NCBI GenBank assembly: GCA_017622795.1
Contig: JAGAQI010000005.1
Span: 1 to 36,933, forward strand
Direction of reading: 5' to 3'
From: Lachnospiraceae bacterium
GTDB lineage: Bacteria; Bacillota; Clostridia; Lachnospirales; Lachnospiraceae
DNA length: 36,933 nucleotides
Both the position numbers and the translations under genes were made by a program. Positions 1-36,933 of the stretch are shown in pieces. Positions within the stretch are counted from its first letter, which is position 1. Every line of letters starts with the position of its first letter. The notes under the pieces were generated by a model, which saw only the letters and a list, made by a program, of their open reading frames with translations, was not told the DNA's origin and did not search any database.

Positions 1-75
1 ATCAATGGAGCTTACTCCCATTTTAGTGCCTGCATCGCATTCCTGTAATAATTTAATGGTATCCGGATGTGCCAT
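1..75 (-). CDS. Hypothetical protein, N-terminal fragment
   Basis: Only the first 25 codons are inside the window; the gene runs off the left edge. It begins with ATG at position 75, preceded on the minus strand by an AAGAAGG ribosome binding site about eight bases upstream, so the start is well supported. The visible residues read MAHPDTIKLLQECDAG and continue with a lysine- and serine-containing stretch; no domain can be named from so little. It follows the NhaC-type antiporter gene on the same strand, separated by about 140 bases that contain a long hairpin, so it may be a separate transcription unit. Confidence 0.6.
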   Translation of the reverse strand, partial: MAHPDTIKLLQECDAGTKMGVSSID

Positions 76-155
76 AATGATTTACCTTCTTTCTTTTTTC
101 TACAGTATTCCGTCAGGCAAATCAATTTATACACAAATTTCTTATCTTGACCAAA

Positions 156-215
156 ACACCACATATTTCTGCACGAACCGTCAGCGAGAGCGGGTTCGTA
201 AGAAATATGGGGTGT
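156..215. repeat. Long hairpin (25-bp arms) after the antiporter gene
   Basis: Positions 156-180 and 191-215 are near-perfect inverted repeats (arms share ACACC, CATATTTCT and ACGAAC, with two or three mismatches or bulges) around a ten-base loop. It starts directly after the antiporter stop codon. On the minus strand it is followed by TTTTGG, only a weak T-tract, so it may act as a terminator or mRNA 3' end stabiliser. The plus strand carries GCGAGAGCG followed by GGTTC at the loop/right-arm border, closely matching a motif in the palindrome at 29451-29586. Confidence 0.75.
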
Positions 216-1523
216 CTACTTCTTTTCCGGAATAACAAAAATAAAAATGAACGAACTCAGCAAAAGCATAAACGGATAAATCAGGTTCGGAATCACATCG
301 AACGCACTGACGGTACAACCCAAATTTGCCGCCACGGAAACCGCCACCAGCATCTGGGCACCGTATGGAATAACTCCCTGGAAGATGCAGGAGAAGGTAT
401 CTAAAATAGATGCTGCTTTTCTTGGGGAAATGCCGTAAGACTGTCCCATTTCTTTTGCAATCGGATTTGCCATAACAATGGCAACCGTATTATTAGCCGT
501 AGCAATGTCCATGGCACCTACCAAAAGTCCCATGCCGAGCATGCCGCCCTTTTTGCCCTTAAACACACGCTTAATCAGCTGAAGCAGGGCTTCAAAGCCG
601 CCGTACTCACTAATCAGGGCACAGATAGCAGATACTAAAATTGCTACCATGGAAGTTTCAAACATACCGTCCACGCCGTCACCCATGCCGGAAAGCAAAT
701 CGGATGCTGCCGTAGCTCCGGTTGCCAGCATAATGACAGAACCGCTGACAATACCGATAATCAGCACGATAAATACATTAATACCCACAATACCGCCAAG
801 CAAAACCAAAATGTAAGGAATAATCTGTACCAGATTGTATTCTCCGATGACCGGTTCACCCACATCGGCACCAAGCGTCAACAGTGCAATTACTGTCAGA
901 CTAGCCAAAGCTGCCGGAAGGGCAATGCCGAAGTTTTCTTTAAATTTGTCTTTCATGGCGCAGCCCTGACCGTTGCATGCCGCAATGGTGGTATCGGAAA
1001 TAAAGGAAAGATTATCACCAAACATAGCACCGCCAACTACAGAGCCAAGGCAAATCGGAGTCCCAAAGCCGGAGCTTCCCGCAATAGCTACCGCAATCGG
1101 AGTAAGCAAGGTAATGGTGCCGACAGACGTACCCATAGCAAGGGAAACAAAGGCACTTACCACAAACAATACCAACACGGAAAACTGTGCAGGAATAAAG
1201 GAAAGTACAAAATATGCCACACTTTCCGCACTGCTTCTGCCCACTACTCCTACAAACATGCCTGCCAGCAGGAAAATCAGCACCATGGTAATGATATTTT
1301 TATCTCCCACACCGCGGCCCATTATTTCTAATTTTTCCTCGAACTTCACACTGCGGTTTTGCAAACATGCCACCAACAGGGCAATCACAAAAATAACCAC
1401 GATAGGGATATTGTAAAAGCCCATACCGATTTTTAAAACATACTCAAATAAAATACCAAGACCTAAGTACAGCACCAAAAATACGCCGATCGGCAACAGT
1501 GCTTTCCCATTTGCTTTTTTCAT
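216..1523 (-). CDS. Na+/H+ antiporter, NhaC family
   Basis: 435-residue, strongly hydrophobic protein with roughly ten to twelve predicted membrane segments along its whole length. The central part contains the glycine- and serine-rich stretch SLAMGTSVGTITLLTP followed by GGAMFGDNLSFISDTTIAA, a pattern typical of NhaC/NhaC-like sodium-proton antiporters, where the conserved Asp residues in the GDNLSFISD segment are thought to matter for ion binding. The expected role is exchange of Na+ for H+ across the cytoplasmic membrane. The start ATG has an AGAGGA site upstream. It lies 15 bases behind the CotH-like gene and so is probably the third gene of the PHP-CotH-antiporter operon. The exact substrate within the ion transporter superfamily (some members move malate/lactate or amino acids) cannot be fixed from sequence alone. 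Confidence 0.85.
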   Translation of the reverse strand: MKKANGKALLPIGVFLVLYLGLGILFEYVLKIGMGFYNIPIVVIFVIALLVACLQNRSVKFEEKLEIMGRGVGDKNIITMVLIFLLAGMFVGVVGRSSAESVAYFVLSFIPAQFSVLVLFVVSAFVSLAMGTSVGTITLLTPIAVAIAGSSGFGTPICLGSVVGGAMFGDNLSFISDTTIAACNGQGCAMKDKFKENFGIALPAALASLTVIALLTLGADVGEPVIGEYNLVQIIPYILVLLGGIVGINVFIVLIIGIVSGSVIMLATGATAASDLLSGMGDGVDGMFETSMVAILVSAICALISEYGGFEALLQLIKRVFKGKKGGMLGMGLLVGAMDIATANNTVAIVMANPIAKEMGQSYGISPRKAASILDTFSCIFQGVIPYGAQMLVAVSVAANLGCTVSAFDVIPNLIYPFMLLLSSFIFIFVIPEKK

Positions 1524-1538
1524 GATGTCAATCCTCTT

Positions 1539-3767
1539 TTATTTCTTCTCTTTCTTCTTTTTTACTACAATAATTCCTACCGCTGCCGCAAGCGCAATCA
1601 CTGCCGCACCAAGTAAAATAGGAATTGCTAACTTCATATCCAATCCGAAGATGCGGTTTTGCACGGCAAGACCATCATCCTGTGTAACTTCTGTACTATC
1701 GTTATCCACATCCGAATCCTGTTCTTCTGTTCCGATGCTTTCCTTCACACCAAGATTTGTACCTTTGGCTACCACAATATAATCCATCACTTCCACTTCA
1801 CCGGTGAATAAATTGTCGTTGCCGGACATTTCAAATTCCTGCAGGGCACCGTTGACATGGGTAAAGAATTTAAATTCTCCGTCAGCCTGCATAAATTCCT
1901 GTGTCACTGGGACAGTCAACAGGAAGGTATCGGTAGCGGTACCTTTATTATTAATTTTGTATACTGCCACCAAATCATTACCACCGGCTCCGATTTCGGT
2001 TTTAAACATATCATAAATCACATCTGCTTCTGTCAGTACCGTTACAGTTAAGACCGGTGCAGATACATTTTTTCCGCCGGCATATTCTGCAGTTACATAA
2101 ATTCCGGTAGCAGTATCAATGGAAGTTAAAATACCGCTCTTTTTGTAGTTGCCCTTAATGGCATTTCCCAAGGTAGATAAATCACAACCGTAGGTGCAAA
2201 CCGTGGAAGCAATTCCGTTCACCTGATTTGCCACACCAACCGAACGCATAGCAAGAATTTTAGCCAGATTCGGAAGTCCTTTTTTAACTCCGCTTGGCTG
2301 GCGGATGTTATTCATGTAATATACATTTTCTGCCAGTTCTTCCGAGGCTGCCGTAATTACATCTGCCTGCATTTTTTCCACAAAGGTATTAAAATATCCC
2401 GGATCATAGGTTTTTCCCGTGGACGCTACCGTTCCTCCGAGGGTAACCACCTTAGAACATTCCAGCATATACTCATGAAACTTCTTTATCAAAGAAGGAT
2501 TCTGATAAATAATGTTAAACAACGGAAAATCTGCATAAACTTCTGCAGACACCTGCTTTTCTTCATCGATCCGTCCGTAATCGATACGGTACATGACATC
2601 TAACGGAAAGTTTGCGGTGTTTTCCGCACTGCTCGGATAAAAACAACCAAAGCTTAAATCATAATCCCACGGAACCAGGACTGCCTTTCCGTTTTTGTCC
2701 ACATACAAGCCAAAGTTTTTCTGGCCGTCAAACATATTGTCTATCTGACACAGCCAGCTGTGCACCGCAAAGTATTTTACCACTTCCTCCGTATCCAGTA
2801 CCTGATTCACCAGTTCCAAATACTCGCTGCTGTTCACATCTACCGCCTGACCGTTAAAATCCAGACCATTACTTAGAAAATTGATACGGCGCACCCACTC
2901 GGTTACGGTAGGAATCATATCCTCCACATCCTTTAAGGTGTCCTCATCCTGCTCCCAAAGAAGGGAAGGGTCTGCTTCAATTTCCTCATATAAAAATCTG
3001 GTTCCTTCCGGTTTGCAAAGATAGCTGGAAAGCTCATCTTTATCCACACCGTAATAACGTTCCAAAATGGAGTGGTCCATGGCCTCCACCATAGCGTACA
3101 CACCATAGTAATTATCATTGATATAAAGCTTTGCCAAACCATACTCCGGGGTTGGAAGTCCCATTTCGTCCATCAGCTTTAAAGCAAAAAATTCCTTCAT
3201 CATGGTTTTATCAAAGAAGAAATTATTAAAACTGATTTTATCGCAGCCAAAGAAGTTCTGCTTCTTGCCGTAATCCTTTTTCTTAATATATTTACCGAAG
3301 TTGATGGTAAAAGAAAAACGGTCACTGCCCGGGTTTTCCGTAACGGAATGCTCCAGGGTATAGCTTCCCTTGGTACGCAGACCGCAGTAGCCCAAGGTTG
3401 CATCGCCGATGGTAACACTGGTTGTCATAACATACGGTTCATCCGCTGCATTTTGTAATAAGTAATTCAGATTGTTTTCTTCTATTGTGATACGTACTTC
3501 CTGAATCTCCTCTGCAAGAAAATAGGCAGAGTAATCTCCCTGTTCCGCTTTACCCTGAGTGGCATCATTCACCTGATAATCCGCCGGCGGGGTATTGTTT
3601 ACCATATCTTCTGTAATCCACTCCGCAGCGGTACCGTGGGTGATTTTCTTTTCCTCATCTCCGCCTGTTACCTCATCTGCAAAAGCACAGTAAGGTGCCG
3701 TCAGACCAAGAAGCAAAGCACCTAAAAGTACACCGCAACAGCCTTTTTTTATTTTACTCCGTTTCAT
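1539..3767 (-). CDS. CotH kinase family protein, secreted and membrane-anchored
   Basis: About 742 residues from an ATG at 3767, chosen over an upstream in-frame ATG (3806) because AAGGAG sits seven bases before it. The N-terminus is a signal peptide (MKRSKIKKG, hydrophobic stretch, cleavage near AFA-DE). Residues about 85-400 match the CotH kinase fold: an N-terminal beta part with GLRTKGSYT, the segment ISFNNFFFDKTMMKEF, LYINDNYYGVYAMVEAMD, and the WDYDLSFG signature near residues 367-374 that holds metal-binding aspartates in known CotH kinases. The C-terminus has one membrane helix followed by KKKKEKK, so the kinase domain should face outside the membrane. CotH of Bacillus phosphorylates spore coat proteins; other clostridial CotH proteins are cell-surface proteins of unknown target. 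The start overlaps the end of the PHP gene by 14 bases, suggesting translational coupling. Confidence 0.85.
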   Translation of the reverse strand: MKRSKIKKGCCGVLLGALLLGLTAPYCAFADEVTGGDEEKKITHGTAAEWITEDMVNNTPPADYQVNDATQGKAEQGDYSAYFLAEEIQEVRITIEENNLNYLLQNAADEPYVMTTSVTIGDATLGYCGLRTKGSYTLEHSVTENPGSDRFSFTINFGKYIKKKDYGKKQNFFGCDKISFNNFFFDKTMMKEFFALKLMDEMGLPTPEYGLAKLYINDNYYGVYAMVEAMDHSILERYYGVDKDELSSYLCKPEGTRFLYEEIEADPSLLWEQDEDTLKDVEDMIPTVTEWVRRINFLSNGLDFNGQAVDVNSSEYLELVNQVLDTEEVVKYFAVHSWLCQIDNMFDGQKNFGLYVDKNGKAVLVPWDYDLSFGCFYPSSAENTANFPLDVMYRIDYGRIDEEKQVSAEVYADFPLFNIIYQNPSLIKKFHEYMLECSKVVTLGGTVASTGKTYDPGYFNTFVEKMQADVITAASEELAENVYYMNNIRQPSGVKKGLPNLAKILAMRSVGVANQVNGIASTVCTYGCDLSTLGNAIKGNYKKSGILTSIDTATGIYVTAEYAGGKNVSAPVLTVTVLTEADVIYDMFKTEIGAGGNDLVAVYKINNKGTATDTFLLTVPVTQEFMQADGEFKFFTHVNGALQEFEMSGNDNLFTGEVEVMDYIVVAKGTNLGVKESIGTEEQDSDVDNDSTEVTQDDGLAVQNRIFGLDMKLAIPILLGAAVIALAAAVGIIVVKKKKEKK

Positions 3768-4500
3768 TTTCCTGCTCCTTTTTCTTTCGAATTTCAAAGT
3801 AGTCAATCGGTGTTCCTTCTCTGTGAAGAACCGCCTTCATGTAATCTTTCACATCGGTCAGCGGACGTTCAAATGCCATACCGCCATACAACAAGTTCAC
3901 GCTGTGAATGTCGGAACCGCCGGTATACGGCAGATTATATTTTTCCGCATATTCCTTAGCCTGTACATCATACATGGTGCGGCCGTCTTCTTCCCGTACT
4001 TTTTTGCCATAGTGAGAGGCATTAAAGATTTCCACGCCGTCCACATAGTCCGGGTACAAACGGACTTCCGGGATATACCAGGCTTCACGGTACGGATGCG
4101 CCTGAATCACCATACCACCGTCTTTATGTACCAGTTCATATTGCTCTTCTACCGATATTTCACGAAGCTCCGGATGCTGCTTCATCCATTCTTTATCTAA
4201 TCCGTAAATCAGAAAATCAGACCCCTGATAGGACTCTTCCCAGCCAAAAAACACTTGCAAACCGATATTATCTCCGGCTGCTTTGGCATTTTCATATCCC
4301 TTACAAAAGGCATCTACCCACTCTTCCCACGGAAGTTCCCGCGGAATCGCACAATTCCCCCGGAAGAAATGGTCCGTTACCATAACGCCGGTATATCCTG
4401 CTGCTTTGTACGCCCGTACCAGTTCTTCTGCGGTGTTTTGGGAACATGCACTGGCCTCTTTGGTATGCAGATGTGTTTCATACAAATATAATCTATCCAT
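3754..4500 (-). CDS. PHP-domain metal-dependent hydrolase
   Basis: 248 residues. The beginning LYLYETHLHTKEASAC carries the HxH metal motif of the PHP (polymerase and histidinol phosphatase) family, followed by GVMVTDHF (second metal ligand region), QAHPYRE in the middle and GGSDIHS near the end, so the usual metal-binding His/Asp/Glu set appears to be kept. PHP proteins hydrolyse phosphoesters (histidinol phosphate, nucleotides, oligonucleotide ends); the substrate here is unknown. It is the first gene of the operon with the CotH-like kinase and the NhaC antiporter. Its own promoter lies just upstream at about 4541-4549. A phosphoesterase next to an extracytoplasmic kinase is suggestive, but this protein has no signal peptide and should be cytoplasmic. 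Confidence 0.85.
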   Translation of the reverse strand: MDRLYLYETHLHTKEASACSQNTAEELVRAYKAAGYTGVMVTDHFFRGNCAIPRELPWEEWVDAFCKGYENAKAAGDNIGLQVFFGWEESYQGSDFLIYGLDKEWMKQHPELREISVEEQYELVHKDGGMVIQAHPYREAWYIPEVRLYPDYVDGVEIFNASHYGKKVREEDGRTMYDVQAKEYAEKYNLPYTGGSDIHSVNLLYGGMAFERPLTDVKDYMKAVLHREGTPIDYFEIRKKKEQENETE

Positions 4501-4540
4501 AAAGTACCTTCCTTCCGGTTACAATTTTCGCACAATGTTC

Positions 4541-4549
4541 ATTATAACA
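4541..4549 (-). promoter_or_regulatory. Extended -10 promoter of the PHP-CotH-NhaC operon
   Basis: On the minus strand the sequence TGTTATAAT is a perfect sigma-A -10 hexamer with the TG extension, about 40 bases before the PHP start codon. No good -35 box is visible at 17 bases, which fits an extended -10 promoter. Confidence 0.6.
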
Positions 4550-4587
4550 CACTTCCTGCAAAAAAGGAAATTATTCCTTACATTTTT

Positions 4588-4643
4588 CGAAAAACAACAA
4601 TAGGCCGCTGTGACCTTTGAGTAAAAGTCACAACAGCCTATTG
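4588..4643 (-). terminator. Rho-independent terminator of the hydrolase gene
   Basis: The arms CAATAGGC (4598-4605) and GCCTATTG (4636-4643), extended inward by CTGTGAC / GTCACAACAG with one bulge, form a strong stem. On the minus strand it is followed by TTGTTTTTC. It lies about 35 bases after the stop codon of the hydrolase gene at 4676 and separates that gene from the PHP operon. Confidence 0.85.
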
Positions 4644-4675
4644 CCGTGCTTTTATAATTTGAATAGGATTGGGGT

Positions 4676-5197
4676 TTACTGTTTCATTGCTGCGTGGTAC
4701 AGCATCTCGTCCAGACGTTCTTCCGTCCAGCGGTAAATACTTTGGAACGCTTCTTTCTTTTTTTCTTTTAAACCTGATATTTTTAAAGTAGGAATATCAC
4801 TCGTAATGTTTTGCGGATTCTGTCTGGTATCTGCAAATACAAGTCCTTCCACCGCCTCCGGATATGCTGTTACAAACGCATGTACCGGAACCGCTCCTTG
4901 GGAAAGCCCTAACAGCAAATACGGTATATCCGGATACTTGCGTTTTACATTATGGAAGCAGGTACCGATTGCCTCTTCCATCTGACTGACCTCCATAATA
5001 TCCGGGCAACAACTGTCGATTACCGCAAATCCATGTTCCTTAAAATATTCTGCCAGCTCTTCCTGACAGCTTTCTGCCGTTTCCCTGCTTTGAAAAATAT
5101 GAAGAACTGCCTTTGGTTCCCCCTCCGGAACCCATTCTACCGCACGCATCCTTGCTTTTCTTTTTGCAGAAGAATCATCAAGTTCCTTTTTCATCAT
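4676..5197 (-). CDS. Shortened lysophospholipase-like alpha/beta hydrolase
   Basis: 173 residues from ATG 5197, chosen because GAAGAAGG stands nine bases upstream; an in-frame upstream start at 5227 has none. After a basic N-terminus, the segment VEWVPEGEPKAVLHIF resembles the first strands of S33-type lysophospholipases/monoacylglycerol lipases, and PYLLLGLSQGA is a nucleophile elbow (GxSxG, Ser in GLSQG). However, the HG oxyanion motif and DHRGHG motif normally found in that family are absent, the cap domain is missing, and the protein ends after about 173 instead of roughly 270-310 residues, with only one late His (YHAAMKQ). It may have a narrow role, be inactive, or be a decaying copy. 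It is the only gene behind a cyclic-di-GMP-I riboswitch and transcription terminator, and has its own terminator downstream. Confidence 0.6.
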   Translation of the reverse strand: MMKKELDDSSAKRKARMRAVEWVPEGEPKAVLHIFQSRETAESCQEELAEYFKEHGFAVIDSCCPDIMEVSQMEEAIGTCFHNVKRKYPDIPYLLLGLSQGAVPVHAFVTAYPEAVEGLVFADTRQNPQNITSDIPTLKISGLKEKKKEAFQSIYRWTEERLDEMLYHAAMKQ

Positions 5198-5260
5198 GAT
5201 ATCTAACCTTCTTCCTTGTAACAACACAATAACAAAAGCTTATGAGAATTGTTTGGGGAA

Positions 5261-5295
5261 ATAAAAAAGCACTATCCATCATAGGACAGTGCTTT
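5261..5295 (-). terminator. Riboswitch-associated intrinsic terminator
   Basis: Minus-strand AAAGCACTGTCC, a short loop and GGATAGTGCTTT form a stem with a single mismatch, followed directly by TTTTTTATTT. It lies between the c-di-GMP-I aptamer and the start of the hydrolase gene, the arrangement of a transcription-attenuating expression platform. It would also end transcripts reading through from the CE2 esterase gene. Confidence 0.88.
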
Positions 5296-5299
5296 GCTC

Positions 5300-5382
5300 T
5301 TGTAATTCGTGCAACTGGCTGCCATTTTACAGGCCCTTTAGCTTTGCGTCACAGCTTTTCAACTGCTTTGCCCTATGTAGTT
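5300..5382 (-). promoter_or_regulatory. Cyclic-di-GMP-I riboswitch (GEMM-I) aptamer
   Basis: Read on the minus strand, this spacer shows the conserved core of the GEMM-I class: AGGGCAAAG, a helix CAGTT-GAAA-AGCTG capped by a GNRA tetraloop, the hallmark GACGCAAAGC, then AAAGGGCCT ... ATGGCAGCCAGTTGC, which corresponds to the tetraloop-receptor arm and the 3' end of the aptamer; GCAA at the start pairs with TTGC at the end. It has its own promoter just upstream and is followed about five bases later by an intrinsic terminator, then about 65 bases later by the hydrolase start codon. Cyclic di-GMP binding would be expected to change terminator formation; whether it is an on- or off-switch cannot be decided by eye. 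Confidence 0.85.
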
Positions 5383-5384
5383 TG

Positions 5385-5413
5385 ATTATATCGCCGCCAC
5401 CCAAGTTTTTCCA
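5385..5413 (-). promoter_or_regulatory. Promoter of the riboswitch-hydrolase transcript
   Basis: Minus-strand TATAAT (5385-5390) with a TGGAAA -35-like box (5408-5413) exactly 17 bases upstream. The predicted start site falls a few bases before the aptamer core, so the riboswitch can be the 5' leader of its own transcript rather than only a readthrough product of the esterase gene. Confidence 0.65.
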
Positions 5414-5438
5414 TAGGTCTTTGGACTCATCCCGCCGG

Positions 5439-6656
5439 TTACCAGCCCATAACTTCTTTTATCTTCTTTGCCAGCTTTTCCGCTGCTTTTTCATGAGTCT
5501 TTTCCGATGGATGCCAGTCTGCTGCAATACCGTCCGCCATGCTTTGGGCATCAAACTTCATCGCATGCACTTTACTGTCGGCAGTCTCCTTTACATATTG
5601 CTCCACCGCGTCTTCCACGCAGGAATACAAGTCTGCACCCATGATGCCAAGGGTAGCAAAAATAACCGCATCCGGGTTCTTTTCTCTTATCTGTTTTAAG
5701 AAGTTCACATATTCCGCCGTAAATTCCTGTTTTTTCGCAGCATCATTTTTTACGTAACTGGCATCATTGGTACCAAGATTGATTACTATCACATCCGGCT
5801 GACGCTTTGTAAAATCCCAGTCGGTTTCCTGGGCTATGAAATTACCCAGATAAGTTCCTCCGGAATTACCCATTTTACTGTAATAGTCAGGTACCAGCTG
5901 TTCTGCCTGTTTCTTTCCGTCACCGGAGTACCCGGAAATGATTCCGTATCCGCTGAAGGAAACCAAACTGTAATCCGCACCCAGCTTTTCTGCGGTTTTA
6001 TAAGCATAAGTTTTGGTTGCATCTTCGGTTGTTGTAGAAAAATGATGGCTGGAATCCAGGTCATCCACACCATAGCCGCAGGTAATGGAATCTCCCACGA
6101 ATTCTATCAGCGTATCCTTCTGTCCGGTTGGCTTAATGTCGCCGATACAGGTAGCTTCCACGGAACTGATGCCAAAGGTGGAATACGGTGCCTCGGAAAG
6201 CTTTACCACGCGTACGATATATTCTTTTGGTGTATCACTTTCACATACGGTATACACCTTTTCCATTTTATCCACCATATCATCCACGACGCGTTCCCCA
6301 TTGACATAAATGGCAACTCTGGCCTGGTTATTTCTGGTCATAAAGCTGCTGTCCGGTTTCAGTTTTATGGTTGCCCGGGTTCCGGTAAAGGTAAATTCCA
6401 TGCCGGTACCGGAATGTACCAGCCACAGCGTATCTTTTGCCTGCATGGTTCTTCCGATCGGACGGACAAATTCTTCCGTCGGAAGGAATGCTTTATCACT
6501 CGGGGTGGTTTCCGGTGTCGGGGTAGGAGTAGCCACCGGTGTTTCAGTTGCAACAGGAATATTGTCATTTTCCGGGTTCTCCGTCGTTTTACTTCCACAA
6601 CCGGAAAAAGTGCAAATCAAAACAGCTGTAAGTAAACCAAATACTATCTTTTTCAT
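5439..6656 (-). CDS. CE2-type carbohydrate esterase lipoprotein (SGNH fold)
   Basis: 405 residues. It begins with a lipoprotein signal peptide ending in the lipobox FSGC (Cys20), then a Thr/Pro linker (PVATPTPTPETTPSD). Residues about 65-175 look like the jelly-roll domain of carbohydrate esterase family 2, and from about 183 the SGNH esterase domain follows: FVGDSITCGYG with the nucleophile Ser190, NLGTNDAS (block III) and ADWHPSEKTH near the C-terminus with the catalytic Asp/His. CE2 enzymes remove acetyl groups from xylan or mannan. The protein should be tethered to the outer face of the membrane. It lies after a GH5 glycosidase gene on the same strand but has its own promoter and is separated from GH5 by a terminator. 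The gene ends just before the c-di-GMP riboswitch promoter. Confidence 0.85.
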   Translation of the reverse strand: MKKIVFGLLTAVLICTFSGCGSKTTENPENDNIPVATETPVATPTPTPETTPSDKAFLPTEEFVRPIGRTMQAKDTLWLVHSGTGMEFTFTGTRATIKLKPDSSFMTRNNQARVAIYVNGERVVDDMVDKMEKVYTVCESDTPKEYIVRVVKLSEAPYSTFGISSVEATCIGDIKPTGQKDTLIEFVGDSITCGYGVDDLDSSHHFSTTTEDATKTYAYKTAEKLGADYSLVSFSGYGIISGYSGDGKKQAEQLVPDYYSKMGNSGGTYLGNFIAQETDWDFTKRQPDVIVINLGTNDASYVKNDAAKKQEFTAEYVNFLKQIREKNPDAVIFATLGIMGADLYSCVEDAVEQYVKETADSKVHAMKFDAQSMADGIAADWHPSEKTHEKAAEKLAKKIKEVMGW

Positions 6657-6688
6657 ATTATGTATCTCCTCAAAATCATGTTTTCTTA

Positions 6689-6718
6689 ATTATAGCATAA
6701 AAAAAAGAGTACTGACAA
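6689..6718 (-). promoter_or_regulatory. Sigma-A promoter of the CE2 esterase
   Basis: Minus-strand TTGTCA (6713-6718) and TATAAT (6689-6694) are separated by 18 bases, a near-consensus promoter about 32 bases before the esterase start codon. It overlaps the 3' arm and T-tract of the GH5 terminator. Confidence 0.75.
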
Positions 6719-6742
6719 GCACCTGCTGCCAATACTCTTTTC
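6697..6742 (-). terminator. Terminator of the GH5 gene
   Basis: AAAGAGTA (6704-6711) and TACTCTTT (6733-6740) pair, with partly pairing inner sequence, and on the minus strand the stem is followed by a run of eight T. It lies just after the GH5 stop codon. Confidence 0.75.
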
Positions 6743-6756
6743 CATAAACTAAAGGA

Positions 6757-7707
6757 CTATAAGTACCAGAGTAATTCGTTTCGTACACGATCCAGTCTTG
6801 CATCGGATAATCCGAAATCCATTTCTTTATAGCTCCACGCGCTTCTGGCAATACCGTAGTTATCCAGAACACGATGGATCGCACGATACCATTTTACCGT
6901 ATCTTCCGGAGATACAATATTAATCACACCATACTCACCACAATACAATTCCGTATTATTCTTTCTTGCTGCTTCAATGGCGGATTCAAAAAGCTCTACA
7001 AAGTAAGTGCAATCCACTCCGCTTTCTTCAAACGGAATCCGGTCTTCACGGTTGATGGCATCGGTCCAGTAAGCCCCCTGATGAGTAAATTTTAACGGAT
7101 CATAGCAGTGGAAGTTATAAACCACCTTGTCATCATACGGAGCAGCCAAATCTTTAACGGCAACTACACTGTTATTATAATAGCTGCCCACCAGAATAAT
7201 GGTGTCCGGTGCGATGGCACGGATACGGCGGATGCATTCATTGGAAATACGGTTCCATGCATCAATAAAAGCGGCATCTGTTACTTCGTTTAACAGTTCA
7301 AATGCCATATGGTCGGAGTACTGTCCGTAGTGACGAGCAATTTCCTCCCACAAAAGATAAAAGCGCTCCTGCAATTTTTCGTTTTCAAAGAATCCGGTTT
7401 CTTTTTCTCCAAAGTCGAAGGAAAATCCCGCTGTTTTATGTAAATCCAACACAATATTCAAGTTATACTTCCGGCACCATTCTACTGCTCTGTCTATATA
7501 AGCAAAACCATCCGCTTTATACACGCCTGCTTCCTCTTCCAGTACGTTATAATCTACCGGAATTCTTACGTGGTCCAAATCCCAGGAAGAAATCTTTTCG
7601 ATATCCTCTTCCTTAATAAAATTGTTCAGTCTGTCCTCGCTGTAATCGCACTGGGACAACCAGCCCCCTAAATTGACTCCTCTGTAAAAGCCTTTTTCCC
7701 GTAACAT
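6757..7707 (-). CDS. Glycoside hydrolase family 5 (cellulase-type) enzyme
   Basis: 316 residues, the size of a bare GH5 catalytic domain. It shows FYRGVNLGGWL at the start, DHVRIPVDY (conserved Arg), LDLHKTAG, AFELLNEV with the proposed acid/base Glu141, NFHCYDP (conserved His/Tyr), and ELYCGEYG with the proposed nucleophile Glu258, then a late Trp (SAWSYKEMD). No signal peptide is present, so it should act inside the cell on imported oligosaccharides, probably beta-glucosides or manno-/cello-oligomers. RBS AGAGGTGG precedes the ATG. It is divergent from the AraC-type regulator, with direct repeats in the spacer that may be regulator sites, and is upstream of the CE2 esterase. Confidence 0.85.
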   Translation of the reverse strand: MLREKGFYRGVNLGGWLSQCDYSEDRLNNFIKEEDIEKISSWDLDHVRIPVDYNVLEEEAGVYKADGFAYIDRAVEWCRKYNLNIVLDLHKTAGFSFDFGEKETGFFENEKLQERFYLLWEEIARHYGQYSDHMAFELLNEVTDAAFIDAWNRISNECIRRIRAIAPDTIILVGSYYNNSVVAVKDLAAPYDDKVVYNFHCYDPLKFTHQGAYWTDAINREDRIPFEESGVDCTYFVELFESAIEAARKNNTELYCGEYGVINIVSPEDTVKWYRAIHRVLDNYGIARSAWSYKEMDFGLSDARLDRVRNELLWYL

Positions 7708-7760
7708 ACTTTTTCTTCCACCTCTCTAAAAGTGTTTATAACCAACTTACCGGATTAATG

Positions 7761-7848
7761 TATCACTTTTTTCTTTTTTCTAATATCACATTTTTGTCGC
7801 AAATATCATTTTTTTGTCTTTTCGTGGTGGAATTTCAACTTTTTTGTG
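7761..7848. promoter_or_regulatory. Direct-repeat operator candidate between GH5 and araC-type gene
   Basis: Copies of a TATCAnnTTTTTGTC-like unit occur at 7784 and 7804 (20 bases apart, two helical turns), with weaker related copies at 7761 and 7833. AraC-family activators commonly bind tandem direct repeats about 21 bases apart next to the -35 region. The array lies in the divergent promoter region, and the last copy overlaps the probable -35 area of the regulator gene. Confidence 0.5.
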
Positions 7849-7855
7849 TTATACT
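7847..7855 (+). promoter_or_regulatory. Extended -10 promoter of the AraC-type regulator
   Basis: TGTTATACT is an extended -10 element (TG, one base, TATACT), 32 bases before the start codon at 7888. No clear -35 box is seen. Confidence 0.5.
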
Positions 7856-7887
7856 GTTTCTATCGTAAACTTAGGGAGGCACCGGTT

Positions 7888-8631
7888 ATGAATGTTGATA
7901 AGAATCTTTCCTACATAGAATTTTCCAATCGGGAATCTAACAGATTCCATCTCCCCTACGATAGGGAAATGTTATTTTTCGAAAGCATCAAACAGGGAAA
8001 TGCTGCAGAAGCAGCACGTTTGTTAAAACCCTTTAACAGCAAAGAAATGGGAATCCTCAGCAAAGATTCCCTTCGGAATTTAAAATACCATCTGATTATT
8101 ACCATTGCCTTCCTTACCCGTTATTGTATCGAAGGCGGCATGGAAATGGAAACCGCCTACAATCTCAGTGACATTTACATCCAAAATGTGGATGAATGCC
8201 GGTCCGAACAAGAAATCCACCGCCTCCATCGGGAGGTGGTGGATGAATTTGTAAACCGTATGCATTCTCTTCATAAGCAAACACTGTATTCCAAGCCCGT
8301 CACTGCTTGTCTTGATTACATTTACGATAATCTGCATAATAAAATCACACTGGATGATCTGGCAGCAATAGCAGGCCTAAGTCCCTCTTATCTGTCCCGC
8401 CTGTTTCATAAAGAGGTAGGAATAAGTCTGTCCAAATATATTATCCAAAAGCGCATAGAATCTGCAGAAAACCTGTTGAAATACTCGGAATATTCCTTTG
8501 TGGAGATATCCAACTACCTTTGTTTCAGTTCGGAAAGCCACTTTATCCAAACATTTAAACAGTACACCGGCTACACCCCGAAGGTTTACCGGGAACAGTT
8601 CTTTCGGACCCATTGGAATTCGATGTATTAA
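7888..8631 (+). CDS. AraC-family transcriptional regulator
   Basis: About 247 residues from the ATG at 7888, which has AGGGAGG eight bases upstream; an in-frame start 14 codons earlier lacks such a site and would overlap the promoter. Residues about 1-140 are an alpha-helical sensor-like region without a clear cupin. The last hundred residues form the double helix-turn-helix of the AraC/XylS family: ITLDDLAAIAGLSPSYLSRLFHKEVG, then FVEISNYLCFSSESHFIQTFKQYTGYTPKVYR. The position, divergent from GH5 and next to two SGNH esterase genes, suggests control of this carbohydrate locus in response to a sugar. The stop codon overlaps that of the convergent SGNH gene by four bases. Confidence 0.88.
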   Translation: MNVDKNLSYIEFSNRESNRFHLPYDREMLFFESIKQGNAAEAARLLKPFNSKEMGILSKDSLRNLKYHLIITIAFLTRYCIEGGMEMETAYNLSDIYIQNVDECRSEQEIHRLHREVVDEFVNRMHSLHKQTLYSKPVTACLDYIYDNLHNKITLDDLAAIAGLSPSYLSRLFHKEVGISLSKYIIQKRIESAENLLKYSEYSFVEISNYLCFSSESHFIQTFKQYTGYTPKVYREQFFRTHWNSMY

Positions 8632-9581
8632 AATCCTGCTTTTTCAATTTCCAGGACAAGATTTCTTCCGTATACTTCAGAACCCAGGCAATTCGGATGC
8701 AGATTATCAATAAAATATTCCGGAAGGTGCGGAACCAGCTGAAAGCCATCCACAATCGTCACATTCTTATACTGCTCCGCAATCTTTTTTAAATTGCTGC
8801 AGAATTTCATTAAGGTTGGCAGACCGTCCGGAACATCTCCACGCCAAATCGGGAGAATACAAAGCACCGGAGTATCTCCATAGAGTTCCTTTAATAACTT
8901 GTAATATTCTTCAATACCTTCCATGCTTTCGGTACCAAATTGGTTGGTACCCATGGAAATAATAATTTTGTCCGGCTTATAATCATACATCTGCATCAAT
9001 ACGTTTTTATCGTATACATAACCGCCGATACCCTGGTTTAATACCTCGTAATTTAAGAGACGGTTTGCCACGCTGACATAGGTATGGGCCGAGCGTAACG
9101 GTCCATAACCCTGGGTAATGGAATCTCCCATCCAAAGCACTTTTTCCTTCTTTGTAACAACTTCATACTCCCCGTTGATTTCGAAGTTACGTAACACCAT
9201 GGTCGCATCCGCCGGAAGGTAAATGGTTACCTGCTTTGCTTCCGGGCTCTCCGGAAGTTCAAATGAAAGATTTCCCTCTTTTTTAATGTCTTTTATGTAC
9301 CGGATATCCACCGCATGATTATCCACCCAAAGCTCCACGGAATCTTCGGAGCCTGTCCAAATTAACTTATATTCAAAAGAACAGGAAGCGGCGGTTGTAG
9401 TAAATTCCAAAGTTTTTGCAGTGGATGCCGTACATCTTTCAAACCAGAAATCTGATACCTTTTCAAAATATTCATTCTGCTCCTTGGTATACTGAAAGGC
9501 CTGAAGGTAGCCTTCTTCTGTTTCCTGATACCATAATACGCCATGGTAGATTGCTTTTAATTGTTCGTTGGATAATTTCAT
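8628..9581 (-). CDS. SGNH/GDSL-family esterase, cytoplasmic
   Basis: 317 residues with a strong RBS (GGGGAGGAAATACT before ATG). Residues about 1-140 form a beta-rich N-terminal domain, and KVLWMGDSITQGYGP (Ser154) starts the SGNH hydrolase domain; IISMGTNQFG is block III and DNLHPNCLG holds the Asp/His pair. No signal peptide is present. The two-domain layout resembles deacetylases acting on carbohydrate esters, in line with the neighbouring GH5, CE2 and AraC genes, although the gene is 22 bases behind the MATE transporter and so probably belongs to the end of that transcript. The stop overlaps the convergent regulator stop by four bases, leaving no room for a terminator between the genes. 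Confidence 0.8.
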   Translation of the reverse strand: MKLSNEQLKAIYHGVLWYQETEEGYLQAFQYTKEQNEYFEKVSDFWFERCTASTAKTLEFTTTAASCSFEYKLIWTGSEDSVELWVDNHAVDIRYIKDIKKEGNLSFELPESPEAKQVTIYLPADATMVLRNFEINGEYEVVTKKEKVLWMGDSITQGYGPLRSAHTYVSVANRLLNYEVLNQGIGGYVYDKNVLMQMYDYKPDKIIISMGTNQFGTESMEGIEEYYKLLKELYGDTPVLCILPIWRGDVPDGLPTLMKFCSNLKKIAEQYKNVTIVDGFQLVPHLPEYFIDNLHPNCLGSEVYGRNLVLEIEKAGF

Positions 9582-9603
9582 AGTATTTCCTCCCCTTTTC
9601 CCA

Positions 9604-10959
9604 CTATTTCTTTACTACTGCTTTTCCTTTCCATTTTCCCTGTCTCCAGCGCAGCAAGGCAATAACGCCGCGGGTACATTCATCTGCAGCAGTACCCATA
9701 AAGACTCCGGCTACCCCCAGCGAGAAAAGCACGCCACAGCTGTAACCTACCGTGATTCCGACACCCCACATTACCGCCATTCCGATAAATACCGGGAACA
9801 AAACATCTCCCGCCGCTTTCATACTGCCGATAATTACCAAATTTGTGGTTCGTCCGATTTCAATCAGAATGGCTACCATCAAAATCTGCCGCACCAACAC
9901 CATAGTTTCCGCATCACAGTTAAATATCTTTAATGTAACCGGACAAATCAGGCAGTTGATGGTTGCAATACAAACTGCCACCGGAAGAGCCGTGCGTAAG
10001 GTCTTCATAACCCGCTTATCTGCCGCTTCTTCCCGTCCGGCACCCACCAGGTGACCGGTTACAATTTGAGTCGCCTGGGCAAGAGCATTGGAAAACACAA
10101 CAGAAAAGGACATTAATGCACTTGCAAATACCTTTGCATTTGCTGAGCTGGCGCCCATCGGATTAATAAAGGACATCAGCATTAACTGGTAGAAGGAATA
10201 TGCCAGGTTTTCACCGGCAGACGGAACACCGATACGCAGCATTTTTACCAGAATTTTTGTCGGAAACGGTCTTAATATCCGTACGGAAATCGTTCCGATT
10301 TTTAACCTGTAAAAAATGATAAGTGCTACCGTTAAAGCCACCGTTCTAGCGGTTACGGTAGAAATGGCAACGCCTGCCACGCCCAAATTCAAATACTTTA
10401 ACGGGCCATATAAAAACAGCCAGTTTCCGACAATATTCAGCCCATTCACTGCCAGAGAAATATACATTCCTATTCTGGTGTAACCGTGGCATCTGAGAAT
10501 CTGCACCATCACATTGTAGCCTGCCTGTAAAAACAGGAAGCCGCCCACAATTTTCATGTAAGTGACTGCGTCTCCTACCTGACTGATATCTACCTTTAAG
10601 ATCTTCATCAGACCGCCGGCAGTGAAATAAACAATGACGCTCAGTAAAATGCCAAGCACAAGATTAAAAATCACAGCCAGGGAATAAATCTGATTCATAT
10701 TCTCTGTTTTTTTTGCTCCCAGATATTGCGCAACCACAACACCGGTAGCTCCCGCAATTACATTAAACAGGATGACAAACATGGTCATCATTTGGTTTGC
10801 ATTTCCCACTGCGCCTACCGCATTTTGGGAATAGTTACTGAGCATTACCGTATCGACGTTGCTGAGTAAAATATTCAGCAGCAGTTCCATAAAAATCGGG
10901 CCTGCCAATAAAAACATGGAGGTAGTTTCATTAATTTCCATGCGAGGTTTTTGTTTCAT
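9604..10959 (-). CDS. MATE-family efflux transporter
   Basis: 451 residues with about twelve membrane helices in two related halves. Family-like segments include ILLSNVDTVMLSNYSQNAVGAVGNANQM in the first half and GRTTNLVIIGSMKAAGDVLFPVFIG in the second. MATE carriers export drugs or metabolites in exchange for Na+ or H+. RBS GAGGAG stands seven bases before ATG 10959. It lies 31 bases behind rlmD and 22 bases before the SGNH gene, consistent with cotranscription. The substrate is unknown. Confidence 0.88.
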   Translation of the reverse strand: MKQKPRMEINETTSMFLLAGPIFMELLLNILLSNVDTVMLSNYSQNAVGAVGNANQMMTMFVILFNVIAGATGVVVAQYLGAKKTENMNQIYSLAVIFNLVLGILLSVIVYFTAGGLMKILKVDISQVGDAVTYMKIVGGFLFLQAGYNVMVQILRCHGYTRIGMYISLAVNGLNIVGNWLFLYGPLKYLNLGVAGVAISTVTARTVALTVALIIFYRLKIGTISVRILRPFPTKILVKMLRIGVPSAGENLAYSFYQLMLMSFINPMGASSANAKVFASALMSFSVVFSNALAQATQIVTGHLVGAGREEAADKRVMKTLRTALPVAVCIATINCLICPVTLKIFNCDAETMVLVRQILMVAILIEIGRTTNLVIIGSMKAAGDVLFPVFIGMAVMWGVGITVGYSCGVLFSLGVAGVFMGTAADECTRGVIALLRWRQGKWKGKAVVKK

Positions 10960-10990
10960 GCATTGTCTCCTCTCTGTGTGTCAGGAATAT

Positions 10991-12412
10991 TTAAAAATCT
11001 GTTTTACAAAGTTTCGCTACTGTTTCCACATGCCCGGTGTGTCCGAACTGGTCTACCGGACATACCTTTGTCAGCTCATATCCCTTTTCTTCTAAATATT
11101 TTACATCTCTCGCCAAGGTTGCCGGATCGCAGGAAACATAAACAATACGTTTCGGTTCCATGGCAACCACGGTATCCAACAGGCTCTCTTCACAACCTTT
11201 ACGGGGAGGATCCACACAAATCACATCCGCCTTCATCGTGCCGTTGCTTTCTTTGTATTTTGCAGGCATTACATCTTCTGCTGCTCCGGTAAAAAATTCC
11301 GCATTTGCTATATTGTTAATTCTAGAATTAACTTTTGCGTCTTCAATAGCTTGAGGGACAATTTCCACGCCATACACCCTCTTTGCCTTTTGGGCAAGAA
11401 ACAAGGAAATAGTTCCGATACCGCAATATAAATCCCAAACCGTTTCATTTCCGGATAGTTCTGCATATTCCAACGCTTTTTCGTAAAGCTTCACGGTTTG
11501 TTTTGGATTTACCTGATAGAAGGACAACGGTGATATCTGATACTTAATATTCCCAATATAATCCGTAATATAGTTGTCACCATACACCGGTAAAATTTCC
11601 TGTCCGAGGATTACATTGGTTTTTTTGGTATTTATATTTAGACAGAAGCTTTTTAATCTATAGGTACCAGCCCCTGTTTCAGGTTCCTTTCTAAATTCTT
11701 CTACCACCTTTGCCACACGCAACGCCAGCTCATCTGCTCCCGGAAATTTTCTTCCATTAATAATCAGACATACCATTACTTCTTTCGTATGGAAACCAAC
11801 TCTGGTCAGCACATGGCGCAACAGACCTTTTCCGGTTTCTTCATTGTAGGCAGAAATCTTCCTTTCCCTCACAAACTGCTTAATTGTCGGAAGAATCATT
11901 GCATTTACCGGCTCCTGGATAGCACAATCGGTGCAGTCAATAATATGGTGGCTATGTCCGGCATAAAATCCCATCACCGGATTACCCTCTTTGTCTGTTC
12001 CCACCGGATACTGGGCTTTGTTTCTGTAATAAAACGGTATCTCCATACCAATCACCGGCTCCGTGATCATATTCAGACGTTCTTCCGGAATACCCCCAAT
12101 ACGAAACAGGCAGTTTCTTACTTTATCAGCCTTATACTGAAGCTGTCTTGCGTAGGAATAATGCTGCAACTGACAACCGCCGCATCGTCCTGTCACCGGG
12201 CATTTCGGTGTAACACGGTCAGGAGACGGAGAAATCAGTTCCTCCACCTTTGCATATCCATAAGTCTTTTTTGCTTTTAATACTTTTACCTTTACCACGT
12301 CCTGCGGTAATGCTCCCTTGACAAAGAGGGTATAGCCCTCATATTTGCCGATACCCTCTCCATCATTGCCAATGTCTTCGATTGTTATTGTTACAATTTG
12401 ATTTTTAACCAT
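10991..12412 (-). CDS. rlmD: 23S rRNA (uracil-C5)-methyltransferase, RlmD/RumA type
   Basis: 473 residues. Residues about 3-60 form a TRAM RNA-binding domain, then CPVTGRCGGC (Cys71, 77, 80) plus CTDC further on supplies the iron-sulfur cluster ligands. The C-terminal half is the SAM-dependent methyltransferase: WDLYCGIGTISLFLA (SAM loop), DPPRKGCEESLL, and IVYVSCDPATLARD with the catalytic Cys. It methylates a uracil of 23S rRNA (U1939 or U747 by E. coli numbering; Gram-positive enzymes of this group may modify both or a single site, so the symbol is the family name). RBS GGAGGAAGT just precedes ATG. Confidence 0.88.
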   Translation of the reverse strand: MVKNQIVTITIEDIGNDGEGIGKYEGYTLFVKGALPQDVVKVKVLKAKKTYGYAKVEELISPSPDRVTPKCPVTGRCGGCQLQHYSYARQLQYKADKVRNCLFRIGGIPEERLNMITEPVIGMEIPFYYRNKAQYPVGTDKEGNPVMGFYAGHSHHIIDCTDCAIQEPVNAMILPTIKQFVRERKISAYNEETGKGLLRHVLTRVGFHTKEVMVCLIINGRKFPGADELALRVAKVVEEFRKEPETGAGTYRLKSFCLNINTKKTNVILGQEILPVYGDNYITDYIGNIKYQISPLSFYQVNPKQTVKLYEKALEYAELSGNETVWDLYCGIGTISLFLAQKAKRVYGVEIVPQAIEDAKVNSRINNIANAEFFTGAAEDVMPAKYKESNGTMKADVICVDPPRKGCEESLLDTVVAMEPKRIVYVSCDPATLARDVKYLEEKGYELTKVCPVDQFGHTGHVETVAKLCKTDF

Positions 12413-12476
12413 ACTTCCTCCAACCTTTCAGCTGGTGCCCTTTGCCACAGGCACTTTATTTGTATTAAATCACGTT

Positions 12477-13418
12477 TTAATTTTCACTTGTTTTTCTGAC
12501 ATTGGAATCAAACAGTTTTTGGAATCCCAGCCAGCCTTTTTCTTCCGTTCCGTTAAACAGTTCTGTCATAGTTTCCAGTTTCGCATCCAAATTATCTGCC
12601 ATGCTGAGAGCCAATGCTTCTACTAAAGCCGGCTTTTTCGGAGAGCCGAACTCCAGCTCGCCGTGATGGGCAAGAATACAGTGTATTAATTCATGTTTTA
12701 ACTTTTCAGGAAACCCCGGTATATCCGCCGCCAGATTTCCCACCAGTTCTGCACCAATATAAATATGGCCGAGCAACTGACCAGCATCGGTATAATCGTT
12801 TTCAGGGAACGCAGAAAGTTCCTGTATTTTTCCTACGTCATGGAACATCGCTGCCGTCAAAAGAAGGTCGCGGTTCACTATCGGATAATTCTTTGCAATG
12901 TAATCGCACAGTCTGGTTACACCTACGGTATGCTCCAGCAAACCCCCGATAAATCCATGATGCACCGCCTTTGCAGCAGAATGATTTACAAACGCTTTAG
13001 CAGCATCCTTATTCTCAATAAAGTAATTACTTGCCAGAGTTCTGAGATATTCATTTTTCATGCTCTTAATAAAGCAGGTCAGCTCCTGATACATTTCCTT
13101 TACATCCTTATCGGTACAAGGCATATATTCTCTCGGGTCATATTCTCCCTCATGGCACTTGTGCACCCGGCGGATATTCATTTGCAACGAATTTTGGAAG
13201 CTGACTACCTGAGCATCTACCCGGATATAATCCATGGAATCAAAATGATCAATTCCCGGTCCCAAATCCCAGATTTTTCCGTCTATTGTGCCACTTTTGT
13301 CCTGCAGAATTAAGGAATAATAACTTTTTCCCGCCTTTGTCTGCAATACCTGCTTACTTTTACACAAATATGTTTCTGAAAGCACATCGCCTTCTCTTAA
13401 ATCTTTTAAATACCTCAT
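12477..13418 (-). CDS. yhaM: 3'-5' exoribonuclease, YhaM-like (OB fold + HD domain)
   Basis: 313 residues. The N-terminal part (about 1-110) reads like an OB-fold nucleic acid binding domain (KSYYSLILQDKSGTIDGKIWD). The second half is an HD phosphohydrolase domain: HHGFIGGLLEHTVGV, AAMFHDVGKIQE (HD pair), LGHIYIGAELV, CILAHHGELEFGSP and a late MADNLDAK. This layout and length match YhaM of Bacillus, a Mn-dependent 3'-5' exoribonuclease involved in RNA turnover. RBS AAAGGAG precedes the ATG. It sits between the PDZ protein and rlmD on one strand with short gaps. Confidence 0.85.
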   Translation of the reverse strand: MRYLKDLREGDVLSETYLCKSKQVLQTKAGKSYYSLILQDKSGTIDGKIWDLGPGIDHFDSMDYIRVDAQVVSFQNSLQMNIRRVHKCHEGEYDPREYMPCTDKDVKEMYQELTCFIKSMKNEYLRTLASNYFIENKDAAKAFVNHSAAKAVHHGFIGGLLEHTVGVTRLCDYIAKNYPIVNRDLLLTAAMFHDVGKIQELSAFPENDYTDAGQLLGHIYIGAELVGNLAADIPGFPEKLKHELIHCILAHHGELEFGSPKKPALVEALALSMADNLDAKLETMTELFNGTEEKGWLGFQKLFDSNVRKTSEN

Positions 13419-13450
13419 GTTGCTCCTTTCATGTTAAACCATGATTTAAT

Positions 13451-14977
13451 TTATTTCTTTCCAGTCAAAGAAACCTCTATCATCATTTCTCTTAAACCGT
13501 CTTCTGCCTTACGCAACAGTTTGACCTGCACGATTTCTCTGATACTCCGTTCCAGTATCAAATCCGAAAATCCACGGATTCCATCCACAGCTTCTCCTCC
13601 GACAGATATCAGAATATCTCCCGCTTTGATTCCGGCTGCCAATGCAGGAGATGCATTTTCTACCTCTCTGACATACACACCATTTTCCAGTCCGTACTCC
13701 TGTTTCAGATTCTTTGGAATATCCTGTCCCTTAATACCAAAATACGCAGATTCTGCATTATTTAGAAGTTTTACAATGACTCCGCGGATAGAATCCAACG
13801 ATATTGCCGTAAAGATTCCGTCAGACGGATTTGCCTTATGATTATGGGTAATCAAGCCCAGTATTTTTCCTTCCAGATTAACCACAAAGCCATAACCCTG
13901 CGGATATTCCGTAATATTGGTGGTAAAATAGGAAACTTCACCGTCCGTTACAGGAACCGTTCCTCCAAGACTGGTAATCATTCCGAATTCCATGGAACCT
14001 TCATAACCGTTCGGTGCGCCTAAAGCAATGACAGGAGTACCCGTTACAATCTCTCCGGCTTCCGCAAAAAGTCCCATGGTAATCTGTTCCAGTAATTCTG
14101 CAGGAATGTTATTCAGCGAAACCGCAATCACGGCCAGCCCATAATCCCGGTCCATAGAATAAATTCTTCCGGGTATCACTGCTTCTCCGAAAAAGACATC
14201 AATTGCATTCGCACCGGTAAATTGCTCTGTACCGACCAGAATCAGTAAATCCACACCATCATTTCCCAGCACAAGGCCGGTAGTTCTGGTACGTTTTTCA
14301 TATACTTCCTGAAACCAGTCCACACCCTGTTCAATTGCTTCCACCGTCACAAAAGCATCTGATACTTCCTCTGCCACTTTACGGATTGCATCATAAATCT
14401 GTAAATACGTATCTATCGGCGTTGGCTCCGGAGTCAGTTCGGCATCCGGGGTTACTTCCGGTACATTGGTAGGCTCCGGCGCATCGGTAAGCCCCGGTGT
14501 CGGTACCCCGCCCGGAGTTGCTTCCGCATCCGGTGTCGGTTCCGCATCCTTGGTTGGTTCCAGAGTTACTTCCGGTACATCGGTAGGCTCCGGCGTTTCC
14601 TCCGCCCCCTGAGTTGGCGTCTTTGTCGGTATCACCGTTAAACTAACCGGCGTTGTTGGTTCTGCTGTAGTCTCCGGCGTTGGTGTTTCTGTTGCCTTCT
14701 CCGGCTTCGGCGTCGGGGAAAGCGTAATTCTTACAGGTGCCGTAGGCTTTGGAAGCTCCACTTCCTGCCTCTTATCTTCCACCCCCAGCAATTTTTTCAG
14801 AGAATCTCCGGACAATAAATATGCTGCATGGGCTACCACACCAAATATCACAGCCATACAAACAACAAACCCTACTGTTCCCAGCCGTTTTAACCACTTT
14901 TTCTTCCGTTTCGGAACGATTTTCTCATTGATAAACTGATACTCTTCCGATTGTTTTTCTTTCAGTTCTTCTGTCAT
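13451..14977 (-). CDS. HtrA-like PDZ membrane protein lacking the catalytic triad
   Basis: About 508 residues from ATG 14977 (RBS GGAGAGG five bases before; a GTG two codons earlier is less likely). Layout: short cytoplasmic N-terminus, one membrane helix (about 32-53), a long Pro/Thr/Glu-rich linker (about 78-188), a trypsin/HtrA-like domain (about 195-405) and a PDZ domain (about 412-505, with ENGVYVREVENASPALAAGIKAGDILISVGG). Aligned by eye with HtrA, the position of the His motif (TNNHV) reads VGTEQF, the Asp motif (TDLAVL) reads YGLAVI, and the Ser motif (GNSGGPL) reads PQGYGFV, so all three catalytic residues are gone while the surrounding strands are kept. The protein is therefore likely a non-proteolytic binding or sensing protein outside the membrane. 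It is 30 bases behind the histidine kinase gene, suggesting a partner role for that two-component system. Confidence 0.8.
   Translation of the reverse strand: MTEELKEKQSEEYQFINEKIVPKRKKKWLKRLGTVGFVVCMAVIFGVVAHAAYLLSGDSLKKLLGVEDKRQEVELPKPTAPVRITLSPTPKPEKATETPTPETTAEPTTPVSLTVIPTKTPTQGAEETPEPTDVPEVTLEPTKDAEPTPDAEATPGGVPTPGLTDAPEPTNVPEVTPDAELTPEPTPIDTYLQIYDAIRKVAEEVSDAFVTVEAIEQGVDWFQEVYEKRTRTTGLVLGNDGVDLLILVGTEQFTGANAIDVFFGEAVIPGRIYSMDRDYGLAVIAVSLNNIPAELLEQITMGLFAEAGEIVTGTPVIALGAPNGYEGSMEFGMITSLGGTVPVTDGEVSYFTTNITEYPQGYGFVVNLEGKILGLITHNHKANPSDGIFTAISLDSIRGVIVKLLNNAESAYFGIKGQDIPKNLKQEYGLENGVYVREVENASPALAAGIKAGDILISVGGEAVDGIRGFSDLILERSIREIVQVKLLRKAEDGLREMMIEVSLTGKK
14451..14595. repeat. 31-bp direct repeat within the Pro/Thr-rich linker coding region
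   Basis: Positions 14451-14481 and 14565-14595 are identical except for one base (both begin GTTACTTCCGGTACAT). They encode PEPTNVPEVT and PEPTDVPEVT in the linker of the HtrA-like protein. The pair points to expansion or contraction of the linker by repeat slippage. Confidence 0.8.
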
Positions 14978-15007
14978 ATACACCTCTCCATTATCCTGCC
15001 GGACAGC

Positions 15008-16411
15008 TTACTGTGCCTGTGGCAACGAAAAAATGAATTCTGTTCCAACACCTTCTGTACTTACCACAGAGATATTTTCTTCATGAGCCGTAATAATTTC
15101 CTTTACAATAGACAAGCCCAAACCGGTACCCTTTTTATCCTTACCTCTGGAAATATCCGTCTTATAAAAACGGTCCCAGATTCGGCCAAGACTCTCTTTA
15201 GGAATGCCAATACCATAGTCTTTTACCGCAATCATTACCTTGTTTCCCTTTTCTTCCGTGGTAATACGGATAGAAGACTCCGGATTACTGAATTTTCCCG
15301 CATTGTCAATCAAATTATATAAAACCTGCTGAATCTTATCCATATCTGCTCTCACAAACTGCTCTTTTTCGGAAAATACCAGATTCAGCACCAGTTTCTT
15401 TTTCTTAAAGGTTCCTTCAAAAGACAACGCAATCTGCTTAATCATCTGATTAATATCAAACTCCGTCTTATGAAGAATAATTCCGTTATCATCAAAGCTG
15501 TTTAACTCCAGCAAATTGGAGGTTAACTTTGTCAGACGTTCCGTTTCAAATATGACAATATCTAAATATTTTTCCTGCAGCTCCGGCGGAATGGTACCAT
15601 CCTTAATTGCCTCAATGTACCCCTTGATAGAGGTTAACGGAGAACGGAAATCATGGGACACATTGGACACAAACTTACGTTGTGCATCATCCGCATTTTT
15701 CAGTTTATCTCCCATATACTGAATGGTATTTCCAAGTTCCCGGTATTCTTCCGAAGCAGAAAGTTCCAAAGGCTCTTTGAAATTCCCCCGTGAAAACTTC
15801 TTTGCAGCTTCTGCCATCCGTTTCACCGGCACAGCTGTCATACGGTAAAACAGCAGAAATACAGCTAATAAAACCGGTTGAAACAACAAATATGCAATAT
15901 TGGCAAAGTCCAGATAGAAAACGCTTTCCGTTTCCACCCTGCTCATCGGTACAGACAGCACCAATTGACCTTTGTTAACATAATCGCTGATAATCGGTAC
16001 AAGAACACACAGCATCGGTTCTGACATGATTCCTTTAAAATATACGTTTTCCTGAAATGTGTTCTCCATAAAGGAGGCATCCGCCTCCATAAGCGAAAAA
16101 CCATTCGCTGTATGTTCGGAATCCATAACTACCAGCCCGGTTTTACTTACCAGCCATACTCTTGCATCCGTCATTGCTCCGTATAATTCCAGTTGCATCG
16201 ATAAGTCACTATAATCAATATTTTGTTTATAGTACTCCAACAAATAGTCGGACACATACGCTGTACCATCCTGATACAGTTCCTCTTTTGTTTTAGAAAG
16301 CATTCTGTCCTGCATAAGATCAAGGCCAACGGTATTCAAGATAACAAACAAGGATACCGATACAACCAGAAACAGCAGCAACAGCTTCCACAGAAGGGAA
16401 AAATGTTTCAT
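15008..16411 (-). CDS. Sensor histidine kinase (OmpR/PhoR-type partner)
   Basis: 467 residues. A membrane helix at about 7-27, an extracellular sensor domain of about 140 residues, and a second helix at about 170-192 precede a HAMP-like linker. The HisKA domain contains NVSHDFRSPLTSIKGY with phosphoacceptor His253; the ATPase part shows NLIDNAGKFS (N box), DYGIGIP (G1), WDRFYK and GTGLGLSIVKEI (G2). It should autophosphorylate in response to an extracytoplasmic signal and pass the phosphate to the response regulator encoded just upstream; the genes overlap by four bases (ATGA). The following gene encodes the PDZ protein, which may feed into sensing. Confidence 0.92.
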   Translation of the reverse strand: MKHFSLLWKLLLLFLVVSVSLFVILNTVGLDLMQDRMLSKTKEELYQDGTAYVSDYLLEYYKQNIDYSDLSMQLELYGAMTDARVWLVSKTGLVVMDSEHTANGFSLMEADASFMENTFQENVYFKGIMSEPMLCVLVPIISDYVNKGQLVLSVPMSRVETESVFYLDFANIAYLLFQPVLLAVFLLFYRMTAVPVKRMAEAAKKFSRGNFKEPLELSASEEYRELGNTIQYMGDKLKNADDAQRKFVSNVSHDFRSPLTSIKGYIEAIKDGTIPPELQEKYLDIVIFETERLTKLTSNLLELNSFDDNGIILHKTEFDINQMIKQIALSFEGTFKKKKLVLNLVFSEKEQFVRADMDKIQQVLYNLIDNAGKFSNPESSIRITTEEKGNKVMIAVKDYGIGIPKESLGRIWDRFYKTDISRGKDKKGTGLGLSIVKEIITAHEENISVVSTEGVGTEFIFSLPQAQ

Positions 16412-17148
16412 CGGCTCTTTACCTCAAACTTATAACCAATACCCCATACGGTAGCGATACTCCAATTCTCACGATCCTTTATTTTCTCACGAAGACGCTT
16501 CACGTGCACGTCTACGGTTCTTGTATCACCTACATATTCATAGCCCCAGATATGATCCAGCAGTTGTTCTCTTGTAAATACCTGATTCGGATGGGATGCT
16601 AAAAAGTACAGGAGTTCCAATTCCTTCGGAGGCATCTCCACCGTATGTCCCAAATAGGTTACGGAATAGTTTGTCTGATTTACCAGCAGGTCCGGATACT
16701 CCACATACTCGCCGCTCTGTGCATTCGGTGCCATATTTGTCTGCGTGCTGCCTTCCGCTGCCGTTTCCTCCTTTACCGGCTGGAATCGGCGGAGTACTGC
16801 CTTCACCCTTGCCACCAGTTCCTTCGAATCAAACGGCTTAATCATGTAATCATCGGCACCAAGTTCCAACCCAAGTACCTTGTCGAAAATTTCACCCTTG
16901 GCAGACAACATAATAATTGGCACAGAAGAGGTTTTTCTTACCGTACGGCAAACCTCGTACCCGTCTATACCGGGCAGCATCAAATCCAGCAGAATCAGAT
17001 TCGGCTGAAACTCTTCAAAGGCTTTCAGAGCTTCTTCGCCATCTTCCACCATACGGGTTTCAAAACACTCCTTGGTAAGGTAGAGGGAAATCAGTTCTGC
17101 AATATTGGTATCATCATCCACAATAAGAATTTTCTGCTTGGTTGCCAT
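16408..17148 (-). CDS. OmpR-family response regulator
   Basis: 246 residues. The receiver domain starts ILIVDDDTN (acidic pocket), has the phospho-acceptor Asp55 in LLDLMLPG, a Ser/Thr in MLSAKG and Lys in MIKPFDSKEL. After a linker of about 30 residues comes the winged-helix DNA-binding domain (MPPKELELLYFLASHPNQVFTREQLLDHIWGYEY, then RTVDVHVKRLREKI). It forms a two-component system with the overlapping histidine kinase gene. The start ATG has AAGGTGAC upstream. It lies 53 bases after mutS2, so it may be either cotranscribed with it or have its own promoter; no strong promoter was visible in the gap. Confidence 0.93.
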   Translation of the reverse strand: MATKQKILIVDDDTNIAELISLYLTKECFETRMVEDGEEALKAFEEFQPNLILLDLMLPGIDGYEVCRTVRKTSSVPIIMLSAKGEIFDKVLGLELGADDYMIKPFDSKELVARVKAVLRRFQPVKEETAAEGSTQTNMAPNAQSGEYVEYPDLLVNQTNYSVTYLGHTVEMPPKELELLYFLASHPNQVFTREQLLDHIWGYEYVGDTRTVDVHVKRLREKIKDRENWSIATVWGIGYKFEVKSR

Positions 17149-17201
17149 AACATTGTCACCTTACTTTCTACTTTTTAATATCCGCAGTGAAAATTACTGT
17201 T

Positions 17202-19574
17202 TTATTTAAACTCTACAATTGTTACCCCCTGATCGCCTTCTCCGAAAGCACCAAGTCTATAACTCTTTACATATTTCGTTCTCTTAAGATGTGCATGGAC
17301 CGCATCCTTCAATGCGCCGGTACCGCGTCCGTGAATAATCGTCACCTGGCTTAAATGCGACAAATACGCATCATCCAGATACTTATCCAGTTCCGGCAAC
17401 GCTTCATCCACGCGCATACCGATAAGATTTAAATCCGTGCGGATGGTCATGGCCTTGCTCATCTTGATTTTACCGCTCTGGGTGTTCTTTTTCTCCGGCT
17501 CTTCTTTCTTCTCCCTGCCAATCCACTGAATATCTTTTTTATTCACCTGGGTCTGCATCACACCCATCTGTACGGTTAAATCACCCTTGGCATTCGGAAG
17601 GGTCACCACTTTTCCTTCCAGGTTAAAGCTGAGCACCATAACGGTATCGCCCACCTGAAGTTCTTTGCTGTCCACCGGATTCTGGTTCATCTTCTTGCGG
17701 ACTGCAAGTTTTTTATCCTTTTCTCCGAGCTGTTCCCGCAGGGCAGAGCGCTCCAGTTCCATTTCGCGGTTGTTGCCGGACATGCCCCACTTATTAAACT
17801 TCTTAATGGTTTCGTCAGCATAATCCTTTGCTTTTTGCAGAATGTCCCTTGCTTCCTCGTTTGCCTCACGCAGAATACGCTCCTTAGCGTTATCCAGACG
17901 GTCATACTTTTCCGCCAGGCGCTTCTTCAGGGTTTCGATTTCTGCCTTGTATTCGTCAATCTGGCGCTTTTCTGCTTCCATGGCAAGACGCTTTTCCTCC
18001 AGGCCCGAAATTACATCCTCGAAGCTTTGGTCATTACTGCCGATGTATTCCCGTGCCTCCTCGATAATATCATCGGAAAGTCCCAGCTTGGAAGAAATAG
18101 CAAACGCATTACTCTTTCCCGGAATACCGATCAACAGACGATAGGTCGGACGCAAGGTTTCCACACTGAACTCACAACAGGCATTGGAAACACCCGGAGT
18201 GGACAGCGCATAAATCTTTAACTCACTGTAATGTGTTGTCGCCACGGTTTTGGTGCCGCGACGGTGCAAATTCGATAAAATCGCCATGGCAAGAGCCGCA
18301 CCCTCGGTAGGGTCCGTTCCTGCCCCAAGTTCGTCAAACAGGCACAAAGAGTTCTCATCTGCCTGCTGCAAAATGCGAACTGTATTGGTCATATGGGAGG
18401 AGAAGGTGGAGAGACTCTGCTCAATGCTCTGCTCATCACCGATGTCAGCAAATACCTCCTTAAACACGGATAATTCCGAACCGTCAAAGGCCGGAATATG
18501 CAGCCCTGCCTGCCCCATCAGGGTAAAGAGACCTACGGTCTTTAATGTAACGGTTTTACCGCCGGTATTCGGACCTGTAATTACCAGCAAATCAAATTCA
18601 TCCCCAAGATAAATATCAATCGGAACAACCACCTTGCTGTCAATCAGCGGATGACGTCCCTTCTTGATATTGATATAACCCCTGTCGTTAAACACAGGCT
18701 CACTGGCCTTCATTGCCTTGGCAAGAGACGCTCTGGCAAAGATGAAGTCTAACTCAATCAGGGTATCAATGTTATACTTTAAATCTTCCGTATGAACCGC
18801 CGCCTGGGCACTTAAGTCTGCTAAAATCTTTTCGATTTCCTTCGCTTCCTTCAGCATCAGCTCACTGAGTTCGTTGTTTAACTTTACAACCGCAGCCGGT
18901 TCCATAAACACGGTAGAACCCTTGGCGGACTGGTCATGAATCAGACCGTTAAACTGCCCCTTGTATTCCTGCTTCACCGGCAGACAATAGCGGCCGTTTC
19001 TCATGGTAACCAGGCTGTCCTGCAACATTCCCTTCGTTTCCTGGGAGCTGACGATGCTGCTTAACTGGTCACGGATTTTATCCGCCGTAATCTTCATGGA
19101 ACGGCGTACACTCTTTAGTCCCGGGCTGGCATCATCTGCAATTTCTTCCTCAGACAAAATGCAACGCATAATCTCGTTGTTTAATACAGATAATGGCTCC
19201 AACATGGAAAACCGCTCGGAAAGGGAATCCTCCGGCTGCTCCTCCGTAACCTTACCGCCGTAGTTTTTTACCCGCAATGTTGCCGTAAGCACCGAGCTCA
19301 GCTTCAGTAATTCACCGGCAAGCAAAGAAGACCCAACCTCTAACAGCTTCAGTGCACCACGGATATCCGGCACGCCGTTAAAGGAAAGGCTTCCCTTCTG
19401 GTAAATGCGAAGCAGGGCATCTCTGGTTTCCTGCTGCATTCTTTTAATCTCTTCTAAATCGGTCTGCGGCACCAATTTACCGCAAAGTGCACGGCCCATT
19501 TCGGAACCGGCATATTTTTTTAACTGTTCAATGATTTTGTCATATTCCAGTGTTTTTAATGCTCTTTCATTCAT
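17202..19574 (-). CDS. mutS2: Endonuclease MutS2
   Basis: 790 residues, the usual length of MutS2. There is a MutS core and clamp-like region, the ATPase with Walker A GPNTGGKT (334-341), SSHMTNTV and DELGAGTDPTEGAALA (Walker B and signature), a long charged coiled coil (about 515-630), and a C-terminal Smr domain with DLNLIGMRVDEAL and IIHGRGTGALKDAV. MutS2 acts on branched DNA to limit recombination and, in Bacillus, on collided ribosomes (MutS2/RqcU). It follows trmL on the same strand with a 49-base gap holding a small hairpin. Confidence 0.96.
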   Translation of the reverse strand: MNERALKTLEYDKIIEQLKKYAGSEMGRALCGKLVPQTDLEEIKRMQQETRDALLRIYQKGSLSFNGVPDIRGALKLLEVGSSLLAGELLKLSSVLTATLRVKNYGGKVTEEQPEDSLSERFSMLEPLSVLNNEIMRCILSEEEIADDASPGLKSVRRSMKITADKIRDQLSSIVSSQETKGMLQDSLVTMRNGRYCLPVKQEYKGQFNGLIHDQSAKGSTVFMEPAAVVKLNNELSELMLKEAKEIEKILADLSAQAAVHTEDLKYNIDTLIELDFIFARASLAKAMKASEPVFNDRGYINIKKGRHPLIDSKVVVPIDIYLGDEFDLLVITGPNTGGKTVTLKTVGLFTLMGQAGLHIPAFDGSELSVFKEVFADIGDEQSIEQSLSTFSSHMTNTVRILQQADENSLCLFDELGAGTDPTEGAALAMAILSNLHRRGTKTVATTHYSELKIYALSTPGVSNACCEFSVETLRPTYRLLIGIPGKSNAFAISSKLGLSDDIIEEAREYIGSNDQSFEDVISGLEEKRLAMEAEKRQIDEYKAEIETLKKRLAEKYDRLDNAKERILREANEEARDILQKAKDYADETIKKFNKWGMSGNNREMELERSALREQLGEKDKKLAVRKKMNQNPVDSKELQVGDTVMVLSFNLEGKVVTLPNAKGDLTVQMGVMQTQVNKKDIQWIGREKKEEPEKKNTQSGKIKMSKAMTIRTDLNLIGMRVDEALPELDKYLDDAYLSHLSQVTIIHGRGTGALKDAVHAHLKRTKYVKSYRLGAFGEGDQGVTIVEFK

Positions 19575-19623
19575 ACGATACTCTTTCTAAGCAGGCTGCT
19601 TGCCTGCATCACACTACAAATCC

Positions 19624-20127
19624 CTAGGCTTTTGCCTCATCCCAGGTATGGCGGTGCAGCTGTCCCTTCATGTTCATGCCCTCGAAATTATTCTGACGAA
19701 GTGCCTCGTACAGCATAATTGCCACGGAATTTCCAAGGTTTAAGGAACGGATGTCACCAATCATCGGAATACGCACGGAGGTTTCCGGATACTGTAACAG
19801 AATTTCCTCCGGAATACCTGCACTTTCCTTGCCGAACATAATATAATCATCCGGGCCGTATTCCACATGGGTATAGGCCTTTTCTGCCTTCGTTGTTGCC
19901 ATATAAATCTTTGCTCCCGGATTTTTCTCCAGAAACTCCTCAAAGTTCTTATATACTGCCAGGTCTAAATCCTTCCAGTAATCCATACCGGCACGGCGAA
20001 CCGCCTTATCACTAATATCAAACCCTAACGGTTCAATCAGATGCAGCTTTGTTCCTGTTGCCACACAGGTACGGCCGATATTTCCTGTATTTGCCGGAAT
20101 TTCCGGCTCCAATAAAACTATGTTCAT
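19624..20127 (-). CDS. trmL: tRNA (cytidine/uridine-34 2'-O)-methyltransferase TrmL
   Basis: 167 residues, a minimal SPOUT methyltransferase. It begins MNIVLLEPEIPANTGNIGRTC, the family's N-terminal motif, and has the knot motifs IMFGKESAGIPEEIL and IRSLNLGNSVAIMLYEALRQ. TrmL adds a 2'-O-methyl group to the wobble base of some leucine tRNAs. RBS AAGGAAG precedes the ATG. It lies eight bases behind the AIR-synthase-like gene. Confidence 0.95.
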   Translation of the reverse strand: MNIVLLEPEIPANTGNIGRTCVATGTKLHLIEPLGFDISDKAVRRAGMDYWKDLDLAVYKNFEEFLEKNPGAKIYMATTKAEKAYTHVEYGPDDYIMFGKESAGIPEEILLQYPETSVRIPMIGDIRSLNLGNSVAIMLYEALRQNNFEGMNMKGQLHRHTWDEAKA

Positions 20128-20135
20128 AGTCTTCC

Positions 20136-21128
20136 TTATTTCCTCTCAAACGTTCTAGCTTTTTCGTATTCATCCACACGGTTCGGCTCTAAAAATCTGG
20201 TCTCGTCTTCGTTGATAAGAACCCTGTCATTACCATCGTTCATTCTTCCGATAACTGCCGCAGTAATACCAGCTTCTTTCAGGACCTTGATTGCCGCCGT
20301 ACTGTCATGGGTTAAGAATAACAGTGCACCGTCTCCCTTCAGCTGATACGGATTCACGTCAAAATACTCACAAATTTCCACGGTTTCCTGATAAATCGGA
20401 ATCTTCTTTAAGTCCAGTTCCACACCGGCATTAAGACGCTCGCAAAGCTCCCAGACAGCACCAAACACGCCGCCCTCTGCCACATCATGCATATGACGGA
20501 TGCCAAGTTCCTGCAGCACTTTAATCTCCGGCAATATAGAAACCTCCGTATCTCTTGCTGCCGCTTTGTCAATAAAAGTATACGTATAACGTTCATGCAG
20601 ATTCTCCCTGTAATACTTTGCAAGAAGGGCTGCCCCTGCAATTCCCGCAGATTTTGTCATCACAAGGTCACTGCCGTATACGTTTTCCTCTAATGTCATA
20701 ACTGCAGAGGGGCTTCCCATGGCTGTTACGGAAATTACCGGTTCCGTAACAAAAGCACTTACCTGGGTATGACCGTTCGCCAATACAACCTCAGATTCTT
20801 CACACGCAGACACTACTTCCTTCATCAAATCTTTTAATACAGTTTCTTCCGCAGTTTCCGGAAGCATCAGCTGTACCGTTACCGCATCTGTAGTTGCACC
20901 GGATGCAGCCAGGGAATTACATGCCCGTTTCACTGCAACTGCTGCCAGGCCCTCCTCGGCACCGGAAAGGGTTGTACAGGACGCTGCCATGACACCTGTG
21001 TTTTCTTTTGGTGCAAACAATCCCGCATCGCTGCCGACTGCCGCCTTAGAAACCACACCCTCCTGTTTATTCACTGTTTTAATCACGGACCGCTTTAATA
21101 CAGCCTCCGATACTTTTCCTGCTTTCAT
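20136..21128 (-). CDS. AIR synthase-related (HypE/PurM-like) protein
   Basis: 330 residues with the two-domain PurM-like layout: an N-terminal part with VGSDAGLFA, NSLAASGATTDAVTVQLMLP and ANGHTQVSAFV, and a C-terminal part with MHDVAEGGVFGAVWELCERL and LKGDGALLFLT. These ATP-using enzymes activate a carbonyl-type oxygen; HypE dehydrates a carbamoyl group in hydrogenase maturation. The usual HypE C-terminal Cys (PRIC) is not present: the chain ends KARTFERK. No hydrogenase or hyp genes are near, so the substrate is unknown. RBS GAGGAG precedes the ATG; the gene is followed closely by trmL. Confidence 0.75.
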   Translation of the reverse strand: MKAGKVSEAVLKRSVIKTVNKQEGVVSKAAVGSDAGLFAPKENTGVMAASCTTLSGAEEGLAAVAVKRACNSLAASGATTDAVTVQLMLPETAEETVLKDLMKEVVSACEESEVVLANGHTQVSAFVTEPVISVTAMGSPSAVMTLEENVYGSDLVMTKSAGIAGAALLAKYYRENLHERYTYTFIDKAAARDTEVSILPEIKVLQELGIRHMHDVAEGGVFGAVWELCERLNAGVELDLKKIPIYQETVEICEYFDVNPYQLKGDGALLFLTHDSTAAIKVLKEAGITAAVIGRMNDGNDRVLINEDETRFLEPNRVDEYEKARTFERK

Positions 21129-21173
21129 GTCCTGTCTCCTCTGTTGTTGACTTTTTTCACCGACGCACGTATA

Positions 21174-21266
21174 CTAAAGAATATAAGCGAGCATAGGAAG
21201 AATCATGGCAAATACTAAAATAATTACGATTACACTTGCAAAAATTTGTCTTTTCTTTCTGTTCAT
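21174..21266 (-). CDS. Small single-pass membrane peptide, 30 residues
   Basis: An ATG at 21266 has AAAGGAG about ten bases upstream and opens a 30-codon frame ending in TAG. The product begins MNRKKRQIF (strongly basic) and continues as a single hydrophobic helix (VIVIILVFAMILPMLAYIL), giving an N-in membrane peptide. In layout it is like the Prli42/DUF4044 type of tiny membrane proteins of Gram-positive bacteria, but the assignment to that family is not proven. It lies 45 bases before the AIR-synthase-like gene, with which it may be cotranscribed, and is divergent from the TPR-like gene. Confidence 0.65.
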   Translation of the reverse strand: MNRKKRQIFASVIVIILVFAMILPMLAYIL

Positions 21267-21313
21267 TTTATATAGTCTCCTTTCGAAATTAACCCTAAAG
21301 TGAGGTTCTGTTT

Positions 21314-21934
21314 ATGATACCTGTATTTTTTATAATAACCCTTTTGCTGGTCGTTTGGATTCATTACCAAAAACGCCGAACCGACCGCATTTCCTCCAAA
21401 AGCAGCGAAGCCTTCTGGGAGCGGGAACGGCAGGCTAACCTGACCAGAAAAAAGGATATTTCCAATTTGGATTTTATTCATGTTCCGCTAAACACGTTGC
21501 CGTTTCCGGAAACCGGTTCCGAAGAAATATCCGATATTCAAAGGCACCTTATTAACCTTTCTGCCGGAAAAATTGTAAATTTCACCGGCAGGAGCAACAC
21601 CGACTTAAAACTCCAATACGGCGCCCCGAATATCAATCTTCTGATGGAGTATGATAAAAACTATCTGGAGCTGGTCCGCAGCTTATACCGCTACGGTAAG
21701 CTCTTATATGAGCAAGGTCTGGCAGACGAGGCTGCAACTGTTTTAAACTATGCCCTGTCCATCAAAACCGATATCAGTGCTAATTATACCTTACTTGCCA
21801 CAATTTATAAAGAAAAAAATGATACGGAAGGCATTAATTCCGTAATTTCTGCCGCCGAGGAGCTTACTTCCATGACCAAAAAGGCTCTTCTTGCCAATTT
21901 AGTGGCTATACGGGACTCTGCCGTAGTTCAGTAG
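21314..21934 (+). CDS. Membrane-anchored protein with TPR-like helices, unknown function
   Basis: 206 residues. An N-terminal membrane helix (about 2-16) is followed by HYQKRRTDRISSK, a charged region, then from about 110 helices (NYLELVRSLYRYGKLLYEQGLADEAATVLNYALSI, NYTLLATIYKEKNDTEG) that look like two TPR repeats. The soluble part should be in the cytoplasm. RBS GTGAGG stands eight bases before ATG. The last 36 bases overlap the convergent exonuclease gene. The function is not known; homologues occur next to housekeeping genes in Clostridia. Confidence 0.7.
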   Translation: MIPVFFIITLLLVVWIHYQKRRTDRISSKSSEAFWERERQANLTRKKDISNLDFIHVPLNTLPFPETGSEEISDIQRHLINLSAGKIVNFTGRSNTDLKLQYGAPNINLLMEYDKNYLELVRSLYRYGKLLYEQGLADEAATVLNYALSIKTDISANYTLLATIYKEKNDTEGINSVISAAEELTSMTKKALLANLVAIRDSAVVQ

Positions 21935-22606
21935 CAGCTTATCTATCAGCCGGGAAGCCTCACTTTTGGAAAGGTCTTCCGTATGGTACTTATCTTCCAA
22001 TTTGTGATATTTCAAAATAGCGTTCAGAAATGAACGCTGTTTTTGCGTCATCGGTTCCGTTTTCTTTGCTTTAAAAAACATCGGTACCGGTTCAAATAAC
22101 TCCGGTTCTTTGTTCATGGCTTTCAAACATTGATACAGTTCCACCGTCACCTTAGCATCTTCAAAGGCTCTGTGGGCACGCTCGTTGGTTAATCCAAAAT
22201 GATGCACCATAGTTTCCAGCCTTTTATTTGGTAATTCCGGACAAAGCACTCTGGAAAGCTTCAATGTATCAATACCGTAAAATTGCGGTTCTTCATATCC
22301 GCATCGTCTGATGGCCTGTACCAGAAAACTGTGGTCAAAGCTGATATTATGGCCAAGCAAAATAGTATCACCCTCCATAAACTCAAGCCATGCTTTTACT
22401 GCTTCTGCTTCTTCCGGTGCATCAGCAAGCATCTCATCGGTAATTCCCGTAAGCTCTGTTATCCGCTCCGGTAACGGACGCCCCGGATTAATCAGCGTCC
22501 GGAACACCTCTCCCGTTGACCGCCGGAAAGCACCGATTTCAATAATTCGTTCTTTTTCCGGACTGATGCCCGTTGTTTCTACGTCGATGGCTATAATTCC
22601 CTGCAT
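21899..22606 (-). CDS. DEDDh 3'-5' exonuclease (DnaQ/PolC-epsilon type)
   Basis: 235 residues. The exonuclease domain shows IIAIDVETTGISPEKERIIEIGA (ExoI, Asp and Glu), LLGHNISFDHSFL (ExoII) and HRAFEDAKVTVELY (ExoIII with His and Asp), the full DEDDh set. About 60 residues follow without a clear domain, though MTQKQRSFLNAILKYHK is similar to small tails found in related clostridial exonucleases. It probably trims DNA ends in replication or repair. It is followed 51 bases later in the opposite sense by nothing, and preceded on its strand by nth with a 50-base gap, so the two repair genes may be cotranscribed. Confidence 0.88.
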   Translation of the reverse strand: MQGIIAIDVETTGISPEKERIIEIGAFRRSTGEVFRTLINPGRPLPERITELTGITDEMLADAPEEAEAVKAWLEFMEGDTILLGHNISFDHSFLVQAIRRCGYEEPQFYGIDTLKLSRVLCPELPNKRLETMVHHFGLTNERAHRAFEDAKVTVELYQCLKAMNKEPELFEPVPMFFKAKKTEPMTQKQRSFLNAILKYHKLEDKYHTEDLSKSEASRLIDKLLLNYGRVPYSH

Positions 22607-22656
22607 AAACTATCTCTCTTTCCGTTACTTGGCAGGCTGCTTTTGCAACGCTGCCA

Positions 22657-23322
22657 TTATCTGTCCGCCGAAGCCATACCCGCCTTGCACACATCTGCCA
22701 AAAAGCACTCTGTGCACTTTGGGCTTCTGGCCGTGCAGATGGTTCTGCCCAACGTAATAATGTGAATATTGTATAAAATCCAGTGGTCCTTTGGAAGAAC
22801 CTCCATCAAATCAAATTCAATTTTCTCCGGATCCTGCTCCTTGGTAAATCCCAGCTTGTTGGAAATTCTCTTTACATGGGTATCTACCACAATGCTCGGT
22901 TCATTGTAAATGTTGCCCCGGATTACGTTGGCCGTTTTTCTTCCTACGCCCGCTAGGGACGTTAAGTCCTCCAGAGAACTTGGTACTTCTCCGCCAAACT
23001 CCGTTAAGACTCTTCTTGCACAGGCAATAATATTCTTTGCCTTGTTATGGTAAAACCCGGTGGCATGGATGTCCTGCTCCAGTTCCTTCAAGTCAGCATT
23101 TGCAAAGGCTTCCACATCCGGGTATTTTACAAATAAATCCTTGGTAACAATATTTACCCTGGCGTCAGTACACTGGGCGCTGAGTATGGTTGCCACCAAC
23201 AGCTGCCACGGGTTCTCATGATCCAGATAACACCGATACTCCGTACCATACTGCGTATCCAGGCGCTTTAATACCTCTGCTATCCGTTCTTTTTCTTTTG
23301 TTGATATTCTGCGCTTTGCCAT
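22657..23322 (-). CDS. nth: Endonuclease III (DNA glycosylase/AP lyase)
   Basis: 221 residues. The helix-hairpin-helix LTSLAGVGRKTANVI contains the catalytic Lys129, VVDTHVKR the catalytic Asp147, and the C-terminal CTARSPKCTECFLADVC is the C-x6-C-x2-C-x5-C iron-sulfur cluster motif. It removes oxidised pyrimidines from DNA and cleaves the abasic site. The ATG has GGAGGTG upstream inside the end of the radical SAM gene, which overlaps nth by 43 bases, so the two are cotranscribed. Confidence 0.95.
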   Translation of the reverse strand: MAKRRISTKEKERIAEVLKRLDTQYGTEYRCYLDHENPWQLLVATILSAQCTDARVNIVTKDLFVKYPDVEAFANADLKELEQDIHATGFYHNKAKNIIACARRVLTEFGGEVPSSLEDLTSLAGVGRKTANVIRGNIYNEPSIVVDTHVKRISNKLGFTKEQDPEKIEFDLMEVLPKDHWILYNIHIITLGRTICTARSPKCTECFLADVCKAGMASADR

Positions 23323-25019
23323 AAGGCACCTCCATACATTGCTTCTCTTCGTTCATAGGAAAACAACACCAAACAGGATTCACCCGTCATCAGTCCGCAT
23401 TCCGCGGTTTTTACAGGGTCAAAGGAAAACTTCTCGATATCATGCATGCCCTCTTCTTCCCGTTTTACTTCAAAGGAAAGATAGGCTTCTTTTAGTTCCT
23501 GCTTGTCTAGCCTGCTTTGCGAACCGAACACCGGACGGGACTTTGGTTTTTCCCTGAGACAGTAGTCGAAGAAGAGTATTTCTGCAAAAACTATGCTTGC
23601 TTTTTCTGTTTCTGCAAACAATTTTTCCTTCGCAAACTCCCACAAAATTTCATAACGTTTATTTCGGGAAATTTTCAAACCCGCATAGTTGTTTTCTTCG
23701 TAAAACACTGCCAATTTCTCATATAACTCAAAGTAGGAATCTACATGCTTCTGCAAATACATCATACTATACACAAACTGTCCGCTGTTATAGTAAACCT
23801 CTACCAGTTCTTCCACTTTTTTTAGAAGGATGATGTCATCGTAGGATAACCATTTTGTAGACAATACCTCATACGGCGGTGCACTCTGATAAATTATCTC
23901 ATTCTCATCTGCCATGCCCTCCATTGGTGCTCCGGAGAGCACCTTTAAAAAGCCAAGCTGCAGCTGATGGGGATTCATCCGGTATACTTCGTTAAAGGAG
24001 TTTTTGAAGGATTCCAAATCCTCCTTCGGAAGTCCCGCAATCAAATCCAAATGGATATGTACGTTGTTCTTTTCCCTAACTGCTGCCACTGTTTTCTTCA
24101 GCTCAGAGAGCTCTGTTTTACGGTTTACTGCGGTTAGTGTCTCGTTGTTTATCGACTGCACCCCGATTTCCAACTGCACCAGTCCCGGCCGCAGGGAATT
24201 TAACAACTCTATTTGTTCCTTGGTCAGCAAATCTGCCGCCACCTCAAAATGGAAGTTAGTAATTCCGTTATCGTTCTCTTTGATATAATGTAAAAGTTCC
24301 ACTGTCCGCGGTCCGTTGATATTAAAGGTACGGTCGATAAATTTCACCTGAGGAACCCATCTCTCCAAAAAGAAGCCCAGTTCTTTTTTCACTAAATCCA
24401 GGTTTCTGAACCTCACTCGCTTGTCCAAGGAAGACAAACAGTACGCACAGGAAAACGGACATCCCCTGCTGGATTCATAGTAGATGATACGGTTATCAAA
24501 AAAGCTTAAATTTTCATCTCCGTAAGGAAACGGAAGGGCGGAAAAGTCCAACGGAAGGGCTGGTTCTGTGGTAAGAATTTCACCGCTATTTTCACGTACC
24601 ACAATGCCGGGAATTTCATTCAGAGATAATTCTTTCCTATACGCCTTCGCAAGCTTTGCAAAAGTATCTTCCCCTTCACCAACCATGACGCCCCGCACCT
24701 CAGGAAGCTCTGTGAGCAGTTCTTCTGCCCGGTAGGACACCTCCGGTCCGCCCAGCCAGATTTCACTCTGCGGGCGGATTTTTTTATAATCTTTGATTAC
24801 TGTTTTAATAAATTCAATATTCCAAATATAACAAGAGAACGCCACCACATCCGCATTTTTCTCATACAAGCCCCGCAAAACCTCACCGGGCTGCTGGTTG
24901 ATGGTATACTCTGCAATCTCTGCTTCCTGCCCTTTGGATGCCGCATAAGACTTCAGGCAGTAGACCGCTAAATTGGAATGTATGTACTTTGCATTGACTG
25001 CTGCCAGTAAAATCTTCAT
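23280..25019 (-). CDS. B12-binding domain radical SAM protein (DUF4080 type)
   Basis: 579 residues. The N-terminal part (about 1-135) is a cobalamin-binding-like Rossmann domain (ILLAAVNAKYIHSNLAVYCLK, VVAFSCYIWNIEF, WLGGPEVSYRAEELL). It is followed by a radical SAM domain with SSRGCPFSCAYC (CxxxCxxC cluster) and FEVAADLLTKEQ, LEIGVQSINN, DLIAGLPKED. The last 200 residues are a helical DUF4080-like region. The reaction is not known for this family; the typical DHRIQMAA-like His/DxHxxG motif of B12 binding is not evident, as is usual for this group. RBS GAAAGG precedes ATG; it overlaps nth. Confidence 0.85.
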   Translation of the reverse strand: MKILLAAVNAKYIHSNLAVYCLKSYAASKGQEAEIAEYTINQQPGEVLRGLYEKNADVVAFSCYIWNIEFIKTVIKDYKKIRPQSEIWLGGPEVSYRAEELLTELPEVRGVMVGEGEDTFAKLAKAYRKELSLNEIPGIVVRENSGEILTTEPALPLDFSALPFPYGDENLSFFDNRIIYYESSRGCPFSCAYCLSSLDKRVRFRNLDLVKKELGFFLERWVPQVKFIDRTFNINGPRTVELLHYIKENDNGITNFHFEVAADLLTKEQIELLNSLRPGLVQLEIGVQSINNETLTAVNRKTELSELKKTVAAVREKNNVHIHLDLIAGLPKEDLESFKNSFNEVYRMNPHQLQLGFLKVLSGAPMEGMADENEIIYQSAPPYEVLSTKWLSYDDIILLKKVEELVEVYYNSGQFVYSMMYLQKHVDSYFELYEKLAVFYEENNYAGLKISRNKRYEILWEFAKEKLFAETEKASIVFAEILFFDYCLREKPKSRPVFGSQSRLDKQELKEAYLSFEVKREEEGMHDIEKFSFDPVKTAECGLMTGESCLVLFSYERREAMYGGALWQSAEYQQKKKNG

Positions 25020-25031
25020 GGGGTAACCTTT

Positions 25032-25338
25032 CTATTCTTCGTTTTTTACTTTTTCCCAGGATTTTGGAAAGTGCTTTTTCATAAATTCCTGCTTTTGCTC
25101 ATTTCCTTCAAAAAATCCGGACCGGCTAAGTCCCTGTGCAATAAAATCGACTAATTCGTTTTGTCTCTCTACCGATTGCTCATTGTAGCGGAGAACAACC
25201 AATTTCCCTTCTGATTCATATTTCAAAAACTCTTCATATACATCAGCAATTTTTATTGTTTCAGCAATTATGAAGCTTTGAATGGGCATCCAACTGTGTA
25301 ATTCCGGGAATGATGGAGCCATGGTAAAAGTTTCTCAA
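25032..25338 (-). pseudogene. Decayed gene with internal deletion and frame change
   Basis: A TTG start at 25338 with GGGAGG eight bases before it opens a frame reading RNFYHGSIIPGITQLDAHSK, which stops at 25261. Almost at that point another frame becomes coherent and continues IKIADVYEEFLKYESEGKL and on to VVLRYNEQSVER, ending at 25032. The two halves look like the beginning (YHGS...) and the end (DVYEE-LK-E-EGK-V--RY) of one clostridial protein family of roughly 180-200 residues whose middle has been lost here. The 96-residue open frame starting at 25322 therefore mixes out-of-frame sequence with a real C-terminus. Family identity is from memory and no function is known. Confidence 0.6.
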
Positions 25339-25366
25339 AATACATTTCCTCCCTAGTTAACATTTA

Positions 25367-25801
25367 TTATTCTGCATTTTTGTAAGAAATCAAAATATGA
25401 CACGGCGCAAATATCACCGCTGAAATAATCAGCAATACCGACCTGCACATAATTCCGCTGAACAAAAATATCACCGACGGCAGAATGGACAATGCTAGCG
25501 CCCGAAATACCGTATTTTTCTTAAAGCAAATTATCCAAATGATGCAGTATGCCAGTATCAATGCCACGTTCGTCAGCAAATACACTGCAAACGCTTCGTC
25601 CGACCACCAGCCAAACCAGGTACCCGGTATGTTAATTATCATAAAACCAAAACACCCGAACCGGCCAATTTGCTCTAAATGTTCAATGGTTTTGTTTGAC
25701 CATTTGTTGATAAAACCACCTTTACATTTGATGGCATAAATGATGTTGGGTATCATGATTATTATGATAAATATGAGTCCAAAAATGTTCAGCCAGTCCA
25801 T
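25367..25801 (-). CDS. Four-helix membrane protein of unknown function
   Basis: 144 residues from ATG 25801, chosen because GAAGGAG lies six bases before it; an in-frame ATG five codons earlier has no such site. About four membrane helices are seen (around residues 5-23, 48-68, 75-95, 105-135), with the notable short motif IGRFGCFGFMIINIPGT between the first two and a C-terminal SYKNAE. No known domain was recognised. It directly follows the 134-residue hypothetical gene, whose stop codon overlaps the upstream start region, so both belong to one transcript. Confidence 0.7.
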   Translation of the reverse strand: MDWLNIFGLIFIIIIMIPNIIYAIKCKGGFINKWSNKTIEHLEQIGRFGCFGFMIINIPGTWFGWWSDEAFAVYLLTNVALILAYCIIWIICFKKNTVFRALALSILPSVIFLFSGIMCRSVLLIISAVIFAPCHILISYKNAE

Positions 25802-25812
25802 GTAATACTCCT

Positions 25813-26217
25813 TCAAAAATCTTTCCGGTTAAAAAAATAACAATTCTCCTCACCAATTATCTCAGCAAGCATCTTCTTAATCTCTACGCCATGTGGCGGT
25901 GGCTCGATTGTACCGCAAACTGTTCTGAGACAACTTCTTTGCGTGCATATCTTAAACTTCCAGTGATTAGTATCGGACTCATCCACGGTATAATCGTCAC
26001 AATCCCAATCTTCCATGCAATGATATAAAGTGCTGTACAGTTCCCGCTTTTGCTGTTCTGACATCGGCCAAATTCTACCACTGATTAAATTACCACTATG
26101 ATAAAGTCTTACCTGGATTTCTGTTTGAAGCACTTTTGTTACAACGCTTACTATATCTTCTGTATTTTCCCAAGAAATAGTACAACTGGTAATGTGATTG
26201 CTCTCATTTTTTGCCAT
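25813..26217 (-). CDS. Hypothetical protein, 134 residues
   Basis: A soluble, slightly acidic protein with six cysteines (among them CTISWEN, CMEDWDCDDY, CTQRSCLRTVC). GAGGTGAT precedes the ATG by three bases. No family was recognised and the cysteines do not form a clear metal motif. It is the first of two small hypothetical genes lying between the two decayed genes in an accessory stretch. Confidence 0.6.
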   Translation of the reverse strand: MAKNESNHITSCTISWENTEDIVSVVTKVLQTEIQVRLYHSGNLISGRIWPMSEQQKRELYSTLYHCMEDWDCDDYTVDESDTNHWKFKICTQRSCLRTVCGTIEPPPHGVEIKKMLAEIIGEENCYFFNRKDF

Positions 26218-26391
26218 AGTATCACCTCGAAATCATAGCATTTTACTGTTCGGCATATTGGAAGCTGATGCTGCGGAACTTTCGAATCTGGCCGGGATCA
26301 AGGATTTTCTTGTTTTTGGGGTATTTATACCAAATTTCTATCTATATACCCAAATGAAACCAAAATCAACCTATTTGACAGCTTTACAGCT
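26218..26391. other. Non-coding spacer with a GC-rich patch and a weak hairpin
   Basis: No gene seen. The minus strand has GGGTAT ... ATACCC arms 34 bases end to end (26328-26361) and a distinctly GC-richer patch at about 26253-26312 in AT-rich surroundings. Both might be relics of a lost gene or element; nothing can be identified. Confidence 0.4.
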
Positions 26392-26788
26392 TCAAATTCC
26401 ATTTTGTAAAAACATTTCCTTCACAATCGCTTCCGCACACTCCACGGAACTCATCGTACTTGTATCCACTCTCATACTGTACTTAATATTCTCTGCCATC
26501 AGTTCCGCCTGCTCCTGTGACTGGTTCTCGAACCGGTCACCTCTTGCAATGTTTCTCCCTCTGCAAATTTCCAACGGACAATACACTTCCACGATATCTA
26601 ACGGATTGTCCTTTAAAATTGCTTTTAACTGCTCATAGTGTGGTTTGATTTCCTCCCACCATCTCCTGGAACAAATCATTTGCCACCACATAAAAAAATA
26701 CATCGTCCCGTTCCTGCAATGCCTCTACAATGGAGGTTTTGCCGGAGCTGGTGACTCCGTTTAAAAAAATGATTCTGCCCTTGTTCAT
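26392..26788 (-). pseudogene. Broken P-loop kinase gene (chloramphenicol phosphotransferase-like)
   Basis: An ATG at 26788 with AGGAGAT upstream opens MNKGRIIFLNGVTSSGKTS, a textbook P-loop start of the chloramphenicol phosphotransferase-like kinases, continuing to VVANDLFQEMVGG and then stopping at about 26634. In another frame from about 26660 the same family's C-terminal half follows: WWEEIKPHYEQLKAILK, VEVYCPLEICRGRNIARGDR, and YSMRVDTSTMSSVECAEAIV, ending at 26392. About 45-50 residues from the middle of the domain are missing at the junction. The 103-codon open frame beginning at 26703 is thus only the orphaned C-terminus. Ten bases separate it from the upstream AAA gene. Confidence 0.75.
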
Positions 26789-26797
26789 ACTATCTCC

Positions 26798-28129
26798 TTA
26801 CTTTAAAAACGGCATCATATACACCGGCAGCATCAAAATATCGGTATCCTTCTTCAAATCCTTGGTGTAAACCAAATACTTATCGCCAATCCGTTCCGAG
26901 AACTTCTCACAGAAAGCATCCAAAGATTTATGCGTGTTATATCCCGCGGCCTTCACCTCGATGGGGCTAATTTTATTTTTCTTCGAAATCAGAAAATCAA
27001 CCTCAAAGTTATGATTTGTTTTTTCATTCAAAAAAGTGTGATAATACAAAGAATGTCCACTTGCTACCAACATCTGCGCCACAACATTTTCATACAAATA
27101 TCCCAAGTTTACCCCAAGCTTATCGCTCAGCAACTTTTCATAAATAACATTCTCTGTAAAATCCTTATCCTTAAAAATAAGCGTGGTAAACAAACCGGTG
27201 TCTGCCAGAAAAAGTTTGAAACGCCTTAAATCTTTTGCATTTGCCATCCCAACGTTAGGGTCATTGGCATGATACGCCACCTGTACCGTTTTAGAATCTG
27301 CCATATCTGCAATCAATTCTAACACCGTTTCCGCTCTTTCACCTTCTAATACACTGGATACCTGATATCTAGACGCATTTGTATTCAACTGGGCGGGAAT
27401 AGCATCAAAAAGCATTGAAATTCTTCCTGTCGTATCAATTTTCTTGAAATCATCCTCATACAATTTCAAAATATCTCTTTTTACTGCATCCACTTTTCTG
27501 AAATTGTTTGTTTCGAGATATTCGTTCACTGCCTGAGGCATGCCTCCCACCAACATGTATAACCGAAAATCTCTCATAAGCTTTCTATGAACAGCATCCC
27601 CCAGAGAAATACGTTTTTCAAACACTTCACGCAAAAGCTTCGATGTGGCTCTATCTCCCATTGCCCATAGAAACTCTTCAAAGTCCATCGGTAGCATGCT
27701 TATTTTACGTTCTTCACTTGGAATCAATATATCCTTTATGTTCTTCTTGATAGAAATCAACGAACCGGTTTCTATATAGTCGTACCTATGATCCTTGACC
27801 AAATGCTTAATTGCCTGTCTGGCCATTGGACATAACTGGACTTCATCAAAAATGATAGCAGACTCCCTTTCGTGTAAATCCACTTTATAAATCAGCTGTA
27901 GCCGCAGGAACACATAATCCAAATCTGACACGTCATCAAACAATTCCCTGACTTCTTTGGATGCCTTTGAAAAATCAATCAGAATATAGCTTTTATATTC
28001 CTTCTTTGCGAAATCTTCTACAACTGTGGATTTTCCTACCCGCCTTGCGCCCTCAATCAGCAAAGCAGTTCTTCCACCCGATTCCTGTTTCCACTCTAAA
28101 AGCTTGCTATATATCTTCCTTTCAAACAT
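26798..28129 (-). CDS. AAA-family ATPase with DUF4143 domain
   Basis: 443 residues. The AAA_14-like ATPase domain holds Walker A GARRVGKST (27-35), Walker B AIIFDEVQ and the sensor YIETGSLISI; the C-terminal DUF4143 part ends in NFEVDFLISKKNKISPIEVKAAG, with the E-V-D...E-V-K pattern of PD-(D/E)XK-like folds. Such proteins are common in many copies in anaerobic Firmicutes and Bacteroidetes; their function is unproven, though a role in mobile element or toxin-like systems has been suggested. The promoter region holds five copies of a 32-34-base repeat. The ATG has a modest AGGA site. Confidence 0.85.
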   Translation of the reverse strand: MFERKIYSKLLEWKQESGGRTALLIEGARRVGKSTVVEDFAKKEYKSYILIDFSKASKEVRELFDDVSDLDYVFLRLQLIYKVDLHERESAIIFDEVQLCPMARQAIKHLVKDHRYDYIETGSLISIKKNIKDILIPSEERKISMLPMDFEEFLWAMGDRATSKLLREVFEKRISLGDAVHRKLMRDFRLYMLVGGMPQAVNEYLETNNFRKVDAVKRDILKLYEDDFKKIDTTGRISMLFDAIPAQLNTNASRYQVSSVLEGERAETVLELIADMADSKTVQVAYHANDPNVGMANAKDLRRFKLFLADTGLFTTLIFKDKDFTENVIYEKLLSDKLGVNLGYLYENVVAQMLVASGHSLYYHTFLNEKTNHNFEVDFLISKKNKISPIEVKAAGYNTHKSLDAFCEKFSERIGDKYLVYTKDLKKDTDILMLPVYMMPFLK

Positions 28130-28141
28130 TGCATTTCCTGC

Positions 28142-28296
28142 CTTTCTACAAAATCGTCATTTTACCCTTTCGTATTTCTACAAATTCGTCGATTTTATTT
28201 TAGCATTTTACTGCAAATTCGTCAATTTTACTTTAGTGCTTTTACCACAAATTCGTTAATTTCATTTCTCCATTTTACTGCAAATTCGTTAATTTC
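28142..28296. repeat. Five-copy 32-34-bp repeat array before the AAA/DUF4143 gene
   Basis: The core CAAATTCGT(C/T) (one copy CAAAATCGTC) starts at 28149, 28181, 28214, 28248 and 28281, i.e. every 32-34 bases, about three helical turns. Each is flanked by TTTAC/TTCTA on the left and AATTTT/AATTTC on the right. The array fills the whole space between the AAA gene and the HAD gene, and the right-most copy encodes the last residues of the HAD protein (KLTNLQ-stop). On the minus strand the unit reads AATTGACGAATTTGNAG and could be operator sites or an RNA signal. Confidence 0.85.
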
Positions 28297-28967
28297 AACA
28301 CTTCTCCAATATCCCGAATCTCATAATCCGGCTTAAGTGCACTGGTATTTTTCGCACCCTTAGGGTTGAACCAACAAGTCTTGATTCCGGCATTGACGCC
28401 GCCCTGGATATCACTGGTTAGGGAATCACCCACAATCAGTACTTCATCCTTAGCATACTCGCCAATCTCTGCAAAAACCGCATCAAAAAAACCTTTGTTT
28501 GGCTTCTCAACACCTACCACTTCAGAAATAAAAACATGGTCAAATTCCTTGTCGAGGCCGGAATTTTTCAGCTTTCCGTCCTGGGCAACCTTGGTGCCGT
28601 TAGTTACGGCGCACTGCAGCACCTTGCCCTTTAACGCCTGAACCGTTTCCAATGCATTCTCGTAAAATACAACGGTTTCCCCAAGCAAAATCTGGTACAG
28701 TTCATTAAAACCTGCCGCCACAGAAGAATCTAAACCATACGCATTTAAGAAATCCTCAAAGCGCTTCACTAAAAGCACCGGCTTTTCAATTTCGCCCCGC
28801 TCCATCGCCTGCCAGTAGCCACGATTAATTGCCTTATAGTTCTCCAGCATTTCATCGGTACACTCACCCAGCTTATATTTTTCAAAACATCCGCGGATGC
28901 CTGCCTCCTCTGCCTTTTCAAAATTCAGCAGAGTGGCGTCCACGTCCCATAAAATTACTTTAAACAT
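28275..28967 (-). CDS. HAD-family nucleotidase, YjjG-like
   Basis: 230 residues. HAD motif I DVDATLLNF (Asp8, Asp10), motif II AVTNGTK, motif III Lys in VEKPNKGFFDAV, motif IV VGDSLTSDIQGGVNAG. The size and helical cap (about 15-90) fit YjjG-type noncanonical pyrimidine nucleotidases, which remove phosphate from nucleoside monophosphates including damaged ones. RBS AAAGG precedes the ATG; the start overlaps the SRPBCC gene by eight bases. The stop codon and last residues come from the first copy of the repeat array, so repeat growth may have reshaped the C-terminus. Confidence 0.85.
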   Translation of the reverse strand: MFKVILWDVDATLLNFEKAEEAGIRGCFEKYKLGECTDEMLENYKAINRGYWQAMERGEIEKPVLLVKRFEDFLNAYGLDSSVAAGFNELYQILLGETVVFYENALETVQALKGKVLQCAVTNGTKVAQDGKLKNSGLDKEFDHVFISEVVGVEKPNKGFFDAVFAEIGEYAKDEVLIVGDSLTSDIQGGVNAGIKTCWFNPKGAKNTSALKPDYEIRDIGEVLKLTNLQ

Positions 28968-29358
28968 TGTCTACTGCCTTTCTCAAATCTGCAACATACT
29001 GCGCCTGCTGCTTCTTTAAAAACGCGCCCACAAAAGGCTTTATGAAAAACTTTTTCGCTGTGACATCCTCCGTGAACTCGATTTCACACCGACCATTCTT
29101 TTCTGAAAAGATACCGATCCAGTGCCCTTTCATATTACTGTTTTCCATGTCAAACTCCCACCGTATGCATGGTTCACATGCAGTCACCGTAAATGTTGTA
29201 GCGTATCCGTCCTTTGTATATTCCACAAATTGAATATCGCTCAACACCTCTATTTTGCTTAAGTCACTACGCCACTGATAATTTTCAAGCGAGGTAACCA
29301 TATTCCAAACATGCGACAAGTCACAATCAAAGCTTGCATTTATACTTGATATTGCCAT
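28960..29358 (-). CDS. SRPBCC-family (START-like) ligand-binding protein
   Basis: 132 residues. It begins AISSINASFDCDLSHVWNMVTSLENYQWRSDL and has alternating beta strands (YTKDGYATTFTVTA, IRWEFDMEN, GRCEIEFTEDVT) ending in a long C-terminal helix (FLKKQQAQYVADLRKAVDN), the helix-grip layout of SRPBCC proteins. The ligand is unknown. RBS AAAGGAGAAG precedes ATG by nine bases. It overlaps the HAD gene by eight bases, so both form one operon. Confidence 0.8.
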   Translation of the reverse strand: MAISSINASFDCDLSHVWNMVTSLENYQWRSDLSKIEVLSDIQFVEYTKDGYATTFTVTACEPCIRWEFDMENSNMKGHWIGIFSEKNGRCEIEFTEDVTAKKFFIKPFVGAFLKKQQAQYVADLRKAVDNV

Positions 29359-29450
29359 ACTATTACACTTCTCCTTTAAACAACGACATTTCTACCAGTC
29401 TTAGCGGCCGATTCGAAATTAGCTATTTACAGCACTTGATATTTATCTTC

Positions 29451-29586
29451 TATCCCGGTGTCGCATTTATCCGAACAGAACCCTGGAGAAACGTCCTCAC
29501 TTGACGAGGTATTTTAGAGTCTAGTGAGGCTACGTTTCGATGAGAGCGAGAGCGTGTTCTGGCAGGATAAATGCGACACCGGGATA
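29451..29586. repeat. 136-bp imperfect palindrome between mgsA and the SRPBCC gene
   Basis: The outer arms TATCCCGGTGTCGCATTTAT (29451-29470 and on to CC) and its complement ending at 29586 pair perfectly for 22 bases; further inward CAGAAC / GTTCTG, AAACGT / ACGTTT and CCTCAC / GTGAGG also pair, with extra bases GCGAGAGCG in the right half. It contains no gene. It could be a small mobile repeat, a processing site or a large mRNA stem. The GCGAGAGCG plus GTTC motif recurs in the hairpin at 156-215. Confidence 0.8.
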
Positions 29587-29605
29587 ATATAAAAATCAAT
29601 TGGTG

Positions 29606-30079
29606 TTATTTCAAATTCTCCGCACGCTCTTTAATCTTCTTATTAAAATTGATGATGTTATGGTCGTACTCCTCCTCCATCAGACTGGAGTGTAACAGAA
29701 AATCTGCGGTCGCCTTATTGTTTGCCATCGGAATATCATACACCTGAGCAATACGAAGTAGCGCCTTTACATCCGGGTCATGTGGCTGTGCTGCAAACGG
29801 GTCGGAAAAGAATACCACGAAGTCAATTTTTCCTTCTACAATTTTGGCACCAATCTGCTGGTCACCGCCCAGCGGACCGGAATTGTAACCACGCACCGGA
29901 AGGCCGGTTGCTTCCGTAATCATGCGGGCGGTGGTACCGGTACCGGACAGAAAATGTCCCTTTAAAATTTCTTTATTCGCTTCACACCAGCCTACCATCT
30001 CCGCCTTCTTGCCGTCGTGGGCAATCAAGGCAATGTTTTTTTGTTTCCCTATGGTCATTGTAATAAAATCATCATTCAT
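29606..30079 (-). CDS. mgsA: Methylglyoxal synthase
   Basis: 157 residues. Family motifs are all present: ALIAHDGKK, GHFLSGTGTTARMI (phosphate binding), GPLGGDQQIGAKI with the catalytic Asp, and FFSDPFAAQPHDPDVKALLRI with the conserved His/Asp. It converts dihydroxyacetone phosphate to methylglyoxal, a phosphate-sparing bypass of lower glycolysis, in the cytoplasm. GGAGGAA precedes ATG. It follows the metallo-hydrolase gene by 38 bases, probably in one transcript. Confidence 0.96.
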   Translation of the reverse strand: MNDDFITMTIGKQKNIALIAHDGKKAEMVGWCEANKEILKGHFLSGTGTTARMITEATGLPVRGYNSGPLGGDQQIGAKIVEGKIDFVVFFSDPFAAQPHDPDVKALLRIAQVYDIPMANNKATADFLLHSSLMEEEYDHNIINFNKKIKERAENLK

Positions 30080-30117
30080 TGTAGTTTCCTCCGTAGTCGC
30101 TCTGCATCTGCAACCTT

Positions 30118-31767
30118 CTAGCGTCCCTCTTTTGTTACGGTCATGCCAAGCTGGATAGTTTCCTTTTCCAACTGAATGACTGCATTTTTAATTTCGATTA
30201 ACTGTTCCGGTGTCAGATTTCCTTCCACTGCAGAATTTGCATTATTCAAAAATTCATTTACGGTTTCCCGAAGGTCTGCCAGCTTATCCTGCAGAGCAAG
30301 TACCTGCTCTACATCCACCAGCTCTTCCGTAGCTTCCTCAAAGGTCATACCGGCGGCATCTGCCAAATCCACTTCTGTCATGCCATGAATTGCATCACAC
30401 GGATATCCGGTTGCTTCACGAATCTTCTGCTCCAGTGCTTCCTTGGCTTCTGTTTCACCATGAACCAGGAAGATATGTTGCGGTGCCTTCTGAAGTCCCT
30501 TTACCCAGTCAAGTAATCCTTCATAATCCGCATGACCGGAGAAACCTTCCAAATTATAAATTTTAGCCTGCACTAAAATCTTTTCACCAAGCACGGAAAG
30601 CTCCTTTTCGCCATCCACAATACGACGTCCCAACGTTCCGTTTGCCTGATAACCGACAAAAACAATACTGCTCTTCGGATTCCAAAGGTTGTGTTTTAAA
30701 TGATGGCGGATACGTCCCGCATCGCACATGCCACTGGCAGAAATAATAATCTTCGGACAATTATCCTCATTCAGTGCCTTAGATTCATCACTGGTTCTGG
30801 TGAAATTCAAATTCGGGAAATCCAGCGGGTTATCACCGTTTAAAATATAGTCTTTGGTTTCCTCATCAAACACCTGGGCATTTCTTCTAAACACCTGGGT
30901 AGTAGTCACGGCCATCGGGCTGTCGATATACACCTGCACTTTCGAAAGCAGGTCATGATAATATTCATCGGACTCATAAAAACGGTTTAATTCATAAATC
31001 AGCTCCTGGGTACGGCCTACCGCAAAGGCAGGAATAATCACGTTGCCGCCCCGCTTTACGGTATCTGCAATAATATCAATGAGTGCTTGGATACTGGACT
31101 CATTACTTTCATGCAAACGGTCGCCGTAGGTGGATTCCATCACCACAAAATCTGCCTTTTTAATCTTTTTCGGATCTCTGAGAATCGGTCTGTCATCCAC
31201 GCCGATATCACCGGTATATACTAATTTTACGGTTTTTTCATTTTCCGTAATCCAAAGCTCCGTAATAGCAGAGCCAAGGATATGGCCCGCATCGTTAAAC
31301 ACAGCGTGCATCTGGTCATTAATATTGAATAACTGATCGTACAAAATCGGACTCACCAGCTTTAATGCCGCATTGGCATCTTCCATGGTATACATCGGTT
31401 CCACCGGCGGAAGTCCCTTTCTTGCTGCCTTTTTACTCTGCCACTCTGCTTCCTTCTGCTGAATATGTGCACAGTCCGGAAGCATAACCTTAAGTAAATC
31501 CGCCGTAGCATCCGTGCAATAAATCGGTCCGGCAAAGCCCTGCTTTACAAGCAGAGGAAGTCTGCCGCAGTGGTCCACATGGGCGTGGCTCAAAATCACA
31601 CATTCTATTTCTGCAGGGTTAAACGGAAAAGGCTCTAAATTCTGCGCCTCCTCTTTTTTTCCTCCCTGAAACATACCGCAATCCAGTAAAATCTGATGTT
31701 TATCTGTCGTCACCAAGTGACAGGAACCGGTTACCTCATTTACTGCTCCGCAAAACTTAATTTTCAT
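30118..31767 (-). CDS. MBL-fold/beta-CASP metallo-hydrolase
   Basis: 549 residues from ATG 31767, which has AAAGGAG eight bases before it; an ATG six codons earlier lacks one. The metallo-beta-lactamase part shows GSCHLVTT, LLDCGMFQGG, LSHAHVDHCGRLP (HxHxDH), AGHILGSAI and VYTGDIG; a beta-CASP domain follows with FAVGRTQEL, SASGMCDAGRIRHHL and GFSGHADYEGLLDW, then VHGETEAKEALEQKI. This set is that of CPSF/RNase J-related nucleases (YsgA-like RNA processing proteins of bacteria), so RNA or nucleic acid cleavage is likely. About 75 extra C-terminal residues are helical. It precedes mgsA by 38 bases. Confidence 0.88.
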   Translation of the reverse strand: MKIKFCGAVNEVTGSCHLVTTDKHQILLDCGMFQGGKKEEAQNLEPFPFNPAEIECVILSHAHVDHCGRLPLLVKQGFAGPIYCTDATADLLKVMLPDCAHIQQKEAEWQSKKAARKGLPPVEPMYTMEDANAALKLVSPILYDQLFNINDQMHAVFNDAGHILGSAITELWITENEKTVKLVYTGDIGVDDRPILRDPKKIKKADFVVMESTYGDRLHESNESSIQALIDIIADTVKRGGNVIIPAFAVGRTQELIYELNRFYESDEYYHDLLSKVQVYIDSPMAVTTTQVFRRNAQVFDEETKDYILNGDNPLDFPNLNFTRTSDESKALNEDNCPKIIISASGMCDAGRIRHHLKHNLWNPKSSIVFVGYQANGTLGRRIVDGEKELSVLGEKILVQAKIYNLEGFSGHADYEGLLDWVKGLQKAPQHIFLVHGETEAKEALEQKIREATGYPCDAIHGMTEVDLADAAGMTFEEATEELVDVEQVLALQDKLADLRETVNEFLNNANSAVEGNLTPEQLIEIKNAVIQLEKETIQLGMTVTKEGR

Positions 31768-31861
31768 AGTTGTTTCTCCTTTCACGTCAACGATATATAA
31801 AATATATTTTTGTTTTCTCTCCTACTATTATGTACATTTTCCCATCTTTAATAATACCGTT

Positions 31862-32983
31862 TTACTGTTCCTGTGTCAATGAATCCTTCGAGGATTCCGC
31901 TTCTTCTGCCGCTTTTTCTTTCAAAAATTTTATTGCTTTCTCATCACCTAATTCTGCAGCCCTTTTGAGCCACTCTTCTCCTTTTTTTTCATCCGGTTGT
32001 ACCCCAAGTCCCTCAAAATACATCACCGCAACCCGTCTGCAGCTTCGGGTATCCTGTTGTTCTGCTGCCTTTAAGTACCAGAATAGCGCCTGCTCATAAT
32101 TCTGTGGCACACCTTTACCGTTATAGTATAAATATCCAATCATTCTTTGTGCCAAACGTTCTCCCTGCTCTGCTGCTTTCATGCACCATTCAAACGCTTT
32201 TTGGTAATCCTGCTCTACTCCTTTTCCTTCATAATACATTGCACCAAGATTCCGCTGGGCTATTGGTAACCCCAGCTCCGCTGCCTGCGCATATATCTCT
32301 ACCGCTTTTTGATAGTCCTGCTTTAAGACATCACCCTTCTCAAATTTAGAAGCCAAATTATTTAGTCCCATAATGTCGCCCTGACTTGCCGCTCTTATCG
32401 TCCAGTTTACCGATTCTTCCTCATTTTCCTCGACACCCAATCCTTTTTCATACATATAGCCTACCTGGCGCTGCGCCTGCGCAAAGCCATGCTCCGCCGA
32501 CTTCCTGTACCAGGCAAATGCCTCCTCTAAATTCTTATTTACGCCAATGCCACGTTCATATATGCTTCCCATGTTAAATTCGGCAAGTGCAAAGCCTTGC
32601 TCCGCCGATTTTTGATACCATTCCCGCGCTTTTTCCGGATTTTTATCCACCCCCAGGCCATTTTCATATGCATATCCCAATTCGCTTTGGGCCACAGCAT
32701 GTCCCTGCTCCGCGGCTTTTAAATACCACTCCGCGGCTTTTTCTGCGCTCTTTTTAACACCCTCTCCATTGAAATACATAAGTGCTGTATTATACTGTGC
32801 ATGCACATGTCCCGCTTTTGCCGCTTTCCGCCACCATTTTCCGGCACGTCTCATGTTTACCTTGGTTCCGTATCCGTCTGCATACCAGCATCCAAGCAGA
32901 AACATAGAATCCGCATATCCTAATTTTGCCGATTTTTTGATGGTTTGAAAATTTATATTTGCTCCGATATCCGTTGTATTCAT
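31862..32983 (-). CDS. Sel1-repeat (SEL1-like TPR) protein
   Basis: 373 residues from ATG 32983, where GGAAGGAG stands six bases upstream; a longer in-frame ORF starts at 33079 but runs through the promoter region. It is almost entirely nine Sel1 repeats of 36 residues (pattern A-x2-LG-x2-Y-x2-G-x-GV-x5-KA-x2-WY-x-KAAEQG), followed by a charged tail ending SSKDSLTQEQ. No signal peptide or membrane segment. Sel1 repeats form a solenoid for protein binding; partner and role are unknown. The sixth repeat is the most divergent. Confidence 0.88.
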   Translation of the reverse strand: MNTTDIGANINFQTIKKSAKLGYADSMFLLGCWYADGYGTKVNMRRAGKWWRKAAKAGHVHAQYNTALMYFNGEGVKKSAEKAAEWYLKAAEQGHAVAQSELGYAYENGLGVDKNPEKAREWYQKSAEQGFALAEFNMGSIYERGIGVNKNLEEAFAWYRKSAEHGFAQAQRQVGYMYEKGLGVEENEEESVNWTIRAASQGDIMGLNNLASKFEKGDVLKQDYQKAVEIYAQAAELGLPIAQRNLGAMYYEGKGVEQDYQKAFEWCMKAAEQGERLAQRMIGYLYYNGKGVPQNYEQALFWYLKAAEQQDTRSCRRVAVMYFEGLGVQPDEKKGEEWLKRAAELGDEKAIKFLKEKAAEEAESSKDSLTQEQ

Positions 32984-33017
32984 CCTATTCTCCTTCCCAA
33001 ACATTGGTACAAACCAA

Positions 33018-33026
33018 ATGATACCA
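33018..33026 (-). promoter_or_regulatory. Extended -10 promoter of the Sel1-repeat gene
   Basis: Minus-strand TGGTATCAT is an extended -10 (TG, one base, TATCAT), about 35 bases before ATG 32983; a TGGATT -35-like box is 17 bases further upstream. Its presence also argues against the longer ORF start at 33079. Confidence 0.45.
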
Positions 33027-33099
33027 CATTCTGAACAAAAAATCCACGTTTCCTGTTCATTATCAAAAACGGAAAACACCGCAATTTCTGCCGGTAAAA

Positions 33100-33126
33100 T
33101 AGCAGTATTCTGCTAGTTTCGAAACT
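33100..33126. promoter_or_regulatory. Two touching palindromes upstream of the esterase gene
   Basis: TAGCAG-TATT-CTGCTA (33100-33115) and AGTTTCGAAACT (33115-33126) are perfect inverted repeats that share one base. They lie about 50-70 bases before the esterase start and may be regulator binding sites in the divergent Sel1/esterase spacer. Confidence 0.5.
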
Positions 33127-33172
33127 GTTGTTCCCGTACAATAAAAGTATACTGTAGGAAAGGGGAATACTT

Positions 33173-34024
33173 ATGAACTATGTTTATGAAATGCCGGCCG
33201 CAATGCTTCAAAAGACCGACAAAAAAGGAACTGTAGAACGCTTTTTATACAATACCGAAACCTATGACGAGCGGGTGTCCCTGCCAATGGCAAAAGCCGC
33301 CTGGGTTTACTTACCTTACGGTTACGACAATAAAAAACAATATAATGTTCTTTACCTGCTTCACGGCGGTGGTGTTAACGAAGACTGGTGGTTTAAAATG
33401 TTTCCGGATACCGTTACCATTTTAGACAATATGATGGCCCGGGGCATCTGCGAACCATGCATTATTGTTGCCCCAACCTACTATCGTGGTGCAGAAGCGG
33501 ACCGCAATGCGGAATTTATCACAGAACACTTCCGGTTTGAGCTGCGCAACGATTTAATTCCGGCTATCGAAAGCAAGTACTCTACCTACGCAACAGGTGA
33601 TGTTTCCGAAGAAAACCTCATTAAGACCCGTAAGCACCGTGCTTTTGCCGGACTTTCCCTGGGCTCCATGACAACCTACCGTGCCGCATTCTATAACAAC
33701 TATGATTTATTCTCCTGGTACGGCCCATTTTCCGGCTGCTGTGGTCCTAAGGGCGACCGTACCGTAGAAGTTAAACGCATTATTGAAACTTTAGAAAACG
33801 GAGTAAAAAACAATCTTCCTTTGGATTACATGTTCTGCTGCAACGGCGACCAGGATATTGCTTATGAAGAACATATGGAAATTATGGGCAATGTCATAAA
33901 AAACTGTAATCTGTTAAAGCAAGATGAAAACTATGATTTCTTTATCATTCCGGGTGGCGTTCATGATATGAAGGCATGGCAATTACACTTATATCACGCA
34001 CTTCAGATTTTCTTTACAAAATAA
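33173..34024 (+). CDS. Alpha/beta hydrolase-fold esterase (feruloyl esterase/CE1-like)
   Basis: 283 residues. The N-terminal part has the WVYLPYGYDNKKQYNVLYLLHGGGVNEDWW segment with the HG oxyanion loop, AFAGLSLGSMTTY with the nucleophile Ser, NGDQDIAYEEH with the likely Asp, and IPGGVHDMKAW with the His. This is the esterase D-like pattern shared by CE1 feruloyl and acetyl-xylan esterases, so release of phenolic or acetyl groups from plant polysaccharide fragments is plausible. No signal peptide; cytoplasmic. GGAAAGGGG precedes ATG. It is alone on the plus strand with a terminator right behind it. Confidence 0.85.
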   Translation: MNYVYEMPAAMLQKTDKKGTVERFLYNTETYDERVSLPMAKAAWVYLPYGYDNKKQYNVLYLLHGGGVNEDWWFKMFPDTVTILDNMMARGICEPCIIVAPTYYRGAEADRNAEFITEHFRFELRNDLIPAIESKYSTYATGDVSEENLIKTRKHRAFAGLSLGSMTTYRAAFYNNYDLFSWYGPFSGCCGPKGDRTVEVKRIIETLENGVKNNLPLDYMFCCNGDQDIAYEEHMEIMGNVIKNCNLLKQDENYDFFIIPGGVHDMKAWQLHLYHALQIFFTK

Positions 34025-34034
34025 ATCGTCCTAC

Positions 34035-34070
34035 AAAAAAACGTCGTAGCCCCTACGCTACGACGTTTTT
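34035..34070. terminator. Bidirectional rho-independent terminator
   Basis: ACGTCGTAGC (34041-34050), a six-base loop CCCTAC and GCTACGACGT form a perfect 10-bp stem. T-tracts follow on both strands (TTTTTGTATT on plus, TTTTTTTGTAG on minus). It ends the esterase gene and the convergent sigma/anti-sigma operon. Confidence 0.95.
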
Positions 34071-34078
34071 GTATTATG

Positions 34079-34738
34079 TTATTCTTCACTCGAAATATGA
34101 AGTTCATAACATCCCGGGACTCCCGGTTCTTCTTTCACCTCATACTGATAGATTTCTCCGTTCTTCTCATAGCTTACAGATGCGGCTCCGTCGGTCATAT
34201 CCTCCGTGATATCAATTTTTATATCACCATCTACAAAATAAACCTTATCGTCTTCCTTTGCTACTCCGATATTATCCACTGTGATGCTGGTATCCTTAAC
34301 AATGTAAACTTCCGGGAATGAGCTTTCCGCACCAACACCTGCAATCTTCAAAGAATCCGCATCCGTTGCATCACTGATAAGAACAAATTCCACGCTATCC
34401 TCATCTTGTACATTCAATGTTGTGGAATACTGCACAGTGCCGTCCTCCAGGACCACACCTTCCATCTCTACCTCCTGCCATACCCCATTTAAATTTATTT
34501 TCGCTACTACCGTTTCCACCCAAGTACTTCCGGTCATGGCATAAGCCACTCCGTTACTTCCGGCAAACAATACCGCTGCAATTGCTGCTGCCATAGCCAG
34601 TTTTCTGCCGACAGACATTTCTTTTTTCTTTACATTCCTTTCGTCCATGTTCATCACCTTTCTTCGCAAGTCCTCCGGGGCATGCAGTTCACCATAGGTG
34701 TTCTGAACATAGTTCTTTAGTTTATCTTCCTTACTCAT
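34079..34738 (-). CDS. Membrane anti-sigma factor candidate
   Basis: 219 residues. The N-terminal 40 residues are charged and cytoplasmic (KNYVQNTYGELHAPEDLRRKVMNM), followed by one membrane helix (about 46-67) and an extracellular beta-rich domain of about 150 residues. It overlaps the stop of the ECF sigma gene by eight bases, the usual arrangement for a sigma/anti-sigma pair, in which the cytoplasmic part would hold the sigma factor and the outer part sense a signal. A DUF4179-like family is possible; no zinc-binding HxxxCxxC motif is present. Gene ends just before the bidirectional terminator. Confidence 0.75.
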   Translation of the reverse strand: MSKEDKLKNYVQNTYGELHAPEDLRRKVMNMDERNVKKKEMSVGRKLAMAAAIAAVLFAGSNGVAYAMTGSTWVETVVAKINLNGVWQEVEMEGVVLEDGTVQYSTTLNVQDEDSVEFVLISDATDADSLKIAGVGAESSFPEVYIVKDTSITVDNIGVAKEDDKVYFVDGDIKIDITEDMTDGAASVSYEKNGEIYQYEVKEEPGVPGCYELHISSEE

Positions 34739-35210
34739 TCCATGCCTCCTTCAAGTCACCTTTCAATTTTTGTCTTGCCCGGAGAAGTCTTGATTTTACC
34801 GCAGTTTCGGAAAGCTTCAGCATCTGTGCAATTTCCCTGATACTGTATTCTTCGTAATAATATAGATACACGATTTGCCGGTATTTCTGAGGAAGGTTCT
34901 GCACCGCAAAATATAACTCACTTCTTTCCGGTGTGGAAAATACCGGCTCCTCTGTCAGCTCTTCCAGATAGGTTGTACGGCGTTTCCATCCGGAACGCCA
35001 CAGACTGTGGCACTCATTCACCGCCACCCGTATCAGCCACTTTCTGGCATGGTCCTCATCCTCAAAGTTTTCTGTTCTTTCCCAAAGCTTAACAAAAGTA
35101 TTCTGCACCACGTCCTCTGCATCTGCAAGGGTATTACACCCATTCACGGCCACACGGTATATACAGTCCAGATATTTTTCTGTCAAGCGTTCGTATTCCT
35201 GCGTATCCAA
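34731..35210 (-). CDS. RNA polymerase ECF sigma factor
   Basis: 159 residues. Region 2 (YLDCIYRVAVNGCNTLADAEDVVQNTFVKLW, FEDEDHARKWLIRVAVNECHSLW) and region 4 (LPQKYRQIVYLYYYEEYSIREIAQMLKLSETAVKSRLLRARQKL) are separated by a short linker, the ECF layout. The start codon is TTG at 35210, with GGAG seven bases upstream; this is the codon that gives the expected N-terminus. The upstream promoter contains TGCAAC and CGTT boxes 17 bases apart, suggesting it is controlled by itself or another ECF factor. It is followed by its likely anti-sigma partner. Confidence 0.9.
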   Translation of the reverse strand: MDTQEYERLTEKYLDCIYRVAVNGCNTLADAEDVVQNTFVKLWERTENFEDEDHARKWLIRVAVNECHSLWRSGWKRRTTYLEELTEEPVFSTPERSELYFAVQNLPQKYRQIVYLYYYEEYSIREIAQMLKLSETAVKSRLLRARQKLKGDLKEAWNE

Positions 35211-35258
35211 AGTATTTCTCCTGTTTTTGTATTGTTCGAAAGGCCTTTCTGATTATAG

Positions 35259-35285
35259 AACGCATGAGAAAGGTAAAAGGTTGCA
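35259..35285 (-). promoter_or_regulatory. ECF-type promoter of the sigma/anti-sigma operon
   Basis: Minus-strand TGCAAC (35280-35285) and CGTT (35259-35262) are 17 bases apart, matching the -35 TGCAAC / -10 CGTN pattern of sigma-M-type ECF promoters; a T-rich run follows the -35 box. A TATAAT hexamer (35252-35257) just downstream could give additional basal transcription. Confidence 0.6.
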
Positions 35286-35302
35286 AATAAGTTTAAACTA
35301 TC

Positions 35303-35340
35303 ATAAAAAGCTTCCATGCTGTTACAGCATGGAAGCTTTG
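35303..35340 (-). terminator. Terminator of the SCP2-domain gene
   Basis: AAAGCTTCCATGCTG and CAGCATGGAAGCTTT form a perfect 15-bp stem with a three-base loop; on the minus strand a TTTTTATG tract follows. It lies about 30 bases after the stop codon of the SCP2-domain gene. Confidence 0.93.
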
Positions 35341-35368
35341 CATCCGCTCGAATCAAAGTATTTAAGCA

Positions 35369-35719
35369 CTAACTGTTCTCATGCACACCTGTACATTTAC
35401 AACCACAGCCAAACGGCAGGTTCTCCAGTTGTCTGCTGTCACCGTACACCTTTAACTGACCGTTAGTATAAGCTACCCGTGGCGTAATTTTACCCTCCAG
35501 CATTTGCAGGATAACCTCTGCAGTAGTTACAATAATCAAATCCCGGTCATAGTATTCGTATGGCTCCACATTTACCTTGCCGTCATCCAGTTCCACATAG
35601 AAGTAGCCTTCGCCCTCGCCTTCTACATTAAACTGGTATGCCACATGTCCCACCTGCCGGCTGACTTGCACCACTTTCATGGCATCTTTTACTCTTGCAA
35701 CAAGTTCTTCATATTTCAT
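35369..35719 (-). CDS. SCP2 sterol-binding-domain protein
   Basis: 116 residues. It has the SCP2-like fold in sequence: HVAYQFNVEGEGEGYFYVELDDGKVNVEPYEYYDRDLIIVTTAEVILQMLEGKITPRVAYTNGQLKVYGD. Such single-domain proteins bind hydrophobic ligands; the bacterial role is unclear. Unusually, it ends with a cysteine-rich tail FGCGCKCTGVHENS (three Cys), which could bind metal or a redox partner. It has a strong own promoter and terminator, so it is a single-gene unit. Confidence 0.8.
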   Translation of the reverse strand: MKYEELVARVKDAMKVVQVSRQVGHVAYQFNVEGEGEGYFYVELDDGKVNVEPYEYYDRDLIIVTTAEVILQMLEGKITPRVAYTNGQLKVYGDSRQLENLPFGCGCKCTGVHENS

Positions 35720-35771
35720 AGACTACCTCCTAAACTCCTTATGCAAAAGCATAACCTAGTTCTATAGTCCT

Positions 35772-35800
35772 ATTATAATCCTATTTTCTGAAAATTTCAA
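35772..35800 (-). promoter_or_regulatory. Sigma-A promoter of the SCP2-domain gene
   Basis: Minus-strand TTGAAA (35795-35800) and TATAAT (35772-35777) are exactly 17 bases apart, a near-perfect promoter about 50 bases before the start codon. Confidence 0.88.
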
Positions 35801-35837
35801 GCCGCAACTTTAATTTTATATACAATTTATTTTTGCA

Positions 35838-35885
35838 TAAAAAACCGGGCTACCACTCTTGGTTTTCCAAAAGCTGATAACCCGG
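35838..35885 (-). terminator. Terminator of the ATP synthase operon
   Basis: CCGGGCTA and TAACCCGG arms (35845-35852, 35878-35885; one C bulge) enclose an inner TTGG-TTTT-CCAA hairpin. On the minus strand TTTTTTATG follows. It lies just after the atpC stop codon. Confidence 0.88.
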
Positions 35886-35895
35886 AATCTTATTA

Positions 35896-36306
35896 TTATT
35901 TTCTCGCCAGCTGAATTCGAATCAGCGACTTACGTAAAGACAGTTCCGCTCTGGCAATGTTGATATTAGCATCACCACTGGAAAGTCTCTTTTCTGCACG
36001 GGCTTTGGATTCCTCCGCACGGTGCAGGTCGATTTCTTCCGGCCATTCACAGGATTCTGCCAGAATTGTCATGTGGTCCTGGAAAATTTCCACGAAACCG
36101 TCATGCAATGCGGCAATTTTCTGTTCGCCGTCCTCTTTAATTTTGAGGACACCCGGAACTAAAATCGCGGTCAGTGGGATATGTCCTTTTAACACACCCA
36201 TTTCCCCTTCGGAGGTTCTAAGCTCCACCATTTCCACATCTCCGTCATAGAAAATGCGGTCCGGTGAAATCACCTGAAGGCGGAAAAACTTACTCATATC
36301 TGCCAT
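35896..36306 (-). CDS. atpC: F1F0 ATP synthase epsilon subunit
   Basis: 136 residues from ATG 36306, where GGAGGA stands five to six bases upstream; the open frame extends 70 codons further into the palindromic spacer but this part is unrelated to epsilon subunits. FFRLQVISPDRIFYDGDVEMVELRTSEGEMGVLKGHIPLTAIL is the typical epsilon beta-sandwich, and EEIDLHRAEESKARAEKRL the helical hairpin. The subunit couples rotation of the c-ring to the catalytic head and restrains ATP hydrolysis. It is the last gene of the atp operon. Confidence 0.96.
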   Translation of the reverse strand: MADMSKFFRLQVISPDRIFYDGDVEMVELRTSEGEMGVLKGHIPLTAILVPGVLKIKEDGEQKIAALHDGFVEIFQDHMTILAESCEWPEEIDLHRAEESKARAEKRLSSGDANINIARAELSLRKSLIRIQLARK

Positions 36307-36319
36307 AAAGTCCTCCATC

Positions 36320-36541
36320 GGTGCAGTAACGTTTTTTGCAATTGCAAAGATATTTTTGGCTGTATCGTATCTGTGTTCGCCTGGACTCCTCCGACAGTTA
36401 TTCGTCTCCGACGGACAAAGCGAAATACAGTTCCGCTCTCTCCGCCGTAGCCGAACACCTGTCGGCTGAGATGTCGTACACCTAGATATGATACACTCAA
36501 AAATATTATCTTGCAACTAGTCAAAAAACGCCTACTGCACC
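36320..36541. repeat. 222-bp imperfect palindrome between atpD and atpC
   Basis: The outer ends GGTGCAGTA (36320-36328) and TACTGCACC (36533-36541) are inverted repeats, and the similarity continues inward for about 85-100 bases per arm with small gaps: CGTTTTTTG, TTGCAA, ATTTTTG, TGTATC-TATCT, CCGACAG pair with their complements in the other arm. The centre holds further small hairpins (AGCCGA-TCGGCT) and GAGAGCGGAAC. The element lengthens the atpD-atpC gap from the usual few bases to 248. It has the form of a non-coding palindromic insertion (MITE-like); no target duplication was evident and no transposase is present. Confidence 0.75.
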
Positions 36542-36554
36542 CTACTTATCACCT

Positions 36555-36933
<379 letters not shown>

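Follow-up and report, generated by a model that had tools for sequence, protein, structure and literature searches.

Among the closest described relatives of the riboswitch analyzed here is Cd1 of the C. difficile flagellar operon, a c-di-GMP-I (GEMM-I) switch that acts on transcription and the terminator of which can coexist with the ligand-bound aptamer (excerpts of PMC9262584 and PMC11477304). According to the excerpts of PMC9262584, the Cd1 antiterminator consists of the strands T, A and H, of which A is the aptamer-stabilizing strand that pairs with the 5' strand, and its formation requires the loss of ligand binding, which makes Cd1 an OFF switch; the nucleotide at the binding pocket is regarded there as a selectivity factor and not as a hard filter. 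Also in C. difficile, five targets annotated as 'small hypothetical protein' and one orphan c-di-GMP-I riboswitch are mentioned in the excerpts of PMC11477304. The window, by which we mean the whole analyzed stretch of 36,933 bases, comes from an uncultured gut bacterium of the Lachnospiraceae (G000; 3.23-Mb assembly, 147 contigs, 86.6% complete), and with moderate confidence we read its riboswitch locus as a GEMM-I transcriptional OFF switch on a one-gene unit, the target of which would be a truncated, dead hydrolase that is being lost in the genus and is probably a leftover.

The aptamer is a c-di-GMP-I aptamer of the 76-nt short-P3 form and lies at 5307..5382 on the minus strand. The original prediction had assigned it to the GEMM-I class and had named a covariance-model search of the minus strand as a check, and both hold, as the Rfam model RF01051, for which the gathering score is 35, matches over its full length (1-87) at 5382..5307 (-) with 58 bits (E 5.6e-9) and is the sole Rfam match at the gathering threshold across the window. 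All core pairs can be formed (17/17), the GAAA tetraloop and the paired core are present, and the pocket position (G20 of Vc2) is a G within GGGCAAA. An A in place of this G is the mark typical of cGAMP-sensing GEMM-I variants; in a survey of 116 Lachnospiraceae GEMM-I sites, an A was found at the pocket in 13, and 8 fit no pattern. The A-pocket sites have the forms TAGCAAA, AAGCAAA and GAGCAAA. A long P3 with a tetraloop receptor is one of the marks of GEMM-I; the P3 of the window is short (CCTGTAAAATGG), and aptamers of at most 77 nt account for 21 of the 116 sites, which had deliberately been enriched for the 76-nt class. Sites were picked by bit score and for this class among the matches listed, most tandem duplicates and some contig-edge sites being skipped, and the counts are thus not those of a random sample. 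At the level of the sequence the RNA is a genuine GEMM-I riboswitch, and binding of c-di-GMP can be expected.

The original prediction had further claimed a sigma-A promoter and an intrinsic terminator inside 5258-5415, and such sites are present there. The promoter-like site TGGAAA-17-TATAAT (5385..5413, minus strand) agrees with the consensus at 10 of 12 positions and ends 2 bases before the aptamer match; promoter-like matches in the scanned stretch are near the shuffle expectation (4 versus a mean of 2.9), and the sister copy in the related genome G003 has TTGACG-17-TATAAT (11/12) at the same place. The intrinsic terminator (5258..5295, minus strand) has a 12-pair stem at 5295..5266, a T-rich tail and -18.0 kcal/mol, and terminator-like matches exceed the shuffle expectation (9, several of them overlapping variants, versus a mean of 1.2). 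A ribosome-binding-site-like AAGGAAGAAGG, read directly from the sequence, is found at 5207..5217 (-), followed by a single ORF of 173 aa (4676..5197, minus strand, ATG at 5197) and a second terminator of 20 pairs at 4597..4644 (-) that was found by the terminator scan, and the unit therefore appears to contain only one gene, the lipase-like gene that had been named as the single target. Outside of the unit, a CE2-type esterase is encoded upstream (5439..6656, minus strand; CE2_N and Lipase_GDSL_2 above the cut-offs), and a PHP-domain protein downstream (3754..4500, minus strand), beyond which lie a CotH-family gene and an antiporter, in an order that is the same in the related genomes G001 and G003. 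The pair of the CotH-family gene (1539-3806) and the upstream PHP-domain gene (3754-4500) is conserved in both of these genomes, and the nearest named records of the PHP protein are from Lachnospiraceae assemblies of water deer rectum (76% and 69% identity). The riboswitch-hydrolase cassette is bracketed by an 8-base direct repeat, GTAACCGG, at 4515-4522 and 5435-5442. G001 has a single similar junction, and the cassette may thus have been inserted or deleted precisely.

For the switching, the 5' strand of the aptamer, CAUAGGGCA (5369..5377, minus strand), which includes the pocket G, is the proposed antiterminator strand, and its predicted partner is the complementary UGUCCUAUG (5280..5288, minus strand), which is part of the 5' arm and the loop of the terminator. 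At low c-di-GMP the two strands would pair, the terminator would be blocked by this pairing, and the gene would be read. At high c-di-GMP the ligand-bound aptamer would keep GGGCA in its core, the terminator arm would be free, and transcription would stop before the gene, so that a unit of one gene would be switched OFF at the level of transcription. As the aptamer strand that pairs with the terminator arm includes the pocket G, an OFF switch is predicted, and c-di-GMP OFF is the most likely direction in the folding model, with ligand binding presupposed. The genus has six GEMM-I sites over the cut-off, four of which (window, G003a, G003b and G003c) were folded in stages with a model that works without ligand, kinetics and tertiary contacts; the other two, on contig C45 of the host and in G002, were covered by the comparison of terminators and segments only. 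In the intermediate transcript, which reaches to the end of the 5' arm and loop of the terminator, the 5' strand is predicted to pair with the arm in 4/4 copies (in the window nt 6-14, probability 0.82-1.0), and in the full-length transcript of the four copies this pairing is gone and the terminator is formed. When the aptamer core is forced in the full transcript, the terminator still forms in 4/4, at a cost of 3.1-3.8 kcal/mol; in G003c, 16/17 core pairs are formable. A terminator together with a competing antiterminator that is made with the aptamer, as expected for an OFF switch of the Cd1 type, is hence predicted for this locus.

Of 71 aptamer 5' segments, the own segment of the window is the best partner for its arm (-17.6 kcal/mol), and the 66 segments from outside the genus reach a mean of -6.7 and a minimum of -15.4 kcal/mol with the same arm. 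Among the 71, the own 5' segment ranks 2 in G003b, 8 in G003a and 14 in G003c. In the wider set, terminators were looked for at 113 of the 116 GEMM-I sites and found at 71, and over these 71 sites the mean rank percentile of the own segment is 0.49 for the 5' and 0.37 for the 3' strand, with the own segment in the top three ranks in 9/71 for either strand (about 3 expected; the nine of the 5' strand include related copies). A 5'-strand antiterminator as a rule for all GEMM-I sites is rejected with this mean percentile of 0.49, and what the data hint at is that some GEMM-I switches have an antiterminator made with the 5' strand (pocket strand). The arm of the contig C45 site gives only -3.3 kcal/mol with its own 5' strand (rank 29), and at the G002 site a terminator was looked for and none was found. 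At the site on contig C45 (L061:5602-5677), the best partner of the arm is the 3' strand of its own aptamer, with rank 0 of 71.

The target protein was predicted to be a 173-residue lysophospholipase-like product with a GLSQG elbow and without the HG and DHRGHG motifs, and this description was correct. It matches Hydrolase_4 (PF12146) in Pfam with 24.9 bits, which is under the cut-off of 27 (E 1.4e-5). In 23 full-length relatives of 309-359 aa, the catalytic Ser, Asp and His columns are conserved in 23/23 and the HG histidine in 22/23, and the window protein has S, E, a gap and Q at the Ser, Asp, His and HG columns, respectively. The nucleophile elbow GxSxG is thus kept as GLSQG, and in the alignment with these relatives the DHxGHG motif and the cap region are absent; an HG string (EHGF) does occur in the protein, but elsewhere in the alignment, outside the HG column. 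The profile of the relatives matches in the pieces 2-61 and 99-149 and in a weak C-terminal piece, 293-309. A structure model from the single sequence has a mean pLDDT of 46 and is too poor for a fold search. The protein therefore appears to be a truncated derivative of a lysophospholipase-like hydrolase that is probably catalytically dead.

Such a target is rare. The hydrolase profile matches only the sites of the window and of G003b among 114 ORFs downstream of GEMM-I (0/112 of the others), in a search in which some ORFs were partly masked and the G003c site was left out. In a Lachnospiraceae sample, 48 of 397 genomes match the hydrolase at E<=1e-5, and only the genome of the window has a short frame, the open frames of the other 47 being 281-530 aa long; G003 and G001 are not among the rows of these samples, and riboswitches were checked at the best matches only. 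With Rfam and about 1.5 kb on each side, 1 of 38 hydrolase loci has a GEMM-I (1/20 and 0/18), and this one is G003. A general association of GEMM-I with the hydrolase family is rejected by these 1/38 loci and 2/114 downstream ORFs. The commonest downstream families in Pfam (best 25 of 87 families) are CAP with 12, PAS_3 and PAS_9 with 7 each, and GGDEF and transglutaminase with 5 each, counted in 98 ORFs from 110 loci, since 12 loci were dropped for masked bases (5), for the lack of an ORF (1) or for an ORF more than 700 nt away (6). The literature search gave no relevant paper on a c-di-GMP riboswitch with a hydrolase or lipase as downstream gene among the best matches listed, and for c-di-GMP riboswitches in Lachnospiraceae only a C. 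difficile biofilm review was found. The target had been called unusual, and this is right for the hydrolase, but a GEMM-I before a small protein is nothing unusual in view of the C. difficile targets in the excerpts of PMC11477304. The riboswitch class is known, and the target is lineage-specific and probably decaying.

The host has 29 GGDEF matches, of which at least three are duplicates, and four flagellin matches, and therefore c-di-GMP signaling as well as motility can be expected. The coordinates of paired matches on its contig C8 sum to 265,007, which looks like one long inverted duplication. This duplication is probably an assembly artifact, and domain counts of this genome are inflated. 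Its one other GEMM-I over the cut-off, on contig C45, precedes an ORF of 1448 aa with a signal-peptide-like start. In the sister genome G003, the same riboswitch is found before the same gene, with only 1 of 68 positions differing between the window and G003b over the part of the aptamer from AGGGC onwards, but the gene is frame-broken there. Hydrolase homology in G003 is clear in two frames and weak in a third (score 0.5), which gives one clear frame change and probably a second one; the homology ends at 145 save for a very weak piece, and the profile of the relatives found no recognizable cap or Asp region. Two further GEMM-I of G003 exceed the cut-off; both precede chemoreceptor-like genes, and one of the two lies directly upstream of the riboswitch-hydrolase pair. 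The chemoreceptor-like paralogs are 65% identical, and each has its own closely similar GEMM-I (L059:1866-1941 and L063:1501-1576), which suggests that the riboswitch may have been duplicated within the genus. G001 is closer to the host than G003 (antiporter identity to the window 97% versus 86%), and there the CE2 gene directly adjoins the PHP gene, the riboswitch and the hydrolase are both lacking, and Rfam has no match in the stretch between CE2 and PHP. In the whole G001 genome no hydrolase match was found at E<=0.001, and the best GEMM-I is sub-threshold with 22.9 bits; as this genome is 78% complete, the absence elsewhere is weaker than that at the locus. In G002, a single GEMM-I exceeds the cut-off and precedes a long ORF, and no hydrolase match was found in this genome. 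The original prediction had proposed to look for the same pair in related genomes, where a pseudogene would speak against it: the pair does recur in G003 but is missing at the G001 locus, and while the gene is broken or absent in these two, the frame of the window itself is open and coding-like. In the simplest history, the common ancestor of G000 and G003 would already have had the pair, which then was lost by deletion from G001, broke in G003 and shrank in G000.

Other explanations concern the direction of the switch, its target and the function of the protein. Forcing the core does not abolish the predicted flank pairing CAUAGG:CCUAUG in the intermediate transcript of the window, and similar flank pairing is left in G003b, so that aptamer and antiterminator in the window are predicted not to exclude each other absolutely. 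This would suit an ON switch, in which the 5' flank pairs with the terminator loop, closes the ligand-bound aptamer and thereby blocks the terminator, but the flank helix uses the pocket G, it is absent in G003a, where mostly the conserved core GGGCAA that the folded or bound aptamer requires is complementary to the arm, and the formation of the terminator in all four full transcripts with forced core is as in the OFF switch Cd1 (excerpts of PMC9262584); an ON switch is improbable. The real target could also be the downstream cluster of PHP, CotH and antiporter, reached by read-through, with the hydrolase as mere leader sequence. G000 and G003 share the gene order hydrolase-PHP-CotH-antiporter, a sense-strand scan of G003 found no terminator-like site in the stretch that separates the broken gene from PHP, and secreted or surface-type proteins are among the sampled GEMM-I targets, but the window has the 20-pair terminator after the hydrolase gene and G001 keeps the cluster without the riboswitch, and we regard read-through to this cluster as very improbable. 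That an active minimal lipase or lysophospholipase joins c-di-GMP to lipid or surface metabolism, as had been assumed originally, is barely credible in view of the sequence: the kept elbow and the similarity to Hydrolase_4 (E 1.4e-5) speak for it, but with the catalytic Asp and His, the oxyanion HG and the cap all missing, this candidate is rejected. The gene is disappearing from the genus, which makes it a probable leftover and not a c-di-GMP route to lipid metabolism.

More serious, if still unlikely, is a maintained non-catalytic pseudoenzyme, an alpha/beta core without cap that has a real role under c-di-GMP control and was lost only in G003 and G001. The ORF is open over 173 codons with the ribosome-binding-site-like sequence before its ATG, and its codon use of 0.195 per codon is within that of real genes (101 real windows: mean 0.254, minimum 0.114, 13% below the ORF; 501 off-frame windows: maximum 0.099). 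Differences between window and G003 favor the third codon position (32/26/56 over 91 codons), with a dN of 0.42 and a dS of 2.58, but dS has reached saturation, and a large part of the divergence may be older than the truncation. According to the alignment, the losses in the window gene keep the frame. Homology to the profile ends at nearly the same place, 149 in the window and 145 in G003, and is followed in both by a shared 29-nt tail (score 36 versus at most 31 in 1000 shuffles), which suggests an old, lasting truncation and hints that the shortening may be older than the species split, but the tail is A-rich, and its window stretch resembles also the SGxxD region of full-length enzymes, which is a difficulty for reading it as shared. 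Against a maintained role, furthermore, the gene has a broken frame in G003 and is missing from the G001 locus, it changes faster than its neighbors (47% versus 64-86% identity between window and G003), no other short-frame match was found among the 48 matching genomes of the 397 sampled, and the single-sequence model is poor (pLDDT 46). A combined version, with the pocket-strand antiterminator of an OFF switch controlling a pseudoenzyme without cap and triad that was truncated before the two species split and kept as a small non-catalytic protein, is doubtful. The good preservation of the RNA suggests that the target mattered until recently, which is a point against decay, but altogether a decaying or leftover gene is more likely than a maintained pseudoenzyme.

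With a decaying target, the locus is a case of a regulatory RNA that is kept intact while its target gene erodes, and the three related genomes represent three states of this target, shortened but open, frame-broken, and absent. The claim of regulation is sound as far as the nucleotides tell, that of a functional minimal hydrolase through which c-di-GMP would act on lipid metabolism is not, and the locus argues against a c-di-GMP control of lipid metabolism here.

In comparison with known systems, the window resembles Cd1 in the class of its riboswitch, in its action on transcription, in a terminator that is compatible with the folded aptamer, and in the proposed OFF logic (excerpts of PMC9262584 and PMC11477304), but its antiterminator is predicted to use the 5' strand, which carries the pocket G, and its target is a probably decaying hydrolase in place of flagellar genes. 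The GEMM-I riboswitches of the G003 chemoreceptors have closely similar 76-nt aptamers, the same kind of terminator and the same 5'-strand pairing, but their targets are intact proteins of the methyl-accepting-chemotaxis type, as judged by sequence reading and mutual similarity. Compared with the lysophospholipase- or monoacylglycerol-lipase-like enzymes of Hydrolase_4, the window protein can be aligned in the N-terminal part and in the Ser-elbow region, but it has only about half of their length, lacks the cap, Asp, His and HG, and stays under the Pfam cut-off. Like the orphan and small-ORF c-di-GMP-I riboswitches of C. difficile, which according to the excerpts of PMC11477304 have no obvious functional target or only a small ORF, the riboswitch of the window precedes a small ORF, but in this case its ancestry can be traced to a full-length enzyme family.
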